DNA from: Seonamhaeicola aphaedonensis
GTDB taxonomy: Bacteria > Bacteroidota > Bacteroidia > Flavobacteriales > Flavobacteriaceae
Direction of reading: 5' to 3'
Length of the DNA stretch: 64,000 bases
Assembly (NCBI RefSeq): GCF_003386195.1
Contig: NZ_QRDX01000001.1
Span: 124,001 to 188,000 of the forward strand
Shown here in pieces: positions 1 through 64,000 of the stretch. The translations under genes were made by a program, and so were the position numbers. Each line of letters opens with the position of its first letter. Positions within the stretch are counted from its first letter, which is position 1. The notes under the pieces were generated by a model. It was not told where the DNA came from, did not search any database, and saw nothing but the letters and a program-made list of their open reading frames with translations.

Positions 1-2886
1 TATTAAATTTACATTACCAGACTCAGCACTTCTGAAGTCTAATAATTGATTAATTAGCTTTAATAGACGTGTTGAATTTTTATACATTATAGCATTTAAG
101 CGCTGTAGATATTTTGTATCATTACTTCCCTCCATAATCTGCTGTAGAGGTCCTATTATAAGGGTTAATGGTGTTCTTAATTCATGAGAAATATTTGTAA
201 AAAACCTTAATTTCATCTGATTCATCTCTTCAGACTTTTCATGTAAGGCACTTTCCAATTTTATTTGATTCTTTAGCTTTATTTGATTCCATCTTACTCT
301 ATTTACTATAAAACCAATGACTCCTAAAAGCAAAACAAAAAATACAATTGCAGTAGTTGTTAGGTACCAAGGTGGTGTAATTGTTATCATTATTTCCTTA
401 GGAACATCACTCCAAACAGAAGAACTATTAGAACCATATACTTTAAAAATATAATCTCCGGGAGGTACGTTTGTATAAGATGCAAATTTACGCTCTTGAC
501 CTATTGTATTGTGCGAATTTTCCTCAAAACCTTCTAAAACAAATTTGTACCTGTTTTTTTTGGGGTTAGAAAAGTGCATGCTTGAAAATTCAAATTCAAA
601 AGAATTTAAATGATGTGGTAATACAATTTTTTCTGTTTCATTTAACCCTTTATTTAATATGATTTTACCATCTACTTCTTCATTAACCCCTACAGGTTTA
701 TTAAATAGTTTGAAATCTGTAAGTGTAACCTGCGGCTTTTGAGAATTAACAGTTAAATTATTAGGGTAAAAAAATGTAAATCCACCTACACCACCACATA
801 TCATCATTCCTGATTTTGTGAATTCCATGGCATTATCTACAAATTGATCCACATCAAACCCATCTTCTTTTTCAAAATATATTATTTTTCCAGTACTAGG
901 GTTTAACTTAGAAATTTGTCTTGTATGAATCGACCATATGTTGCCTTTAAAATCTTCTTTTACTTGAGTGACAACATTACTCGGCAAACCATTTTCAACT
1001 GTATAATTTGTAAATTTAAAATCATTTTTATTTGAATAACTTAAGCAATTTAACCCACCCCCGTAAGTACCAAAATATAAATCACCATTTTTAGCTTGAT
1101 GAATATCTAGTATATGGCTACTACTTAAGGTATTTTGATTCTCAGGGTTGCTATAAAATTTTTCAAAAGTTACTTCCCCTGTAGAGGAGCGGTTTAATTT
1201 ATTTAAGCCGTCAACTGTTCCCACCCAAATATTACCTTGTTGGTCTTCTAAAATATCCCTTATGTTATTGCTAGACAAGCTTGTAGAATCTCTTAAAGAT
1301 GCATTGTAATTAGTGGTGTAGTAGGAGTTGGTTTCCTTATTAAAACTCATTTTTATTAAACCTTTTTCCCAAGGTCCAAACCAGATATTTCCTTTTCTGT
1401 CTTCCTCAATAGCAAAAACCCGACTATCTATTTTATTTCCTAAATAATCTTTTACACCATCAATTTCTTTAATGTTATATGTTTTAGATGTCTCATTGTA
1501 ATCTATTTTAAATAAACCATTTAAAGCGCCCACCCATATAGCACCTTCTCTATCACTTATTAAGCGTTTTACTTCTGGGAAAAATGTGGCTTTATTTTTT
1601 TTTATGTCACTAATTGAATCTAAATATATTATTGGGGAAACAGATGTACTGGAAACATTATTTCTGAATATGTTTTTATCTAGACCTGCAATAATTCCTT
1701 TCTGTGTTCCAAACCAAAAATTACCCTTTTTATCTTCGCAGAGGGTAACTATTTGAGATTTAAATAACTGTGATGAATACTCAGTACTTAAATACTCGGT
1801 TGAATTGTAAAAAGAATGACTTTCTAAATCCATTTTAAACAAACCATTAGTTAAAGCACACAACCACAACACATTGGAGTTGTCAATGAAGATTTTTTGA
1901 ATATCTTGATTATCTATTAGGTTTTTTAATTGTTTGTTTTTTGATAAATTTTGAATTTCTCCAGATTCATCATTATAGTTTAAAAGCAATCCGTTTCCTG
2001 CTATCCATATTCTACCTTCTTTATCACCAGACATATTAACAAGCCGTTGCTCTTTTAATTGGTTAAGAGCTATACTGTTTTTAAGATTTATTGTTTTGGA
2101 TTCAATAACTTTTAAATTGTCGTTTAATTTTATTTTTAACAACTCAAGGTCTTCATTTACAATCCATAACGTATTATTCGGATATTCTAAGATATCAAGA
2201 GCAGTACGTTCACTATCAAACAATGATTCTGTATAATCTGTAGCATCAATAGATAGTTTTGGGGTTGTCCCATCTCTTACAATGTCAATTTGATGTAGCT
2301 TAACAGTCTTAGATGGTGTTAAAAACCAAAATTTACCATTTGCAGATGGTTTAATGTTTTTAATATCTAGTTTAAACCCACCATATTTATTCAAGAAAAA
2401 CTCATATTTTAATTTACCTTGATTATCAATTTCAAAAAGCTTTATACCATCTAGAGAATCAATAAAGAAAATTCCCGATTCAGACTGATATATACTGTTT
2501 TTACCAGTAAATACAGGGTTAGCACCTGTCTCAAAATAAGTATTAATAATTCCTGTATCTGGATTTATTCTATTAAGACCCGCTATGGTTCCTACCCATA
2601 TATAGCCATCTTTATCTTCAAACAGCTTAAGTATAACACTACTACTTAAACCCTTATCGTCTACACCATAGTTATATAACTTCATGGAATAGCCATCGTA
2701 CTTATTAACTCCATTTAAAGTAGCAAACCACAAGTAACCGTTCTTGTCTTGAATAATGCTAGTAACCCTATTATGGGATAACCCTTCTTCTGCACCCGTT
2801 TGATGTAACCGCCATTGCGAAAACATAGAGGTATAAATGAGTAAAAAAAAGACCGTAAAGTAAAACTTTCTTATGGATAAAATCAT
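1..2886 (-). CDS. Hybrid two-component system sensor (HTCS), C-terminus cut by window edge
   Basis: The frame is open from the ATG at 2886 to base 1 (962 codons). It starts with a short hydrophobic signal peptide (about residues 5-22). A long region of beta-propeller repeats follows, with recurring phrases such as GYLWFATLNGVNKYDG and GYIWVGTIAGLNRI. A Y_Y_Y-type domain ends in PPW, and a membrane helix lies near residues 843-862. The HisKA dimerisation domain has the H-box NISHELRTPLTLI with the phospho-acceptor near His901. The ATPase, receiver and AraC-type parts expected of an HTCS lie outside the window. Family knowledge: such sensors bind a glycan fragment in the periplasm and switch on the neighbouring PUL. 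It is the likely activator of the sulfatase/rhamnosidase genes here (inference). Confidence 0.93.
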   Translation of the reverse strand, partial: MILSIRKFYFTVFFLLIYTSMFSQWRLHQTGAEEGLSHNRVTSIIQDKNGYLWFATLNGVNKYDGYSMKLYNYGVDDKGLSSSVILKLFEDKDGYIWVGTIAGLNRINPDTGIINTYFETGANPVFTGKNSIYQSESGIFFIDSLDGIKLFEIDNQGKLKYEFFLNKYGGFKLDIKNIKPSANGKFWFLTPSKTVKLHQIDIVRDGTTPKLSIDATDYTESLFDSERTALDILEYPNNTLWIVNEDLELLKIKLNDNLKVIESKTINLKNSIALNQLKEQRLVNMSGDKEGRIWIAGNGLLLNYNDESGEIQNLSKNKQLKNLIDNQDIQKIFIDNSNVLWLCALTNGLFKMDLESHSFYNSTEYLSTEYSSQLFKSQIVTLCEDKKGNFWFGTQKGIIAGLDKNIFRNNVSSTSVSPIIYLDSISDIKKNKATFFPEVKRLISDREGAIWVGALNGLFKIDYNETSKTYNIKEIDGVKDYLGNKIDSRVFAIEEDRKGNIWFGPWEKGLIKMSFNKETNSYYTTNYNASLRDSTSLSSNNIRDILEDQQGNIWVGTVDGLNKLNRSSTGEVTFEKFYSNPENQNTLSSSHILDIHQAKNGDLYFGTYGGGLNCLSYSNKNDFKFTNYTVENGLPSNVVTQVKEDFKGNIWSIHTRQISKLNPSTGKIIYFEKEDGFDVDQFVDNAMEFTKSGMMICGGVGGFTFFYPNNLTVNSQKPQVTLTDFKLFNKPVGVNEEVDGKIILNKGLNETEKIVLPHHLNSFEFEFSSMHFSNPKKNRYKFVLEGFEENSHNTIGQERKFASYTNVPPGDYIFKVYGSNSSSVWSDVPKEIMITITPPWYLTTTAIVFFVLLLGVIGFIVNRVRWNQIKLKNQIKLESALHEKSEEMNQMKLRFFTNISHELRTPLTLIIGPLQQIMEGSNDTKYLQRLNAIMYKNSTRLLKLINQLLDFRSAESGNVNLI

Positions 2887-3189
2887 TTATAGTTTAAAAC
2901 CTTTGTTAAATACTTTGCTAAATATAAGTATAAACAATTTCTAATTTACCTTGATAAAACACAAATTCTATCAAGTCGTTTTAATTTGAAATATTGAATC
3001 TGAGCTTATAAACTAAAATCATAAAACAATCATTCGTGTGTCTAAAACTATATATTTAGATTTAAGTTAATGCTCCAAAAAACAACTTAAGTTGTGATTT
3101 TAAAAAGTAAAAGAATAGAACTAACCTAATGCCCAATTAAAGTATGATAAGTAAGTTTTATCTTTTAGTAAAAATTTGAAACAACTATT
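2887..3189. other. Intergenic region between HTCS and GntR genes
   Basis: This 303-base AT-rich stretch has no coding sequence that I can support. It should hold the HTCS promoter on the minus strand. A short palindrome (ACAACTTAAGTTGT, 3082-3095) followed on the minus strand by a T-run could be a weak terminator for the upstream GntR gene. Confidence 0.5.
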
Positions 3190-4236
3190 TTATGCAGATG
3201 CTCTATGGATAAAATTGAAAGGTACTTTATATTTTCCTCTTTCCTTGTTTAAAATCATTTTGGCCGCCATATCTCCCATAACATTAAAGTCTGTAGATAC
3301 TACTGAAATTCCAAAAAGATTTTTAAGAGGTGTATCGTTATAAGAAATAACACCAATGTCTTCTCCAAGTTTAAATTCTTTCTCTCTCGCTTGTTCTACA
3401 AAAGTAACCAATTCCGACTCTTCGATAATAATGTATAAATCTCCTTTATTTATGTTCATGTCAAGAGATACTTCGTCTATTATCTCAAAATCAAATTGAT
3501 GTGTGTCACAAAACCTTCTAAAGCCATAAAAAATTCTTCTAGGATATGGGTAAATTGATTCTTGGGGATATACCAATATTATTTTTTGGTATTTTTTTAA
3601 TATGTGTAGCCCTTCTGTCAATGCACCGTATATATCCTTCTCGAAATCTTGATACACTGTTATAATCTGGTTTTGATTTGATTCTAACGCATTATCCATT
3701 AAAATGAGTTTGTTCTCTGGTATTTTCTTTAAAGCATTAGAAACTTTTGGAGTCATGCTAGTGTGCTCCAAATTCTCTGTTTTAAAATGAGGCATAATCA
3801 CATAATAATCATAAGACAATTTGTGCTTGTCCAGTAGGTTTAAAAATAGTGTTTCATCTCCATTATAAATATGGATATCTGTATGTGCATTTTCTCCAAT
3901 AGAATCAGCAAAGGCATTATATATTTTCATTTTATAAGCACTCAACTTATTAATTAAAAATAAAATATTAATCTTAGATATAAGTTCTGTTCTTGCTATG
4001 TAAAAACCTTTGCCCCTTATAGAAGAAATGACATTGCGCTCTTTTAAAATATTATATGCTTTTTCAACGGTGTCACGAGACACAAATAAATTTTCGCTAA
4101 AACTATTGATTGATGGAATTTTTTGATCCATAACTAAATTTCCAACGGAAATATTATGAATTATAGATTTAACAATTTGCTCATATTTAGATTCTCTTGA
4201 TTGGTCATCGATTTTAATAAATTCTGTTATTTCCAT
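3190..4236 (-). CDS. GntR-family regulator with LacI-type sugar-binding domain
   Basis: The first 75 residues form a GntR winged helix (SKYEQIVKSIIHNISVGNL, then KIPSINSFSENLFVSRDTVEKAYNIL and RGKGFYIA). The rest, about 255 residues, resembles the periplasmic-binding-protein fold of LacI regulators (IGVISYNDTPLKNLFGISVVSTD near the end). Regulators of this build usually respond to a free sugar or sugar acid. Its place between the HTCS and the first sulfatase suggests control of rhamnose catabolism or of the PUL (inference). A perfect 8-bp inverted repeat lies 43 bases upstream of its start and may be its own operator. Confidence 0.88.
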   Translation of the reverse strand: MEITEFIKIDDQSRESKYEQIVKSIIHNISVGNLVMDQKIPSINSFSENLFVSRDTVEKAYNILKERNVISSIRGKGFYIARTELISKINILFLINKLSAYKMKIYNAFADSIGENAHTDIHIYNGDETLFLNLLDKHKLSYDYYVIMPHFKTENLEHTSMTPKVSNALKKIPENKLILMDNALESNQNQIITVYQDFEKDIYGALTEGLHILKKYQKIILVYPQESIYPYPRRIFYGFRRFCDTHQFDFEIIDEVSLDMNINKGDLYIIIEESELVTFVEQAREKEFKLGEDIGVISYNDTPLKNLFGISVVSTDFNVMGDMAAKMILNKERGKYKVPFNFIHRASA

Positions 4237-4278
4237 TTTATTAAAGTTTAAAAGTTAGAGTGTTAGAATATTTAGTTG

Positions 4279-4312
4279 GTAAACATGTTGCGTTCTAGTG
4301 AAAAATGTTTAC
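4279..4312. promoter_or_regulatory. Inverted repeat, candidate GntR operator
   Basis: GTAAACAT (4279-4286) and ATGTTTAC (4305-4312) form a perfect 8-bp inverted repeat with 18 bases between the arms. It sits just upstream of the GntR start at 4236. Repeat geometry and position suit autoregulation, but binding by this protein is inference. Confidence 0.45.
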
Positions 4313-4364
4313 TACAATATTATAATGTTCTTGCTGTTTCCTTAAGGAGATATGTTTTTGACAA

Positions 4365-4416
4365 GGGGGTAAAAGGCTACTTTTACAGGGGTATATGTTT
4401 TTAATTTAGGGGGTAA
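4365..4416. repeat. Three G-run direct repeats with exact 22-bp spacing
   Basis: The + strand has G-run/TA units in which the T after the G-run falls at 4370, 4392 and 4414, exactly 22 bases apart (two helical turns). The first and third read GGGGGTAAA, the middle one AGGGGTATA. A perfect palindrome GTAAAAG-gcta-CTTTTAC (4369-4386) overlaps the first unit. The block is upstream of the GntR gene and looks like a multimeric regulator site. Which protein binds is unknown. Confidence 0.45.
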
Positions 4417-4597
4417 ATGTGTAAGTCTAGCAACCTTTATGGTTAAGAAATCAACTATCTAGAAGGGTTTATAAAGAAACTAATATCTCTCTCTATGACT
4501 TTAAGTAACGACTGAAATGCTAGTTGTTTGTAGTATCTAAATAATCTTAAGTGTTTATTTATTAGTCTAATAAATAGATTAAAAAAGAGTATGTTTT

Positions 4598-5577
4598 AAC
4601 CCGTTGTGCATTTTAAACAATGCTGATTTTAATATTGTTAATATTTCTTTCAAAGATAAACCTGTTTATGTATTGCACCACAGTTAAGGCTGTTATCTTG
4701 GATAGTATTCTGGTCTTGAAGCCTTCAAAAGACTTGGCATAGTTGCGCCTTATCATAAACTGGTCGCAAAGTTGTGAGAAGAGCGTTTCAATTCGTTTCC
4801 TCGATTTTCTAAAAACAAAAGGCTGCCTTTTGTGGTCGTATTGGTTTGTTCTCATTGGGGTTGAGAGTTTTATGTTGCAGCTTTGAAAAAGATTGAGTTG
4901 TACTTTTGCCGATAAATAGCCTTTGTCCCCAATTAATGTACAGTCATTTAGTTGTGCTTTAATGTCTTTTAGGTAATTAATGTCGTGCACCGATGCTGGT
5001 GATAGGTCGATGCTATGGGATACGCCTCTGACCGAGCATACCGCGTGCAATTTATAACCATAGTATGTCGAGCTTTGGGCTGCGCAATACCCTTTATCGG
5101 GTTGCGAGTACTGATTTTCTCTGCATATTGTTGAACGCCCACTTCTTGAGAGTTTGCAAACCTCCAAAGGCATACTATCTACAATGAAAACATCCTCAAA
5201 CTCATTGAAATCAAAAGCTAACCTTGAGCGAATATCTTCGATATGGCAAGCCAACCTCCTCCTTCTCCTGTTGTAAACGCTACGCTCAATTTTGGCGAGC
5301 AGTGTTTTTGGCAACTTTCTAAACAAGTCATTTTCACTATCAATACCTAAATATTCAGAGGTTAAACTAAGGCTAACTAACTCTAAATCGGTCATTTTAG
5401 GCTGACGCCTTTGACATGCTATCAACTGTTGTTCTGATATGTTTTGTAAAACTTCCAATATTCTTTCGTAAATTGCGTTTAAGTTGTTCATTGTTGATGT
5501 TTTATAGCTAAAACAATTTACTGATTATCAGTAAGATGAACAACTTTTTTGTTTTAAATCATAATGCACAACGGGTT
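4598..5577 (-). mobile_element. IS982-family insertion sequence, intact copy
   Basis: The ends are a perfect 15-bp inverted repeat (AACCCGTTGTGCATT) at 4598 and 5577. A 7-bp direct repeat ATGTTTT flanks the element (4591-4597 and 5578-5584), which is the target duplication. The 980-bp length and single transposase fit the IS982 family. The right duplication overlaps the stop codon of the sulfatase gene at 5583-5585, so the insertion abuts that gene without breaking it. Intact ends and duplication argue for a recent insertion. Confidence 0.93.
4613..5491 (-). CDS. IS982-family transposase
   Basis: This 292-residue DDE transposase fills the element. The catalytic triad is readable as Asp105 (VFIVDSMPLEVCKL), Asp189 (LIGDKGYLS) and Glu235 (RKRIETLFSQL). 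The family phrases GYCAAQSS and YGYKLHAVC are present. The reading frame is complete and free of stops, so the element may still be active. It is clearly related to the dead copy at 16.7 kb, but the two proteins differ at many positions, so one is not a recent duplicate of the other. Confidence 0.95.
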   Translation of the reverse strand: MNNLNAIYERILEVLQNISEQQLIACQRRQPKMTDLELVSLSLTSEYLGIDSENDLFRKLPKTLLAKIERSVYNRRRRRLACHIEDIRSRLAFDFNEFEDVFIVDSMPLEVCKLSRSGRSTICRENQYSQPDKGYCAAQSSTYYGYKLHAVCSVRGVSHSIDLSPASVHDINYLKDIKAQLNDCTLIGDKGYLSAKVQLNLFQSCNIKLSTPMRTNQYDHKRQPFVFRKSRKRIETLFSQLCDQFMIRRNYAKSFEGFKTRILSKITALTVVQYINRFIFERNINNIKISIV

Positions 5578-5582
5578 ATGTT

Positions 5583-7115
5583 TTAATTAAGTTCTATCTT
5601 TTTTACACCTTTATAACCCCCTGCTTGTACACCAATACTTTCTGGAGCGAATTTGGAAGGGTCAAATGTCTTATTTGGTATAGGTATTACAGCATTAGAT
5701 TCAGCTATACGATTTTCAATTATTTTATCTAGTTCGATTATTTTTTCAGGGTATACCTCAGAAAGGTCATTGTGTTCGCCAATATCCCATTTTAAGTTAT
5801 AAAGTCGATAACCGTGTTTAAAATCTTTACCTAAGTGAAAGATTCGAATTAATTTCCAATCTCCTGAACGAACAGAAATTGAAGCCGGCAACCAATCTGG
5901 TACCTTTGGTTGATGAGGAAAAAATGTAATAATCCCATCTCTTTCAATGGTTTCTCCTTTTAACGTAGGTGTTATATCCATACCATCAACAATATGATCT
6001 TTGGGCAGAGGTATATTTGTTAGATTTAAAAGTGTTGGATAAAAATCTATAGATTGGATTATTTGATCTGATTTTGTTCTAGGAGTTGCTACACCTGGAC
6101 AAGATATTATAGTTGGTACTCTAATACCGCCCTCATACAAGGTTGCTTTCCCCCCTCGCAGAGGTCTATTACTTGTTGGTGGAGTAATATATTTTTCTCC
6201 TGAGGGTAAAAAATCAATGATGCCATTATACATGTTTCCACCGTTGTCACTTGTAAAAACAATAATGGTATTATCTGCAAGACCTAATCTGTCAATCTCA
6301 TCTAACAATCTCCCTACTGCTTGGTCTAAAGAATGTATCATAGCTGCATATGTAGAAGAATGTTGCAAATCTGTTAGGTCTACTTTAGAACTATAATATT
6401 TTTTTAAGGTTTCTTTGGCATCAAAAGGGGCATGTACAGAAAATTGCCAGTAGTTCATAAAAAAAGGTTTAGACTTATCTACATTTCTTAACCAAGAAAC
6501 AGCTTCCTCTGCCATTCTATCCTCTATATGTTCTTGGGCATATTTTTCTTTAAAACTAGGGTATTTCCAAGGAGCCACAAAACTCTCTGCAGGCCCAGGA
6601 CCTGGCCAATGCGGTATATCAATATCAAAACCATGTTGCAACGGAGAATACGGTTCTCTTCCTAAATGCCACTTTCCAAAATGTGCCGTAGAATAGCCTG
6701 CCTTTTTAAATTGCTTTACTAAAGTGGGGAGTTTATTATCTAATCGCGATACCGAAATACAATTTACTGCCTTATTCTCACTATTTGGGTTTTCTTCAAG
6801 CGATGCCTTAAGCAATTCTTTTTCTAGGTGTGCTGTTGGCGCGGTAATACCTGTTCGTAAAGGTGTTTGCCCTGTTAAAATACTAGACCTAGTTGGAGAA
6901 CACAAAGGGCTTGCGGCATAGGCATTAGTATACGTTACGCCTCTTGCTGCTAATCGTTCTAAATTTGGCGTTTCGTAGAATTTAGTATTTCCGTATAAGG
7001 TTACATCGCTCCACCCTAAATCATCGGCTAAAATAAATACAACATTTGGTTTATCTTGTGCATTAGAATTTACAGTTAAGATGAATACAAAAAGTAAAAA
7101 AAATAGTTTTTTCAT
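5583..7115 (-). CDS. Secreted sulfatase (S1 family), CSPTR active site
   Basis: A type I sulfatase with a cleavable signal peptide (MKKLFFLLFVFILTVNSNAQ). The metal-binding start KPNVVFILADDLGW comes next, and then the formylglycine signature C72-S-P-T-R with SSILTGQTPLRTGI. The start is set at 7115 because the signal peptide begins there; an in-frame ATG at 7148 would add 11 residues before it. Family knowledge: a maturation enzyme turns the Cys into formylglycine, and the enzyme removes sulfate from a glycan. It is transcribed divergently from the GH78 gene at 7573, and its promoter carries the shared PUL element. The intact IS abuts its stop codon. Confidence 0.94.
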   Translation of the reverse strand: MKKLFFLLFVFILTVNSNAQDKPNVVFILADDLGWSDVTLYGNTKFYETPNLERLAARGVTYTNAYAASPLCSPTRSSILTGQTPLRTGITAPTAHLEKELLKASLEENPNSENKAVNCISVSRLDNKLPTLVKQFKKAGYSTAHFGKWHLGREPYSPLQHGFDIDIPHWPGPGPAESFVAPWKYPSFKEKYAQEHIEDRMAEEAVSWLRNVDKSKPFFMNYWQFSVHAPFDAKETLKKYYSSKVDLTDLQHSSTYAAMIHSLDQAVGRLLDEIDRLGLADNTIIVFTSDNGGNMYNGIIDFLPSGEKYITPPTSNRPLRGGKATLYEGGIRVPTIISCPGVATPRTKSDQIIQSIDFYPTLLNLTNIPLPKDHIVDGMDITPTLKGETIERDGIITFFPHQPKVPDWLPASISVRSGDWKLIRIFHLGKDFKHGYRLYNLKWDIGEHNDLSEVYPEKIIELDKIIENRIAESNAVIPIPNKTFDPSKFAPESIGVQAGGYKGVKKIELN

Positions 7116-7175
7116 TATGTCATTTTTAAAAATCTCAACTAAATCCATTCATTAATCTTTATAATTTAGCTGTAA

Positions 7176-7220
7176 CAATATTAATATAAATGAAATGAAA
7201 AAGCATCCTGTTGCTTCTGT
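7176..7220 (-). promoter_or_regulatory. Shared PUL promoter element, sulfatase side
   Basis: Read on the minus strand, ACAG (7217-7220) is followed by AAGCAACAGGATGC (7203-7216), 19 bases, and TAATATTG (7176-7183), a one-mismatch fit to the Bacteroidota -7 box TAnnTTTG. The 14-mer matches the one before GH78 at 12 of 14 positions, with identical spacing to the -7 box. The sulfatase start is 60 bases further on. Confidence 0.6.
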
Positions 7221-7474
7221 GAGAAGAACATGTCTTTTTATTTTTTGGTTTAGGTAAAGATTTAATCTTGAAATCTTAAATCATGATTTTTACTGACATC
7301 AAAACTTAAGTGTTTCACAAAGTACTTATAGATATCCCTGTTGAGTTTAATTTAGTGATATATCCCATTTCATCTTTAGTGTATATTTTGTAAAGTATCT
7401 ATTTTCTGTAGGTTTTATAGAAATGAAATTTCTTTCTCCTAGCATCAAAAAGCGCCTATTTATATGAATTTCCA

Positions 7475-7519
7475 ACAGAAACGACAGGATGCAAAAATCT
7501 ATTTTTAGTAATAAGTTTG
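7475..7519 (+). promoter_or_regulatory. Shared PUL promoter element, GH78 side
   Basis: ACAG (7475-7478) is followed by AAACGACAGGATGC (7479-7492), 19 bases, and a perfect -7 box TAAGTTTG (7512-7519). The start codon at 7573 lies 53 bases after the -7 box. Same layout as at 7.2, 17.7 and 31.1 kb. Confidence 0.65.
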
Positions 7520-7572
7520 TTGAACTAAAATCATTTCTTAATAATTCTTTAGTAATTAGTTAAAAAAGATAA

Positions 7573-10404
7573 ATGAAAAAAATCACACTCATATTTCTAT
7601 CAATAATTCTGCTTCATTCTTGTTCAAAAGAAGCAGAGGATAACATTTCAATAAGCAAAATAACTGTTAATTATTTTGAAAGTCCAATAGGTATTGATGA
7701 TCCAAATCCAAGTATTAGTTGGACAATGTCATCTAACGGAAGAAACAAAAAACAAACTGCCTACCAAATTAAAGTAGCAAGTTTAAAGGAATCATTAAAT
7801 ACTGACGACAACACACTCTGGGATACTGGGAAATTAGTGTCAGCACAAAATTCACAAGTACGCTATGCAGGTAAAGAATTGCAATCTGGACAACATTGCT
7901 ATTTTAAAGTTAGAATTTGGGATGAAAATGATGTTGCTTCATCTTGGAGTGAAGTAAGTATGTGGACCATGGGATTACTAAATAAGTCTGATTGGAAAGC
8001 AAAATGGATTGGTTATAAAACAACTGATAAAAACAAAAAAGACACTTTACATTTACCGCCTCCGCCATATTTACGAAAATCATTTACCACCAAAGCCAAC
8101 GTAAAAAATGCTACGCTTTACGTAACGGCACTTGGTGCTTTTGAGATGTCTTTGAATGGTAAAAAAATAGGTGAAGATTTTTTAACACCTGGTTGGAGTG
8201 ACTACAATAAACGTATTTATTATAAAACTTACAACGTAACTTCTCATTTAAACGAAGGAGAAAATACCATAGGTGCTATATTAGGAGATGCTTGGTATGC
8301 TGGTTATGTAGGTCCAAAAGTATTATCTAAACCTAGAAACAGAGAGTTATATGGTTTGCATCCTGGATTGCTTTCACAACTAGAAATTGAATACGATAAT
8401 GGCGAAAAAGATATTATAACTTCTGATGAAAGTTGGAAAGCTAATGAAGGGCCTCTCATTTATGCCGATTTACTTATGGGGGTAGCCTATAACGCTAATT
8501 CAGAACTTCCAAATTGGAATACTACCAATTACGATGATAAAGATTGGAAACCTGTGTTCATCCACAAAGGCACAGAAGGTGTTATTCAGGCCTACCCAGG
8601 GAACAGCATACAAGTATATGATGAGATTGAACCCATTGAAATTACCGAGCCTAAAAAAGACACGTACATTTTTAATTTAGGTCAAAACTTTGCAGGACAT
8701 GCAAGACTACAAGTTAAAGGAAACAAAAACGATACCATAGTTATCCGTTTTGGAGAAAGGTTACATGATGATGGTAGATTAATGACCGAAAATTTAAGGT
8801 TTGCGCGCGCTACAGACACCTATATTTTAAAAGGCGAAGGCACTGAAGTTTGGGAGCCTAAATTTACATATCATGGATTTCAATATGTTGAAGTTACAGG
8901 TCTTAAAACAAAACCTAGTAAAAAAACAATTACAGGTATCCCTTTTGGGTCATCAATCCCTTTTGAAAGTTCGTTCACTTCTTCTGATGAGGTTTTAAAT
9001 AAAATGTATCAAAATGTGGTATGGACACAACATTCTAATTTTATGGAAGTACCTACAGATAGTCCGCAACGCGATGAGCGTTTGGGGTGGCTCGGAGACG
9101 TACAAATCTTCTCTAGGTCTGCACTTTACAATGCTAACATAGGTGCGTTTAATACAAAATGGTTTGCAGATGTTCGTGACGCGCAGTATGATAATGGGCC
9201 TTATGCTGTTTTTGCTCCTCGACCATACCCTAAGTTGGTTTGGTATTCTCCAGGGTGGATGGAAGCTGGTGTAATGGTGCCTTACAACACCTATAAATTC
9301 TACAATGACACAAAAATTATAGAAAGTCATTATGAATCTATGACCCGATTCATGGACTATCACATAGAAAAAAGTAAAGCGCATAAGTTTTACCCAGAGC
9401 ATTCTTGGGCAGACGCAAAACCTGAAGGTGGTTTTGGAGATTGGTTGTCTATGACGGACAAGCACCTTTCACATGATATACTTGCATCTATGCATTATCA
9501 ATATGCGTTAAAGATTATGTCTGAAATGAGTGGTGCTATTGGCAAGCAAGAAAAGGCAAACTATTATGAGGCCTTATATAACGAATCGGTTAGCGCATTT
9601 ATAAAGCACTATATAGATGAAGATGGAAAGTTTCAAATCGATGAAGCTGTTTACGGAAAAGCGAAAGGCTATTTTGAAGGAGAAAGAGGCTTTACAGGTC
9701 ATACACAATCAGCGTATGCAACAGCTATTTATTTTGATTTATTACCTCCAGAACTAAAAGAAAAAGCAGGAAAACATCTTGTAGATTTATTAGCTGAAAA
9801 TAATAATTTACCATCTTCAGGAATTCTGGGAATCAGGCAGTTACTACCAGCATTATCTTCTATTGGACGCTCTGATTTAGCTTACGAAATTTTATTAAAA
9901 AAGGATTATCCTAGTTGGGGTTTCCAAGTAAAAAACGGTGCTACAACAATTTGGGAACGATGGAATAGTTACACACCGGAAGATGGTTTTAATGGAGAGA
10001 TGAATGCCAAAATGAACTCTTTTAACCACTATGCCTTTGGTGCATTTTCTCAATTCCTATTTAGTGATATAGCAGGCATTAAAACCAAGGATGCGGGTTT
10101 TAAAAATATAGTAATTAAACCAAAATTAGGTAATAAGGCATTGACTGATGTTAATGCAAAATACGCTTCTATCAATGGGGATATTGTTTCTTCTTGGTCA
10201 ATTGACGATTCCAATTTTAATTTAGAAGTAGAAATACCTGTAAATACTAAAGCTTCTGTATATATACCTTTTAAAGAAGGAGGTGTTGTATTAGAATCTG
10301 GTAGTGAAATCGATTCAAAACTTATAAAGTTTGTAAAACATGAAGGGGACTATAAGGTTTATGAAATTGGGTCAGGAAGCTACAAGTTTCAATCTGAAAT
10401 ATAA
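7573..10404 (+). CDS. GH78 alpha-L-rhamnosidase, lipoprotein
   Basis: A 943-residue lipoprotein (lipobox around Cys17, LLHSCSKE) with the full GH78 layout: an N-terminal Fn3-like domain (FESPIGIDDPNPSISWTM), beta-sandwich domains, the (alpha/alpha)6 catalytic domain and a C-terminal sandwich. Candidate general acid is Glu502 in SPQRDERLGWLGD, and candidate base is Glu795 in TTIWERWNSY. Family knowledge: it releases alpha-linked L-rhamnose. It heads the operon with the PQQ-type dehydrogenase, RhaT, lactonase, SDR and FAD oxidase, with only 17 bases to the next gene. So rhamnose release is tied directly to rhamnose import and oxidation. Confidence 0.95.
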   Translation: MKKITLIFLSIILLHSCSKEAEDNISISKITVNYFESPIGIDDPNPSISWTMSSNGRNKKQTAYQIKVASLKESLNTDDNTLWDTGKLVSAQNSQVRYAGKELQSGQHCYFKVRIWDENDVASSWSEVSMWTMGLLNKSDWKAKWIGYKTTDKNKKDTLHLPPPPYLRKSFTTKANVKNATLYVTALGAFEMSLNGKKIGEDFLTPGWSDYNKRIYYKTYNVTSHLNEGENTIGAILGDAWYAGYVGPKVLSKPRNRELYGLHPGLLSQLEIEYDNGEKDIITSDESWKANEGPLIYADLLMGVAYNANSELPNWNTTNYDDKDWKPVFIHKGTEGVIQAYPGNSIQVYDEIEPIEITEPKKDTYIFNLGQNFAGHARLQVKGNKNDTIVIRFGERLHDDGRLMTENLRFARATDTYILKGEGTEVWEPKFTYHGFQYVEVTGLKTKPSKKTITGIPFGSSIPFESSFTSSDEVLNKMYQNVVWTQHSNFMEVPTDSPQRDERLGWLGDVQIFSRSALYNANIGAFNTKWFADVRDAQYDNGPYAVFAPRPYPKLVWYSPGWMEAGVMVPYNTYKFYNDTKIIESHYESMTRFMDYHIEKSKAHKFYPEHSWADAKPEGGFGDWLSMTDKHLSHDILASMHYQYALKIMSEMSGAIGKQEKANYYEALYNESVSAFIKHYIDEDGKFQIDEAVYGKAKGYFEGERGFTGHTQSAYATAIYFDLLPPELKEKAGKHLVDLLAENNNLPSSGILGIRQLLPALSSIGRSDLAYEILLKKDYPSWGFQVKNGATTIWERWNSYTPEDGFNGEMNAKMNSFNHYAFGAFSQFLFSDIAGIKTKDAGFKNIVIKPKLGNKALTDVNAKYASINGDIVSSWSIDDSNFNLEVEIPVNTKASVYIPFKEGGVVLESGSEIDSKLIKFVKHEGDYKVYEIGSGSYKFQSEI

Positions 10405-10421
10405 TTTTTATTCCTAAGAGG

Positions 10422-12134
10422 TTGAATAGCATTAAGATACTGTTTAAAACAAAATTCTTCTACATTTTGCTATTAGCAGTAGTGCTTAGCAACTGTAAAT
10501 CGGAGCCAAAGCATGAATATGGTAGTACAATAAGTATCAACACTGAGGATATACAAAATGGAAAATTAATTTTTGAGCAAAAATGTAGTCACTGCCATAA
10601 TTTTAAAAAGGACGCAATAGGGCCTAATCTTAGTGGGATTACAAAAGAGGTTAGTGAAGCGTGGATAAAAGAATTTATTAAGAATCCATTTAAGATGATA
10701 TCTCAAAAGGATCCCAGAGCAAAAGCCTTACATCAAAAATATAAAACATTTATGCCGGAGTTTTCATATTTATCCGAAAAGGAATTTAACGAACTTCTAA
10801 GTTACATGAATTCTTATTTAAAGAAGGAAGCGTCTGGTAATAAAAATTTAGAAGACGTTATAGATAATCCAATTAAAGACACACTTGTGTATTCTGAAGA
10901 TAACGCACATATAGAGTTTGTAGCTCAAGTACCTGCTTCTTCGAAAAACGGTCCTTTAGCTCGAATAAATAAGATGGCATGTACTACTAATTCTGGGCGG
11001 GTTTTTATCAACGATTTAAGAGGAATGCTTTATGAATTGAAAGATAATAAGCCGAAGTTATATGCTTCAATCTCTAAATATCACGATAGTTTTATGTCTG
11101 AACCAGGACTAGGCACTGGGTTTGGAAGTTTTACTTTTCATCCAAACTTTTCAGAAAACGGATTATTTTATACTGCGCATTCTGAAAAATTGCATAAAAC
11201 GAAGGCTGATTTTTTACTTCCAGACAGTATTCCCGTAAAACTACAATGGGTTATTAAAGAATGGAAAAGTAAAGACCCCAAAAGCAAAGTCTTTGAAGGT
11301 TCAACTCGAGAGCTTTTGCGTATTGATTTTGTTACTGTAATGCATGGTATTCAGGAAATTACCTTTAATCCACATAGTTCTAAAAATGATTCAGATTATG
11401 GGATGCTATACATTGGTGTTGGAGATGGAGGCAGTGTTGCTTATGGTTTTCCAAAAATAGCGTTGCATGGTGGGGCTCAAGTTTGGGGAACAATTTTGAG
11501 AATAGATCCTAGTGGTAGTAATAGTGATAATGGTAAATATGGCATTCCAAAAGATAATCCCTTTGTAAATGCAAATAATAAAAAAAGGGAAGTTTGGGTT
11601 TATGGACTAAGAAACCCTAATAGAATTTGCTGGAATACAGAAGGACAAATGTATGCCAGCGATATTGGGCATAATATAGCGGAGGAAGTAAACATTATAG
11701 AACCAGGTAAGTTTTATGGCTGGCCTATTAGAGAAGGTAGGTTTTTAGTAGACCCTAATGGAAATCAAAGTTTAGCGTATCCTTTACCAGATAACGATGC
11801 CGATTTTGGTGTTACATATCCTGTAATTCAATATGATCATGATGATGGTTCAGCTATTAGCGGAGGGTTCTTTTCTAATACAGCTACATTTAAGGGGAAA
11901 TACATTTTTGGAGATATTCCAGAGGGTACTGTTTATATAGCAGATCTTTCAGAAGCCAACACTGACAAAAGGAATATTAAAAAGTTGAATATAGTTTTTA
12001 AAGGAAAGCAAACAGATTTTGGACAGCTTACCAATAAACGTCGTATAGACCTTAGGTTAGGTCAAGATTGTGATGGAAACATGTATATGTTTACCAAAGC
12101 AGATGGGAAGATTTATAGAATGATTAATGAATAG
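10422..12134 (+). CDS. Cytochrome c / PQQ-type sugar dehydrogenase lipoprotein
   Basis: The start is TTG at 10422; no ATG lies before the lipobox (VVLSNC, Cys25). The N-terminal third is a class I cytochrome c with the haem motif C55-S-H-C58-H59 and a likely Met ligand in TFMPEF. From about residue 160 onward it is a glucose/sorbosone-dehydrogenase beta-propeller (GVGDGGSVAYG, YGLRNPNRICW, ASDIGHNIAEEVN). Family knowledge: such propellers use PQQ to oxidise sugars in the periplasm and pass electrons to haem. Its place between the rhamnosidase and RhaT suggests periplasmic oxidation of the released sugar (inference). Substrate is unproven. Confidence 0.85.
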   Translation: MNSIKILFKTKFFYILLLAVVLSNCKSEPKHEYGSTISINTEDIQNGKLIFEQKCSHCHNFKKDAIGPNLSGITKEVSEAWIKEFIKNPFKMISQKDPRAKALHQKYKTFMPEFSYLSEKEFNELLSYMNSYLKKEASGNKNLEDVIDNPIKDTLVYSEDNAHIEFVAQVPASSKNGPLARINKMACTTNSGRVFINDLRGMLYELKDNKPKLYASISKYHDSFMSEPGLGTGFGSFTFHPNFSENGLFYTAHSEKLHKTKADFLLPDSIPVKLQWVIKEWKSKDPKSKVFEGSTRELLRIDFVTVMHGIQEITFNPHSSKNDSDYGMLYIGVGDGGSVAYGFPKIALHGGAQVWGTILRIDPSGSNSDNGKYGIPKDNPFVNANNKKREVWVYGLRNPNRICWNTEGQMYASDIGHNIAEEVNIIEPGKFYGWPIREGRFLVDPNGNQSLAYPLPDNDADFGVTYPVIQYDHDDGSAISGGFFSNTATFKGKYIFGDIPEGTVYIADLSEANTDKRNIKKLNIVFKGKQTDFGQLTNKRRIDLRLGQDCDGNMYMFTKADGKIYRMINE

Positions 12135-12198
12135 TGATGAATTTATACGCGCCGTCAAAACCACTTTGTAATATAAATACAATATAATAATCAAGTAT

Positions 12199-13242
12199 AT
12201 GGATATGGCATTTTTAGTAGGTGTATTACTCGTAGCATTGGGAGGAATTTTAGAAGGTCTTTTTTCAATACCAGTTACTAAAGTAAAGACATGGGAGTTT
12301 GAGAATATATGGGGGGTTGGGTCGCTTATTGCACTTTTGTTATTACCCTGGCCTTTATCTTATTTTTTCGTAGAAGACTTGTCTCAATTATACGCATCCA
12401 TACCTAATTCAATTTTAATAAGCATTGTGTTATGCGGTTTTGCTTGGGGAATAGGAGGTATTTATTGGGGGCGTGCAATTGCAACATTAGGGATGGCTCT
12501 GGGTGTTTCTATACTTATGGGACTCATTAATGTTTTCGGTTCAATTGTACCTCTGTCTGTTTTTGAGCCTAACAAAATATTTACTCTAGGTGGTGGTATT
12601 TTAATTTTAGCTGTTCTTATAATGATTGTAGGGATAATTATAATATCAATTGCTGGTAAAAAGAAAGAGCAGGCTTTAGTAATACGAGAGAGTAAAGTAG
12701 TTGAAAATAAAAAAACAGGAATATTTCGTTTGGGTTTGATCTTTTGCTTAATTTCTGGCATTCTTTCTTCTGCAGTTAATTTTGCATTTATTATTGGTGC
12801 TCCAATAACTGAGGAAGCTTCAAAAATGCGGGTACATGATTATGCTACTAGTTTTGCTATTTGGAGCCTCGTTTTTACAGCTAATTTTTCAATCAATGTT
12901 ATTTATGGTTTTTATACGATGCTAAAAAAAGGCACATTAAAAAACTTATCTAAAGGCAGTTTTTCTAGAGAGTGGATAGGTGCAGTTTTTATGGGTTTAG
13001 CATGGCCTGGAGGTATTATTATTTATGGTATTGGCGCAAATGCCATGGGACCTTATGGCGCTTATGCAGGCTTTCCAATGATGATATTGGCATCTATTCT
13101 AGCAGGGAATTTAGCAGGTGCTTTAGGTGGCGAATGGAAAAACACTGGAGTAGCACCTCGCCGAATTATGATAACAGGAATTTTGGTATTGTGTTTAGCC
13201 TTTTCCCTACTGGGATATTCAACTTATGTGATGAATGGATAA
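12199..13242 (+). CDS. rhaT: L-rhamnose/proton symporter
   Basis: A 347-residue membrane protein with about ten hydrophobic helices. It fits RhaT from end to end: the opening GGILEGLFSIPVTKVKTWEFENIWGVGSL, and later GISILMGLINVFGS-like and GGEWKNTG segments. It should carry free L-rhamnose across the inner membrane with protons. A second in-frame ATG lies two codons downstream. It sits 64 bases after the dehydrogenase gene and 17 bases before the lactonase gene. This is the strongest evidence that rhamnose, rather than fucose, is the sugar handled here. Confidence 0.9.
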   Translation: MDMAFLVGVLLVALGGILEGLFSIPVTKVKTWEFENIWGVGSLIALLLLPWPLSYFFVEDLSQLYASIPNSILISIVLCGFAWGIGGIYWGRAIATLGMALGVSILMGLINVFGSIVPLSVFEPNKIFTLGGGILILAVLIMIVGIIIISIAGKKKEQALVIRESKVVENKKTGIFRLGLIFCLISGILSSAVNFAFIIGAPITEEASKMRVHDYATSFAIWSLVFTANFSINVIYGFYTMLKKGTLKNLSKGSFSREWIGAVFMGLAWPGGIIIYGIGANAMGPYGAYAGFPMMILASILAGNLAGALGGEWKNTGVAPRRIMITGILVLCLAFSLLGYSTYVMNG

Positions 13243-13259
13243 CAGTTTAATATGAAAAT

Positions 13260-14117
13260 ATGACTATGAAAAATTCATCAATAATTGATGCACATATTCA
13301 TCTATGGGATGTAAAGCATTTAGACTATCCTTGGTTAAATCAATTTCCTAAAATCAATAGAACTTTTTCCTTATCAGATTATAATAAGGCTACAGCAGAA
13401 CAATCTATTGAAAAAATGATTTTTGTTCAAGCTGAATGCAAACCTTCTCAATTTTTAAAAGAAGTGGAATGGGTTCAAGCACTTTCAGAAAAGGACGAGA
13501 GACTGTCTGCAATAATACCTTGGGCACCTTTACATATAGGAAACGCAGTAGCGGAAGTATTAGAAAAATTTGCAGAAAACCCAAAAATAAAAGGAGTTAG
13601 ACAGTTAATACAACCAGAAGAAGATTTAAATTTTTGTATAAGTCCCGATTTTATTGAAGCCGTTAAACTCTTAGGAAAAAACAATCTACACTTTGAATTA
13701 ACTACAGATCCAAAACACTTTCCTGCTGTTTTAAAACTTGTAGAAAAGTGTCATGACACAATATTTATATTAAACCACATAGGTAATCCAAGTATAGTTA
13801 ACAAGCAATTATATCCTTGGAGACAACACCTAAAAGCCTTTGCTAATTCTGGACCACACTACTGTAAATTTTCAAACCTAGTCTGTAATGCCAATTTAGA
13901 TCTCTGGGATATTGATGATTTGAGACCGTATTCAGATATAGTGATTGATGTTTTTGGTCCGGAAAAATTAATATGGGGTAGCGATTGGCCTCACGTACTT
14001 CGTGCCTCTTCTTGGTCCAAATGGTTTAAAACAGCAGTTTCGTTAACAGAAAGTTTAAGTGAAGAAGAGCGTGATAAAGTTTTTAAAACAAATGCAATTC
14101 GTTTTTATAACCTATAA
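13260..14117 (+). CDS. Amidohydrolase, probable L-rhamnono-lactonase
   Basis: A 285-residue metal-dependent hydrolase of the amidohydrolase-2 family. The first metal site is DAHIHLWD (near residues 10-17), and the last is WGSDWPH near the C-terminus. An NHIG motif lies mid-protein. Enzymes with this layout open sugar-acid lactones (L-fuconolactone, L-rhamnonolactone). The neighbouring RhaT and SDR genes point to rhamnono-lactone (inference). It is 12 bases from the SDR gene, within the same operon. Confidence 0.85.
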   Translation: MTMKNSSIIDAHIHLWDVKHLDYPWLNQFPKINRTFSLSDYNKATAEQSIEKMIFVQAECKPSQFLKEVEWVQALSEKDERLSAIIPWAPLHIGNAVAEVLEKFAENPKIKGVRQLIQPEEDLNFCISPDFIEAVKLLGKNNLHFELTTDPKHFPAVLKLVEKCHDTIFILNHIGNPSIVNKQLYPWRQHLKAFANSGPHYCKFSNLVCNANLDLWDIDDLRPYSDIVIDVFGPEKLIWGSDWPHVLRASSWSKWFKTAVSLTESLSEEERDKVFKTNAIRFYNL

Positions 14118-14129
14118 AATAATACTGGT

Positions 14130-14975
14130 ATGAGCAATAGATTATATAAAAGCAACCATGAATTTGTTCCACAAAGGTTTGAAGGTAAAGTTGCTATTGT
14201 TACTGGTGGCGCTTCTGGTTTAGGAAGAGCTATTACAGAAGAATTATGTAAAGAAGGTGGTAAAGTTTTATTTACTGACATAAACGATTTAGGTAAAATA
14301 AAACAAGAGAATGACATTGAAAACAACTACGACACCACATTTTTAATGGGAGATATGGGAGATGAAGATTTTTGCAAATCCACTATAGATGAAACCATAA
14401 AAAAATATGGAAGAATTGACTATTTAATAAATAATGCTTTCTCTTTTACTGCAGCAGGCATCAATGCCGAAACTAAAGATTGGATGCGAAGTTTTAAAGT
14501 AGGCCCTTTAGCCTATGCAAAAATGGCACAAGAGGTTTACCCCTATATGAAAAAATCTGGTGGAGGTGCTATTGTAAATATTTCAAGCATTTCTGCTCAT
14601 ATTGCTCAAAAAGATAGGTGGACTTATAATGCATCAAAAGGAGCTGTAAACCAATTAACTAAATGCCAAGCTCTAGATTTTGCTCCTCATAACATACGAG
14701 TAAACAGTATAGATCCTGGTTGGATATGGACTCATGAAACAGATAAAGCTGCTAATCTAGATGGAGGCGGTCGAGAAAAATGGGATCCTATCTGGGGACG
14801 TTTTCATATGTTAAGACGTATGGGTAAAGCTGTAGAAGTGGCAAGACCCGTACTCTTTTTACTAAGCAATGACGCCTCTTTTATTACGGGCACTAATCTA
14901 GCAGTTGATGGAGGCTACCTCTCAATAGGTCCCGAAGGCTTAGGAGAAAACACTATTAATGCAGGATCTCAATAA
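14130..14975 (+). CDS. SDR oxidoreductase, probable rhamnose 1-dehydrogenase
   Basis: A 281-residue classical short-chain dehydrogenase. The nucleotide-binding motif is TGGASGLG, followed by a diagnostic NNA (LINNAFS). The catalytic Ser lies in NISSIS, and the Tyr/Lys pair in YNASK. The end LAVDGGY is typical. Directly downstream of the lactonase, it is the best candidate for the NAD(P)-linked first step, L-rhamnose to its lactone. The other SDR at 34.5 kb fits the later 4-dehydrogenase step better. The assignment of the two is inference from position. Confidence 0.8.
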   Translation: MSNRLYKSNHEFVPQRFEGKVAIVTGGASGLGRAITEELCKEGGKVLFTDINDLGKIKQENDIENNYDTTFLMGDMGDEDFCKSTIDETIKKYGRIDYLINNAFSFTAAGINAETKDWMRSFKVGPLAYAKMAQEVYPYMKKSGGGAIVNISSISAHIAQKDRWTYNASKGAVNQLTKCQALDFAPHNIRVNSIDPGWIWTHETDKAANLDGGGREKWDPIWGRFHMLRRMGKAVEVARPVLFLLSNDASFITGTNLAVDGGYLSIGPEGLGENTINAGSQ

Positions 14976-14996
14976 TTCAGAATTAAGTTTAAGATT

Positions 14997-16394
14997 ATGA
15001 TTGAAGAACATATTAAACAAATTGAACAAAAACTTGGAGTTAACAAAGTTCTTATAGGAGAAAAAGTTAAAGAGAGATATGAGCATATATGGGAAATGGA
15101 CAAGCCTTTGTGTGCCAAAGCTGTAGTATTTCCGTCAACAACTCAGGATGTCTCAGATATCCTAACTATTTGTCATAAATACCACCAGCCCATTGTAGTA
15201 CATGGAGGATTAACAAATCTTACTGGGAGTACAGAAACCAATGCTGATGAATTAGTCATTTGTATGGAAAAAATGAATGTCATTGAAGAATTGGATGTTT
15301 CCAGCCGAACAATAACCGTACAATCTGGAGTAATCCTAGAATCCATACATCAAGAGGTAGAAAAAGAAGACTTACTCTTCCCTATTAACTTTGGTGCTGA
15401 AGGGTCTGCTCAAATAGGAGGTGTAATTGCTACAAATGCTGGTGGACTTCGTGTTCTTCGCTATGGAATGACCAGAAATTTGGTTTTGGGGCTAGAAGTG
15501 GTTATGGCTGATGGAACCATTATCTCCTCTATGAAAAAAATTATAAAAGATAATTCAGGTTATGATTTAAAACAATTTTTTATTGGCTCTGAAGGCACTT
15601 TAGGAGTAATCACTAAAGCCGTATTAAGGCTACAACAAAAACCCAAAAGTAGAAATAGTGCATTTGTAGCTATAAACGATTTTAATAAGGTAATAGCATT
15701 CTTAAAATTTATAGACTCAGGCTTGGCAGGTACCCTAAGTGGTTATGAGTTATTATGGGAACGTAATTTTAAAGCTATGACCAATCCTTCTACAAATATT
15801 TCAAAGCCTTTACCTTATGGATATAAATACTACGTCCTAATAGAAAGTTTGGGTAGTGATTATTTACAAGACCAGCAAAGATTAGAATCATTACTAGAAG
15901 AAGCTTTAATGGACGAGCTTATTTTGGATGCTGCTTTGCCGCAATCAGTGCAACATACAGAGTTGTTTTGGAGAATTAGAGAAGATGTAGATATTCTTGT
16001 TTCCCAATGCAATAATGTACAGAATTTTGATGTAAGTCTTCCTGTTTCAGAAATAGGCACCTACGTTGACGCTATTTTTAATATTTTAAATAAAATACCA
16101 GAAATAGACAACTTTTTTGCTCATGGCCATGTAGCCGATGGAAATATTCACTTTTTAATAAGTAAAAGCAATAATTCGACTGAACTCATAGATAAAATTA
16201 ATAATATTATATATACTCCCTTAACTGGTCTTGGAGGATCGGTCTCTGCAGAGCATGGTATAGGGATTCATAAAAAACCTTACCTAAAATTTTGTCGTTC
16301 AATTGCAGAAATACAATTGATGCAATTGCTTAAAACCACAATGGATTCAAGAGGCATTCTAAATCGAAATAAAATACTTGACCATTTCAAGTAA
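14997..16394 (+). CDS. FAD-linked oxidase of the D-lactate/glycolate type
   Basis: A 465-residue flavoprotein with a PCMH-type FAD-binding half (VVHGGLTNLTGSTETNADELVICM, then QIGGVIATNAGGLRVLRYG and IGSEGTLGVITKAVLRL). The FAD-oxidase C-terminal half has HGHVADGNIHF and SAEHGIG. It belongs with GlcD, D-lactate and 2-hydroxyglutarate dehydrogenases. If the pathway ends in pyruvate plus lactate, this enzyme may oxidise the lactate, but stereochemistry and substrate are not shown by the sequence. It closes the rhamnose operon, 21 bases after the SDR. Confidence 0.82.
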   Translation: MIEEHIKQIEQKLGVNKVLIGEKVKERYEHIWEMDKPLCAKAVVFPSTTQDVSDILTICHKYHQPIVVHGGLTNLTGSTETNADELVICMEKMNVIEELDVSSRTITVQSGVILESIHQEVEKEDLLFPINFGAEGSAQIGGVIATNAGGLRVLRYGMTRNLVLGLEVVMADGTIISSMKKIIKDNSGYDLKQFFIGSEGTLGVITKAVLRLQQKPKSRNSAFVAINDFNKVIAFLKFIDSGLAGTLSGYELLWERNFKAMTNPSTNISKPLPYGYKYYVLIESLGSDYLQDQQRLESLLEEALMDELILDAALPQSVQHTELFWRIREDVDILVSQCNNVQNFDVSLPVSEIGTYVDAIFNILNKIPEIDNFFAHGHVADGNIHFLISKSNNSTELIDKINNIIYTPLTGLGGSVSAEHGIGIHKKPYLKFCRSIAEIQLMQLLKTTMDSRGILNRNKILDHFK

Positions 16395-16674
16395 TAAAAT
16401 ACATAAAAGCTATATCTAATAGGCAATCAGATTATTTTTTGATAAAGTTTATTTTGAGTTTAAGGCAATACTTTTTATAAGTCATAAATCACACAACATA
16501 AATTTTAATTTAGCCTTAAAAAGTTCTCTACCCTTTCAAATTCAACATTAATTAGAAAAATATTTCTTTTAAATAAAAACAACCACTAAAGCATTAATTA
16601 AAACATTAAATTTCAGAAACTTAAAACAAAAAATGTTTTTAAAAAAACATGTTACCCCTTCAAATATAAAAATA

Positions 16675-17643
16675 TACCCGTTGTGCATTTAGAAAAAGTT
16701 GTGCAAACTGCTAAAAGGCAGTAAATTGTAGTTACCACACTATAATTTTTATGCACAACTTTCAAACAAATTACGACAAAATACTCAAGGTTTTAAAAGA
16801 ATTAGATTGTAAAATGGATTATTTACATCAAATACGCAAACCTAAATTAAGGGATAAAGAACTCATAGCTATTGATTTAACATCAGAGTTTATGAGTATT
16901 GATAGTGAATGTCAACTTTTTCGGATTTTACCTATTGATTTATCCTGTAAAATAGAGTGCAGTGTTTACAATAGAAGAAAGCGTAAGTTGTTTTCATTTA
17001 GAGAATCACTTCGCAAAGCCTTAGTAAAGAAGCTGAATAAATCTGAGCATTGTTATATCGTTGACAGCATGCCTTTAGAGGTCTGTAAACTATCAAGAAG
17101 CTCTAGAAGCAAAATATGTAAAGAACAAAACTACAGTCTGCCCGAAAAGGGATATTGTGCGAGTCAATCAAATCATTATTATGGATATAAACTGCATGCA
17201 GTCTGTTCTGCACAAGGTGTTATAGAGAGCATGGATATTAGTCCTGCTTCTGTACACGACATCAATTATTTAAAGGATATAAAGCATCAACTAAGTAATT
17301 GTGTATTGCTAGGTGACAGAGGGTATTTGTCGGCGGAATATCAATTAAATCTATTTGAATCTCATAATATTAGACTAGAAACTCCTATGAGAAAAAATCA
17401 ACATAATTATAAAGAGTAACCGTTTATTTTCAAGAAATCCAGAAAACGTATTGAAACGTTGTTTTCTCAACTTTGTGATCAATTTATGATTCGAAGAAAT
17501 TATGCTAAATCTTTTGAAGGATTCAAAAACAGGATCTTATCTAAAATTACAGCTATGACGGTTATTCAATATATAAACATGTTTGAATTCAACCGAAATA
17601 TCAATAACCTAAAAATCAATATTGCTTAAATGCACAATGGGTT
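16675..17643 (+). mobile_element. IS982-family insertion sequence, dead copy
   Basis: The ends are imperfect inverted repeats (left TACCCGTTGTGCATTTA, right AACCCATTGTGCATTTA read inward). Length is about 969 bp. No clean target duplication is visible: the flanks are AAAAATA on the left and AATATTA on the right. It lies between the rhamnose operon and susC, and its right end is 15 bases before the shared promoter element of susC. Worn ends and a stop codon in the transposase show that it is older than the copy at 4.6 kb. Confidence 0.85.
16751..17629 (+). pseudogene. IS982-family transposase broken by one stop codon
   Basis: The frame is exactly 293 codons like the intact copy, but codon 223 (17417-17419) is TAA where the intact transposase has Gln (CAG). 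After the stop the same frame continues (PFIFKKSRKRIETLFSQLCD) to a natural TAA at 17627-17629. So a single nonsense change, not a frameshift, ended the gene. The truncated product of 222 residues keeps the two catalytic Asp (IVDSMPLEVCK and LLGDRGYLS) but lacks the catalytic Glu, so it should be inactive. Confidence 0.93.
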
Positions 17644-17658
17644 AATATTATAAATTCT

Positions 17659-17703
17659 ACAGATTCGGCAGGATGGAATTTTCTTTGAAATAATATAGTT
17701 TTA
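17659..17703 (+). promoter_or_regulatory. Shared PUL promoter element before susC
   Basis: ACAG (17659-17662), then ATTCGGCAGGATGG (17663-17676), 19 bases, and TAGTTTTA (17696-17703), a near fit to TAnnTTTG. The 14-mer is identical to the one at 31,137-31,150. The susC start is 63 bases beyond. The dead IS ends only 15 bases upstream, so any activator site further out has been displaced. Confidence 0.65.
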
Positions 17704-17766
17704 CAGCATCTGATTGATAATAGCTCCAAACAAATAAACTAATTTAAATTAACCAAACTCAAGTAA

Positions 17767-20700
17767 ATGATGAAAAAACAACTTAAGAAAACTCTCAAAA
17801 AAGCACTGTTTTTGTGCTTTATTTTAGTATCTCTTGGAATGTATTCGCAGGAGCGTACCGTAACTGGTAACGTTACTTCTGAAGATGGGATGCCATTAAC
17901 AGGTGTAAATATTGTCCAAAAAGGGACGAAAAACGGCCAGGTAACGGATTTTGACGGTAATTTCACAATAAAGTTAGTGCCTGGTCCTCAAGCACTCGTG
18001 TTCTCTTATTTAGGTTTTACCACTAAAGAGGTTGAGGTAGCAAGTCAATCCACTATTAGTGTTATTTTATCAGAAGATTCGGAAAGTCTTGACGAGGTTG
18101 TTGTGGTAGGATATGGTTCCCAAACTAGGGCTGATTTAGTTGGTTCCGTAGGATCCGTTAAAGGAGATGATATTGCTAAAATGCCAGTTCCAACTTTTGA
18201 TATGGCGCTTCAAGGTCGTACAGCTGGATTAAACATTGTTAATACATCTAGTGAACCTGGTGGAGAAGTTACCATTAGAATTAGAGGTAACAACTCCATA
18301 TTAGGAGACAATTCACCTCTAATTGTAATAGATGGTTATCCAATGCCTACAGGAAACGAAGCTAGTGCAAGGGGAGCGGGAGATGGCAACCAAACCTCCT
18401 CTAACCTTTTAAGTTTTTTGAACCCTGCAGAAATAGAATCTGTTGAGGTTCTTAAAGATGCGTCGTCAACAGCTATTTATGGGTCGAGAGGTGCAAATGG
18501 TGTAATAATTGTTACTACGAAAAAAGGGAATTACGAGCAGGCTACTCAAATTAATTTAACAGCTGAAACTGGATTTAGCGATATTAAAGATTTTCCAGAA
18601 GTTTTAGATGGACCAACGTATGCTGAATGGAGAAATGAAGTAGCTACTATAAACAATACACCTATACTGTTTGACGGGGTTGATAGGCCCTTGCCTGAAA
18701 ACGCAACGACCACAGATTGGTTGGATAGAATTTTAAGAACAGCGATGACCAACAGATATCAACTTACTATATCTGGAGGCGGAAATAAATCAAGATATTT
18801 CTTATCGGCTAATTACTTGAAAAATGAAGGAATTGTAAAATTTACAGATTTTTCTAGAGGTAATATCAGGTTAAATGTAGATAATAACCTTACCGACCGT
18901 TTAACAACTAGCACATCTGTAAACTATGTGCGCTCACAAAATAATAGATCTGGAGAAGGGTCTGGTTCCATTATAAATTCAGGGTCTGTTTTTTCAGCTT
19001 ACAAAAACGCTCCAACAGCAACTCCTGATGACCCTATCGACGAAGGTGACGGTACGAGCAATTTTTTTACGGACCCTTTGGTAGAACTAAGAGACACAAG
19101 GAATGAAACCTATAACGAGAATTTAATCCTTAGCATCTTAACAAAGTATAAAATAACAGAAAATTTAACTTTTAACCTTTCAACTGGTACGAATAGCTCA
19201 AACAGCAGAAGAGAAGTTTATTTCCCTAAAACAACTAGACAAGGACGATTACGTAATTCTAGAGCTGTTTACAACGTTAGTAGTAATAGTAATTATTTAA
19301 TTGAATCTTATTTATCCTATAACAAGGCCTTTGAGAAAAGTAATTTAGATGTAACTGGAGGGTATTCTTATCAAATTGATAACATACGTCGTTTAAATAC
19401 TGTCGTAGATGATTTTCCAGTTGACAACTTAGAAACCGATAATGTTGGCCTAGGTTTAAACCCTATAATACCAACAAGTTCTAGGGTTGAAAGAATTTTA
19501 TCTTCTTACTACGCAAGACTTAACTATAACTACGATAAAAAATATTACTTATCATTAACAGCTCGTGCAGATGGCTCCAGCGTTTTTGCCGAAAACAAAA
19601 AGTGGGGATATTTCCCTTCAGTAGGTCTGGGTTGGACTGTATCAAATGAAGACTTTCTAAAAGAATCAGAAACGGTATCTAACTTGAAGTTTAGAGCTAG
19701 TTATGGTATTACAGGTTCTCAATCCATAGCGCCTTTGCAGTCTTTAACCCTTTTAGGTACTGCGAATGCTGTATATGGTGATATTCTATATTCTGGTTTA
19801 GCACCTGTAAGAATTGGAAACCCAGATTTAGAATGGGAAAAAACAAAGCAGTTTAACATTGGATTAGATGCAGGGTTTCTAAAAAATAGATTTAATGCTT
19901 CTATAGATTATTACAAAAAAACGACAGACGATTTATTATTAAATTTCCCACTTCCAAATTCTGCTGGAATTAACTCTCTTACTGCCAATGCAGGTAGTAT
20001 TGAAAACAAAGGTTTTGAAATTGTATTGGGAGGATATATAATAGATAAAAAAGACTTTAAGTGGAACACCAATTTTAACTGGAGTAATAATAAAGCAACT
20101 GTTATTAGCCTTGGAGACAATGATGCCGATATTTTTGGTCCTGGACCTGCCACAAATATTGTAACAGACCCTACAAACGTTATGCGAGTAGGTGAAGCTT
20201 TTGGTGCTTTATATGGGTATAAAGTAATAGGTATACTCCAAGAAAGTGATTTTGACGCTTCTGGAACATCTACAGTTCCAACACTTGGTAATCAAGCTCC
20301 CGGCCATTATAAATTCCAAGATATAAGCGGTCCTAATGGAGTTCCAGATGGCATAATAAGTGGTTTAGATCGAGGTATTATAGGTGATCCAAATCCAGAT
20401 TATATTTTTGGTTGGAATAACGATTTTTCATATAAAAATTTCACTTTAAGTGTATTTTTTCAAGGATCTATTGGAAATGATGTCATGAATCTCAATAACT
20501 CTTTTATGGGCACAGGTAGAATTGTGAATAATGCTTTTAAAGATTGGTACGAAAACCGATGGACACCTGAAAACCCTACAAACAATACTCGATATCCTAA
20601 TTATACTGGAGGTAATGGAGGTTTTTTTGCACCAAACTCTGCTACTATAGAAGATGCGTCATATATTAGGTTAAAAAATCTTAGTGTAGGATATAATGTT

Positions 20701-20895
20701 CCTGTTGAAAAAATTAAGGCAATAGCATCTGCAAGAGTTTATGTAACAGGAACCAACCTACTAACCTTTACAGACTATTCAGGCTTTGACCCAGAGGTAA
20801 ATATTCGCGGTGGCAATAATCTTGCACAAGGTATAGATTTCGCAACCTATCCAAGAGCGCAAACTTTTACTTTAGGTATAAATATTGGTTTCTAA
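17767..20895 (+). CDS. SusC-like TonB-dependent outer-membrane transporter
   Basis: A 1042-residue protein with a signal peptide (ALFLCFILVSLGMYSQ). A carboxypeptidase-D-like N-terminal domain follows (VTGNVTSEDGMPLTGVNIVQKG), then the DEVVVVGYG segment before the plug and a 22-strand-type barrel ending in a C-terminal aromatic (NIGF). The SusC hallmarks VLKDASSTAIYGSRGANGVIIVTTKKG are present. It should import oligosaccharides with TonB energy, capped by the SusD lipoprotein made from the next gene, 27 bases away. A second ATG directly follows the first (17770). Confidence 0.96.
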   Translation: MMKKQLKKTLKKALFLCFILVSLGMYSQERTVTGNVTSEDGMPLTGVNIVQKGTKNGQVTDFDGNFTIKLVPGPQALVFSYLGFTTKEVEVASQSTISVILSEDSESLDEVVVVGYGSQTRADLVGSVGSVKGDDIAKMPVPTFDMALQGRTAGLNIVNTSSEPGGEVTIRIRGNNSILGDNSPLIVIDGYPMPTGNEASARGAGDGNQTSSNLLSFLNPAEIESVEVLKDASSTAIYGSRGANGVIIVTTKKGNYEQATQINLTAETGFSDIKDFPEVLDGPTYAEWRNEVATINNTPILFDGVDRPLPENATTTDWLDRILRTAMTNRYQLTISGGGNKSRYFLSANYLKNEGIVKFTDFSRGNIRLNVDNNLTDRLTTSTSVNYVRSQNNRSGEGSGSIINSGSVFSAYKNAPTATPDDPIDEGDGTSNFFTDPLVELRDTRNETYNENLILSILTKYKITENLTFNLSTGTNSSNSRREVYFPKTTRQGRLRNSRAVYNVSSNSNYLIESYLSYNKAFEKSNLDVTGGYSYQIDNIRRLNTVVDDFPVDNLETDNVGLGLNPIIPTSSRVERILSSYYARLNYNYDKKYYLSLTARADGSSVFAENKKWGYFPSVGLGWTVSNEDFLKESETVSNLKFRASYGITGSQSIAPLQSLTLLGTANAVYGDILYSGLAPVRIGNPDLEWEKTKQFNIGLDAGFLKNRFNASIDYYKKTTDDLLLNFPLPNSAGINSLTANAGSIENKGFEIVLGGYIIDKKDFKWNTNFNWSNNKATVISLGDNDADIFGPGPATNIVTDPTNVMRVGEAFGALYGYKVIGILQESDFDASGTSTVPTLGNQAPGHYKFQDISGPNGVPDGIISGLDRGIIGDPNPDYIFGWNNDFSYKNFTLSVFFQGSIGNDVMNLNNSFMGTGRIVNNAFKDWYENRWTPENPTNNTRYPNYTGGNGGFFAPNSATIEDASYIRLKNLSVGYNVPVEKIKAIASARVYVTGTNLLTFTDYSGFDPEVNIRGGNNLAQGIDFATYPRAQTFTLGINIGF

Positions 20896-20922
20896 TAATA
20901 GTTTAATTTAAATAAAACAATA

Positions 20923-22419
20923 ATGAAAAAATTAAAATATATAATTCTACTGGCCGGTCTCGTAGCTTGTTCTGATTTAGAAGAAGAAGTGTATTCAGAA
21001 ATCAGCCCATCAAACTTTTATCAAAACGTAGCTGAGGCGGAAGTGGCAGTGACCTCAATTTATAATTCATTTAACAGAGCTGTTAGCCTCTATGACTTTG
21101 GTTTGTCATCATTAACTGTGGTCCCTTCACCAAAAATACAATCTAGGGTGTGGTGGAGAAGAATGTGGGCTAACTATACTGCTGATGCTACTGAGGCTAT
21201 TTCTTTACCTCGTGTTTGGAACCCCTTTTATCAAGGTATTTTTAGATCTAATGTCCTTATTGCAGAATTAGAAGGAAGAGAATTTGACAGCGAAGAAGAA
21301 ATAGCACGAAAAGAAATAATTGCTGAGGCTAAATTTTTAAGATCATGGTCTTACTTCAATCTAGTTCAACTTTTTGGAGACGTTCCAATGCCTTTAAAGC
21401 CCGCTATTACAGCTGAAGAAGCTCAACTTCCCAGAACACCAATAGCAGATGTATACCAGCAAATTATTTTAGATTTACAAGAAGCCGAAACCAACTTGCC
21501 AAGCGATAAAAGAAGTGCAACTCAAATAGGAAGACCTATTCAGGCCACCGCTAAGTTTCTCCTAGCCAAAGTTTACTTAACTATGGCAGGACTTCCATTG
21601 CAAGATGCAAGTGCTATGTCATTAGCTAAAGCTAAATTACAAGAAGTTATTGATTTAGAAGACACAGCTCAAGGTTATAAATTATTAGCAAGCTATGACG
21701 ATGCTATTCGTATAGACAATAACGATGAACGCATATTTGCTATTCAACAAACACAATCTACCGCAAGTCAAGGTACGGCTTTTGGACATGTTTGGGGTTC
21801 TGCAAATAGACTTAACAACCCAGGTCTTGGTCAAACTCATGGTGGATTTACAGAGGACTTTTACAATTCTTTTGATGCTACCGACACCAGAAGAGACGTT
21901 ACTATGTCATACTCTTATGTTGATAGAGATGGAGTCACTAGAACCTATAAGGATGATAATTATCCCGAGCGTAACGGTATATACCAAAACAAGTATATAG
22001 ATATTGATCAAGAAGCAGTTAATGGTGATCCAGATATGATTGTTTATAGATATTCTGATGCACTACTCATGGCTGCTGAAATTGAGAATAGTTTAAATGG
22101 TCCAACAGCTACAGCCTATGGTTATTTAAACAGAGTAAGGTCAAGAGCACTAGCAACTAATGCTCCAGATGGCATGACGCAAGAAGAATTTGCTGAATAT
22201 GTATATGAAGAACGTTATAAAGAGCTTTCTTTTGAATTTCAAGAAATCTATGACATTAGAAGGTTAGGTAAAGTAGAAGAAGCTTTATCACAACATCCTG
22301 AGAATATAACATGGTCTCCAACAAACACAGCATATAGCCCAAATTTCAATTTGTGGCCTATACCTGTAAGTGAAGTTAATAATAATCCTCAAATCACTGA
22401 AAATAACCCTGGTTGGTAA
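20923..22419 (+). CDS. SusD-like glycan-binding lipoprotein
   Basis: A 498-residue surface lipoprotein (lipobox LVACSD, Cys16) of the SusD/RagB family. The N-terminal SusD-like part has SPSNFYQNVAEAEVAVTSIYNSF, and TPR-like helices include ARKEIIAEAKFLRSWSYFNLVQLFGDVP. The C-terminal part ends in LWPIPVSEVNNNPQITENNPGW, the usual SusD ending. It caps the SusC barrel and binds the target glycan at the cell surface. It is followed by a strong terminator. Confidence 0.96.
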   Translation: MKKLKYIILLAGLVACSDLEEEVYSEISPSNFYQNVAEAEVAVTSIYNSFNRAVSLYDFGLSSLTVVPSPKIQSRVWWRRMWANYTADATEAISLPRVWNPFYQGIFRSNVLIAELEGREFDSEEEIARKEIIAEAKFLRSWSYFNLVQLFGDVPMPLKPAITAEEAQLPRTPIADVYQQIILDLQEAETNLPSDKRSATQIGRPIQATAKFLLAKVYLTMAGLPLQDASAMSLAKAKLQEVIDLEDTAQGYKLLASYDDAIRIDNNDERIFAIQQTQSTASQGTAFGHVWGSANRLNNPGLGQTHGGFTEDFYNSFDATDTRRDVTMSYSYVDRDGVTRTYKDDNYPERNGIYQNKYIDIDQEAVNGDPDMIVYRYSDALLMAAEIENSLNGPTATAYGYLNRVRSRALATNAPDGMTQEEFAEYVYEERYKELSFEFQEIYDIRRLGKVEEALSQHPENITWSPTNTAYSPNFNLWPIPVSEVNNNPQITENNPGW

Positions 22420-22444
22420 TTTTTTTGAGTTAGTTTTAGTTTTT

Positions 22445-22475
22445 AAAGGCTACTTTACGGTAGCCTTTTTTTCAG
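22445..22475 (+). terminator. Rho-independent terminator after susD
   Basis: A perfect 9-bp stem AAAGGCTAC / GTAGCCTTT (22445-22453 and 22460-22468) with a 6-base loop and a T-run. It ends the susCD unit, but some read-through into the GH78 gene 30 bases on is likely, because I see no separate promoter there. Confidence 0.85.
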
Positions 22476-22498
22476 TTTAACAAAAAATATTGTGCACT

Positions 22499-25258
22499 AT
22501 GAAAATTAAAGTTATCGTTTTTTTACTAATCACTCATTTTACTAGTATCTATAATGTATTAGTTAACAAAACACCCCTAAACATTGATACATTAAAAATA
22601 GAATACCTTACAAACCCTATAGGGATGGATGTTTTAAAACCTAGATTTAGCTGGGTTTTAGAAGCAGAGGGAAGAAACAGGTACCAAACAGCATATAGAA
22701 TACTCGTATCCTCCTCTCAAGAAAAATTAAATCAAAATGAAGGAGACATATGGGATAGTGGAAAAATTACTTCTAGTGATACTAATCAAGTTGAATACGG
22801 AGGCGTTTCATTAAGGTCTCATACAACATACTATTGGAAAGTAAAGGTTTGGGATGAATCCAATACTGAATCCAGTTGGAGCGAAACGGCTCACTGGTCT
22901 ATGGGATTATTAAAATTTTCAAATTGGAAAGGACTTTTTATTAGTCATGACGTTGGATACGATAAAACAGATAAATATGATAGTTTATACCTACCTCCCG
23001 CAAGATACCTTCGTAAGTCATTTACCCCTAAAAAAAAGATAAAAAAAGCAATAGCATATACTACTGCGTTAGGTTTATATGAACTAAGACTAAACGGAAA
23101 TAAAGTAGGTGATGATTATTTTGCTCCTGGATGGACAGACTATAACAAGCGTTTGTATTACCAAACGTATGATATTACCGAGCATATTAACGAAGGAGAA
23201 AATGTTATAGGAGCTATTATTGCTGATGGGTGGTATGCTGGATACATTGGCTATGGCTTATTGGTTCGTTTAGATAAAGTGCGTGAATATTATGGAGTTA
23301 ATCCATCATTCATGGGACAAATACATTTAGAATATGAAGATGGTAGTATAGAAATTATTCCAACTGATACAACTTGGAAATCTAGCCAAGGTGCTATTTG
23401 TGAGGCTGATATTTTAATGGGAGAAACTTATGATGCTACTATGGAAAACACAGGTTGGGATAGTCCAAATTATGATGATAAATCTTGGGAAACACCTAAA
23501 GTATACACCTACCCTAATGGAAAATTACAAGTACACCCTGGTAACCTAGTAAAAAACACAGAACGTATTCGTCCTATTAAAATAACTGAACCAAAACCTG
23601 GAACTTATGTTTTTGATATGGGCAAAAACATTGCTGGTATAGCAGAGTTAAAAGTAAAAGGCCTAAAAGGCACTAAAATCACACTTAGGTTTGGAGAGAT
23701 TTTAAAAAGAGATGGAAACATTTTAACAGAAAACCTTCGTTTAGCAAGAGCAACGGATACATATATTCTAAAAGGAGATGGAGAGGAAGTTTGGCAACCA
23801 AAATTCACTTATCATGGCTTTCAATATATAGAACTTACGGGGTTTCCCGGTAAACCAACATTAGATGCTATTACCGGTTTAGTGCTAAGTTCTATTCAAA
23901 CTGATGCAAGTACTTTCAGTTCATCTAATGAAATGAATAATAAGCTTTATGAAAATATTAAAACGACTCAAGAAGCTAATTTTTTTGACATTCCAACCGA
24001 TTGCCCTCAAAGAGATGAGCGTTTAGGCTGGCTTGGAGATGCGCAAACCTTTATGCGTTCTGCATCTTTAAATGCCGATGTCGCTTCTTTTATGTCAAAA
24101 TTTTTGATTGATGTAGACGATGCCCAACGCTGGTATGGTGCCTATCCTAATTTTGCACCATTTCCATATTCAAGACCAAACCAGTACGCTCCAGCTTGGA
24201 TGGATGCGGGTATTATTATTCCGTATAACATGTACAAAGTGTACAACGACACTCGAATTTTAGAATACATGTATGTAGGTATGGAAAAGTTTATGGAATT
24301 TCAAGCTGATGCAAGCACTGATTTTCTGAGACCAGGTGGTGGAAATAATTGGGGCGATTGGCTATCGGTAAACGAAACAACAAGTCATGATTTTATTGGA
24401 GCTTCTTATTATGGTTATGATGCTAAACTAATGGCTGAAGTGGCAGAAGCGTTAGGAAAAACCGCTGATGCTGAAAAGTATAAAACGTTATTCCAAAACA
24501 TAAAAACTGCTTTTGCTAAAAAATACATACAAGAAAACGGACACACTTCTGAAGATACGCAAACCACCTACGCTTTAGCTTTATATTTTGATTTATTTCC
24601 AGAGCACCTTGCAAAAAAGGGAGCTTCTAGATTAGCAGAAAAAATTGAAAATAATGGCTTTAAGTTTTCTTCTGGTTTTCTAGGAACAAAACATGTTATG
24701 CTCGCATTATCAAAATACGGATATTATGATATCGCTTACAAACTATTTAAGCAAACCGAATACCCAAGTTGGGGATATTCTGTTGTAAATGGTAGCACCT
24801 CTATTTGGGAACGATGGAATAGTTATACCAAAGATGAATTGTCAAATTCAGATATTAATAGTAAAATGAACTCATTTAGCCATTATGCCTTTGGGTCTGT
24901 AGCAGAATGGATGTTCATTAATGCTGTAGGTATAGACACTGAAGATTCTGGTTACAGAAACATAATTATAAAGCCTGCCATAAGCAAAGAGATGAACTTT
25001 ATAAAAGGGAGTTATAAGAGTATTAACGGCACCATATCATCAGCTTGGAATTGGGGAAAAAATCATTTAAATATGGATATTGAAGTACCAACAAATACAA
25101 GTGCTAAAGTATATATTCCAACATCTGAAGTTTCTAAAATCAAAGAAAGTAATATGCCTTTAAATAAAAACCCAGATATTAAGGTTTTACAGTCTGAAGA
25201 AGAATTTACAATACTTAAAGTTGGTTCTGGTAAATATGCATTCAAAATAAAAACCTAA
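22499..25258 (+). CDS. GH78 alpha-L-rhamnosidase, second copy
   Basis: A 919-residue paralogue of the rhamnosidase at 7.6 kb, with the same domain order and motifs. Candidate general acid is Glu507 (CPQRDERLGWLGD), and candidate base Glu771 (STSIWERWNSY). The start is set at the ATG at 22499, after which a hydrophobic signal segment runs (VIVFLLITHFTSI); a TTG three codons earlier is possible. Unlike the first copy it has no clear lipobox, so it is probably periplasmic. Two divergent GH78 genes in one PUL suggest two different rhamnosyl linkages (inference). Confidence 0.94.
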   Translation: MKIKVIVFLLITHFTSIYNVLVNKTPLNIDTLKIEYLTNPIGMDVLKPRFSWVLEAEGRNRYQTAYRILVSSSQEKLNQNEGDIWDSGKITSSDTNQVEYGGVSLRSHTTYYWKVKVWDESNTESSWSETAHWSMGLLKFSNWKGLFISHDVGYDKTDKYDSLYLPPARYLRKSFTPKKKIKKAIAYTTALGLYELRLNGNKVGDDYFAPGWTDYNKRLYYQTYDITEHINEGENVIGAIIADGWYAGYIGYGLLVRLDKVREYYGVNPSFMGQIHLEYEDGSIEIIPTDTTWKSSQGAICEADILMGETYDATMENTGWDSPNYDDKSWETPKVYTYPNGKLQVHPGNLVKNTERIRPIKITEPKPGTYVFDMGKNIAGIAELKVKGLKGTKITLRFGEILKRDGNILTENLRLARATDTYILKGDGEEVWQPKFTYHGFQYIELTGFPGKPTLDAITGLVLSSIQTDASTFSSSNEMNNKLYENIKTTQEANFFDIPTDCPQRDERLGWLGDAQTFMRSASLNADVASFMSKFLIDVDDAQRWYGAYPNFAPFPYSRPNQYAPAWMDAGIIIPYNMYKVYNDTRILEYMYVGMEKFMEFQADASTDFLRPGGGNNWGDWLSVNETTSHDFIGASYYGYDAKLMAEVAEALGKTADAEKYKTLFQNIKTAFAKKYIQENGHTSEDTQTTYALALYFDLFPEHLAKKGASRLAEKIENNGFKFSSGFLGTKHVMLALSKYGYYDIAYKLFKQTEYPSWGYSVVNGSTSIWERWNSYTKDELSNSDINSKMNSFSHYAFGSVAEWMFINAVGIDTEDSGYRNIIIKPAISKEMNFIKGSYKSINGTISSAWNWGKNHLNMDIEVPTNTSAKVYIPTSEVSKIKESNMPLNKNPDIKVLQSEEEFTILKVGSGKYAFKIKT

Positions 25259-25262
25259 TCAT

Positions 25263-25366
25263 CCTATTTTCTTTGTTCATCTATTTGACAAGTTGCCTCC
25301 ATTCAAATCAGGACCAAATCCCATCAATTTTATTTTTGATGAAGACCGCGTTGGACAAAAAATGAG
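25263..25366 (+). pseudogene. Possible remnant of a lipoprotein (sulfatase-like) gene start
   Basis: Right after the GH78 stop, one frame reads LFSLFIYLTSCLHSNQDQ, which looks like a lipoprotein signal with lipobox LTSC. It continues as IPSILFLM, which recalls the sulfatase opening PNILFIM. That frame soon stops, and no start codon precedes it. An adjacent frame reads NPINFIFDEDRVGQKM before stopping. It may be a decayed gene 5-prime end left by deletion. The stretch is short, so this is a weak call. Confidence 0.3.
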
Positions 25367-25512
25367 GTAAGTAAGTAATGTTACAATAGTAGGCAGGTAT
25401 ATATGTTAGAAACCCATTTAATTCTTTCTTAACAACAGAGAAAAGATATCTTGATTTTACTTTTGAGTGTTTTTAATACTGATATTTAGTTTTTAATTAG
25501 TTGGTAGTTTTT

Positions 25513-27198
25513 TTAGGGCGAAATTTTTTTTTCGCCCTTTTTTATTTCCTGCCACCCTTTTATACTATATTTTTTGCTCAATTTTTCAGGCATTGCTGAA
25601 GGGGAGTACATAACACCAGTTCCACGATCGCCCTGTGGTTTATAGTGAGGGCTTTCCTCTGTGCTTTTAGGTTGATAATCAGACGCTCCGCTTTCGGCTG
25701 TCCACCAATTAAGCCACTTTTTTTCCATTTCTACTACTTTGTCTTTATAAATGTTAGATACATCATTAGTCTCTAACGGGTCTTTTATGGTATTGTATAA
25801 CTCCCAACCACTACCATCTACTTCAATTAAACTCCATTCCGAAGTGCGCATAGCGCGATTATCCATAAACTGAAAGTACATTGGAGTCTCTCGTTTCCAT
25901 GATTCCCCCTTTAACATTGGTAGAAAAGATTGTCCTGAAAATGTGTTATTTTCTGATACTGAAACTGATTTTGCAGCCTCTAAAAATGTTGGCATAAAGT
26001 CTACTAAGTTAATAGCTTCAGTGTTTATAGAATTAGGATTTTCTATAGATTCTGGCCACCTTACGATTGCAGCAGTTTTTACACCTCCAGAGTGTTGGCT
26101 AATTTTATAAAGCCTAAAAGGACTAACACTTGCATATGCCCAACCTGTACCCATTTGATAGTTGGAACCTATATCTCCAGGCAAAAGATTCTTTTTTAAC
26201 AGAACTTCATCAAGCACCGAAAAAGAATCTGTACCATTATCACTTAAAAATAGTATTAATGTATTTTTATCTTGGTTAGTTACTTTTAAAGCATCCATTA
26301 ATAGCCCAATACCTTTATCCATACGTTCTACCATAGCGGCATAAACAGACATTCTTAAATCTTCCAAATCCTTTTGCGCTTCTGTTAAAGTACTCCATTC
26401 TGGTAAGTTTTGAGGATACTCAGGAAGAGTTACATCATCAGGTATTAGTCCTAAAGATTTTTGTTTTTCTATACGCCGTTCTCTAATAGATTGCCAACCT
26501 TTTAAATAAGAACCGCGATATTTCATAATATCTTCTTTAGGGGCTTGCAATGGATTGTGAGGTGATTGATAACTTAAATACAAAAAAAAAGGCTCTTTAT
26601 TTTGTTCATTATGAGATTTCACAAATTGAACGGCACTCTCAGAAAAAGCATCTGTAGAATAGAAAGCGTTACCAAAGTCTTCATATTTTTCTTCATTAAT
26701 CCTATAGTCTTTACCTCCTTTAAAATAAGAAGAATAACCTCCTAAAAAACCAAAGAAGTAATCAAATCCTTTTTCATTTGGTGTGCCATCTAAATGCCAT
26801 TTTCCTATTAAACCTGTTCTGTAGCCTTCTTTCTTTAGTTCTTGGGCAATATTGGGTCCGTTTTGGGCGCCAAAACCAGCTCTTGGCCACCATTTACCCG
26901 TTAGCATTGCACTTCTTGAAGCTACACACATGCCAGCATTGAAAACATTAGGAAGACGAATCCCTTCACTAGCCATGTTGTCTAGAGATGGCGTACTTAT
27001 TTCTCCACCATAGCACCCTAAATCGCTATAACCCAAATCGTCTGCCATAATTACAATAATATTTGGTGACTCTGTTTCTTTTGTTATTTCAGTTTTACAG
27101 CTTACCGTAAAACAAATAGCAATAAAAAGTAAAAAATATCTAATATTAAAAGATGTATTTTTAGAATAATGGGTATAGAACGGGCAATTTTTTTTCAT
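25513..27198 (-). CDS. Sulfatase lipoprotein, CVASR active site
   Basis: A 561-residue S1-type sulfatase. After an unusually long polar start (20 residues) comes a lipoprotein signal (FLLFIAICFTVSC, Cys34). The metal-binding opening is PNIIVIMADDLGYSDLG. The formylglycine site is C91-V-A-S-R, the C-x-A-x-R variant rather than the common C-x-P-x-R of the other three. It is last in the minus-strand operon DUF5722-sulfatase-sulfatase, 28 bases after the preceding gene. Its final codons are part of a hairpin that acts as a terminator for the opposite strand. Substrate position of the sulfate is not known. Confidence 0.92.
   Translation of the reverse strand: MKKNCPFYTHYSKNTSFNIRYFLLFIAICFTVSCKTEITKETESPNIIVIMADDLGYSDLGCYGGEISTPSLDNMASEGIRLPNVFNAGMCVASRSAMLTGKWWPRAGFGAQNGPNIAQELKKEGYRTGLIGKWHLDGTPNEKGFDYFFGFLGGYSSYFKGGKDYRINEEKYEDFGNAFYSTDAFSESAVQFVKSHNEQNKEPFFLYLSYQSPHNPLQAPKEDIMKYRGSYLKGWQSIRERRIEKQKSLGLIPDDVTLPEYPQNLPEWSTLTEAQKDLEDLRMSVYAAMVERMDKGIGLLMDALKVTNQDKNTLILFLSDNGTDSFSVLDEVLLKKNLLPGDIGSNYQMGTGWAYASVSPFRLYKISQHSGGVKTAAIVRWPESIENPNSINTEAINLVDFMPTFLEAAKSVSVSENNTFSGQSFLPMLKGESWKRETPMYFQFMDNRAMRTSEWSLIEVDGSGWELYNTIKDPLETNDVSNIYKDKVVEMEKKWLNWWTAESGASDYQPKSTEESPHYKPQGDRGTGVMYSPSAMPEKLSKKYSIKGWQEIKKGEKKISP
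25515..25545 (+). terminator. Terminator for the GH78 gene, inside the convergent sulfatase
   Basis: An 8-bp stem AGGGCGAA / TTCGCCCT (25515-25522 and 25531-25538) with an A/T loop is followed on the plus strand by a T-run. On the minus strand the stem is followed by A residues, so it works only for the plus strand. It overlaps the last codons and stop of the sulfatase read from the other strand. Confidence 0.7.
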
Positions 27199-27226
27199 TG
27201 GTAGTTTATTTGTGAAAATATTAGAA

Positions 27227-28930
27227 TTAGATGTCTGCTTTTAATGATGAAAACATATCTACAAATGGTGTATCTCTAACTTCTTTTTTAGGGTTATAAT
27301 TTTCATTAACCGTTGGCCAATAACGTATATCTACATTCAGTTTTAACCAACTCATCAATTTGTTAAACATTGTATCTTTAAGTTCTGGGTTTTCCGTTAT
27401 TAAGTTGTTTTTCTCATAGGGGTCTTTCTCTATATTATATAGATACAACCTCCCATACCAATCGAAAATTAGCTTGTAATCGCCGTCTCGAATTGCAGAA
27501 TGAGGTGTAAGTGCAAAAGGTTCAAAAGGACTATTATAAATAACATTAAAAGGGTAATGCCAATAATGAGTTGTTTTAGTATAACTATTTTTCTTATTTT
27601 TAATATCAGAAAGCACTGGTATTAAGCTTTCACCATCAAGATTATTTTTAGATACAATGTCTCTAGCGTTATAACCTGCCGCATCCAATAAAGAGGGATA
27701 AATATCTGTGCAGTCTACAGGAACGTCTACCCATTTCCCTTTTTGAACTTTACCTTTCCATTTAAAAACCAAAGGTACTCGAATGCCGCCTTCTGTTACA
27801 CAAGCTTTACCACCTAAAAAAGGATCGTTGTTAGTGCCTTTATTATTTGGGGTAACTTCGGCATCAATACCCCCGTTATCAGACATGAAAACAACAAGTG
27901 TGTTATCTTCAATGTTAAGCTCTTTTAGTTTATTTAAAATATCTCCAACGGAGCGGTCTAAGCTTTTAATCATTGAAGCGTAAACTGGATCGTCGTGCCC
28001 ATTCCAGCCTTTATTTTCTTTATTTTCAAAATGAGCTATTTCGTCTGCTTTACCTTGATAAGGTGTATGTATAGCAAAATGAGAAAAGTATAAGAAAAAA
28101 GGTTTATCCTTGATTTTGGCTCTGTCTTCTATAAACTGCAACGCTTGCACAGTAAGGTCGTCGGTTAAATACGTTTCATTAGTTTCTTTTCCTGAGCCAC
28201 CTATTTCTAGAGCTTCTGGAGCAACTTTTGGAAATGCTTTATTAGTTCTATCATTCCATATTTTTCTCCAATTATAATAGGTAGACCCTCCTGCATCAAA
28301 CCAAGCTAAAGGCTCAAAACCTTGGTTTTTGGGTTGATATCCTTTAGCTCCAAAGCCCCCAAGGTGCCATTTTCCAATGAAGCCTGAATGATAGTCTTTA
28401 AGGGCTTCGGCAATGGAAAGTTCGTCTCTTCCTCCATCAAGTGCACTGCCTGTTGGAATGGCAGAATTAGAAATTCCGTTAGTGATTGCTTGCTCAATCT
28501 TTATAGGGTCTTTGTGCTCATAAACATCATGTATGTAATAGCCTTTAGGGACTTCTTCATTTTGATTATAATACGTTGCTCTTGGTGGCATTGCTGTAGT
28601 AAAACCCAGTCTCCCTGCATATTTACCTGTTAATATACTTGCTCTTGTAGGCGAGCATAACTGATTTGCATAAGCTTGCGAAAAGGATGTTCCTTCACTT
28701 ACCAATTTATCAATATTTGGTGTTTCATAAAACATTTCGTCTGGATGTGTGCCCGTAAATTTATTAGCATAAGCTTGACTATCCATAATACCATAATCGT
28801 CGGCAAGTATAAAAATAATATTAGGGCGGGATGTATTTTTATCTTCTGTATTTTTCTTATTGGCTTTCGTTTCGCATCCTGTAAAGAATAACGCAAAAAG
28901 ACAAATACTGCTTAATTTTAAATATTTCAT
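27227..28930 (-). CDS. Sulfatase lipoprotein, CSPTR active site
   Basis: A 567-residue S1-type sulfatase with a lipoprotein signal (ICLFALFFTGC, Cys19) and the opening RPNIIFILADDYGIMD. The formylglycine site is C92-S-P-T-R with ASILTGKYAGRLGF. Further metal/active-site segments are FIGKWHLGG and FMSDNGGID. It is the middle gene of a three-gene minus-strand operon, 25 bases from the DUF5722 gene and 28 bases from the next sulfatase. It probably works at the outer membrane or in the periplasm on PUL oligosaccharides. Confidence 0.93.
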   Translation of the reverse strand: MKYLKLSSICLFALFFTGCETKANKKNTEDKNTSRPNIIFILADDYGIMDSQAYANKFTGTHPDEMFYETPNIDKLVSEGTSFSQAYANQLCSPTRASILTGKYAGRLGFTTAMPPRATYYNQNEEVPKGYYIHDVYEHKDPIKIEQAITNGISNSAIPTGSALDGGRDELSIAEALKDYHSGFIGKWHLGGFGAKGYQPKNQGFEPLAWFDAGGSTYYNWRKIWNDRTNKAFPKVAPEALEIGGSGKETNETYLTDDLTVQALQFIEDRAKIKDKPFFLYFSHFAIHTPYQGKADEIAHFENKENKGWNGHDDPVYASMIKSLDRSVGDILNKLKELNIEDNTLVVFMSDNGGIDAEVTPNNKGTNNDPFLGGKACVTEGGIRVPLVFKWKGKVQKGKWVDVPVDCTDIYPSLLDAAGYNARDIVSKNNLDGESLIPVLSDIKNKKNSYTKTTHYWHYPFNVIYNSPFEPFALTPHSAIRDGDYKLIFDWYGRLYLYNIEKDPYEKNNLITENPELKDTMFNKLMSWLKLNVDIRYWPTVNENYNPKKEVRDTPFVDMFSSLKADI

Positions 28931-28955
28931 TGATTAAGGTGTAATTAGTTTATGT

Positions 28956-31079
28956 TTAGTTTTGGTTTCGTGTTTCATTAATAGGACCTTTATAACGAAT
29001 TTCATCCCAACTATTTATGCCTATCATTGTTTTGTATTGGTCGTAAACTTTGTCTTCCATTTCTGTTCCGAAAGCTTGATATACCTTCCAAACAGGCTTA
29101 ATACCTCCGGGGTTATCTTTGTCGTCAGGAAAACGTCTTAGACCTATACGCAAGCCACCTTCATTCCTATTGTCTTGCCAATTATGATATTGAAACCCAT
29201 CAATACCATCTAAATATTTGATTTTTTTCATGGCATAAGCCATGCCTGCCGCTTGTTCTTTCAAATCCTGCTCGCTATAGGTTGGGGAGTTAGTACCGTT
29301 TTCAGATAAATAAACCAGTCGCTTGGTTTTTCCTTTAAAAAATACTTTTGGTTGCTTTACCCAAGCGTCCAATACTTCAATATTTTTAAATGTAATAAGT
29401 TGTGAGTCAAAACTAAAACTTACTTTTTTATCTAACCATGTCTTGGGTTCTCGTAAAGACTCTGGATAGGGATGATAGGCTATTGCCCATTCAAAATCGC
29501 CTTCTGTTTTTGAAAACTTCAATAAAAACTCCAACAATTCTGTGGAATGATAAAAGTGTGGATTCGATGTCCAATCCCAAAAATGCGTCAGAGTAATAAA
29601 TACTTTTGAATTAGGGTTATATTTTCTAGCTATATTATGAGACATCCGCATAGATTTATGATAAATATCCATAAATACAAGTGCTGTCTTTTCTCCGGCA
29701 TTAGTCCATACCCAACCAGCATCTACTTCATTGTGAATAATCCAATGATGAATGCGTCCAAATTTTTTGTCTGGTCTACTATACCTATTTGCTAAAAAAT
29801 CAAGAATGGCAGAATAATATTGAACTCCTTTTGGAGTTGTTAAATTAGGCATACTATAAATACCTGAAGGGTCGCAATCTGGATGTTCAAGGATATGCCC
29901 TATTTTTTTATCAGGAGTTTTTGAAGCTTTATCTACAAGCAAAATAGCTGATACCTCAATATTTCTTTCTGAGGTACTTAAAAACGTATTATCAAGATTT
30001 TTAATTTGTTTTTTGTTTACATAATAGGTGTCTCCCATATACTCAAAAGGCATGTCTTCAGGAGAGGGGTTTGAGCGAAAAAATTTAGAAATCCAAATAT
30101 TAACAGTTGCGCTGGTAATACCCAAGCTATCCAAATCTGTATATGGGGCTTCCCTATTAATACTGTAACCTCCCAACCCTTTTTTTGTGGATGGTTTTTT
30201 AAATGGATAATTGTATTTTGGGACTATAGAATCTGCGTAGCGTGCATGAGAAGCTACTTTATATTTGTCTTCTTTTTTTTCTACAATTATCCATTTTGAA
30301 AGTAACCTATCTTGTTTATAACCGTGCTGTGTTTTAAAACGATCAAGAGTAATATTGAAGGTTTTATCCTTAGGCTCAATAACTTCTAAAAAACTAAAAT
30401 CTTTAAGCTCTGTTGCATCTTCATAAACACCTACTTCTGCCAAATGTAAATTTTTGTCATCCGATACTTTACCTTCTAATCTTACGATTTCATCAGTTAC
30501 CAATACATTTGAAATTTGATTAGGAAAGTCCTTATCTAAATAAGTAACTAAATTACGCTCAAGTATAACTTCTTGTTTCTTTTTGAGTGCTTTGTTTTTG
30601 GCAATTTCTAGTTCTCGTTTTGTTTGCTGTCTTAAGGCTAAATGCTTTAACTGTATGCTTAGAGCAGGTGCTGGGCCTAAATCTAATCTTAAATAATCTC
30701 CTTTTTTACCCCAAGTTTTTAATGCTTCAGACAAATCGATGCTAAACGTAACCCATCCTTCCGTGGAACCTATATCTCTAATTATTTTCGGCTTTAAGTC
30801 ATTGTTTTGAGGATAAAAATGAATTTCTAAAAAATCTAATCCCGTAGGACAAAAATATTCAAATACTAAATGGTTGTTCTTCTTATCTAAATCTTCTTCC
30901 AAAGGATTAAAAAACAGGTAAGGGTCTTTTCCTAAGGTCTTAATATCATATATATCCCCTTCTAAAACGCTTAATGCTATCTGATTATACACTTTAGTAT
31001 TTACCCTCAAAGTAGTTTTAGAATCCTGAGCAAAAAATACAATAGGATATAATAAAAAAAACAAAAAATACTTGTGCAT
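28956..31079 (-). CDS. DUF5722-type putative glycoside hydrolase
   Basis: A 707-residue secreted protein with signal peptide MHKYFLFFLLYPIVFFAQ. The start is placed at 31079 because the longer in-frame extension to 31163 runs through the promoter element. An N-terminal beta-rich part precedes a TIM-barrel-like region that I place in the DUF5722 family (KGLGGYSINREAPYTDLDSLGI). Two Glu look catalytic for a clan-A style retaining hydrolase: Glu451 in IIHNEVDAGW and Glu593 in YLSENGTNS. This is an inference from motif position, not a known mechanism. It heads the operon with two sulfatases and carries the shared promoter element. Confidence 0.75.
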   Translation of the reverse strand: MHKYFLFFLLYPIVFFAQDSKTTLRVNTKVYNQIALSVLEGDIYDIKTLGKDPYLFFNPLEEDLDKKNNHLVFEYFCPTGLDFLEIHFYPQNNDLKPKIIRDIGSTEGWVTFSIDLSEALKTWGKKGDYLRLDLGPAPALSIQLKHLALRQQTKRELEIAKNKALKKKQEVILERNLVTYLDKDFPNQISNVLVTDEIVRLEGKVSDDKNLHLAEVGVYEDATELKDFSFLEVIEPKDKTFNITLDRFKTQHGYKQDRLLSKWIIVEKKEDKYKVASHARYADSIVPKYNYPFKKPSTKKGLGGYSINREAPYTDLDSLGITSATVNIWISKFFRSNPSPEDMPFEYMGDTYYVNKKQIKNLDNTFLSTSERNIEVSAILLVDKASKTPDKKIGHILEHPDCDPSGIYSMPNLTTPKGVQYYSAILDFLANRYSRPDKKFGRIHHWIIHNEVDAGWVWTNAGEKTALVFMDIYHKSMRMSHNIARKYNPNSKVFITLTHFWDWTSNPHFYHSTELLEFLLKFSKTEGDFEWAIAYHPYPESLREPKTWLDKKVSFSFDSQLITFKNIEVLDAWVKQPKVFFKGKTKRLVYLSENGTNSPTYSEQDLKEQAAGMAYAMKKIKYLDGIDGFQYHNWQDNRNEGGLRIGLRRFPDDKDNPGGIKPVWKVYQAFGTEMEDKVYDQYKTMIGINSWDEIRYKGPINETRNQN

Positions 31080-31109
31080 AATAATATTCTGAAGGTAATT
31101 TATATCATA

Positions 31110-31150
31110 TAAAATTATGTTACCTATCCCAAAAAACCATCCTGCCGAAT
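31110..31150 (-). promoter_or_regulatory. Shared PUL promoter element before DUF5722 gene
   Basis: On the minus strand, ATTCGGCAGGATGG (31137-31150) is identical to the susC copy. After 19 bases comes TAATTTTA (31110-31117), one base off TAnnTTTG. The start codon at 31079 is 30 bases further. The four bases before the 14-mer are CCAT instead of ACAG. Confidence 0.65.
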
Positions 31151-31161
31151 ATGGTTGCTCC

Positions 31162-31206
31162 ACAGAAGGGGCATGATTGTTTTTTTAATCTTTATCGATA
31201 AATTGG
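31162..31206 (+). promoter_or_regulatory. Weak copy of the shared PUL element before sulfatase operon
   Basis: ACAG (31162-31165) is followed by AAGGGGCATGATTG (31166-31179), which fits the 14-mer of the first sulfatase at only 8 positions. After the same 19 bases comes TAAATTGG (31199-31206), one base off TAnnTTTG. The identical layout supports it, the poor 14-mer does not. The start codon is 121 bases downstream. Confidence 0.35.
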
Positions 31207-31327
31207 TTGCCTATTTAAAGGTGTGCAAGAAGACAAGGGTAAACAAAAACTCTACTTTTCTTTAATAATTCAATCTTTTAGTTAAGTAATCTAACTTACA
31301 ATACTATAAATAATAAAAAATAATGCT

Positions 31328-32758
31328 ATGAATAAAATATTTTTTTTAGTTCTTTTTTTAATGTTACATGTAGAATCATTTACTCAAAACAAACCTAACA
31401 TTATTGTTATTTTTACAGATGACCAAGGTTATGCTGACATCGGAATAAATGGACAAGTAGATGACATTAAAACACCAAATATAGATTTATTAGCAAAAAA
31501 TGGAGTTAGGATGACTTCAGGCTATGTTACTGCTCCTCAATGCATTCCATCTAGGTCGGGTTTATTAACAGGTAGGTATCAGCAGCGTTTTGGTTTGGAT
31601 CATAATGGCACTATACCTTTACCTCTAGATGAAGTATTGATATCGCAACGAATGAAAAAGGCAGGCTATGTTACAGGTATGACTGGAAAATGGCATTTAG
31701 AACCCAATCACCAACAGAAACTATGGATAAATAAAAACATGCCAGAATTAAAAGGTGAAAAATTTAAACCATCAGATATTCCTTTCGAAAAAAAAGAGCC
31801 ATATATGAGTTCTAATAGAGGCTTCGACAAAACGTTTCAAGGATATGTTCAGAACTATTGGGCAAATTATAGTTTAGATGGAAAAGAGGATATGGAAGCG
31901 CAGTGGATTATACAGGATGGTTATCGATTAGATATTCAAACTAATGCTACAGTTAAATTTATAGAAAACAATAGTGATAAGCCATTTTTTTACTATACCT
32001 CTTATTTTGCACCACATGTTCCTTTGGGTGCTACGAAAAAATATTTAGATCGTTTTCCAGAAGATATGCCGCAACGGAGACGCTATTGTTTGGCAATGAT
32101 GTCTGCCATTGATGATGGTGTTGGTAAAATTAAAGAAACACTTAAAAAAGAGGGTATTGAAGATAATACAGTTATCTTTTTTATAAGTGATAACGGCGCG
32201 CCTTTAAAGCTTCATATGGAAGATAAACCAGGCGTTGGTGTTGGTTGGGATGGATCGAAAAACACACCATGGGTTGGTGAAAAAGGTATGATTTCTGAAG
32301 GAGGTATTAGAGTTCCTTTTATTATGAATTGGCCCGCAGGTTTACCAAAAGGGCTTGTCTACGATAAGCCTGTAATTTCGCTTGATGTAGCGGCAACCTG
32401 TAATGCTTTGGCTGGATTACAAGATACTGAAGAATTAGATGGTACAAACCTTATTCCTTATCTAAATAATGTAAAAAAAGGCGCTCCTCATGAAGCGCTT
32501 TTCTGGAGATTCTGGGGGCAATCAGCGATAAGAATGGGTGATTATAAGTTTTTACAGTCTGGACAATACGAGTATTTATTTGATGTAACTTCGCTAGAGC
32601 ATGAAAATAAAAACCTAATTGATGAGTATCCTAAAAAAGCAAAAGTGTTGAAAAAAAGATTGCAACAATGGAGTAGAGAACTTAAAAATTCTGGAATACC
32701 AGTAAAAGATTTTAACGCCCAAGATGCAGTCTTTAGAAATTATTATTTAAAATTATAA
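31328..32758 (+). CDS. Secreted sulfatase, CIPSR active site
   Basis: A 476-residue S1-type sulfatase with a cleavable signal peptide (IFFLVLFLMLHVESFTQ) and the opening KPNIIVIFTDDQGYADIG. The formylglycine site is C72-I-P-S-R with SGLLTGRYQQRFGLDHN. The segments MTGKWHLEP and FFISDNGAPL are also present. It begins a plus-strand operon with the epimerase/SMP-30 fusion, an SDR and the FAH hydrolase, so desulfation and sugar-acid catabolism are transcribed together. It is divergent from the DUF5722 operon. Confidence 0.93.
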   Translation: MNKIFFLVLFLMLHVESFTQNKPNIIVIFTDDQGYADIGINGQVDDIKTPNIDLLAKNGVRMTSGYVTAPQCIPSRSGLLTGRYQQRFGLDHNGTIPLPLDEVLISQRMKKAGYVTGMTGKWHLEPNHQQKLWINKNMPELKGEKFKPSDIPFEKKEPYMSSNRGFDKTFQGYVQNYWANYSLDGKEDMEAQWIIQDGYRLDIQTNATVKFIENNSDKPFFYYTSYFAPHVPLGATKKYLDRFPEDMPQRRRYCLAMMSAIDDGVGKIKETLKKEGIEDNTVIFFISDNGAPLKLHMEDKPGVGVGWDGSKNTPWVGEKGMISEGGIRVPFIMNWPAGLPKGLVYDKPVISLDVAATCNALAGLQDTEELDGTNLIPYLNNVKKGAPHEALFWRFWGQSAIRMGDYKFLQSGQYEYLFDVTSLEHENKNLIDEYPKKAKVLKKRLQQWSRELKNSGIPVKDFNAQDAVFRNYYLKL

Positions 32759-32786
32759 AACAAGTAAAAACGATAGAATATATATT

Positions 32787-34454
32787 ATGGAAAAAATATT
32801 ACAAGTATTCTGTTTTACTATTTCAATAGTTGCCAATACTCAAGGCATAGATAAATCACTATATGCTTTCGATTTTAAAATGGATAATATGTCTATTGAC
32901 GAGCGTTCAGAATTGTTTTCTGAACTGGGTTATAGTGGCACTACATTTATTGTAAAAACAGATAAGCAAAGAGAAAAACTACAAGAATATCTAAAAACTA
33001 AAGCGTTTACTGCAGGAAAATTATCTATACCTGTCGTTTATTTTTCTTTTGATTTTTCAAAAAATTCTGAAAATGAAAATAAATTATGGCGTAAAACATT
33101 GGCAGCATTGCCAGAAGGAACAGATTTATGGGTTATCATCTTGAAAAAAGATGCTACAAGGGAAAAAACTTTGGCGCTTTTGGAAAACATGACAACTGAA
33201 GCGCAAAAGTTAAACAAGAATATTGTTATCTATCCGCACGATAATTGCTTTATAGAATCAGCTGAAGAAGCCATTCCTTACATTGAAGAATTGAAAGCGC
33301 CAAACCTCTATCTAACATTACACCTGTGCCATGAATTAAGAGCAGGTAATGGAAACCGTTTATTGGATGTCGCAATAAAATCAGCTCCTTATTTAAAGTT
33401 TGCTTCTATTTCAGGTTCAAATGTAACGATGTTTAATAATGACAAAGGAAACTGGTCCGACGCCATAAAACCTTTGGATAAGGGCGATTATGATGTGTCA
33501 AAATTTGTATCTGTGTTGCAAAAAATTAAGTTTCAAGGCAAAACTATGTTGCATACTTTTGGAATTGAAGAAGCTCCTAAAGAGCACTTGTCTCGTTCTA
33601 TTAAGAAATGGAACACTCTGGTTGATGCTACCTACGAAACTTTAAATAATAATCTAAATAACATTCTAGACAATCCAGAAAATGCGTATTGGGATGACGT
33701 TTCAAAAACCTGGTTCATTTCTAGTCTTGGAGGAGAAAAAGTAACGATTGAAAAAGATGGTTATGGATGGCTTACCCGCCTGAACGAAAACGGAAATGTT
33801 ATCTCAAACAGATGGATTGAAGGTTTAGATGCCCCAACAGGAATGGCATCCTATAAAAACCTATTGTATGTGGCAGATAGGGGTGTTTTAGTAGAAATAG
33901 ACATATCCAAAGGGAAAATTATCAGAAAAATAAATTTACCAAATTCTGAGTTCGCAAATGATGTTGCGTCCACACCTAACGGAGACATTTATGTGTCAGA
34001 CACATTTACAAATACCATTTACAAACTACGGAAAAATAAAAATGTAGAGGTTTTTATTAAGGATGATGTGTTAGAGTGTCCAAATGGCTTATGGATAGAT
34101 GGGCAACATTTAATAGTTGCTACATGGGGACCAATGACCAACCGTGCCACTTTTGAAACCAGCAGAAAAGGCACGTTAATGAGAATTAATCTAAAAACAA
34201 AAGAGATAAAGCCGGTAGGCAAAGGCTTGCCTATAGCAAACTTTGATGGTGTTATAAAGTATGGAAATTTCTATTATGGAACAGATTGGACTGGAGGAAG
34301 GCTGTTAAAAATTAGTGAAGACGGAAATGTAGAAGAAGTGATTTCTGGCTTTTCGCAATTTGCCGATTTAGGTATTAATCCGAAAAAAGGAATAATCATG
34401 ATTCCTGAAATGAGTAAAAATCGATTTATTTTTTTCAATCTAAAATCTCTGTAA
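32787..34454 (+). CDS. Fusion of xylose-isomerase-like TIM barrel and SMP-30 propeller
   Basis: A 555-residue protein with a short probable signal (QVFCFTISIVANTQG). Residues about 30-285 look like the sugar-phosphate isomerase/epimerase TIM barrel (LYAFDFKMDNMSIDERSELFSELGYSG, NIVIYPHDN, LYLTLHLCHELRAG). Residues about 300-555 form an SMP-30/gluconolactonase-type six-bladed propeller (GLDAPTGMASYKNLLYVADRG, ANDVASTPNGDIYVSDTFTNTIYKL, CPNGLWIDGQHL). The two halves could isomerise or epimerise a sugar and then open its lactone. That is inference; neither substrate is known. It is 28 bases after the sulfatase and 54 before the SDR. Confidence 0.75.
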   Translation: MEKILQVFCFTISIVANTQGIDKSLYAFDFKMDNMSIDERSELFSELGYSGTTFIVKTDKQREKLQEYLKTKAFTAGKLSIPVVYFSFDFSKNSENENKLWRKTLAALPEGTDLWVIILKKDATREKTLALLENMTTEAQKLNKNIVIYPHDNCFIESAEEAIPYIEELKAPNLYLTLHLCHELRAGNGNRLLDVAIKSAPYLKFASISGSNVTMFNNDKGNWSDAIKPLDKGDYDVSKFVSVLQKIKFQGKTMLHTFGIEEAPKEHLSRSIKKWNTLVDATYETLNNNLNNILDNPENAYWDDVSKTWFISSLGGEKVTIEKDGYGWLTRLNENGNVISNRWIEGLDAPTGMASYKNLLYVADRGVLVEIDISKGKIIRKINLPNSEFANDVASTPNGDIYVSDTFTNTIYKLRKNKNVEVFIKDDVLECPNGLWIDGQHLIVATWGPMTNRATFETSRKGTLMRINLKTKEIKPVGKGLPIANFDGVIKYGNFYYGTDWTGGRLLKISEDGNVEEVISGFSQFADLGINPKKGIIMIPEMSKNRFIFFNLKSL

Positions 34455-34508
34455 AGTACTGTTCTTAAAAAGAGCAAAACCGTAAATATAATAGCTTGTT
34501 GATGTAAA

Positions 34509-35288
34509 ATGAACATATTTAGTTTAAAAAATAAAAAAGCTATTGTTACTGGTGGGAGTAGTGGTATTGGAAGAGCTATTAGTATCGTTTTAGCGAAACA
34601 AGGAGCCCTAGTTTATATTTTAGATATGGACGAAAAAGGTGCTAATGAGACCATCACAAGTATTCAAAAAAATGGCGGAAATGGAGTTTTTAAGAAATGT
34701 GACATCTCTATTAAGAAAGAGGTTGATGATGCAATTAAGTCTGCCGCTGGTTCTGAAAAAAAGCTAGATATCATTATTAATAATGCGGGTATCGCTCATA
34801 TAGGAAATATAGAAAAAACATTAGCTGAAGATTTTAATAAGCTATTTTCTGTAAATGTAAAAGGTGTTTTTTATGTAATGAAATCCGCCATTCCATTTTT
34901 AAAAACTAATGGCGGTGTCATAATCAATATGGCTTCAATAGCCGCGTCCGTTGGAATAAAGGACAGGTTTGCCTATAGCATGACAAAAAGCGCTGTAGTC
35001 GGCATGACCCTTTCTGTTGCAAAAGACTACTTAGACTATAATATTCGATGCAATTGTATTTCTCCGGGCAGAGTACATACACCATTTGTAAAAGGATTTT
35101 TAAAGAAAAACTACCCTGGTCAAGAAATGGACATGTTTGAAAAATTATCAAAATCTCAGCCAATTGGTAGAATGGGACGACCAAAAGAAGTAGCAAACCT
35201 AGTGCTCTATTTATGTTCTGATGAAGCTTCATTTATTACAGGCAGTGATTACGCTATTGATGGAGGTTTTAGCCGTTTAAATAATTGA
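34509..35288 (+). CDS. SDR oxidoreductase, probable 2-keto-3-deoxy-sugar-acid 4-dehydrogenase
   Basis: A 259-residue classical SDR: TGGSSGIGRAI for nucleotide binding, INNAGIAHIG, Ser in NMASIAASVG, YSMTKSAVVG with the Tyr/Lys pair, and ITGSDYAIDGGF at the end. It directly precedes the FAH-family hydrolase, which is the arrangement seen for 2-keto-3-deoxy-L-rhamnonate or L-fuconate 4-dehydrogenases. That enzyme makes the 2,4-diketo acid that the hydrolase cleaves. The step assignment rests on this neighbour and on the pathway, not on a substrate motif. Confidence 0.8.
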   Translation: MNIFSLKNKKAIVTGGSSGIGRAISIVLAKQGALVYILDMDEKGANETITSIQKNGGNGVFKKCDISIKKEVDDAIKSAAGSEKKLDIIINNAGIAHIGNIEKTLAEDFNKLFSVNVKGVFYVMKSAIPFLKTNGGVIINMASIAASVGIKDRFAYSMTKSAVVGMTLSVAKDYLDYNIRCNCISPGRVHTPFVKGFLKKNYPGQEMDMFEKLSKSQPIGRMGRPKEVANLVLYLCSDEASFITGSDYAIDGGFSRLNN

Positions 35289-35341
35289 GAATTTAGCCTT
35301 GTATGGCAGATAATTAATCTACAAATTTTAAAAATAAAATA

Positions 35342-36190
35342 ATGAAATTAATTCGTTTTGGAGCGTTGGGGCAAGAAAAACCTGGTCTGTTAATAAATGG
35401 TCTGCGTAAAGATTTATCTTCAGTATTCAATGATTGGGATAATGATTTTTTTAATAATGAAGGACTTAAAAAGTTGGATGAATGTCTGAAAAACATATCG
35501 ATTTATCCCAATGTAAATGATTCAGAACGTTGGGGAGCTTGTGTAGCGCGTCCAGGTAAGGTAATATGCATTGGGCTTAATTATTCTGATCACGCTGAGG
35601 AATCTGGAATGGCTATTCCTGAAGAACCTATCATATTTCAGAAAGGTTCTAATACCGTAGTTGGTCCTTATGATGATATTATTATTCCTAGAAATTCTGA
35701 AAAAACAGATTGGGAAGTAGAATTAGGTGTGGTTATTAAAAAAGATACCAGATATCTAAACTCCATTGAAGACGCCAAAGACTGTATTGCAGGATATTGT
35801 ACTTCTCATGATGTTTCGGAAAGAGCATTTCAACTAGAACGAGGTGGCCAGTGGACCAAGGGTAAATCTTGCGATAATTTCAATCCTTTAGGGCCATATT
35901 TAGTGACACCTGATGAGATAGATGATATTCAAAACCTGAAAATGACATTAACAGTTAATGGTATTCAAAAACAAAAAGGCAATACCAGTTTTATGATTTT
36001 TGATGTATATCAGGTCATTCATCATTTATCTCAATTTATGACTTTAGAAGCAGGAGATATTATAAACACCGGCACACCTCCAGGGGTTGGCCTAGGTTTT
36101 AATCCACCACAATACCTAAAGGAAGGCGACATTGTAGAACTTGAAATTGAAGGACTAGGGAGCCAGAAACAGGTTTGTGTAAAAGCCTAG
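35342..36190 (+). CDS. FAH-family hydrolase, probable 2,4-diketo-3-deoxy-rhamnonate hydrolase
   Basis: A 282-residue fumarylacetoacetase-fold protein. It has the metal-binding segments VICIGLNYSDHAEESG, DWEVELGVVI and TSHDVSERAFQ, the oxyanion/lid region QWTKGKSCDNFNPLGP, and the closing TGTPPGVGLGF. Homologues in oxidative fucose and rhamnose routes split the 2,4-diketo-3-deoxy acid into pyruvate and lactate. It is the last gene of the operon and is followed by a terminator. Confidence 0.87.
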   Translation: MKLIRFGALGQEKPGLLINGLRKDLSSVFNDWDNDFFNNEGLKKLDECLKNISIYPNVNDSERWGACVARPGKVICIGLNYSDHAEESGMAIPEEPIIFQKGSNTVVGPYDDIIIPRNSEKTDWEVELGVVIKKDTRYLNSIEDAKDCIAGYCTSHDVSERAFQLERGGQWTKGKSCDNFNPLGPYLVTPDEIDDIQNLKMTLTVNGIQKQKGNTSFMIFDVYQVIHHLSQFMTLEAGDIINTGTPPGVGLGFNPPQYLKEGDIVELEIEGLGSQKQVCVKA

Positions 36191-36267
36191 AAAAAACTTT
36201 CAGAAAATTTTATGCAGTGTTGCAAAACACCTTTTTCAACAAAATATAACTTAATATTGTAAACAAG

Positions 36268-36308
36268 GCCGATAGTGTAAAAGTCTAAAAGACCTATCGG
36301 CTTTATTT
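36268..36308. terminator. Terminator after the FAH hydrolase gene
   Basis: An 8-bp stem GCCGATAG / CTATCGGC (36268-36275 and 36294-36301) with an 18-base loop and a short T-rich tail. It closes the PUL and separates it from rsmG, which is convergent. Confidence 0.7.
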
Positions 36309-36351
36309 CGAATCGACGAATAAATAATGCCCAAACAAAAAAAATAAATAA

Positions 36352-36981
36352 TTAGACTTTAAACTTTTGAGGTAAATGCACTAATTTCTTAGTTTCAAAA
36401 AAATCTTCAGTGTAAAAATCTGAAAGGTTATAAATTTTAGCTGTTGTATAATCTTTAAGCTCTTCGGTTAAGTCTCCTCCTTTTAAATACAGAATGCCAT
36501 TCTTTAAATTGTTGTTTTGCTTTTTTGCTATTTTACCTTTTACCCAATTTACAAAAGTAGGCATAGCAGCTACAGCTCTACTCACAATAAAATCATAAGT
36601 ATCATTTATATCTTCAACCCTACTGTGAGTGGTCTTCACGTTGGTTAATTCTAAACCATCAACTACTTCATTTACTACCTTTAGCTTTTTGGCGATACTA
36701 TCAACCAAATGGAATGAACACTCAGGAAACATAATAGCTAATGGAATTCCAGGGAAACCACCGCCGGTGCCAACATCCATTATTTTTGTACCTGCTTTAA
36801 AATTTATCAATTTTGATATTGCCAAGGAGTGCAGCACATGTCTCAAGTAAAGTTCATCTATATCCTTTCTAGACACAACGTTTATCTTTAAATTCCAGTC
36901 TTGATAAAGCATTTCTAACTTTTTAAACTTTATAATTTGGTCTTCGGAAAGATTAGGAAAATACTTTAATATGAGGTCCAT
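36352..36981 (-). CDS. rsmG: 16S rRNA (guanine-527 N7) methyltransferase
   Basis: A 209-residue Rossmann methyltransferase of normal length for RsmG. The SAM motif is IMDVGTGGGFPGIPLAIMFP, and the family phrases SRKDIDELYLRHVLHS and SRAVAAMPTFVNW are clear. It modifies the 530-loop region of 16S rRNA. It is divergent from the desaturase gene. Confidence 0.94.
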   Translation of the reverse strand: MDLILKYFPNLSEDQIIKFKKLEMLYQDWNLKINVVSRKDIDELYLRHVLHSLAISKLINFKAGTKIMDVGTGGGFPGIPLAIMFPECSFHLVDSIAKKLKVVNEVVDGLELTNVKTTHSRVEDINDTYDFIVSRAVAAMPTFVNWVKGKIAKKQNNNLKNGILYLKGGDLTEELKDYTTAKIYNLSDFYTEDFFETKKLVHLPQKFKV

Positions 36982-37062
36982 TCTGTTAAATTTTCAACAA
37001 AAATATACTTTTTATGTGCATATTTTTAATAAAAAACGTTATTACATAAATGGGTTTATACC

Positions 37063-37070
37063 TATCTTTG
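37063..37070 (+). promoter_or_regulatory. -7 promoter box before desaturase
   Basis: TATCTTTG (37063-37070) is a perfect fit to the Bacteroidota -7 consensus TAnnTTTG, 49 bases before the start codon. I see no convincing -33 TTG at the usual distance. Confidence 0.45.
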
Positions 37071-37119
37071 CACCCGGTAATAAAAATACCATCACTACAA
37101 AACTGAATAAATTAATAGT

Positions 37120-38214
37120 ATGTCAAAACAAGCTCTGTCTTTTTCAAGAAATGACTCCGCAAAGTTTTTTAAAACGTTAAACAAACGTGTTAACTCTTAC
37201 TTCAAAGAAAATAACCTAAAAAAAACAGGTAACTGGAAACTGTATGTTAAGGCTATAGTAATGTTCTCATTACTAATTGTTCCTGTGATTTTTGTATTAT
37301 CTTATGAATTACCAGGTTGGCTACAAATTTTATGCATGGTTATTGTTGGGATAGGAATGGCTGGTGTTGGTATGAATGTGATGCACGACGCCAACCACGG
37401 TTCTTTTTCTAGCAAAAAATGGGTTAACAAACTTATGGGTAGTAGTATTTACATTTTAGCTGGAAACGATTACAACTGGAAAGTTCAGCACAATGTGCTA
37501 CACCATACATATACAAACATTCAAGGCCATGATGAAGATATTGATGCCGGGAGAATTATTAGATTTTCTAAGCACGCTAAATGGTATAAATTTCATAAAT
37601 ACCAAAAGTTTTATGCATTTTTTTTATATGGTTTACTAACGGCTAATTGGGCTATTGTAACAGATTTTATTCAATCTTACAATTACCTCAAGAGAAAACT
37701 ATCTTATGGCAAATTTCCTAACCCTGCCACTCAATGGACAAAACTTATTATAGGAAAAATTGTGTATTATGCCATTTGGATTGTATTACCTCTTTCTCTA
37801 GGAATTGTTTGGTGGAAGGTTTTAATAGGCTTTTTTGTAATGCATTATACGGCAGGTATTATTTTAAGTGTCATTTTTCAATTGGCTCATGTAATGCCAA
37901 ATACTGAAATGCCGCTGCCTGATAATGAAGGTAATATGAAAAACACCTGGGCTATCCATCAATTGTTCACCACCTCCAACTTTTCACCAAAAAGTTGGTT
38001 GGTTGAGTTTTATACTGGAGGTTTAAACAGGCAAGTTGAACACCATCTATTTGCTAATATTAGCCATATTCACTACAGAAAAATAGCAAAAATAGTAAAG
38101 GAAACCGCAAAAGAATTTAGCCTTCCATACAATGAATATAAAACGTTTTGGGGAGCTGTTGCAGAACACTATAACCAATTAAAAGAACTAGGTCAAAAAC
38201 CCAGTTTTGCTTAA
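37120..38214 (+). CDS. Membrane fatty acid desaturase
   Basis: A 364-residue acyl desaturase. The three His boxes for the di-iron centre are HDANH (89-93), HNVLHH (124-129) and, near the C-terminus, QVEHHLFANISH. Hydrophobic segments lie before the first box and mid-protein. Front-end/acyl-lipid desaturases with a QxxHH third box share this layout. It should introduce double bonds into membrane fatty acids. Regiospecificity cannot be read from the sequence. The aminotransferase gene follows after 33 bases. Confidence 0.9.
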   Translation: MSKQALSFSRNDSAKFFKTLNKRVNSYFKENNLKKTGNWKLYVKAIVMFSLLIVPVIFVLSYELPGWLQILCMVIVGIGMAGVGMNVMHDANHGSFSSKKWVNKLMGSSIYILAGNDYNWKVQHNVLHHTYTNIQGHDEDIDAGRIIRFSKHAKWYKFHKYQKFYAFFLYGLLTANWAIVTDFIQSYNYLKRKLSYGKFPNPATQWTKLIIGKIVYYAIWIVLPLSLGIVWWKVLIGFFVMHYTAGIILSVIFQLAHVMPNTEMPLPDNEGNMKNTWAIHQLFTTSNFSPKSWLVEFYTGGLNRQVEHHLFANISHIHYRKIAKIVKETAKEFSLPYNEYKTFWGAVAEHYNQLKELGQKPSFA

Positions 38215-38247
38215 AACCTATTAATCACCAATAAATAAATAAAAAGG

Positions 38248-39432
38248 ATGAACTTATTATCTGACAGAATTTTAAGTATGTCAACATCTGCAACTTTGGC
38301 TATGGCGGCTAAAGCACGCGAACTAAGGGGGGAAGGTAAAGATATTATTGGATTAAGTCTTGGAGAACCCGATTTTAAAGTACCTGATTTTGTAAAAGAA
38401 GCGGCCATTGATGCTATCAATGAAGGGTATAATTCATATACGCCTGTTGATGGTTATGGCGACCTAAAAGAAGCCATCATTACAAAATTCAAAAGAGATA
38501 ATAATCTAACATATACTCCATCTCAAATAGTAGTTTCAACGGGTGCTAAACAAGCATTATTTAATATTGCAGGTGTAATGTTAAATGATGGTGACGAGGT
38601 TATTTTACCTTGTCCTTACTGGGTAAGTTATGCAGATATTGTAAAATTATTTGGTGGTGTTCCTGTAGAAGTTAAAACCTCTATTAATACAGACTTTAAA
38701 ATGACGGCGGAACAATTAGAGGCAGCCATTACACCTAAAACCAAAATGATGTGGTTTAGTTCTCCTTGTAACCCAAGTGGTTCTGTTTACAGTAAAAAGG
38801 AACTAGAAGCCTTAGTTAATGTATTAGCAAAACATCCTGATATTTATGTGGTTTCTGATGAAATTTATGAACATATTAACTACGGAGAAGGACACACCAG
38901 TATTGCTGAATTTGAAGAATTACATGATCGTACCATTACGGTAAACGGTGTTTCTAAGGCCTATGCTATGACTGGGTGGCGTATTGGATACATTGGTGCT
39001 CCTGAAAAAATTGCCCGAGCATGCAATAAATTACAAGGTCAAACCACTAGTGGGGCTAACTGTATTGCACAACGTGCTGTAATCACTGCATTAAATGAAC
39101 CACCATCTCGTATTCAATATATGATTGATGAATTTAATGTACGTAGAGATTTAATTTTAAATTTATTAGCTGATATTGAAGGTTTTAAAACCAATACTCC
39201 AGAAGGCGCATTTTACGTTTTCCCAAATGTTTCTCATTTTTTTGGAAAAACACTAAGAGGAAAAACCATTAACAATGCATCTGATTTTTCACTTTATTTG
39301 TTAGAAGAAGCTTTGGTAGCTACCGTAACAGGTGACGCTTTTGGAAACCCTGATTGTATTAGAATTTCTTATGCAGCTTCACAAGAACAAATAATTGAAG
39401 CAGTAAAAAGAATTAAAGAAGCTGTAAGCTAA
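38248..39432 (+). CDS. PLP-dependent aminotransferase, aspartate aminotransferase type
   Basis: A 394-residue class I/II aminotransferase. The PLP lysine lies in VNGVSKAYAMTGWRIGY, and the substrate/PLP phosphate regions STGAKQAL, FSSPCNPSGSVY and VVSDEIYEHINY are all present. The length and the ending fit the AspC (Ib-type) family of Bacteroidota. It interconverts aspartate/oxaloacetate with glutamate/2-oxoglutarate. It is followed by a clear terminator. Confidence 0.92.
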   Translation: MNLLSDRILSMSTSATLAMAAKARELRGEGKDIIGLSLGEPDFKVPDFVKEAAIDAINEGYNSYTPVDGYGDLKEAIITKFKRDNNLTYTPSQIVVSTGAKQALFNIAGVMLNDGDEVILPCPYWVSYADIVKLFGGVPVEVKTSINTDFKMTAEQLEAAITPKTKMMWFSSPCNPSGSVYSKKELEALVNVLAKHPDIYVVSDEIYEHINYGEGHTSIAEFEELHDRTITVNGVSKAYAMTGWRIGYIGAPEKIARACNKLQGQTTSGANCIAQRAVITALNEPPSRIQYMIDEFNVRRDLILNLLADIEGFKTNTPEGAFYVFPNVSHFFGKTLRGKTINNASDFSLYLLEEALVATVTGDAFGNPDCIRISYAASQEQIIEAVKRIKEAVS

Positions 39433-39455
39433 AAAACTAAACGGATATATATTTT

Positions 39456-39492
39456 AAAAAGCCACTGATTAAATGATACGGTGGCTTTTTAG
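39456..39492 (+). terminator. Terminator after aminotransferase gene
   Basis: A perfect 10-bp stem AAAAAGCCAC / GTGGCTTTTT (39456-39465 and 39481-39490) with a 15-base loop and T-rich tail. Confidence 0.85.
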
Positions 39493-39562
39493 TTTATATT
39501 TCGTTAGTAAAAAACAACTAAAGTCAAGGTTATTAATATAATTGAAAAGAAACACCATTGCT

Positions 39563-39760
39563 TTATACACTTCCTCCTATTTCCTTTTGAATACTAAGCC
39601 TAACTTGTTCTAATTCCTTCTCTGTTGCCTTTGGAAATTTGGAAAGTTTAACGTTGGACCATTTATTTCGGCCTATGGTTTATCTGAACCGAATGGATTT
39701 ATCGAGCATCATATTCTTATTACTTCTTAGAGTACTCAACATAGATTCAGGCAAAGGCAT
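39563..39760 (-). pseudogene. Decayed small-protein gene, copy 1
   Basis: From an ATG at 39760, the minus strand reads MPLPESMLSTLRSNKNMMLD and soon stops. An overlapping reading resumes as NKWSNVKLSKFPKATEKELE and VRLSIQKEIGGSV before a stop at 39563-39565. The same order of motifs is found in copy 2 just upstream. The N-terminal STLRSNKN and C-terminal ELEQVRLSIQKE recall a family of very small basic Flavobacteria proteins, but I cannot name it. The frame is broken, so this is a relic. Confidence 0.55.
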
Positions 39761-39840
39761 TTATTAATAGTTTTAATCAAATAAATATAGAAATCCAGAT
39801 AATAACGTTACAAATAAAATGATGAAAAGTATAATATGCC

Positions 39841-40036
39841 TTACAGTGGTTTTTTATTTTGTTCTTGAATTTGCTTTTTTATTTCTATCAATTGTGAATC
39901 GGTTACCTTTGTAAATTATTTTAATTCCACATTGGCATAACTTCATCCTAAGGCAATTTCCATTTTCTCTTTTTCAATAGACTTCTGTTATTCTTTAACG
40001 AAGTGCTAGCAGAAGTTGTATAACCTTCTCCAACTA
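39841..40036 (-). pseudogene. Decayed small-protein gene, copy 2
   Basis: The minus strand reads STSLKNNRSLLKKRKWKLP and then a stop. In another frame it reads NVELK, a stop, and FTKVTDSQLIEIKKQIQEQN ending at 39841-39843. This lines up without gaps with NVKLSKFPKATEKELEQVRL of copy 1. So the 40-kb gap held two tandem paralogues, now both dead. No start codon is left for this copy. Confidence 0.55.
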
Positions 40037-40157
40037 TATACTTTATAATTTTAATTCACTCTTATAAAAGAAACTATAATCTATAAGTATTAAAAAAATC
40101 AAGAAATGTTACATGCTAAATTCTTGCTCAATGCAGTGCAGAATAAAGCATTAAAAA

Positions 40158-41651
40158 TCACCTATTACGCCAAAAGAAAGGTGTAAATAAAATAAGGACT
40201 GTAAATAGTTCTAGTCGCCCAATGAGCATTAAAAAGGATGCCCACCATTTGGCTAATGGGGGCAATGGGGCATAGTTATTTACTGGTCCAAAATCACCCA
40301 ATGCAGGCCCTACATTACCTAAGGTTGAAGCTGATAAACCAATAGCAGATTTAAAATCAATATCAAACATTGAGAACACTAAGCCACCAATAATAAATGA
40401 TAGCATATAAAGAATAAAAAATGCTAGAACATTAAAAACAATAAATCTGTTAATAGCCTTTTTATTATAACGTACAGGTACAATAGCGTTGGGATGTAAT
40501 GTGCGTTTAAATTCTAAAAACCCATTTTTTATCAAGATTAAATGGCGTACAACTTTTACGCCTCCTGAAGTACTTCCTGCAGAACCACCTAAAAACATAA
40601 GTCCAAAAAAGAAAACCACCAAGAAAGGTGTCCACATGGTATAATCTGCAGTTACAAAACCCGTAGTTGTAATAATGGCTAAAACCTGAAACAATGAATG
40701 CCTAAAAGCACTTTCGGCTTCACCTAACACCATGGGGTGATTAACAGAAGAGGCGCTAACATCTGCCCTAAAATAAATTATTACAGCTGCAATAATGGTG
40801 AAAACTGCAATAAACTTGAAGTAAAGTTTGAACTCTTCGTCTTGAATAATTTTTTGAACGCGTCCTTTAAAAGCAAAATAACTCAATACAAAGTTTGTTC
40901 CAGCTAGAAACATGAATAATATAATAATATATTGAATTAGAGGCTGCCCATTCCAATATGCTACACTAGCATTTTTTGTTGAAAAACCTCCTGTTGATAA
41001 GGTACACAGGGCATGATTGATAGCATCAAAAAAAGACATACCAGCCAGTTGCAACAATATAGTTTCTGCAGCTGTATACCCAAAATAAATAAGCCACAAA
41101 CGTTTGGCTGTATCTGTTATTCTTGGATGCAATTTATCACCACTGGGGCCTGGAGCTTCGGCAGCGAAAAGCTGCATACCTCCAATGCCCAATAATGGTA
41201 AAATAGCAATAGCCAATACAATGATTCCCATACCTCCTATCCAATGCGTTAAACTACGCCAAAACAAGACACCTTTGGGCATAGCTTCAATATCATTTAA
41301 AATAGAAGCTCCGGTGGTTGTGTAGCCAGACATGGTTTCAAAAAAAGCGTTTGTAAACTCAGGAATACTTTGAGTAAACACATAAGGTAGTGTACCTGAT
41401 AAGGACATGATTATCCAACCAAACGTCACCACTACATATCCATCACGTTTATTGATTTCCTTTTTATGCTTTCTTGTAAAAAACATTCCCAAAAGCCCCA
41501 TAACTAAAGTAATGATTCCAGCATAAAATATTTGTGAGGTAACCCCATCTTTGTAAAGCAGACTTACTAACGCCGACAGCAACATAAAACCACCATTAAA
41601 CAAAAGTAGCAGTCCTAAGAAGTGTAAAATGATTTTGTAGTTAAGCTTCAT
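40158..41651 (-). CDS. trkH: TrkH-type potassium transporter membrane subunit
   Basis: A 497-residue polytopic membrane protein of the Trk/Ktr family. It has four pore-loop repeats with selectivity glycines (SGYTTTGASIL, LSTGGFSTKN, ITTTGFVTADY, STLGNVGPALG). It pairs with the TrkA subunit encoded 9 bases upstream in the same operon, and takes up K+ across the inner membrane. Confidence 0.94.
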   Translation of the reverse strand: MKLNYKIILHFLGLLLLFNGGFMLLSALVSLLYKDGVTSQIFYAGIITLVMGLLGMFFTRKHKKEINKRDGYVVVTFGWIIMSLSGTLPYVFTQSIPEFTNAFFETMSGYTTTGASILNDIEAMPKGVLFWRSLTHWIGGMGIIVLAIAILPLLGIGGMQLFAAEAPGPSGDKLHPRITDTAKRLWLIYFGYTAAETILLQLAGMSFFDAINHALCTLSTGGFSTKNASVAYWNGQPLIQYIIILFMFLAGTNFVLSYFAFKGRVQKIIQDEEFKLYFKFIAVFTIIAAVIIYFRADVSASSVNHPMVLGEAESAFRHSLFQVLAIITTTGFVTADYTMWTPFLVVFFFGLMFLGGSAGSTSGGVKVVRHLILIKNGFLEFKRTLHPNAIVPVRYNKKAINRFIVFNVLAFFILYMLSFIIGGLVFSMFDIDFKSAIGLSASTLGNVGPALGDFGPVNNYAPLPPLAKWWASFLMLIGRLELFTVLILFTPFFWRNR

Positions 41652-41660
41652 AAACCGCTC

Positions 41661-43010
41661 TTAAAGGAATAACTTTTCAACACGTTTTATAGATTTCAGT
41701 AAACAACACACTACAACCCTGTCTCCTTCTCTAATAACGAAACTACCTAGAGCAATCATACCAACCCCGTCTCTTATGACACCACCAATAATAGCCGTTC
41801 TAGGAAAATCAATCGATTTAATTGCTTTATTACAGACTTCTGATGTTTTCTTAACTACAAACTCTAATAATTCAGCATTAAGATTACTCAACTTGGTCAT
41901 AGCCACCACTTCACCTCTACGTATATACCTAAAAATATTATTGGCAGCTAACAGTTTTTTATTTATGAGCGTATCAATACCGATGGAGTGTGATAAATCA
42001 AAATAATCCATGTTTTCAACCAAAGCAATGGTTTTTTTAACCTCTTTAGACTTTGCAACCAAACAGGACATAATATTAGTTTCAGAGTTTGGCCCTACCG
42101 CTATAAAGGCATCCATATCTCCAATATTTTCTTCATCAAGCATGTCAACATTACGCCCATCGCTGTTAATGACCAACACTTTAGTAAGCTCCTCGGCTAC
42201 TTCAAAAGCCATATCTCTATTACCTTCAAAAAGTTTTACATTTAAACCTTTTTCGCTCAAATCCCTAGCCGTCTTGTAAGCTATTTGAGTACCACCAAGA
42301 ATCATAACATTCTTAATTTCCCTGTTCACTTTTCCTGTAAGCCTACAAAGTTCATCGGCACCACCTTCAGAAGTGATAAAGACAACATTATCACCTCTCT
42401 TAAATTTAGTATCACCTCTAGGAATAATAGTATACTGAGTACCAAAACGCTGGATTGCTATGGGAACAAAATGAATCTCAGGAAATATTTGAGCAGCTTC
42501 CTTTACTGTTTTCCCAACAAAAGAAGCACTTCTAGAAAGCGTTAAACCCGCCATGGTTAGAGCGCCATCCTCAAACTCATAATTTTCATTGAAGGACGAT
42601 TGTTTTAATGATAGTTCTATTTCGGCAGCAGCCAAAGCCTCTGGTGAAATAAGCTCATCAATACCAAACTTTGTAAAACCAACCTCATCCTTGTAGTGAA
42701 TAAACTCTGTATTTGTAATTCTAGCAATGGTTTTTTGGGCTCCCAATTGTTTTGCTAAAACACACACCGTAATATTTGTTGTTTCACTAGATGTAACCGC
42801 TATAAACAAATCTGCATTTTGTATACGAGCTTCTTTTAAAATAGCTATAGAGGTAGCATCTCCACGTACCACCCTAATATCTAACTGAGAATCTGCGTAT
42901 GCTAAACTCTTTTTATTTGGGTCTATTAAGGTAATTTCTTGAGACTCGTAAGACAACAATTTTGCCAAATGAAATCCAACTTCACCAGCTCCAGCAATAA
43001 TTATTTTCAT
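41661..43010 (-). CDS. trkA: TrkA, NAD-binding regulator of potassium uptake
   Basis: A 449-residue cytoplasmic protein with two RCK units. The first begins MKIIIAGAGEVGFHLAKLL with Asp-containing ALIDP-like nucleotide site (ITLIDPNKKS). The second begins near residue 232 with NVMILGGTQIAYKTARDL. Each unit is followed by a TrkA-C domain (MAGLTLSRSASFVGKTV; a similar one at the end). The length equals that of two-unit TrkA proteins. It gates the TrkH channel. Confidence 0.94.
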   Translation of the reverse strand: MKIIIAGAGEVGFHLAKLLSYESQEITLIDPNKKSLAYADSQLDIRVVRGDATSIAILKEARIQNADLFIAVTSSETTNITVCVLAKQLGAQKTIARITNTEFIHYKDEVGFTKFGIDELISPEALAAAEIELSLKQSSFNENYEFEDGALTMAGLTLSRSASFVGKTVKEAAQIFPEIHFVPIAIQRFGTQYTIIPRGDTKFKRGDNVVFITSEGGADELCRLTGKVNREIKNVMILGGTQIAYKTARDLSEKGLNVKLFEGNRDMAFEVAEELTKVLVINSDGRNVDMLDEENIGDMDAFIAVGPNSETNIMSCLVAKSKEVKKTIALVENMDYFDLSHSIGIDTLINKKLLAANNIFRYIRRGEVVAMTKLSNLNAELLEFVVKKTSEVCNKAIKSIDFPRTAIIGGVIRDGVGMIALGSFVIREGDRVVVCCLLKSIKRVEKLFL

Positions 43011-43266
43011 GTTGATTTAATCATAAAAAGTAGAACAAAAGTACATTAATTTTTTCATTTAAAGATTGACCAATAACAAATGAGAATACTGATGTATTAG
43101 TAAAATACCGCAAACAGCTAGACTAAATTTTGTGATTTATTGTAAACATAGTTTAGTTTCAAAAAAAGACATATAACTAAAGTAACATAAAAACATAAAA
43201 CAGACATTGTAAAATTTATTAAAGTGTTGAATATTGCCTTTTTAAACTAGGAATTATTATGTAGGT

Positions 43267-44010
43267 TTGCCAAAAATTATTGATTTGTCAAAAATAAAAC
43301 CTTACAAAGACAGCACTTTAGGCAAAAAGGAACAGGTTACCAAAATGTTTGATAATATTTCTGGAGATTATGACGGTTTAAACCGTGTTATTTCTTTTGG
43401 AATTGATGTTAAATGGCGTAAAAAAGTAGTAAAACTTGTCAATAAAACCAATCCTAAAACTATTCTAGATATTGCCACTGGCACTGGTGATTTAGCCATA
43501 AATCTAGCACAAACAAAGGCTTCTAAAATTATAGGCTTAGATATTAGCAGTGGTATGCTTGAAATTGGCAAACAAAAAGTAACTAGTAAAGGCCTAGCAG
43601 ATAGAATTGAAATGGTATTGGGAGATAGTGAAAAAATGCCCTTTGATGACAACACCTTTGATGCTATTACAGTGGCATTTGGCGTCAGAAATTTTGAAAA
43701 CTTAGAGAATGGACTTAAAGATATTCTGCGTGTATTAAAGCCAAATGGCACCTTTGTTATTTTAGAAACCTCTGTTCCAACAAAAACAGTTTACAAGCAA
43801 GGTTATAAATTTTACACCAAAAAAATATTACCCTTAATAGGAAAAGTTTTTTCCAGAGATAAGAGTGCGTATAAATATTTAAGTGAATCTGCATCTGTTT
43901 TTCCTTATGGAGAAGTATTAAACAATATTTTGCGCAAAATTGGGTTTATTAATGTTGAACATTTTCCGCAAACCTTTGGGGTGGCTACAATTTATAAATC
44001 GTCTAAATGA
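43267..44010 (+). CDS. menG: Demethylmenaquinone methyltransferase
   Basis: A 247-residue SAM methyltransferase of the UbiE/MenG family: SAM motif ILDIATGTGDLAINL, and family signatures YDGLNRVISFGIDVKWRKK and VAFGVRNFENLENGL. There is no ATG near the start. An ATG at 43257 is followed at once by a stop, so translation must start at TTG, either 43267 or 43285; the second fits the usual short N-terminus (xSKIKPYKDS). It makes menaquinone from its demethyl precursor. porT follows after 4 bases. Confidence 0.93.
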   Translation: MPKIIDLSKIKPYKDSTLGKKEQVTKMFDNISGDYDGLNRVISFGIDVKWRKKVVKLVNKTNPKTILDIATGTGDLAINLAQTKASKIIGLDISSGMLEIGKQKVTSKGLADRIEMVLGDSEKMPFDDNTFDAITVAFGVRNFENLENGLKDILRVLKPNGTFVILETSVPTKTVYKQGYKFYTKKILPLIGKVFSRDKSAYKYLSESASVFPYGEVLNNILRKIGFINVEHFPQTFGVATIYKSSK

Positions 44011-44014
44011 TACT

Positions 44015-44740
44015 ATGAAATATTTTTTTGTTTTAATATCATTCTTATTCATAACCCAGACATCTTATGCTCAGCTTTTCACAAAGAAAAAAGTACAATA
44101 CGATGCTAACCAAGGAAGACGGTCTACTGACAATGATTTATTAAGGTGGGGTTATTTCTTAGGTATTAGCAACTATGATTTTAATTTTGATTACAATCAA
44201 GATTTACGTGATATTTATACACAAAAAAGTCCAGGTTTCAATGTTGGTTTAATTGGAAATCTTCGTATTAACACCTTTTTAGATTTACGTTTAGAACCTG
44301 GTTTAATGATTACTAGCAGAGAATTAAATTACAGTGATAGTTATTTTAAGGAAACTGTTTCAGATAATGATTTAACCAGAGAAGTAAAGTCTACATACAT
44401 TCACATTCCTTTATTATTGAAGATTTCCACAAAGCGAATTAATAACTTTAAACCTTTTATTGTAGGTGGATTTTCAACTGCACTTAACTTATCTAGTAAC
44501 GAAAAAAACCCTAATGATAATAGCAACGGACAATTTAGAACTACAAAAAACAACCTATTCTATGAATTAGGCTTTGGTATTGACTTTTACTTATACAACT
44601 TCAAGTTTACGCCTTCAATACGTGGAGTATTTGGTTTAAACGACGAATTGGTTAGAGACAAAGATCCTTTGAGCCCATGGACTAGCAACATACATAGTAT
44701 GCAAACCAGAGCGGTTTTTATTAATTTTACGTTTCAATAA
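44015..44740 (+). CDS. porT: PorT-family outer-membrane protein of type IX secretion
   Basis: A 241-residue protein with a signal peptide (MKYFFVLISFLFITQTSYAQ) and an eight-strand-type beta-barrel pattern (WGYFLGISNYDFNFDY, STYIHIPLLLKIS, FIVGGFSTALNLS, YELGFGIDFYLYNFKFTPSIR). The family helps assemble the type IX secretion system. The start is at the ATG at 44015, four bases past menG; a longer in-frame version would overlap menG. Adjacency with menG supports co-transcription. Confidence 0.88.
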   Translation: MKYFFVLISFLFITQTSYAQLFTKKKVQYDANQGRRSTDNDLLRWGYFLGISNYDFNFDYNQDLRDIYTQKSPGFNVGLIGNLRINTFLDLRLEPGLMITSRELNYSDSYFKETVSDNDLTREVKSTYIHIPLLLKISTKRINNFKPFIVGGFSTALNLSSNEKNPNDNSNGQFRTTKNNLFYELGFGIDFYLYNFKFTPSIRGVFGLNDELVRDKDPLSPWTSNIHSMQTRAVFINFTFQ

Positions 44741-44787
44741 GGTCAGGAATCACTCAAATCTTTAAGTCATATTCTAAAATCTAAGAA

Positions 44788-45507
44788 CTAACCTCTTCTA
44801 AACTCACTTAATAAAATAGCTGTGGCCGTGGCAACATTTAAACTTTCGGTTTCTTGAAGCTCACCAAATCTTGGAATTGAAATTTTTTGTTTTACTAGAC
44901 CTTCAACCCCTTTTGATATCCCATTTGCTTCATTGCCCATAACTAAAACCCCAGTATTAGGCATTTTGGTTTTATAAATACTATTGCCATCCATAAAGGA
45001 TCCAAAAGCAGTTAGTTCAGAATTACTTAAAAACTCAATCAAATCAATATAACTAATATTTACTCTGGTTATAGAACCCATTGTGGCTTGAACTACTTTT
45101 GGGTTAAAACAATCTACCGTTTCCTTACTGCATACCAAATCTTTTACTCCAAACCAGTCACAAAGTCTAATAATAGTTCCTAAATTTCCTGGGTCTCTTA
45201 TATCATCTAAAGCCACAACTAATTGCGAATTATCAATTGGTTTTGACTCCGGAATATAAAAAATAGCCAAAGCCATGTTTGGTGTTTTTAAAAAACTAAT
45301 TTTTCTGAGTTCAATCTCAGAAATTAAAAATTCGCTTTTGGCATCAATATTGAAGGTTCCAGTCGTATATAGTGAATGAAGTTGTAAATTAGATTGCAAC
45401 AATTCATTAATTGTTTTAAGACCCTCAACAACAAATAAACCATGTTGGTGTCTATGTTTTTTTTGCTTTAAACTCGTTATTAATTTTATCTGATTTTTAG
45501 ATAACAT
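44788..45507 (-). CDS. TrmH/SpoU-family RNA 2-prime-O-methyltransferase
   Basis: A 239-residue SPOUT methyltransferase. The N-terminal substrate-binding part has LFVVEGLKTINELLQ. The knotted SAM-binding part has ALDDIRDPGNLGTIIRLCDWFG, VLVMGNEANGIS and IPRFGELQETESLNVATATAI. It resembles 23S rRNA 2-prime-O-methyltransferases (RlmB type), but the exact nucleotide target is not readable. It is divergent from tamL. Confidence 0.9.
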   Translation of the reverse strand: MLSKNQIKLITSLKQKKHRHQHGLFVVEGLKTINELLQSNLQLHSLYTTGTFNIDAKSEFLISEIELRKISFLKTPNMALAIFYIPESKPIDNSQLVVALDDIRDPGNLGTIIRLCDWFGVKDLVCSKETVDCFNPKVVQATMGSITRVNISYIDLIEFLSNSELTAFGSFMDGNSIYKTKMPNTGVLVMGNEANGISKGVEGLVKQKISIPRFGELQETESLNVATATAILLSEFRRG

Positions 45508-45747
45508 ATAATCAGTTTTATTTTATAAAGAAAAAGAAAATATCTGGTTAAGAATACTATAGACCTGAATTATTTATTCAAGTGGACAAAATGAGTATAA
45601 ATTTCTGAATGTGTACATTTTTTTGAAAATTTTCAGAAATCAAAAAAAATTAAACAAATGAAATAATGTATTTTTGAGCGGCTTACTAGCTATATTTATG
45701 TCTAATTTTTAATTTATATATCCCAACCAGAATAATTGTAATTTCAT

Positions 45748-48276
45748 TTGAAAAAGCTTCACCTAAAAATATTGGTTTCCTTATTAATTACTCCCCTTTT
45801 TACGGGTTGTGAAGCTACCAAAAGAGTTGCTGAAGACGAATTTTTACTTACTGATAACACTGTACTAGTAAACGACAAAAAAGAAAGCTCTGAAACCATT
45901 AATAATTTAATTGTTCAAAGTCCTAACAGAAAAATTTTAGGAATACCTCTAAGGCTTCACATCTACAATTTAGCACGTAAAAACAAAGACTCATTATTTG
46001 AAGTTTGGTTAAATAAAAAACCAAAACGGAGGGAACGGTTAACCAAAAAACTCTCAAAAAAACAACTTAATAAACTGAAAACCTCTTCAGTTGGATTTAA
46101 CAATTGGCTTAAAACTACTGGAGAAGCTCCAGTTATCTTAGATGATTTAAAAACAGAAAAAACAAAGAAAAGATTAGAATTATATTACAAAGCTAATGGG
46201 TGGTTTAAAAATGAAGTGTCTTACCAATTAAATAAAACCGACAAGAAAAGAGCTAGTGTGACCTACAATATTACTACTGGCAAGCCTAAAATCTTAGATT
46301 CGATTTATTCATCAATTAGCTCACCTGTAATTGACTCATTATACAAAATATCTAAAGAAAAAAGCCTCTTAATAAAAGGTGATCAATACAGAGATGCCAA
46401 TTTTGTAAACGAAAGAGACAGACTAAGCCATGCTTTTAGAAACTCTGGCGTATATCACTTTACTCAAGAAAACATAAGTTTTGATGTTATTTACAACGAT
46501 GAAAATGAAAATGTAGATGTTGATATAGACATCTCAGACAGAGCTATTGTAACTCCAGACTCTATTACTAGAGAACCATTTAATATCTATGATATTAGAG
46601 AAGTAAATATTTATACAGATTACTCTTTTAACAAAAGAAACCAAATCCCACAAGACACTATTAAATTTGGTGGCTATACATTTTATAGCTATGGTAAAAT
46701 GCGTTATAAACCAAGGGCTTTAACCGATGCTATTTTCATAACCCCTGGAGATATTTTTAAAGACAGAGATCGCACCTTAACCTACAGGCATATTAACCAG
46801 TTACGAACATTTAAATACCCTAATATTGAATATACCGAAAACCTTGACAACTCATTATCAAGTACCATTAGATTATCGCCACTAAAAAAGTTTAGTCTTA
46901 GCTTAGGTACTGATGTTTCTACAAGTAATATCCAAAAAGTTGGCCTATCAGTAAATCCTAGTCTTAAAATTAGAAATGTTTTTAGGGGTGCAGAAACTTT
47001 AGATGTTTCTGCTCTTGGTGCCATAGGAGCATCGGTAGATGCCAATAAAAATGAAGCCGATCCATTTTTTGACATCATTGAATACGGCTTGGACTTAAAA
47101 CTCACAATTCCTAGGATACTATCCCCTTTTTATACGGAGCGGATTATACCAAAGCATATGTCGCCCAACACAAGAATAGGATTATCAACTTCTAGTCAAA
47201 CCAATATTGGTTTAGACAAAACCTCTTTACGAGGTACCATAAATTACAATTGGCTTCCTAACAGTAAAAAAACAAACAAACTAGATTTATTCAATGTCCA
47301 ATATGTAAGAAACTTAAATATTGATAACTATTTTGATGTTTATCAAAATTCATTTAGTTTACTAAACAAAATAGCACAAGACGTTAATTTTGTAGCACCA
47401 GGAACCGATTTGCTTATTCCTACTGAAGCCAATGCTTTCATAGATTATGCTTTGAATGACAACACACCTACCGAAATATCAGATCAGCAGTTAAGCGATA
47501 TCATTAACATTAATGAAAGAAAGCAACGATTAACAGAAGACAACCTTATTCTTTCCTCTAGTTTCAGTTTTGTTAATGATGGCAGAACCAATCTATTTGA
47601 CGAAAACTTCTCCATTTTTAGGTTTAAAATAGAGTTTGCTGGAAATCTACTTGCCAATACTTCAAAATTACTGGGTCTTAAAAAAGACGCTGATGACAGG
47701 TATGAACTATTTAATGTAGCCTTCTCTCAATATGCTAAAACAGAGTTAGAATTTACCAGACATTGGGATTTGGGAAGGAAAAATGTGCTTGCTATGAGAA
47801 GTTTCTTCGGTTTTGCCATTCCCTACGGAAACTCCAGCAACATACCCTTCTCAAAAAGTTTTTTTGCTGGTGGACCAAATGATAACAGAGCTTGGTCTGC
47901 TTATCGCTTAGGTCCTGGGAGTTTGGAATCAGCTAACGAGTTCAACGAAGCCAATCTAAAACTAGCCTTTAATTTAGAACAGCGCTTTAATATTTTTGAA
48001 AATTTAAATGGAGCTATTTTTGTTGATGCCGGAAATATCTGGAATGCTCTAGACGATGTTGAAAATCCCAGAGCTACCTTTACCAATTTAAGTTCCTTAA
48101 AGAATATCGCTATTGGTTCCGGTTTTGGTTTGCGCTATGACTTTAGCTTTTTTGTCTTCCGTTTTGATATTGGTTTTAAAACCTATAACCCTATCTATCC
48201 TGAAGAAAATAGGTGGTTTAACGATTATAACTTCTCAAATGCCGTTTATAATATTGGTATAAACTATCCTTTTTAG
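45748..48276 (+). CDS. tamL: TamL: BamA/TamA-family outer-membrane lipoprotein
   Basis: An 842-residue outer-membrane protein starting at TTG (45748), since no ATG precedes the lipoprotein signal (LITPLFTGC, Cys21). POTRA-like repeats fill about residues 25-400 (RLELYYKANGWFKNEVSYQL, YRDANFVNERDRLSHAFRNSGVYHF). A 16-strand Omp85 barrel follows, with the lid-lock loop region SFFAGGPNDNRAWSAYRLGPGS and a terminal aromatic strand. Bacteroidota have this lipidated TamA relative, thought to work with TamB in envelope assembly. Confidence 0.88.
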   Translation: MKKLHLKILVSLLITPLFTGCEATKRVAEDEFLLTDNTVLVNDKKESSETINNLIVQSPNRKILGIPLRLHIYNLARKNKDSLFEVWLNKKPKRRERLTKKLSKKQLNKLKTSSVGFNNWLKTTGEAPVILDDLKTEKTKKRLELYYKANGWFKNEVSYQLNKTDKKRASVTYNITTGKPKILDSIYSSISSPVIDSLYKISKEKSLLIKGDQYRDANFVNERDRLSHAFRNSGVYHFTQENISFDVIYNDENENVDVDIDISDRAIVTPDSITREPFNIYDIREVNIYTDYSFNKRNQIPQDTIKFGGYTFYSYGKMRYKPRALTDAIFITPGDIFKDRDRTLTYRHINQLRTFKYPNIEYTENLDNSLSSTIRLSPLKKFSLSLGTDVSTSNIQKVGLSVNPSLKIRNVFRGAETLDVSALGAIGASVDANKNEADPFFDIIEYGLDLKLTIPRILSPFYTERIIPKHMSPNTRIGLSTSSQTNIGLDKTSLRGTINYNWLPNSKKTNKLDLFNVQYVRNLNIDNYFDVYQNSFSLLNKIAQDVNFVAPGTDLLIPTEANAFIDYALNDNTPTEISDQQLSDIININERKQRLTEDNLILSSSFSFVNDGRTNLFDENFSIFRFKIEFAGNLLANTSKLLGLKKDADDRYELFNVAFSQYAKTELEFTRHWDLGRKNVLAMRSFFGFAIPYGNSSNIPFSKSFFAGGPNDNRAWSAYRLGPGSLESANEFNEANLKLAFNLEQRFNIFENLNGAIFVDAGNIWNALDDVENPRATFTNLSSLKNIAIGSGFGLRYDFSFFVFRFDIGFKTYNPIYPEENRWFNDYNFSNAVYNIGINYPF

Positions 48277-48400
48277 TATTAATAATATTTTTACCTATAA
48301 CGTTTTAGTGCGTATTTATCGTTTTCAGTCTCAAAAACAAGCTGTAATTCTCTAAAATTTAATTACTTTTGATGCCTATAGTAATCAAATTTTAAAGAAA

Positions 48401-49468
48401 ATGGGACACAACATAAAACCAGGTGTAGCTACAGGATATGAGGTACAGGAAATATTTAAATTAGCAAAAGAAAAAGGATTTGCTCTACCCGCTGTAAATG
48501 TAATAGGATCTAATACCATTAACGGTGTATTAGAAACAGCTAGAGACTTAAATGCCCCTGTAATTATTCAATTTTCAAATGGTGGTGCACAATTTAACGC
48601 TGGTAAAGGTCTAAGTAATGATGGACAAAAAGCTGCCATAGCAGGTGCTGTTGCTGGAGCAAAACATGTTCAAAAATTAGCATTAGAATATGGAGTTCCT
48701 GTAATATTACATACAGACCACTGTGCAAAAAAACTATTACCATGGATAGATGGTCTATTAGAAGCCAGTGAAGAGCATTTTGCTGAAACTGGAAAATCAT
48801 TATTCAGTTCTCATATGATTGATCTTTCTGAAGAACCCATTGAAGAAAACATAGAACTTTGTAAAAAATATTTAGAGCGCATGAGCAAAATGAATATGAC
48901 GCTTGAAATCGAGTTAGGTATTACCGGAGGTGAAGAAGATGGTGTTGATAATACTGATGTTGATGATTCTAAATTATATACTCAACCTGAAGAAGTTGCT
49001 TATGCTTACGAAGAATTAAGTAAAGTAAGTGATCAGTTTACAATTGCAGCTGCTTTTGGAAATGTTCATGGTGTTTACAAACCAGGTAATGTTAAATTAA
49101 CACCGAAGATTTTAAAAAATTCTCAAGAATACATTTCTGAAAAGTATGGTGTTGGGCACAATCATATAGACTTTGTTTTCCACGGTGGTTCTGGTTCTAC
49201 AGTAGAAGAAATTAGAGAAGGTATTAGTTACGGCGTTATTAAAATGAATATTGACACCGATTTACAATATGCTTTCATGAGTGGTATTCGCAATTACATG
49301 AAAAACAAAGAAGCTTATTTAGGGTCTCAAATTGGAAACCCTGAAGGTGATGATGTCCCCAATAAAAAATACTATGACCCACGTGTTTGGTTGCGTGAGG
49401 GTGAAAAATCATTCGTTGAGAGATTAAAGAAAGCTTTTGAAGACTTAAACAATGTAAATACCTTGTAG
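48401..49468 (+). CDS. fbaA: Class II fructose-bisphosphate aldolase
   Basis: A 355-residue zinc aldolase of the class IIA length. The zinc/active-site HTDHCAKK, LEIELGITGGEEDG, AAAFGNVHGVY and FHGGSGS are all readable. It splits fructose 1,6-bisphosphate into glyceraldehyde 3-phosphate and dihydroxyacetone phosphate in the cytoplasm. It stands alone and is followed by a hairpin terminator. Confidence 0.96.
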   Translation: MGHNIKPGVATGYEVQEIFKLAKEKGFALPAVNVIGSNTINGVLETARDLNAPVIIQFSNGGAQFNAGKGLSNDGQKAAIAGAVAGAKHVQKLALEYGVPVILHTDHCAKKLLPWIDGLLEASEEHFAETGKSLFSSHMIDLSEEPIEENIELCKKYLERMSKMNMTLEIELGITGGEEDGVDNTDVDDSKLYTQPEEVAYAYEELSKVSDQFTIAAAFGNVHGVYKPGNVKLTPKILKNSQEYISEKYGVGHNHIDFVFHGGSGSTVEEIREGISYGVIKMNIDTDLQYAFMSGIRNYMKNKEAYLGSQIGNPEGDDVPNKKYYDPRVWLREGEKSFVERLKKAFEDLNNVNTL

Positions 49469-49489
49469 TAAAAACTTTAAATAAATTCA

Positions 49490-49521
49490 TAAAAAAGACT
49501 CCTCTTATAGGGGTCTTTTTT
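49490..49521 (+). terminator. Terminator after fbaA
   Basis: An A-run, a short stem around GACTCC / GGGGTC (one G-T pair) and a T-run (49491-49521) make a typical intrinsic terminator. Confidence 0.75.
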
Positions 49522-49727
49522 ATGAAGTGTATCCTCAGAAGTAATATGCATGCATTATAATAAAGTACTTCCTTGCACTCCAAAACTAAAAAAAGGTTTA
49601 ATTTTGTCCTCAGGCTTTTAATGTTTCCTAAAATTCAAATCAATAAGGATTAGCAAATGCCTCATTAAAAAGAAATCAATGATAAATTAATTATTTTTTA
49701 TCATTGTAGAACTAAAAAACAACAAGT

Positions 49728-50588
49728 ATGTCATCTTGGTTTAAAAGAAAAACAAAAGGAATAACCACCTCTACTGAGGAGAAAAAAGACACTCCTAAAG
49801 GACTGTGGTATAAAACACCTACTGGAAAAATAGTAGATACCGAAGAGTTAGAAAAAAATTATTATGTTAGTCCAGAAGATGGGTATCATGTACGTATAGG
49901 AAGTAAAGAATATTTTGAAATACTCTTTGACAATAATAAGTTTAAAGAGTTAGATGCTGGTTTAGAATCTAAAGACCCTCTAAAGTTTGAAGATACTAAA
50001 AAATACCCCGATAGGCTAAAAGCAGCACAAGATAAAACCAAACTGAAGGATGCCGTTCGTACCGCAGTTGGCAAATCTAAAGGAAAGGATTTAGTTGTTG
50101 CGTGTATGGATTTTAGTTTTATTGGTGGTTCTATGGGTAGCGTTGTTGGAGAAAAAATTGCTAGAGCAGCAGATTATGCATTACAAAACAAACTGCCATT
50201 AATGGTGATCTCAAAATCAGGTGGAGCCAGAATGATGGAAGCTGCGCTATCTCTAATGCAATTGGCAAAAACTTCTGTTAAACTAGCCCAATTGGCAGAA
50301 GCAAAACTTCCTTACATATCATTATGTACAGACCCAACTACGGGAGGAACTACGGCTTCTTTTGCTATGTTAGGTGATATCAATATTAGTGAACCGGGAG
50401 CCTTAATTGGTTTTGCAGGACCACGTGTAGTTAAAGACACCACGGGACAAGATTTACCTGAAGGTTTCCAAACATCAGAATTCTTACTAGAACACGGTTT
50501 TTTAGACTTTATAACTATTAGAAAAGAATTAAAAAAGAAAGTAAATCAGTATTTAGACTTAATACTGAATCAACCTTTGAGAGCTTAA
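49728..50588 (+). CDS. accD: Acetyl-CoA carboxylase carboxyltransferase subunit beta
   Basis: A 286-residue AccD. The crotonase-type carboxyltransferase core is clear: [51 protein letters not shown] and [18 protein letters not shown]. The N-terminal zinc ribbon of the E. coli protein is present in outline, but its Cys positions read KTPTGK and VSPEDGYH, so all four zinc ligands are gone. It works with AccA, biotin carboxylase and carrier protein (not in the window) to make malonyl-CoA. Confidence 0.95.
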
Positions 50589-50590
50589 AA

Positions 50591-50620
50591 AGAGCGACCA
50601 AAATGGTCGCTCTTACTTTT
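50591..50620 (+). terminator. Terminator after accD
   Basis: A 9-bp perfect stem AGAGCGACC / GGTCGCTCT (50591-50599 and 50605-50613) with a 5-base loop and a T-rich tail, directly after the accD stop. Confidence 0.85.
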
Positions 50621-50632
50621 TGATATATTCTC

Positions 50633-50684
50633 TTGCAAATCAATAAAAAAGCGTATATTTGCCGCTCGAAAGAAAGACTTTCGA
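50633..50684 (+). promoter_or_regulatory. rpsO promoter and 5-prime leader hairpin
   Basis: TTG (50633-50635), 18 bases, and a perfect -7 box TATATTTG (50654-50661) form a textbook Bacteroidota promoter. The transcript should begin near 50,666-50,668. At that point there is a 7-bp perfect hairpin TCGAAAG-aaaga-CTTTCGA (50666-50684 with loop). It lies in the leader about 30 bases before the rpsO start and could bind S15. Confidence 0.6.
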
Positions 50685-50715
50685 ATACATAAAAATCATT
50701 TACAATAATATTAGC

Positions 50716-50985
50716 ATGTATTTAACAAAAGAAATTAAAGAAGAAATTTTCGCAAAACACGGAAAGGGAAAGAATGATTCTGGAACTGCGGAAGCTCAAA
50801 TTGCGTTATTCACTCACAGAATTAACCACTTAACAGAACACTTAAAGAACAACAGAAAGGACTTTAACACAGAACGTTCATTAGTGAAATTAGTTGGTAA
50901 GCGTAGAGCGTTACTAGATTATTTAACGAAGAAAGATATTTTAAGATATCGTGCCATAGTTAAAGAATTAGGATTAAGAAAATAA
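50716..50985 (+). CDS. rpsO: 30S ribosomal protein S15
   Basis: An 89-residue protein of standard S15 length: FAKHGKGKNDSGTAEAQIALFTHRINHLTEHLK and the ending RYRAIVKELGLRK. The start is at 50716 (MYLTKEIKEE). An upstream in-frame extension covers the promoter and leader hairpin and is not real. It binds 16S rRNA early in 30S assembly. Confidence 0.97.
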   Translation: MYLTKEIKEEIFAKHGKGKNDSGTAEAQIALFTHRINHLTEHLKNNRKDFNTERSLVKLVGKRRALLDYLTKKDILRYRAIVKELGLRK

Positions 50986-50987
50986 TA

Positions 50988-51016
50988 AAAAGAGGCTTTA
51001 ACAGCCTCTTTTTTGT
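50988..51016 (+). terminator. Terminator after rpsO
   Basis: AAGAGGCT / AGCCTCTT stem with a 5-base loop (ttaac) and a T-run (about 50,988-51,016), just after the rpsO stop. Confidence 0.85.
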
Positions 51017-51035
51017 TTAAATATAAAGTTACATA

Positions 51036-51124
51036 GTCATTATGAGGAGTGTAACGACGTGGTAATCTTAAAATTTTAAAAAAACAGATTGCCACATCAC
51101 GCCAAAAACGTGATTCGCAATGAC
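51036..51124. repeat. Dispersed palindromic repeat (REP/MITE-like)
   Basis: The 89-base unit starts GTCATTATGAGGAGTGTAAC and ends CGTGATTCGCAATGAC. Its two halves are imperfect inverted copies: GACGTGGTAATCTT against AGATTGCCACATCAC, and GTCATTatGAGG against the GCAATGAC end. The sequence type GTCATTGCGAGGA...TCGCAATGAC is, from memory, a widespread non-coding repeat in Bacteroidota and other bacteria. It lies between rpsO and pnp. No transposase is nearby. Confidence 0.7.
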
Positions 51125-51263
51125 AAAAATTAGAAGAAGCTAATTATAGTTTTTCATTGGTCAGGGCATTCATGCCACACACAACAACTACAACAACACA
51201 ACGACCATTGTTTAACATAGTTCAGGCTATAAGTTTAGTTTGCTTGAACAAGAAGAAAATTTT

Positions 51264-53513
51264 ATGATTCCAAATGTATTTAAAGAGGTCATAGACCTTG
51301 GTGACGGTAGAGAAATTTCTATTGAAACCGGAAAACTAGCTAAACAAGCTCATGGTAGCGTTGTGGTGCAATCTGGCGAAACGATGTTGCTATGTACGGT
51401 AGTATCTAATTACGATGCTGCTGATGTTGATTTTTTACCATTAACAGTAGATTATCGTGAAAAATTTGCTGCTGCGGGTCGTTACCCTGGTGGCTTTTTC
51501 AAACGTGAAGCAAGACCAAGCACTGAAGAAATTCTAGTAATGCGTATTGTGGACCGTGTATTACGTCCATTATTCCCAAAAGATTACCACGCTGAAACCC
51601 AGGTAATGATTCAATTAATGTCTTTAGACAAGGAAGTTATGCCAGATGCTTTAGCTGGTTTAGCCGCTTCTGCCGCTATTCAGTTATCAGACATTCCTTT
51701 TGAAACTCCAATTTCTGAAGTTCGTGTGGGACGAATCAACGGTGAGTTTATTATTAACCCTAGTTTATCTCAGTTAGATCAGTCTGATATTGATATGGTG
51801 ATTGGAGCCTCAGAAGACTCTGTGATGATGGTTGAAGGTGAAATGAGTGAGATTTCTGAAGAAGAAATGGTTGAAGCCATTAAAGTAGCTCATGAGGCTA
51901 TTAAAGTTCAAATTGAAGCTCAAAAGCGTTTAGTGGCTCAAGTGGGCGCAAAAGAAACTAGAGCGTATGAACCTGAAGCTGAAGACGAATCCGTTCTTAA
52001 AAAGGTAAAAGCCTTTGCTTACGATAAGTGTTACGAAATTGCTAAAAGCGCATCGTCTAAAAGTGATAGAGGTTTAGCTTTTTCTGAATTAAAAGATGCT
52101 TTAAAAGCTGAATATACTGAAGAAGAATTAGAAGAAGTAGGCGGATTAGTTTCTAAATATTTTAGTAAAATTCAAAAAGAAGCGGTACGCAATTTAGTAT
52201 TAGAAGAGGGTATTCGTCTAGATGGTCGTAAAACAACAGAAGTAAGACCAATATGGTGTGAGGTTGATTATCTACCATCAACACACGGGTCGTCTATATT
52301 CACACGTGGTGAGACCCAGGCATTAGCTACTGTGACTTTGGGAACGTCGCGTGAAGCCAATATGATAGATAATCCATCATTAGAAGGCGAAGAACGTTTC
52401 TATTTACACTACAACTTCCCTCCTTTCTCAACTGGTGAAGCAAGACCTTTAAGAGGAACTTCAAGAAGAGAAATTGGACACGGTAACTTAGCACAACGTG
52501 CGTTAAAACGTATGGTACCTGCAGATTGTCCTTACACGGTGCGTATTGTCTCTGAAGTACTGGAATCTAACGGCTCATCATCTATGGCAACCGTTTGTGC
52601 TGGTACTATGGCTATGATGGATGCAGGAGTGCAAATGAAAAAACCAGTATCTGGTATTGCTATGGGGTTAATTTCTGATGGTGAGCGTTATGCAGTGCTT
52701 TCTGATATTCTTGGAGATGAGGATCACTTAGGTGACATGGACTTTAAAGTTACTGGTACTGAAGATGGTATCACAGCTTGTCAAATGGATATTAAGATTA
52801 AAGGATTAAGCTATGAGATTTTAGTAAATGCTTTACAGCAAGCTAAAGAAGGTAGAATGCACATCCTTGGTAAATTAACCGAAACCATTGCTGCACCAAA
52901 CACGGATGTAAAAGCGCATGCACCAAAAATGGTAACAGCTAAATTACCAAATGATTTAATTGGAGCCTTCATTGGTCCTGGTGGAAAAGTAATTCAAGAA
53001 TTACAAAAAGAAACTGGAACAACCATTGTTATAAACGAAGACCCTGTAACCGGAGAAGGTATTGTTGAAATTTTAGGTACAGATCAATCTGGCATAGATG
53101 CTGTTTTGGCTAAAATAGATTCTTTAACGTTTAAACCTGAAGTTGGAAGTGTATACGAAATGAAGGTTACCAAAATTTTAGATTTTGGAGCTGTTGTAGA
53201 ATATGTTGAAGCGCCAGGTAATGATACATTAATTCATATATCTGAGTTAGCCTGGGAACGTACTAATAACGTTACCGATGTTGTTAATGTTGGGGACACT
53301 ATTGATGTAAAATACTTGGGTTTTGACCCTAAAACTAAACGTGAAAAGGTTTCCAGAAAAGCTATTTTACCAAAGCCTGAAGGTTGGCAACCAAGACCTC
53401 CAAGAGAGAACAACAATAACAGAGGTAGAGACAATCGTGGACGTGATAATCGAGGTAGAGATAACCGCAGCAGAGACGATAGAAGACCTAGAGACGACAA
53501 CAAAGAAGATTAA
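51264..53513 (+). CDS. pnp: Polyribonucleotide nucleotidyltransferase (PNPase)
   Basis: A 749-residue PNPase. Two RNase PH domains are readable (first: [36 protein letters not shown]; second: [40 protein letters not shown]). A KH domain follows ([19 protein letters not shown]), and then S1 ([21 protein letters not shown]). The tail is a low-complexity RGRDN repeat. The start is set at the ATG at 51264 ([10 protein letters not shown]); a TTG eight codons earlier is in frame but less likely. It degrades RNA 3-prime to 5-prime using phosphate. Confidence 0.96.
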
Positions 53514-53537
53514 TTTCTTTCTTTTAACAATAAAACA

Positions 53538-53570
53538 ACAAGCCTTTCTGTTTTGAAAGGCTTGTTTATT
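53538..53570. terminator. Bidirectional terminator between pnp and lysR gene
   Basis: An 11-bp perfect stem ACAAGCCTTTC / GAAAGGCTTGT (53538-53548 and 53555-53565) with A/T-rich flanks on both sides serves two convergent genes. Confidence 0.85.
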
Positions 53571-54494
53571 TTAATATTTATCTAACCAATTAAAATGTTT
53601 TTTAATTATAGACGCCTTATTTCCCTCAATATAGTCAATTAAAGCTTTGGCAATATTGGTTAGATTTTTTGAACTAAGCCAAATTAAATTCCAATTGGTT
53701 GTAATAGGTAATTGTTGCACTGGAATTATCTGTAATTCACCATTTGCAATAGCATTTTTAATCCCAATTAATGGCATGATAGAACAGCCTAAACCAGATA
53801 TTACAGCCTGTTTGAGTGCTTCATTTGATTTTAATTCTATCTTTTTATAAGTTGAAATTTTTCTAGAATCAATAAATTTTTCCATAGCCAAACGCGTTGC
53901 CGATCCCTGCTCTCTATATATTAAGGGTAATTTTTGAAATTCTGAATAAGACAGATATTTGCCCTTAAGTTTATAATCTTTACCGGCAACCATAAATAAT
54001 TTGTTTTCCATCAACTCTATTCTATTAATCTTTAAGTGACCTGGAATGGTAGATACCATAGCAAAATCAACTTCATTATTTTCTAATGCTCTAACCACTT
54101 CTGCCTTGTTGGTTACATCCATAATTAAGTCTACACCCTTATTCTGATTCATAAAATCAGATAAAAAATAAGGCATCACATACTTAGCCGTTGACACGAT
54201 GGCTATTTTAAGTTTTCCTGCCAGCTCCCCTTGAAATGAAAGCGCTTTATAATTAATAGCCTGCACTTCATTCAAAATATTTTCGGCAGCCTTAGCAATT
54301 TCCTCACCAAATTCTGTTATGTAAATTTTCCTGCCAACAATTTCAAAAAGAGGTGTTTTAAACTGTTCTTGAAATTTTTTTAACTGAATTGAAACAGCTG
54401 GCTGGGTTAAATAAAGCGCTTCCGAAGCTTTCGTAACACTCTGTAATTGAGTTATTTTAAGAAATATCTCAAGCTGATGCAAAGTATAATTCAT
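53571..54494 (-). CDS. LysR-family regulator (CbbR/CysB-like)
   Basis: A 307-residue LysR protein. The helix-turn-helix lies in residues 1-60 (LHQLEIFLKITQLQSVTKASEALYLTQPAVSIQLKKFQ). The two-lobed effector domain starts near residue 90 (GKLKIAIVSTAKYVMPYFL) and includes SNEALKQAVISGLGCSIMPL. It is transcribed away from the small membrane protein and the SbtA-type permease. With the inverted repeat between them, this points to CO2/bicarbonate-linked control of the permease (inference). Confidence 0.92.
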   Translation of the reverse strand: MNYTLHQLEIFLKITQLQSVTKASEALYLTQPAVSIQLKKFQEQFKTPLFEIVGRKIYITEFGEEIAKAAENILNEVQAINYKALSFQGELAGKLKIAIVSTAKYVMPYFLSDFMNQNKGVDLIMDVTNKAEVVRALENNEVDFAMVSTIPGHLKINRIELMENKLFMVAGKDYKLKGKYLSYSEFQKLPLIYREQGSATRLAMEKFIDSRKISTYKKIELKSNEALKQAVISGLGCSIMPLIGIKNAIANGELQIIPVQQLPITTNWNLIWLSSKNLTNIAKALIDYIEGNKASIIKKHFNWLDKY

Positions 54495-54501
54495 AAATAG
54501 A

Positions 54502-54543
54502 GTTTATATATTTCATAATAAATATAAATAAAAATATATAAAC
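54502..54543. promoter_or_regulatory. 12-bp inverted repeat, candidate LysR operator
   Basis: GTTTATATATTT (54502-54513) and AAATATATAAAC (54532-54543) are perfect inverted copies, 30 bases from centre to centre, in the 81-base gap between the divergent genes. Three helical turns between half-sites suits a LysR tetramer. Binding is inferred from position. Confidence 0.65.
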
Positions 54544-54575
54544 AAAAATAATAACCTTTGCAAAAAATAAATTAC

Positions 54576-54776
54576 ATGAGAGAAGCAATTAACAACGGTT
54601 TAAAAAAACTAAAAGAAAAACCAAGCACTTTAGAAGAAATAATTTTAGTAACGACCTACTTTACTTTTTTATCATTATCAATATTAAACAACAAACTTTT
54701 TTTAAAAGAACTAGCCTTGTGTGGGCTCATAATCATTTTTGCATTGATGAGCGCACGAACTAAAAACAAAAGTTAA
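54576..54776 (+). CDS. Small membrane protein upstream of sbtA
   Basis: A 66-residue protein starting at ATG 54576 (a TTG six codons earlier is possible). A charged amphipathic N-terminus (REAINNGLKKLKEKPSTLEE) is followed by two hydrophobic helices and a basic end. I do not recognise a family. It is 18 bases before sbtA, so a small partner or regulator of the permease is possible. Confidence 0.65.
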   Translation: MREAINNGLKKLKEKPSTLEEIILVTTYFTFLSLSILNNKLFLKELALCGLIIIFALMSARTKNKS

Positions 54777-54794
54777 AAAATTTAAAATAACCAA

Positions 54795-55763
54795 ATGGAT
54801 TTACATTTACTAGTAGACAACCTATCTAACCCTGCGCTTTTATTTTTCTTTTTAGGTGTTATTGCCGTACAACTTAAAAGTGACTTAAGAATACCTGAGA
54901 ACTCATCAAAATTTATTTCCTTGTACCTTCTATTGGCCATAGGTTTTAAAGGTGGTCAAGAATTGGCACACAGTGAGTTTAGTTTAGAAATTTTATGGTC
55001 TCTTCTTTTTGGTATTTTTTTGGCTGTAGCAGTTCCTGTTTATGCATATTTTATACTACGGAGAAAATTTAGTGTTGAAAATGCAGGAGCCATAGCTGCC
55101 TCTTACGGATCAGTTAGTGCCGTTACTTTCGTTACAGCCATATCATTTTTAGAACTAGAACAAATAGCTTTTAGTGGCCATATGGTTGCCGTTATGGCAT
55201 TAATGGAAGCTCCTTCTATTATGATTGGTCTTTTGTTAATTATGCTTTTTAAAGGTGGAAAGGAAAAAACCAACATACCTATGAAAAACGTTTTACAGCA
55301 TGCCCTTTTTAATGGAAGTGTGTTACTAATTCTGGGGAGTTTAGTCATAGGATTTTTGGCTAATGATGCTCAAGCAGAAGGTATTAAACCCTTCACAACA
55401 GATATTTTTAAAGGGTTTCTTGCGGTATTCTTATTAGATATGGGAATAACCAGTGGTAAAAAACTAAATGAATTTGTCAAAAAAGGAAAGTTCGCATTAA
55501 TATTTGCAATCATAGTACCTATTGTTAACGGATGCATTGTAGCTTTCTCTACCGGAAGCTTTATTACAGGAACAGGAAACAGGCTTTTATTTGCCATTTT
55601 AGCAGCCAGCGCATCCTACATAGCAGTACCCGCAGCCATGAAAATTGCGGTACCAAAAGCAAGCCCAAGCTTATACATACCAATGGCCTTAGCCATAACA
55701 TTCCCTTTTAATATAACCTTGGGAATGCCACTATACTTATATATTATTCAAAATACATTTTAA
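54795..55763 (+). CDS. sbtA: SbtA-type sodium-dependent bicarbonate permease
   Basis: A 322-residue membrane protein with about ten helices in two inverted repeats. Family phrases are NPALLFFFLGVIAVQLKSDLRIPE, AIGFKGGQELA, GAIAASYGSVSAVTF and EAPSIMIGLLL. SbtA proteins take up HCO3- with Na+ in cyanobacteria and occur in other bacteria. Here it may feed anaplerotic or fatty-acid carboxylations, but bicarbonate as the substrate is by homology only. Confidence 0.85.
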   Translation: MDLHLLVDNLSNPALLFFFLGVIAVQLKSDLRIPENSSKFISLYLLLAIGFKGGQELAHSEFSLEILWSLLFGIFLAVAVPVYAYFILRRKFSVENAGAIAASYGSVSAVTFVTAISFLELEQIAFSGHMVAVMALMEAPSIMIGLLLIMLFKGGKEKTNIPMKNVLQHALFNGSVLLILGSLVIGFLANDAQAEGIKPFTTDIFKGFLAVFLLDMGITSGKKLNEFVKKGKFALIFAIIVPIVNGCIVAFSTGSFITGTGNRLLFAILAASASYIAVPAAMKIAVPKASPSLYIPMALAITFPFNITLGMPLYLYIIQNTF

Positions 55764-55781
55764 TTTAAAAACTCAAAAATT

Positions 55782-56093
55782 ATGAAAAAATCAATAACAC
55801 AAAAAACCATGACTAGAGCAAAAAATAAAAGCATTGATCTTATAGATGGTGTTTTTAACGTATCTGATGCAGCCGACATTATTAATAGTGTACTTGATGT
55901 GAAAATTAACTACCACAAGTTAAAAAGACTATCTAGAACAGAAGGTAATATTAATGATTTGTGTGAATATGATAATGCAAGAATTGATGAACTTATAAAA
56001 GCTAAAGAAGATACTAGGATTTTCTTTAACGAATTAAGACAATCTGGTAAAAAGTTAAAGATTAACGGTATAATAAGTATTGAAGAAGCATAG
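55782..56093 (+). CDS. Uncharacterised 103-residue protein after sbtA
   Basis: A small soluble basic protein with no signal peptide. It has a helical pattern (VFNVSDAADIINSVLDVKINYHKLKRLSRTEG) and a conserved-looking C-terminus (KAKEDTRIFFNELRQSGKKLKINGIISIEE). It is not a PII-like SbtB: the fold pattern and T-loop are absent. It is 18 bases after sbtA, so it is probably in the same operon. Function unknown. Confidence 0.75.
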   Translation: MKKSITQKTMTRAKNKSIDLIDGVFNVSDAADIINSVLDVKINYHKLKRLSRTEGNINDLCEYDNARIDELIKAKEDTRIFFNELRQSGKKLKINGIISIEEA

Positions 56094-56126
56094 TAAATTT
56101 TATTTGTCATATAATAATTTAAGTTT

Positions 56127-56160
56127 ATAACCCCTTCATAATATTGATGGGGTTATATTT
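56127..56160. terminator. Terminator between the sbtA operon and the lipid operon
   Basis: ATAACCCC / GGGGTTAT (56127-56134 and 56149-56156) with a 14-base loop and a T-run on the plus strand ends the sbtA unit. A/T flanks could also serve the convergent operon. Confidence 0.75.
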
Positions 56161-56181
56161 TTTCCTAAATTATTATCGTTT

Positions 56182-57159
56182 TCATATTTGCGATTTTTCA
56201 GGTCTAAAAAACAAAAATACCTCAAAAAAAAGATAGAATATTATAATAACTACTAACCAATTAGGATGGATATCTAAAATCACTGCGATTTGCCATAATA
56301 TAAAGCTCCTAACTGTCATTTCAACTGGAATTGAGGCATATGATTCTTCCTTGACCTTTGCTAAATGTGCATATATCTGACCATAAATAGTTAATATTGT
56401 AGCTATTGATGCTATGCCTATTCCAATCCCTGTTTCTACTGTTAACAAAACTAGAACTGTACTTAATAAAACAATAATATCTCCAATCCACACCGTTCTG
56501 TTCCAACCAAAAACAACCGGAAAAGTTTTATATCCAGTTTCTCTATCTGCCGATATATCTTTTAAATATCCCATTAACACGAAATTGGTATAAGACATGA
56601 AACTTAATAAAACCAGCATCAATAATTTACTAGAAAATGACTTAGAATCTACAATAGAAATGTATCCCATTAACGGTAATAGAGCCACAATCCAAGCATT
56701 ATAAAATGGTCCAACAAACCAAAAATTCTTTTTAAAATATGAATATGTTATTAATCCAAAAACACTTAAAGCCCCTAAGATAATATTCCAAAAATTCAAG
56801 TAAACTAAAATGATCACACTTAAAACAAGACCGAGTATACTAACTATTCTAACTGATTTGATTGAAATTACACCTTTTGATAATGGTCGATAAGGAGCCG
56901 ATATAGAATCAGTATCAATCTGCCATGTATCTGTAAGTGCTTGCCCAAAACCATAACCTAAAAACAGCGGAACAAAAGCCAAATATATTGACCATAAGTT
57001 TGTACTGATATTTTCTGTTACAGCAATAGCTATTCCACTCAATCCTACAATTCCTGATAGAAACAATAAATATGGCCGACACTGAATTAAATAAGCTTTG
57101 AAGAATTTAAAATTAAAAATGGGATAGGTATTTTTCATTTTAGAGTTTTTTCTGTTCAT
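56182..57159 (-). CDS. UbiA-family prenyltransferase
   Basis: A 325-residue protein with about nine hydrophobic helices. The first Asp-rich loop is GQALTDTWQIDTDSISAPYRPLSKG, and the second is GYLKDISADRETGYKTFPVVFG. Both are typical of UbiA-type intramembrane prenyltransferases. A start at the inner Met (MKNTYPIF, residue 8) is possible. It is the last gene of the seven-gene minus-strand operon, 10 bases after the lipid kinase gene. It should attach a polyprenyl group to an acceptor. The acceptor is unknown. Confidence 0.85.
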   Translation of the reverse strand: MNRKNSKMKNTYPIFNFKFFKAYLIQCRPYLLFLSGIVGLSGIAIAVTENISTNLWSIYLAFVPLFLGYGFGQALTDTWQIDTDSISAPYRPLSKGVISIKSVRIVSILGLVLSVIILVYLNFWNIILGALSVFGLITYSYFKKNFWFVGPFYNAWIVALLPLMGYISIVDSKSFSSKLLMLVLLSFMSYTNFVLMGYLKDISADRETGYKTFPVVFGWNRTVWIGDIIVLLSTVLVLLTVETGIGIGIASIATILTIYGQIYAHLAKVKEESYASIPVEMTVRSFILWQIAVILDIHPNWLVVIIIFYLFFEVFLFFRPEKSQI

Positions 57160-57169
57160 TTTTAATACA

Positions 57170-58114
57170 TTAATTCATTATATATATTGCATTAGGAACA
57201 ACTGAAAACCTACAATTTTTTCCTATAAAAACCTCTCCATCTGCCTCAATAGGCATAGGCTTACCGATGAATACATTTAAACTCTTTAGTTTATATGTTT
57301 TTCTTTTAGAATTAGTACTAAATTTACCCTTAATAAGAGCAATTAAAGTTCTCAAAAGCTCAACCTTATTCATTCTATCACAGTAGTTCAACCCTAAAAC
57401 ATTATCATTAAAAGATATATTTTGTTCATACCTAAAACTACCTGAAATATTTGGGTTTTTAATTACTGATAAATTAGACAAAGTAATAGTTTCGTTAATC
57501 TTATCATCTATTAATAGTTCTGCGTTATAATTCCTATATAAAAAAATAGTTTTTACAGCAGTAAAAAAAATAGCAGCATCCACCCAATATCTTTTAAGAA
57601 ATTTAAGAAAAAACTTTGGATGATTGAACCTATAATTAGCTTCAGCAGTAATACCCATGCTTGCATTTATTATGAAATATCTTGTATGGAATTGCTCATT
57701 AATATCTTCGTATGTAATTTTCCCTACATCATATAATTGACAAATCTTCCAATTAATTTTCACAGGCACATTCTTCACATATTTATTAAAAGGTTTATGA
57801 AAGTCGTTGCTGGAACCCAAACCTATACCTCCAATATATACTTGCCTAGAATCACTTTTTTCGATATTTAATAGAACATTAAGCATATAATTCAGGCTTC
57901 CATCACCACCTGCACTAACAAACCCATCAATTTTTTTTTCATGATACAAACTCTTTATCATCCCATTAAAATCACACGGAGGCATATATGTAACGATTTC
58001 TGTTTCCTCAGGAAAAATATCAAGTATACTTGAACATATTTCTTTCCACTTGTTAGCAGACTTTCCTTGTCTTGCATTTAGATTGACTAATATTACTAGT
58101 TTTTTAGGTTTCAT
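57170..58114 (-). CDS. Diacylglycerol-kinase-family lipid kinase
   Basis: A 314-residue protein with the DAGK catalytic pattern: VNLNARQGKSANKW at the start, the glycine loop VSAGGDGSLNYMLNVLL and the substrate-side motif GIGLGSSNDFHKPF. The C-terminal sandwich closes with GKPMPIEADGEVF. It should phosphorylate a lipid hydroxyl with ATP. Its ATG overlaps the stop of the RND gene by one base (TAATG), so the two are translationally coupled. Confidence 0.87.
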   Translation of the reverse strand: MKPKKLVILVNLNARQGKSANKWKEICSSILDIFPEETEIVTYMPPCDFNGMIKSLYHEKKIDGFVSAGGDGSLNYMLNVLLNIEKSDSRQVYIGGIGLGSSNDFHKPFNKYVKNVPVKINWKICQLYDVGKITYEDINEQFHTRYFIINASMGITAEANYRFNHPKFFLKFLKRYWVDAAIFFTAVKTIFLYRNYNAELLIDDKINETITLSNLSVIKNPNISGSFRYEQNISFNDNVLGLNYCDRMNKVELLRTLIALIKGKFSTNSKRKTYKLKSLNVFIGKPMPIEADGEVFIGKNCRFSVVPNAIYIMN

Positions 58115-60366
58115 TAAATATATTTTTTAAACCAGGTTAACATTAGTACGGGAGCCAAAATTAAATCCACTGTTAGTGTTATGAATACCGTTATTCCTAT
58201 GAGAATTCCAAGAGTAAATACTTCCATAAATCCAGAACAAATTAATACGCTAAATCCACCTAATAAAATAAAACTAGTACCTAGTATTGCTTTGCCGCAT
58301 TCTTCCAAAGCTTTTAAAATTGAATGTTTCAAACTACTACCTTTTTTTCTTTCTAATTGAAAACTACTCAGGAAATGTATGGTATCATCAATAGCTATTA
58401 CAAATCCTATAGTGAAAATAATAGAGGTTGCTCCTCTTAACTCTATACCTGTAAGCCCCATTATACCTGCAACAATTAAAATTGGCACAAGGTTTAAAAT
58501 TAGGGTCAAAAAAACTAATGCTACTTTTTTATATATACAACCTAAGGTTATTGCTACAGAAATAATTGCTATTATTAACCCATAAATCATATTGTCTATA
58601 CGTACTTTATGTGCTCTATCAACCAAATAATCTTTTCCAGTTATTCTTGCTTGAACTTTTGTGGTATCAATTAATGTGTTTATATAACCTAATATTTCAT
58701 TATTTTTTTCATTAATATTCAACCTTCCTATGTCCTTCATTCTTCCCGAAAATTTATAAATACTATGTTCCTTATTAAATAAATAGTTTCCATTGTTAAA
58801 TACACCTATATGCTTATCATATTTTGAAATACTTTTTTCATCACTTGGAATAGGGTTCGCTTTGAACGAAAAGGGCTTGTAGGCTCTATGAAATAATTTA
58901 TAAAACAAAATTGGTGACTTAATTGAATTTACGTAATCTAAACTATCGAGGAAATTTTGAATATTCAAACCCATTTCTAATATATCGGGTTCATTTAATT
59001 TAACACCTTTTTTTGCTATTAAAAGCAATTCAAAATCTCTTGCGCCACCAAAGTTTTTTTCAAAAAAAGAGTAATTATTAGAAAGTTCACTATTACTTGG
59101 CACATTAGACAATTTATAGTTATTCACATTAATAAAAAAAATCGAAATAACAGAAAAAATTGATATGCTTATATATGTCACCAAAACACTTTTAGGTTGA
59201 CCATTAAACCACTGAGCTTTCTTAATAATCACTTTTGACAAGTTTTCAAAAAAATTACTTGATGAAAAAGTGATTTTATTTTTAGTCATTAAGAAAAATA
59301 CAGGAGTAAGAGAAACGGTTATTAAATAAACTAAAAGTATTGACAATCCAGCCTCCAAACCAAACTCTCTAATTGCTGGCATTGGAGAAATATACATAAC
59401 AAAAAAACCAATAGCTGTTGTAAAAGAGGTTACAAATGTTGTTTTACCAACTTCTTTTAACGTAACATAAAGTGCTTTTTTTTTGCAAACCTCATTTACT
59501 CTCAACGAATTGTATTTGTATGACAAATGGATGACATCTGAAATTCCAATTATTAATATTATTACTGGAAATAAATTAGCCATAATACCCAATGGCTTAT
59601 TAAAGTAAGCCATACCTCCTAAAAAAATAACAAGTGAAACAAAAACGACAATCAATGGAAATATAATTGCAATAAATTTTCTAAATATTAAGACAAGTGT
59701 GACTATTAAAAAAACAAAAAACCAAAGTGTAAAATCTTTTATTTCAAGAGAGAGCAAATCCTTGAAGGAAGTTTCAAGGTACTTATCACCAATTATATAA
59801 GAGTTTATTGTTAAACTATTTCTTAATTTTTCTAGTTTATTTAATAATAATACTGTATCGCTATTATCTAAATTATCTTCAATCTCAATCCAAACAAATA
59901 AAGCATTACTTTCTTTATTAATGAAGTATTGTGTCCATTCATAATCTTTAAAAACTTTTTTAAGATCTATGGCTATGTTGGAACTATCATCTTTATTCAA
60001 ATAATGTAATTGCGTTAAACCAAGAAACGTATTATACGGGTAGGATAGATCAATTAATGAACTAACTCTTCTTATTTCAGCAAACCTCTTTAGACTATCT
60101 ATGAAAATTTTAGAGGTATCTAAAAAGCTTTGGTCAAAAGAATACTTCGGATTCTCTAAAGCTATTACAAGAATATTACTATAATCTTTAAATTGAGAAT
60201 TCACTTGTTTATAAAAGGTATACTCTGGGTCGTTTTCAGGGAAAAACTGATAAAAATCTGTGTTATACTTTATTCGATTCAATATTGATATAGAATAAAC
60301 AGTAAACACAATTACAATTACTAGTAAAACATAACGATATTTAATCCATTGCTTTATCATAAACAC
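58114..60366 (-). CDS. RND/MMPL-family lipid exporter
   Basis: A 750-residue inner-membrane protein with the MMPL plan: one N-terminal helix, a periplasmic domain, a five-helix bundle (GIMANLFPVIILIIGISDVIHLSYKY), a second periplasmic domain, and a second bundle (GATSIIFTIGFVIAIDDTIHFLSSF). The conserved charged residues of both bundles are visible. MMPL proteins export lipids or lipid-linked products. In this operon it likely moves the product of the neighbouring enzymes out of the cytoplasm (inference). It overlaps the GNAT gene by 10 bases. Confidence 0.85.
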   Translation of the reverse strand: MFMIKQWIKYRYVLLVIVIVFTVYSISILNRIKYNTDFYQFFPENDPEYTFYKQVNSQFKDYSNILVIALENPKYSFDQSFLDTSKIFIDSLKRFAEIRRVSSLIDLSYPYNTFLGLTQLHYLNKDDSSNIAIDLKKVFKDYEWTQYFINKESNALFVWIEIEDNLDNSDTVLLLNKLEKLRNSLTINSYIIGDKYLETSFKDLLSLEIKDFTLWFFVFLIVTLVLIFRKFIAIIFPLIVVFVSLVIFLGGMAYFNKPLGIMANLFPVIILIIGISDVIHLSYKYNSLRVNEVCKKKALYVTLKEVGKTTFVTSFTTAIGFFVMYISPMPAIREFGLEAGLSILLVYLITVSLTPVFFLMTKNKITFSSSNFFENLSKVIIKKAQWFNGQPKSVLVTYISISIFSVISIFFINVNNYKLSNVPSNSELSNNYSFFEKNFGGARDFELLLIAKKGVKLNEPDILEMGLNIQNFLDSLDYVNSIKSPILFYKLFHRAYKPFSFKANPIPSDEKSISKYDKHIGVFNNGNYLFNKEHSIYKFSGRMKDIGRLNINEKNNEILGYINTLIDTTKVQARITGKDYLVDRAHKVRIDNMIYGLIIAIISVAITLGCIYKKVALVFLTLILNLVPILIVAGIMGLTGIELRGATSIIFTIGFVIAIDDTIHFLSSFQLERKKGSSLKHSILKALEECGKAILGTSFILLGGFSVLICSGFMEVFTLGILIGITVFITLTVDLILAPVLMLTWFKKYI

Positions 60367-61298
60367 CTAACATCTAAACTTATAAAATCATTTTGATCTA
60401 CAGGGAAAGTGCTACATATCTGATAAGCATAAGAATTAATTGAAATAGGTTTTAAAACCGAATATAAGCCTGAGCTTTTAGTACAAGCTACTAAAAGGTA
60501 TTTAATATTTTGCTTTTCGAGAAAATCTAAAATGGAGTTTACTTCGTCTTTTGAAGGTATATTATCATAAACTAAGATACCAAAGTTTAGTTCATCTCCT
60601 TCTTTAGGGAGTTGTTTACTATATGCTTGAAAGAAGGTTAAAATATAATTGATTAACTTAATTAAAAAGTGAAGTTTTCTAATTTTTAAATGATATATAA
60701 GGTTTGTTTTCCAAACTTTTGGTTTTCCGTTGATAAAGTAAAAAAAAGACTTTACTTTTTGTTTATTTATTGGAGCATATACAGTTAATTTTTCAGAAAT
60801 AGATTGGTTGTAGCTTCTTTTCAATCTTCTGTTGGTTGGAATTGTGAGATACGAAAAAGGGTATTTATAGAGTTTTAGACCTAGAATTCCGGCAGATTTA
60901 CGTACTGCTTTGTTACCTTTTTTCATTGTTAGAAAGACATTTGAGACGTTGTTAGGTAAATAAAAATTCTTATAAGCATACATCCCCATTTTCTTTGTTA
61001 AACCTTCTCCCCTTGCATGCTTTGCTACCCTTACATCATAACAATAACCAAGATTCCTTTTTGTATTATTAATGACAATTGACACAATTGAGGCAGCCAA
61101 AACACCTAATAATTCACCATTAAAATCAACTGCAAGATATATTTGATACTTTTCAAAATTCTCCGAGCGCCTAACAAAAGATGTTTTAACCATTTCAAGT
61201 TGAATCCATTTTCCTTGAAGTGCATTCTTTTCCAAAGCAAGTAAAGCAGCTTCATACTTTTCTGAGTATGGAATTATTTCATATTGAAAACTGTTCAT
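60357..61298 (-). CDS. GNAT-like acyltransferase
   Basis: A 313-residue protein. The N-terminal half looks like a GNAT fold: FNGELLGVLAASIVSI and the acyl-CoA loop VAKHARGEGLTKKMGMYAYKNF, which is a degenerate R/QxxGxG. The C-terminal half (about 180-313) has no motif I know. It overlaps the BtaA-like gene by four bases (ATGA) and the RND gene by 10. It may acylate an amine made by its neighbours. Acceptor and acyl donor are not readable. Confidence 0.6.
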   Translation of the reverse strand: MNSFQYEIIPYSEKYEAALLALEKNALQGKWIQLEMVKTSFVRRSENFEKYQIYLAVDFNGELLGVLAASIVSIVINNTKRNLGYCYDVRVAKHARGEGLTKKMGMYAYKNFYLPNNVSNVFLTMKKGNKAVRKSAGILGLKLYKYPFSYLTIPTNRRLKRSYNQSISEKLTVYAPINKQKVKSFFYFINGKPKVWKTNLIYHLKIRKLHFLIKLINYILTFFQAYSKQLPKEGDELNFGILVYDNIPSKDEVNSILDFLEKQNIKYLLVACTKSSGLYSVLKPISINSYAYQICSTFPVDQNDFISLDVRCL

Positions 61299-62368
61299 AA
61301 CTTTTCTACTAAATGAACTTTGTACATTTTAGTGCTCTCCATATTTGAAACATCTTTAACCTTATATCCCAATGCTTTAATTTTTTTGATAATATTAGTA
61401 TCAATATGATTTCTTAAGTAAGATCTAAACACAAAGGCACATTTGTCAGATACTTTCAAAGCTTTTATGCATTTTATAACATAGTCTGTTTTATGAAAAC
61501 TTAAAATATCAGACATCGATAAAAAAACATTAGAATTATATGATTTAAAAGCATTACTTTCTAGAAAGTTTAACACGTCATTATTTATAAATTGTATTTC
61601 AATTTTTTTTTTCCTTAACCTATCTTGAATTTTTTTTAAAGTTTCAGGATTTTGGGATGTTGGTAAAAACTCTACATCCATTTTTTTTAAAGACCCAAAG
61701 AAAACTAAATAGGCCATAAAAGATTTGTGAATTTCTTTTTTATCTATCAATTCTTGAAAGCCTTTAGTAATTATTGAAGCATCCACACCTTTGCCAATAA
61801 ATGCAGGATCCTTATTCCCCAGTAGCAAATAACTTGTTTTTTTTGAGAATATATTTTTTACAATTTTCCATCTAAATTTTGAATAACTATTATAATCTTG
61901 ATTAAACATTTTTAAAAATGAAACTCCTAAAAATACATTTAATAATGGTCTAGCCTTAGATAAAAATTTTTCATATTGACCAATATTTAGTATTCCTTTT
62001 TTTATAATACGATGATTTTTGTTCCAATAATTCCTTGTAGAGGCTTCTAATTTATTTTGGAGTTTCATAAAATACATCATCCTTTCATTCGCAGACATTT
62101 CAGAAGCACCCGTAAACCTCAAATAGCCCTCAACATCAAGTTCAGTTAATGCTAATAATTTTAATTTCAATAATTCAATAGCATCAGAATTTGTATCTAC
62201 CGCAAAGACTTGTTTTAGATGAGTATTACTTAGTAAGGCTATAAGGCGTTCACCACTACCAATAACAGAAATCACTGAATAGTATCCTTTGCTGAAAGCT
62301 ATTTCGGGAGAGGAATCTTCATTAACATGAGAATACCATATCATATTAAGAATTTTTAGCTGAATCAT
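61295..62368 (-). CDS. DUF3419/BtaA-like aminocarboxypropyl transferase
   Basis: A 357-residue protein of the DUF3419 family: the opening MIWYSHVNEDSSPEIAFSKG and SAM-binding-like VISVIGSGERLIALLS with AVDTNSDAIELLKLKLLAL. A C-terminal Rossmann-like part has FLSMSDILSFHKTDYVIKCI. BtaA enzymes move the 3-amino-3-carboxypropyl group of SAM onto diacylglycerol in betaine-lipid synthesis. Here the acceptor may differ, as there is no BtaB methyltransferase next to it. It overlaps the oxoamine synthase gene by 23 bases. Confidence 0.72.
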   Translation of the reverse strand: MIQLKILNMIWYSHVNEDSSPEIAFSKGYYSVISVIGSGERLIALLSNTHLKQVFAVDTNSDAIELLKLKLLALTELDVEGYLRFTGASEMSANERMMYFMKLQNKLEASTRNYWNKNHRIIKKGILNIGQYEKFLSKARPLLNVFLGVSFLKMFNQDYNSYSKFRWKIVKNIFSKKTSYLLLGNKDPAFIGKGVDASIITKGFQELIDKKEIHKSFMAYLVFFGSLKKMDVEFLPTSQNPETLKKIQDRLRKKKIEIQFINNDVLNFLESNAFKSYNSNVFLSMSDILSFHKTDYVIKCIKALKVSDKCAFVFRSYLRNHIDTNIIKKIKALGYKVKDVSNMESTKMYKVHLVEKL

Positions 62369-63626
62369 GCCAAACTTCTTCTAAACAATCAACCAATTTA
62401 TCAATATCTTGTTGATTATGTTCTGCGGAAATACTTATCCTAAATCGTTGATCGTTTTGAGACACCGCCGGAAACTCGATAGAATTGATAAATATTCCCA
62501 TCTTATCTAGTTGCATGTTTGCATTACGAATATTTATCCATGTTGGTACTTTAACCGAAATAATCGCAGCCTCTGGCTCAGCTGTTAACTCAAAACCTCT
62601 TAGCTTACTAACTGCATATTTTGTGTTTTCCAGAACCTTTTTACGCCTCCACGGCTCATGCTCTAAAAGGTCTAGTCCTGCTAATACAGAAACTATTGTA
62701 ACTGGCGGAAGTGCTGCCGAAAAAACGTAAGGCCTCGAATAATATCTAAAATACTCTATTATATCTTTATCAGCCGATAAAAAACCTCCTGTAAGTGCAA
62801 ATGCTTTACTAAATGTACCCATGGAAATATCTACGTCTTTCTCTAATTGAAAATGTTCAGCAGTTCCACCTCCTTTATCTCCTAAAACACCTGTACCATG
62901 TGCATCATCCAGAATAAGTAGAACACCAAGTTTTTTACATACTTCAGCTATTTTAGGCAATTTTGCTAAATCACCATCCATTGAATAAACCCCTTCAACA
63001 CAAACAAATGTTTCTTTATATTTTTTTTGGTCTAATTCAACCAAAACTTTCTCTAAGGAACCTATATCATTGTGTCTAAAAGTCTTGAAATTAGCATTAT
63101 TTAATTTTATGCCATCGTATAAAGATGCATGACTGTATTTATCTAAGACAAAATTATTTTGGGTATTAGATATGGCTGAAGCCAATCCTAAATTAGCCAT
63201 ATATCCTGATGGAAAAATGAGAGTATCTTCTTTCTTTTTCAAACTTGACAGTCTATCTTCTAGTTCATTCATTAGTAAGGTATATCCATTCAATAATGGT
63301 GGTCCTCCTATACCAATCCCAAATTTTTGTATTACAGCGTCTATTTTTTCTTTTATGTAAGGGTGATTGGCAAAACCGAGATAATTATTAGAAGCAAACA
63401 TTAACATTTCGCGTTCTTTTTTAAGTGCATTATCAAATACAGATACCGTTCTTCCTGTTGCAGAAACAATCATTCTTCTATACGTAAACTCCCTATTTAC
63501 CTCTAATCTATTAAGCATAGCATTGAAACAAGAACTTTTATCCTTCAATGATTTATTCCTATTTGCTTTTTCAAAATGATATAGATCATTTTTTTCTGCA
63601 GTTAATTCATTCAACAAATTTCTCAT
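62346..63626 (-). CDS. Alpha-oxoamine synthase (SPT/KBL/BioF-like)
   Basis: A 426-residue PLP enzyme of the alpha-oxoamine synthase family: FASNNYLGFANHP, GGPPLLNGYTLLMNELEDRL, FPSGYMANLGL, DDAHGTGVLGDKG and the PLP lysine in GTFSKAFALTGGF. It condenses an amino acid with an acyl thioester and loses CO2. Serine palmitoyltransferase, capnine-type and BioF/KBL enzymes cannot be told apart by motif alone, but the lipid kinase and exporter next to it favour a long-chain lipid base (inference). It is coupled to the upstream ThiL-like gene by a four-base overlap. Confidence 0.85.
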   Translation of the reverse strand: MRNLLNELTAEKNDLYHFEKANRNKSLKDKSSCFNAMLNRLEVNREFTYRRMIVSATGRTVSVFDNALKKEREMLMFASNNYLGFANHPYIKEKIDAVIQKFGIGIGGPPLLNGYTLLMNELEDRLSSLKKKEDTLIFPSGYMANLGLASAISNTQNNFVLDKYSHASLYDGIKLNNANFKTFRHNDIGSLEKVLVELDQKKYKETFVCVEGVYSMDGDLAKLPKIAEVCKKLGVLLILDDAHGTGVLGDKGGGTAEHFQLEKDVDISMGTFSKAFALTGGFLSADKDIIEYFRYYSRPYVFSAALPPVTIVSVLAGLDLLEHEPWRRKKVLENTKYAVSKLRGFELTAEPEAAIISVKVPTWINIRNANMQLDKMGIFINSIEFPAVSQNDQRFRISISAEHNQQDIDKLVDCLEEVWHDSAKNS

Positions 63627-64000
63627 AATCTCAAGTCTTTATCTAATTTCAATAACTCCACCATATATTGTTGCGGACTTTTAATATTATTCTTATTGTA
63701 AAGATTAGTTGTATCAAAAATATTTATTGAAAAACCGTCAACATTGGTAAACAGTTTTGATTTATTATCTACATCTCCTATCTTAGTTGGATTCCAATTT
63801 ATTCGTTTAGCCTCGGTTTCAAACTTTTTAATCTTGTCTGAGGGAATAGTGAATAATAATTCATATTCACCATGTGGACCACACATAAAAATCCAATTTG
63901 GAAGTTGTTTCTCTTCAGAAATTTTCAAACATGTTTTATGAAGAATGTCATTTAAAGGAGTTGTAAGATTAATCCCTAGGTTATTTAATTCCATAAGTTG
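63623..64000 (-). CDS. AIR-synthase/ThiL-like protein, N-terminus beyond window
   Basis: Only the C-terminal 125 codons are visible, and the frame stays open to the window edge, so an ATG at 63994 is probably internal. The segment GPHGEYELLFTIPSDKI followed by WNPTKIGDV matches the C-terminal domain of ThiL and AIR-synthase-like proteins, where GGEDYELLFT is the usual wording. The GG-ED reading is altered here to PHGEY. It probably acts on ATP and an unknown substrate. It opens the visible part of the lipid operon. Confidence 0.6.
   Translation of the reverse strand, partial: QLMELNNLGINLTTPLNDILHKTCLKISEEKQLPNWIFMCGPHGEYELLFTIPSDKIKKFETEAKRINWNPTKIGDVDNKSKLFTNVDGFSINIFDTTNLYNKNNIKSPQQYMVELLKLDKDLRL

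Follow-up and report, generated by a model that had tools for sequence, protein, structure and literature searches.

A seven-gene operon of Seonamhaeicola aphaedonensis, which extends from position 56182 of the window (the whole stretch of DNA that was analyzed; 64,000 nucleotides) and runs past its end, is built on a four-gene core conserved across distant relatives. On balance, we consider it probable that its genes form a pathway dedicated to a long-chain aminolipid not described before, and that the operon was acquired horizontally. The initial annotation had postulated a dedicated pathway with an enzyme at its center that makes an aminoketone, and the conservation of the core argues for it. 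The accompanying claim that no described pathway has this gene set was also upheld: neither the set nor the chemistry of the cluster is described in the openly licensed PubMed Central papers among the matches listed. If this reading is correct, a core of four conserved enzymes and an exchangeable set of tailoring genes are now defined for a lipid not yet looked for, in a phylum where lipids made by alpha-oxoamine synthases (sphingolipids and sulfonolipids) matter for membranes and for host interaction.

ORF calling in positions 56182–64000 gave seven minus-strand ORFs arranged head to tail, and for each of them the coordinates and the Pfam matches agree with the domain first assigned. In the order of transcription, they encode a ThiL-like kinase, an alpha-oxoamine synthase (AOS), a DUF3419/BtaA-like protein, a GNAT-like protein, an MMPL exporter, a lipid kinase, and a UbiA-fold transferase. 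The junctions measure −4, −23, −4, −10, −1, and +10 bases in that order, exactly the five overlaps and one gap originally reported, and the overlaps suggest that translation may be coupled across them. The ThiL-like gene is the operon start: it occupies 63623–64000 in the window, reaches position 64642, and is separated by a gap of 240 bases from an upstream gene of 145 aa. All seven genes occur in unchanged order in S. sediminis, where the 145-aa gene has no counterpart at that place; thus, the conserved unit stops at the ThiL-like gene. The earlier statement that the operon continues past the window therefore holds for the ThiL-like gene, but is doubtful for the genes further upstream. Among those just upstream are SDR, epimerase, and CAAX protease genes, none of which is conserved beside the operon in S. 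sediminis. The promoter scan was at chance level (51 found versus 57 expected).

The AOS proved the better probe for relatives, the whole-genome probes with DUF3419 and GNAT having reached few; the scan of genome contigs with the DUF3419 protein returned S. sediminis solely. The core, composed of the UbiA-fold transferase, the lipid kinase, the ThiL-like kinase, and the AOS, was found in 12 of the 26 genomes outside the genus that carry the same AOS clade (hits at E ≤ 1e-90). It is collinear and on a single strand in 11 of them (in one, L103, the UbiA gene is cut by the contig end), and in the twelfth (G1140) it is split over two contigs, with the break inside the AOS gene. Thirteen genomes have the AOS of this clade alone, and one (G1093) was counted neither as core nor as AOS-only: it has the AOS and a radical-SAM gene, has no UbiA at E ≤ 1e-5, and its contig begins inside the AOS gene. 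Five loci (L101, L103, L104, L105, and L113) lie on short contigs, and their stretches cover only 4.2 to 7.3 kb. Since half of the genomes (13 of 26) hold the AOS without the core, the AOS of this clade must have some other role too. The cluster-type UbiA was absent at E ≤ 1e-5 from all 13 AOS-only genomes, 4 of which are less than 90% complete, and from all five other genus members, and was detected in three of three positive controls. The operon is present in 2 of the 7 sampled genomes of the genus. As a control, the stretches around other AOS-family genes gave no UbiA, kinase, or ThiL matches (0 of 5).

The collinear core spans GC contents of 32 to 71 percent and two other classes of the phylum; the pathway has probably spread horizontally. 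Because the core is collinear across classes, and because UbiA is missing from the AOS-only genomes, the idea that the genes are unrelated and merely co-transcribed is refuted for the core. The upstream SDR, epimerase, and CAAX protease genes that are not conserved beside the operon are the observation in its favor, and overall we hold it highly improbable; the MMPL gene alone could be a passenger. Outside the core, the composition varies. The BtaA-like and GNAT genes follow the core in two further genomes (G1046, locus L100; G791, locus L071), while seven loci have a radical-SAM gene in their place. Co-occurrence of the AOS and DUF3419 genes was thus found in two genomes beyond the genus. Likewise, free variation of the neighbors, which would have spoken against a pathway, was seen for the exporter and in the 13 genomes having the AOS without the core, but not for the four-gene core or, in the two further genomes, for the BtaA–GNAT pair. 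Since the BtaA-like, GNAT, and exporter genes vary and seven loci have radical SAM, the end product cannot be the same in all lineages.

The AOS (62346–63626; 426 aa; Pfam Aminotran_1_2, 2.1e-49) is a PLP-dependent enzyme of a subfamily of its own. Its catalytic residues Lys274, His166, Asp240, His243, and Arg396 are kept in 28 of 28 sequences, and its amino-acid site carries family-specific changes. The position of SmSPT Ser81, a residue that contacts the substrate carboxylate via water according to an excerpt of PMC10196870, is Pro109 here; 24 of the 27 clade members have Pro there and the other 3 have Ser, and the Arg following Ser81 in SmSPT is Pro (Pro110 here) in all 27. The rows that bear the cluster do not form one clade in the AOS tree (4 changes are needed), the branch uniting the AOS of the window with L065/L067 has support of only 80/89, and L071, L012, and L013 are long branches. 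The label "SPT-like" in this tree is a loose one: NCBIfam scores cover 3 of the 17 rows so labeled (L048, L053, and L059), one of which, L059, is a KBL-type enzyme.

These data bear on two other readings. One is a divergent sphingolipid pathway, in which the AOS would be an SPT making 3-ketosphinganine, the GNAT protein a ceramide synthase, and the YegS-type kinase a ceramide kinase, with the rest decorating ceramide phosphate. SPTs are indeed the nearest relatives of the AOS among solved structures (234 bits), an N-acyltransferase and a ceramide kinase act in the phosphosphingolipid pathway of Caulobacter (excerpt of PMC11324152), and SDR and epimerase genes exist upstream in the genome, though outside the conserved unit. 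However, the AOS scores 324 bits on the Bacteroidota SPT model, whose cut-off of 640 is passed by L048 (738) and L053 (665), and the two Pro replacements in the substrate site also speak against an SPT. No ketone reductase, including one for 3-ketosphinganine, is found among the seven genes or in common to the core loci (only in L068 does an SDR match adjoin the core, and it is weak; 2e-5), and the scheme leaves no place for the UbiA or ThiL-like proteins. We regard this reading as unlikely, and a serine-derived sphingolipid was set aside on the missed cut-off, the Pro at the Ser81 position, and the missing reductase. Another is a secreted small metabolite or signal, for which the AOS would make a short aminoketone, as for CAI-1-type signals or pyrroles, to be modified and exported by an MMPL or ABC system. 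The AOS family includes CAI-1 synthase-type enzymes, one of which is among the solved relatives, and two types of exporter, MMPL and MacB-type ABC, occur with the set. This reading is quite unlikely: on the CqsA-like model, whose cut-off is 428, the AOS reaches 210; no other part is conserved as poorly as the exporter; and a core with UbiA and a lipid kinase suggests that an intermediate is bound to the membrane.

The UbiA-fold membrane transferase (56182–57159; 325 aa; Pfam UbiA, 8.8e-28, 97.7 bits, cut-off 34.2) has digeranylgeranylglyceryl phosphate synthase and chlorophyll synthase as its nearest solved relatives. Its second Asp motif (DxxxD) is intact, while the first reads TDxxQxDTD in 12 of 12 covering sequences, where the solved relative has NDxxDxxxD; with N replaced by T and D by Q, the usual metal ligands are altered. 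The initial annotation had proposed an isoprenoid-tailored variant of the aminolipid, with an ordinary prenyl diphosphate as the prenyl donor for UbiA. The family membership and the intact second motif are in keeping with it, but the two changes in the first motif render isoprenoid transfer doubtful, and Pfam revealed no prenyl-synthase gene among the seven; this variant is rather unlikely.

The two kinases of the core differ in how closely they match known families. The lipid kinase (57170–58114; 314 aa) is of the YegS/DgkB type: it matches DAGK_cat (1.3e-8) and YegS_C, and its GGDG and DGE motifs are kept. The ThiL-like protein (339 aa, TTG start; AIR-synthase superfamily, Pfam AIRS, 1.2e-21), to which no role had been given, is a member of the conserved core. 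It is not a canonical ThiL: it scores 155 bits on the thiL model (cut-off 184), its VEGVHF motif is changed with the Asp residues kept, and a separate canonical ThiL (317 bits) is encoded elsewhere in the genome. If the aminolipid reading holds, it raises a clear biochemical question, namely the role of such a kinase placed between a lipid kinase and UbiA. Tentatively, the YegS-type and ThiL-like kinases might act in series, converting an AOS-derived, non-isoprenoid lipid alcohol to a diphosphate that the UbiA-fold enzyme, with its rebuilt metal site, would transfer; here, the BtaA-like and GNAT proteins would supply an N-acylated aminocarboxypropyl arm, and a new lipid class would be scattered over Bacteroidota. 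This specific version is unlikely.

The remaining three genes would serve local tailoring. The BtaA-like protein (61295–62368; 357 aa; Pfam DUF3419, 5.7e-21, 75.6 bits, cut-off 28.2) is a putative 3-amino-3-carboxypropyl transferase of a VNED-type subgroup: VNED stands where BtaA, a SAM-dependent aminocarboxypropyl transferase (excerpt of PMC10491745), has WED, and the BtaA proteins of the four clusters group together (support 96/96). The GNAT-like protein (60357–61298; 313 aa), a putative N-acyltransferase, matches Acetyltransf_9 marginally (8e-6; 26.3 bits, cut-off 25), and its structure prediction from a two-sequence alignment had a mean pLDDT of 31. The sequence search of solved structures gave no homologue for DUF3419 (best E 0.062) or the GNAT protein (best E 0.85). 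The MMPL/HAE3-type RND exporter (58114–60366; 750 aa; Pfam MMPL, 1.7e-25) is 42% identical to the MMPL adjoining another DUF3419 gene in L036. The exporter is interchangeable, as G791 has a MacB-like permease and an ABC ATPase at the expected place, and none was recognized in the L100 stretch.

For the aminolipid pathway that we favor, the following scheme is proposed; we infer every substrate, the step order, the product, and its export. By condensation of a fatty acyl thioester with an amino acid, which unlike in SPT is probably not L-serine, the AOS would form an alpha-aminoketone. The YegS-type kinase would place a phosphate onto a lipid alcohol, the ThiL-like kinase would add a second phosphate or phosphorylate a small partner, and the UbiA-fold enzyme would act in the membrane, linking the activated piece with its partner. 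The BtaA-like enzyme could add a SAM-derived 3-amino-3-carboxypropyl group, the GNAT protein could N-acylate an amine, and MMPL could export the product, which is predicted to be hydrophobic solely because UbiA, MMPL, and lipid-kinase family members are present.

The initial annotation had named the sulfonolipid, flexirubin, and betaine-lipid pathways as possible matches, and domains, scores, and motifs argue against each. The ceramide/ceramide-phosphate pathway of Caulobacter (spt, cerS, cerR, and ceramide kinase CC_1160) resembles the operon in its AOS-family first step, N-acyltransferase, and lipid kinase; however, neither the score nor the substrate-site residues of the AOS here are those of an SPT, the conserved unit has no acyl-carrier or cerR-like gene, and UbiA, ThiL-like, and BtaA-like proteins are added. 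The sulfonolipid (capnine) pathway of Bacteroidota shares the phylum and an AOS-family enzyme, but the AOS here is nearer to SPT (234 bits) than to the solved cysteate acyltransferase 28eh (166 bits), and Pfam found no cysteate-synthase-type domain among the operon genes; this candidate was rejected. So was the BtaA/BtaB betaine lipid (DGTS), with which the DUF3419 family and a possible 3-amino-3-carboxypropyl transfer are shared: Pfam found no methyltransferase family, BtaB-like included, among the seven genes, the WED motif is changed, and the gene is set inside an AOS/kinase/UbiA operon, so that the betaine-type headgroup once suggested is doubtful. The ornithine and glycine aminolipids (OlsB/OlsF and GlsB) are comparable in the possible N-acylation of an amino-acid-like headgroup, and their N-acyltransferases share PF13444 (excerpt of PMC11631085). 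The GNAT protein here matches PF13527 and PF00583, without PF13444, at E ≤ 0.01, on which this candidate was set aside. Flexirubin and aryl polyene clusters contain ketosynthases and ammonia-lyase-type genes; by Pfam, neither occurs among the seven operon genes and the ten upstream genes, and a flexirubin was likewise rejected. Among other DUF3419 loci, L036 has DUF3419 near GNAT and MMPL, and in L020 it adjoins a UbiA protein, but in these loci (L036/L037/L038 and L020) aldehyde-type enzymes, or HMG-CoA reductase with a PEP-synthase-like protein, replace the AOS core. Finally, in phytol salvage, a phytol kinase and a phytyl-phosphate kinase are followed by a UbiA-type transferase; this logic of two serial kinases and then a UbiA enzyme is the likeness to the operon, the salvage kinases presumably belonging to families other than those of the operon.

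The operon lies on the minus strand from position 56182 onward, and the end of the window falls inside it. In the order of transcription, its seven genes encode a ThiL-like kinase, an alpha-oxoamine synthase (AOS), a DUF3419 (BtaA-like) protein, a GNAT-like protein, an MMPL exporter, a YegS-type lipid kinase, and a UbiA-fold protein. All seven family assignments are backed by Pfam, the GNAT assignment marginally so (26.3 bits against a cut-off of 25). The successive junctions are − 4, − 23, − 4, − 10, − 1, and + 10 bases, as described in the initial annotation, which had the seven genes lying head to tail. It had also been proposed that the operon runs past the window. This is correct for the ThiL-like gene, which is complete at position 64642 in the sequence read past the window, and for nothing farther upstream: 5′ of the operon, a 240-base gap is followed by the gene of a small Ig-like protein, and beyond it by SDR, epimerase, and CAAX-protease genes packed tightly in a run of their own. 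The upstream region (L002:14833-18784) also carries a pair of DUF6134 genes together with an ORF of 75 codons (16067-16294), which is similar by eye to the start of the epimerase gene at 13198-14184. This resemblance suggests a duplication with decay.

The AOS served as the useful probe for relatives. A search of 395 genomes of the phylum gave, apart from the window's own genome, nine with matches at E ≤ 1.6e-102; the best match after these was at 7e-83. When the classes of G734 and G791 were sampled as well (245 and 175 genomes, overlapping the phylum sample), the number of genomes outside the genus with the AOS at E ≤ 1e-90 rose to 26. The neighbourhoods were read for up to 20 kb around each AOS (less on short contigs). 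In 11 of the 26 genomes, the genes for UbiA, the lipid kinase, the ThiL-like protein, and AOS are arranged in that order, all on the same strand; these include one locus (L103) where UbiA is truncated by the contig end and another (L098) where a radical-SAM gene sits between the ThiL-like gene and AOS. In a twelfth core genome, G1140, UbiA, the kinase, the ThiL-like gene, and the start of AOS are on one contig and the remaining AOS is on another. G1093, where a contig edge falls inside AOS and UbiA was not found in the genome, was counted as undecided. The other 13 genomes have AOS without the core, and searching them for the cluster-type UbiA at E ≤ 1e-5 gave no match (four are less than 90 percent complete), against matches in all three positive controls. 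In five stretches that surround other AOS-family genes and served as controls, none of the UbiA, kinase, and ThiL-like partners was found. The GC content across the core loci ranges from 32 to 71 percent.

The genes accompanying the core are variable. At L100 (G1046) and L071 (G791), the core is followed by BtaA-like and GNAT genes, just as AOS is in the window; L071 has a MacB-like permease and an ABC ATPase between AOS and BtaA, and no exporter was recognised in the stretch read of L100. The co-occurrence of AOS and DUF3419 in one operon, put forward earlier as a check, is seen in S. sediminis, L100, and L071, whereas 13 of the 26 genomes have AOS alone. A radical-SAM protein of 476 aa (L066:7933-9363) also accompanies this AOS clade, with homologues in L067, L068, L098, L099, L101, and L102 (on the opposite strand in L102), making seven loci; radical SAM and BtaA occur together in no stretch read. 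A 5′-nucleotidase with a Por secretion tail adjoins several core loci (L067:13861-15729 and L100:1472-3331, identified by Pfam, and L068:9117-11057, by similarity).

The four BtaA proteins encoded in the clusters group together (support 96/96), separate from the nine further DUF3419 proteins compared. They carry the motif VNED, in contrast to WED in eight of the nine others; the ninth, of L038, has neither. A second type of DUF3419 locus was observed in Flavobacteriaceae (L036:7720-13983, L037:9448-13612, and L038:433-7858). In L036, DUF3419 is accompanied by a Shikimate_DH-like protein, perhaps an acyl-ACP-reductase, an aldehyde-decarbonylase-like protein, GNAT, and MMPL. Judged by gene lengths, L037 has a similar order, in which sequence similarity confirms DUF3419 and GNAT; L038 has a fused AMP-binding/aminotransferase/Shikimate_DH protein beside DUF3419 and MMPL. 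In another family of the order (L020:4398-14014), DUF3419 lies next to genes for HMG-CoA reductase, a PEP-synthase-like protein, an AMP-binding enzyme, and a UbiA of a second kind; L015-L018 are similar to it in gene sizes, which alone were compared.

When the DUF3419 protein was used as a query in a contig scan, a single locus was returned, L014 of Seonamhaeicola sediminis (G297), which has the same set of seven genes, with gene order and downstream neighbours shared and the immediate upstream genes different. Among 397 genomes of the family, a close DUF3419 relative was found only in the window's own genome and S. sediminis, and remote relatives in three further genomes. The operon is patchy in the genus and was probably acquired, because DUF3419 is present in two of seven genomes of the genus, a search of the remaining five gave no cluster-type UbiA, and G299 and G300 retain the flanking LysR and SbtA genes with the operon absent. 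Compared with S. sediminis in steps of 150 bases, the nucleotide identity is at 70-84 percent between the start of ThiL and roughly position 61,550 and at 92-99 percent from there down to about 56,200; for the flanking core genes, most values are 82-96 percent, and they fall to 72-82 percent near the end of PNPase. Since the identity jumps inside the BtaA-like gene, the operon is judged to be a recombination mosaic with a break near position 61,550. The AOS tree places the window's AOS with L065 and L067, which belong to another class (support 80/89, not strong). The cluster-bearing rows are not one clade, and by this tree the core has therefore undergone more than one loss or move.

Concerning the enzymes, the ThiL-like protein keeps the six Asp shared with canonical ThiL and does not keep VEGVHF; a separate canonical ThiL is encoded in the same genome. 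The lipid kinase keeps the GGDG and DGE motifs. UbiA keeps the second Asp motif, and its first motif is TDxxQxDTD in 12 of 12 sequences versus NDxxDxxxD in a solved relative. ThiL converts a monophosphate to a diphosphate. Because of this reaction and the order of UbiA, kinase, and ThiL-like genes kept in the core loci, we infer that the YegS-type kinase and then the ThiL-like enzyme could act in series to form a diphosphate, which UbiA would receive.

In the AOS, the PLP lysine, stacking histidine, aspartate, second histidine, and carboxylate arginine are kept in all 28 sequences. It is under the cut-off of every NCBIfam model matched (serine palmitoyltransferase, SPT, 324 of 640; BioF, 341 of 426). 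Position 109 corresponds in the alignment to Ser81 of SmSPT, which makes a water-mediated contact to the substrate carboxylate (PMC10196870). It also aligns with Val of KBL-type enzymes and, by an equivalence made via L059, a KBL-type enzyme, with Val79 of ThAOS, a site that helps set amino-acid selectivity (PMC11906848). Among the 27 members of the clade, 24 have Pro and 3 have Ser at this position, and the next residue is Pro in all 27; of 19 other proteins of the AOS family, 17 have Arg there. A different amino-acid substrate is therefore predicted from these residues.

The operon is a real, conserved biosynthetic unit; its enzymes come from known families, their substrate sites are altered, and its product is likely an aminolipid. 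No paper describing this gene set was among the matches listed in a full-text search covering few subscription-journal papers, which is weak evidence of absence; as far as searched, the operon is undescribed. Membership was tested against the flexirubin, ornithine/glycine lipid, betaine lipid, sulfonolipid, and sphingolipid pathways, and the outcomes speak against each; for the early steps, the sphingolipid pathway remains the strongest rival among the known pathways.
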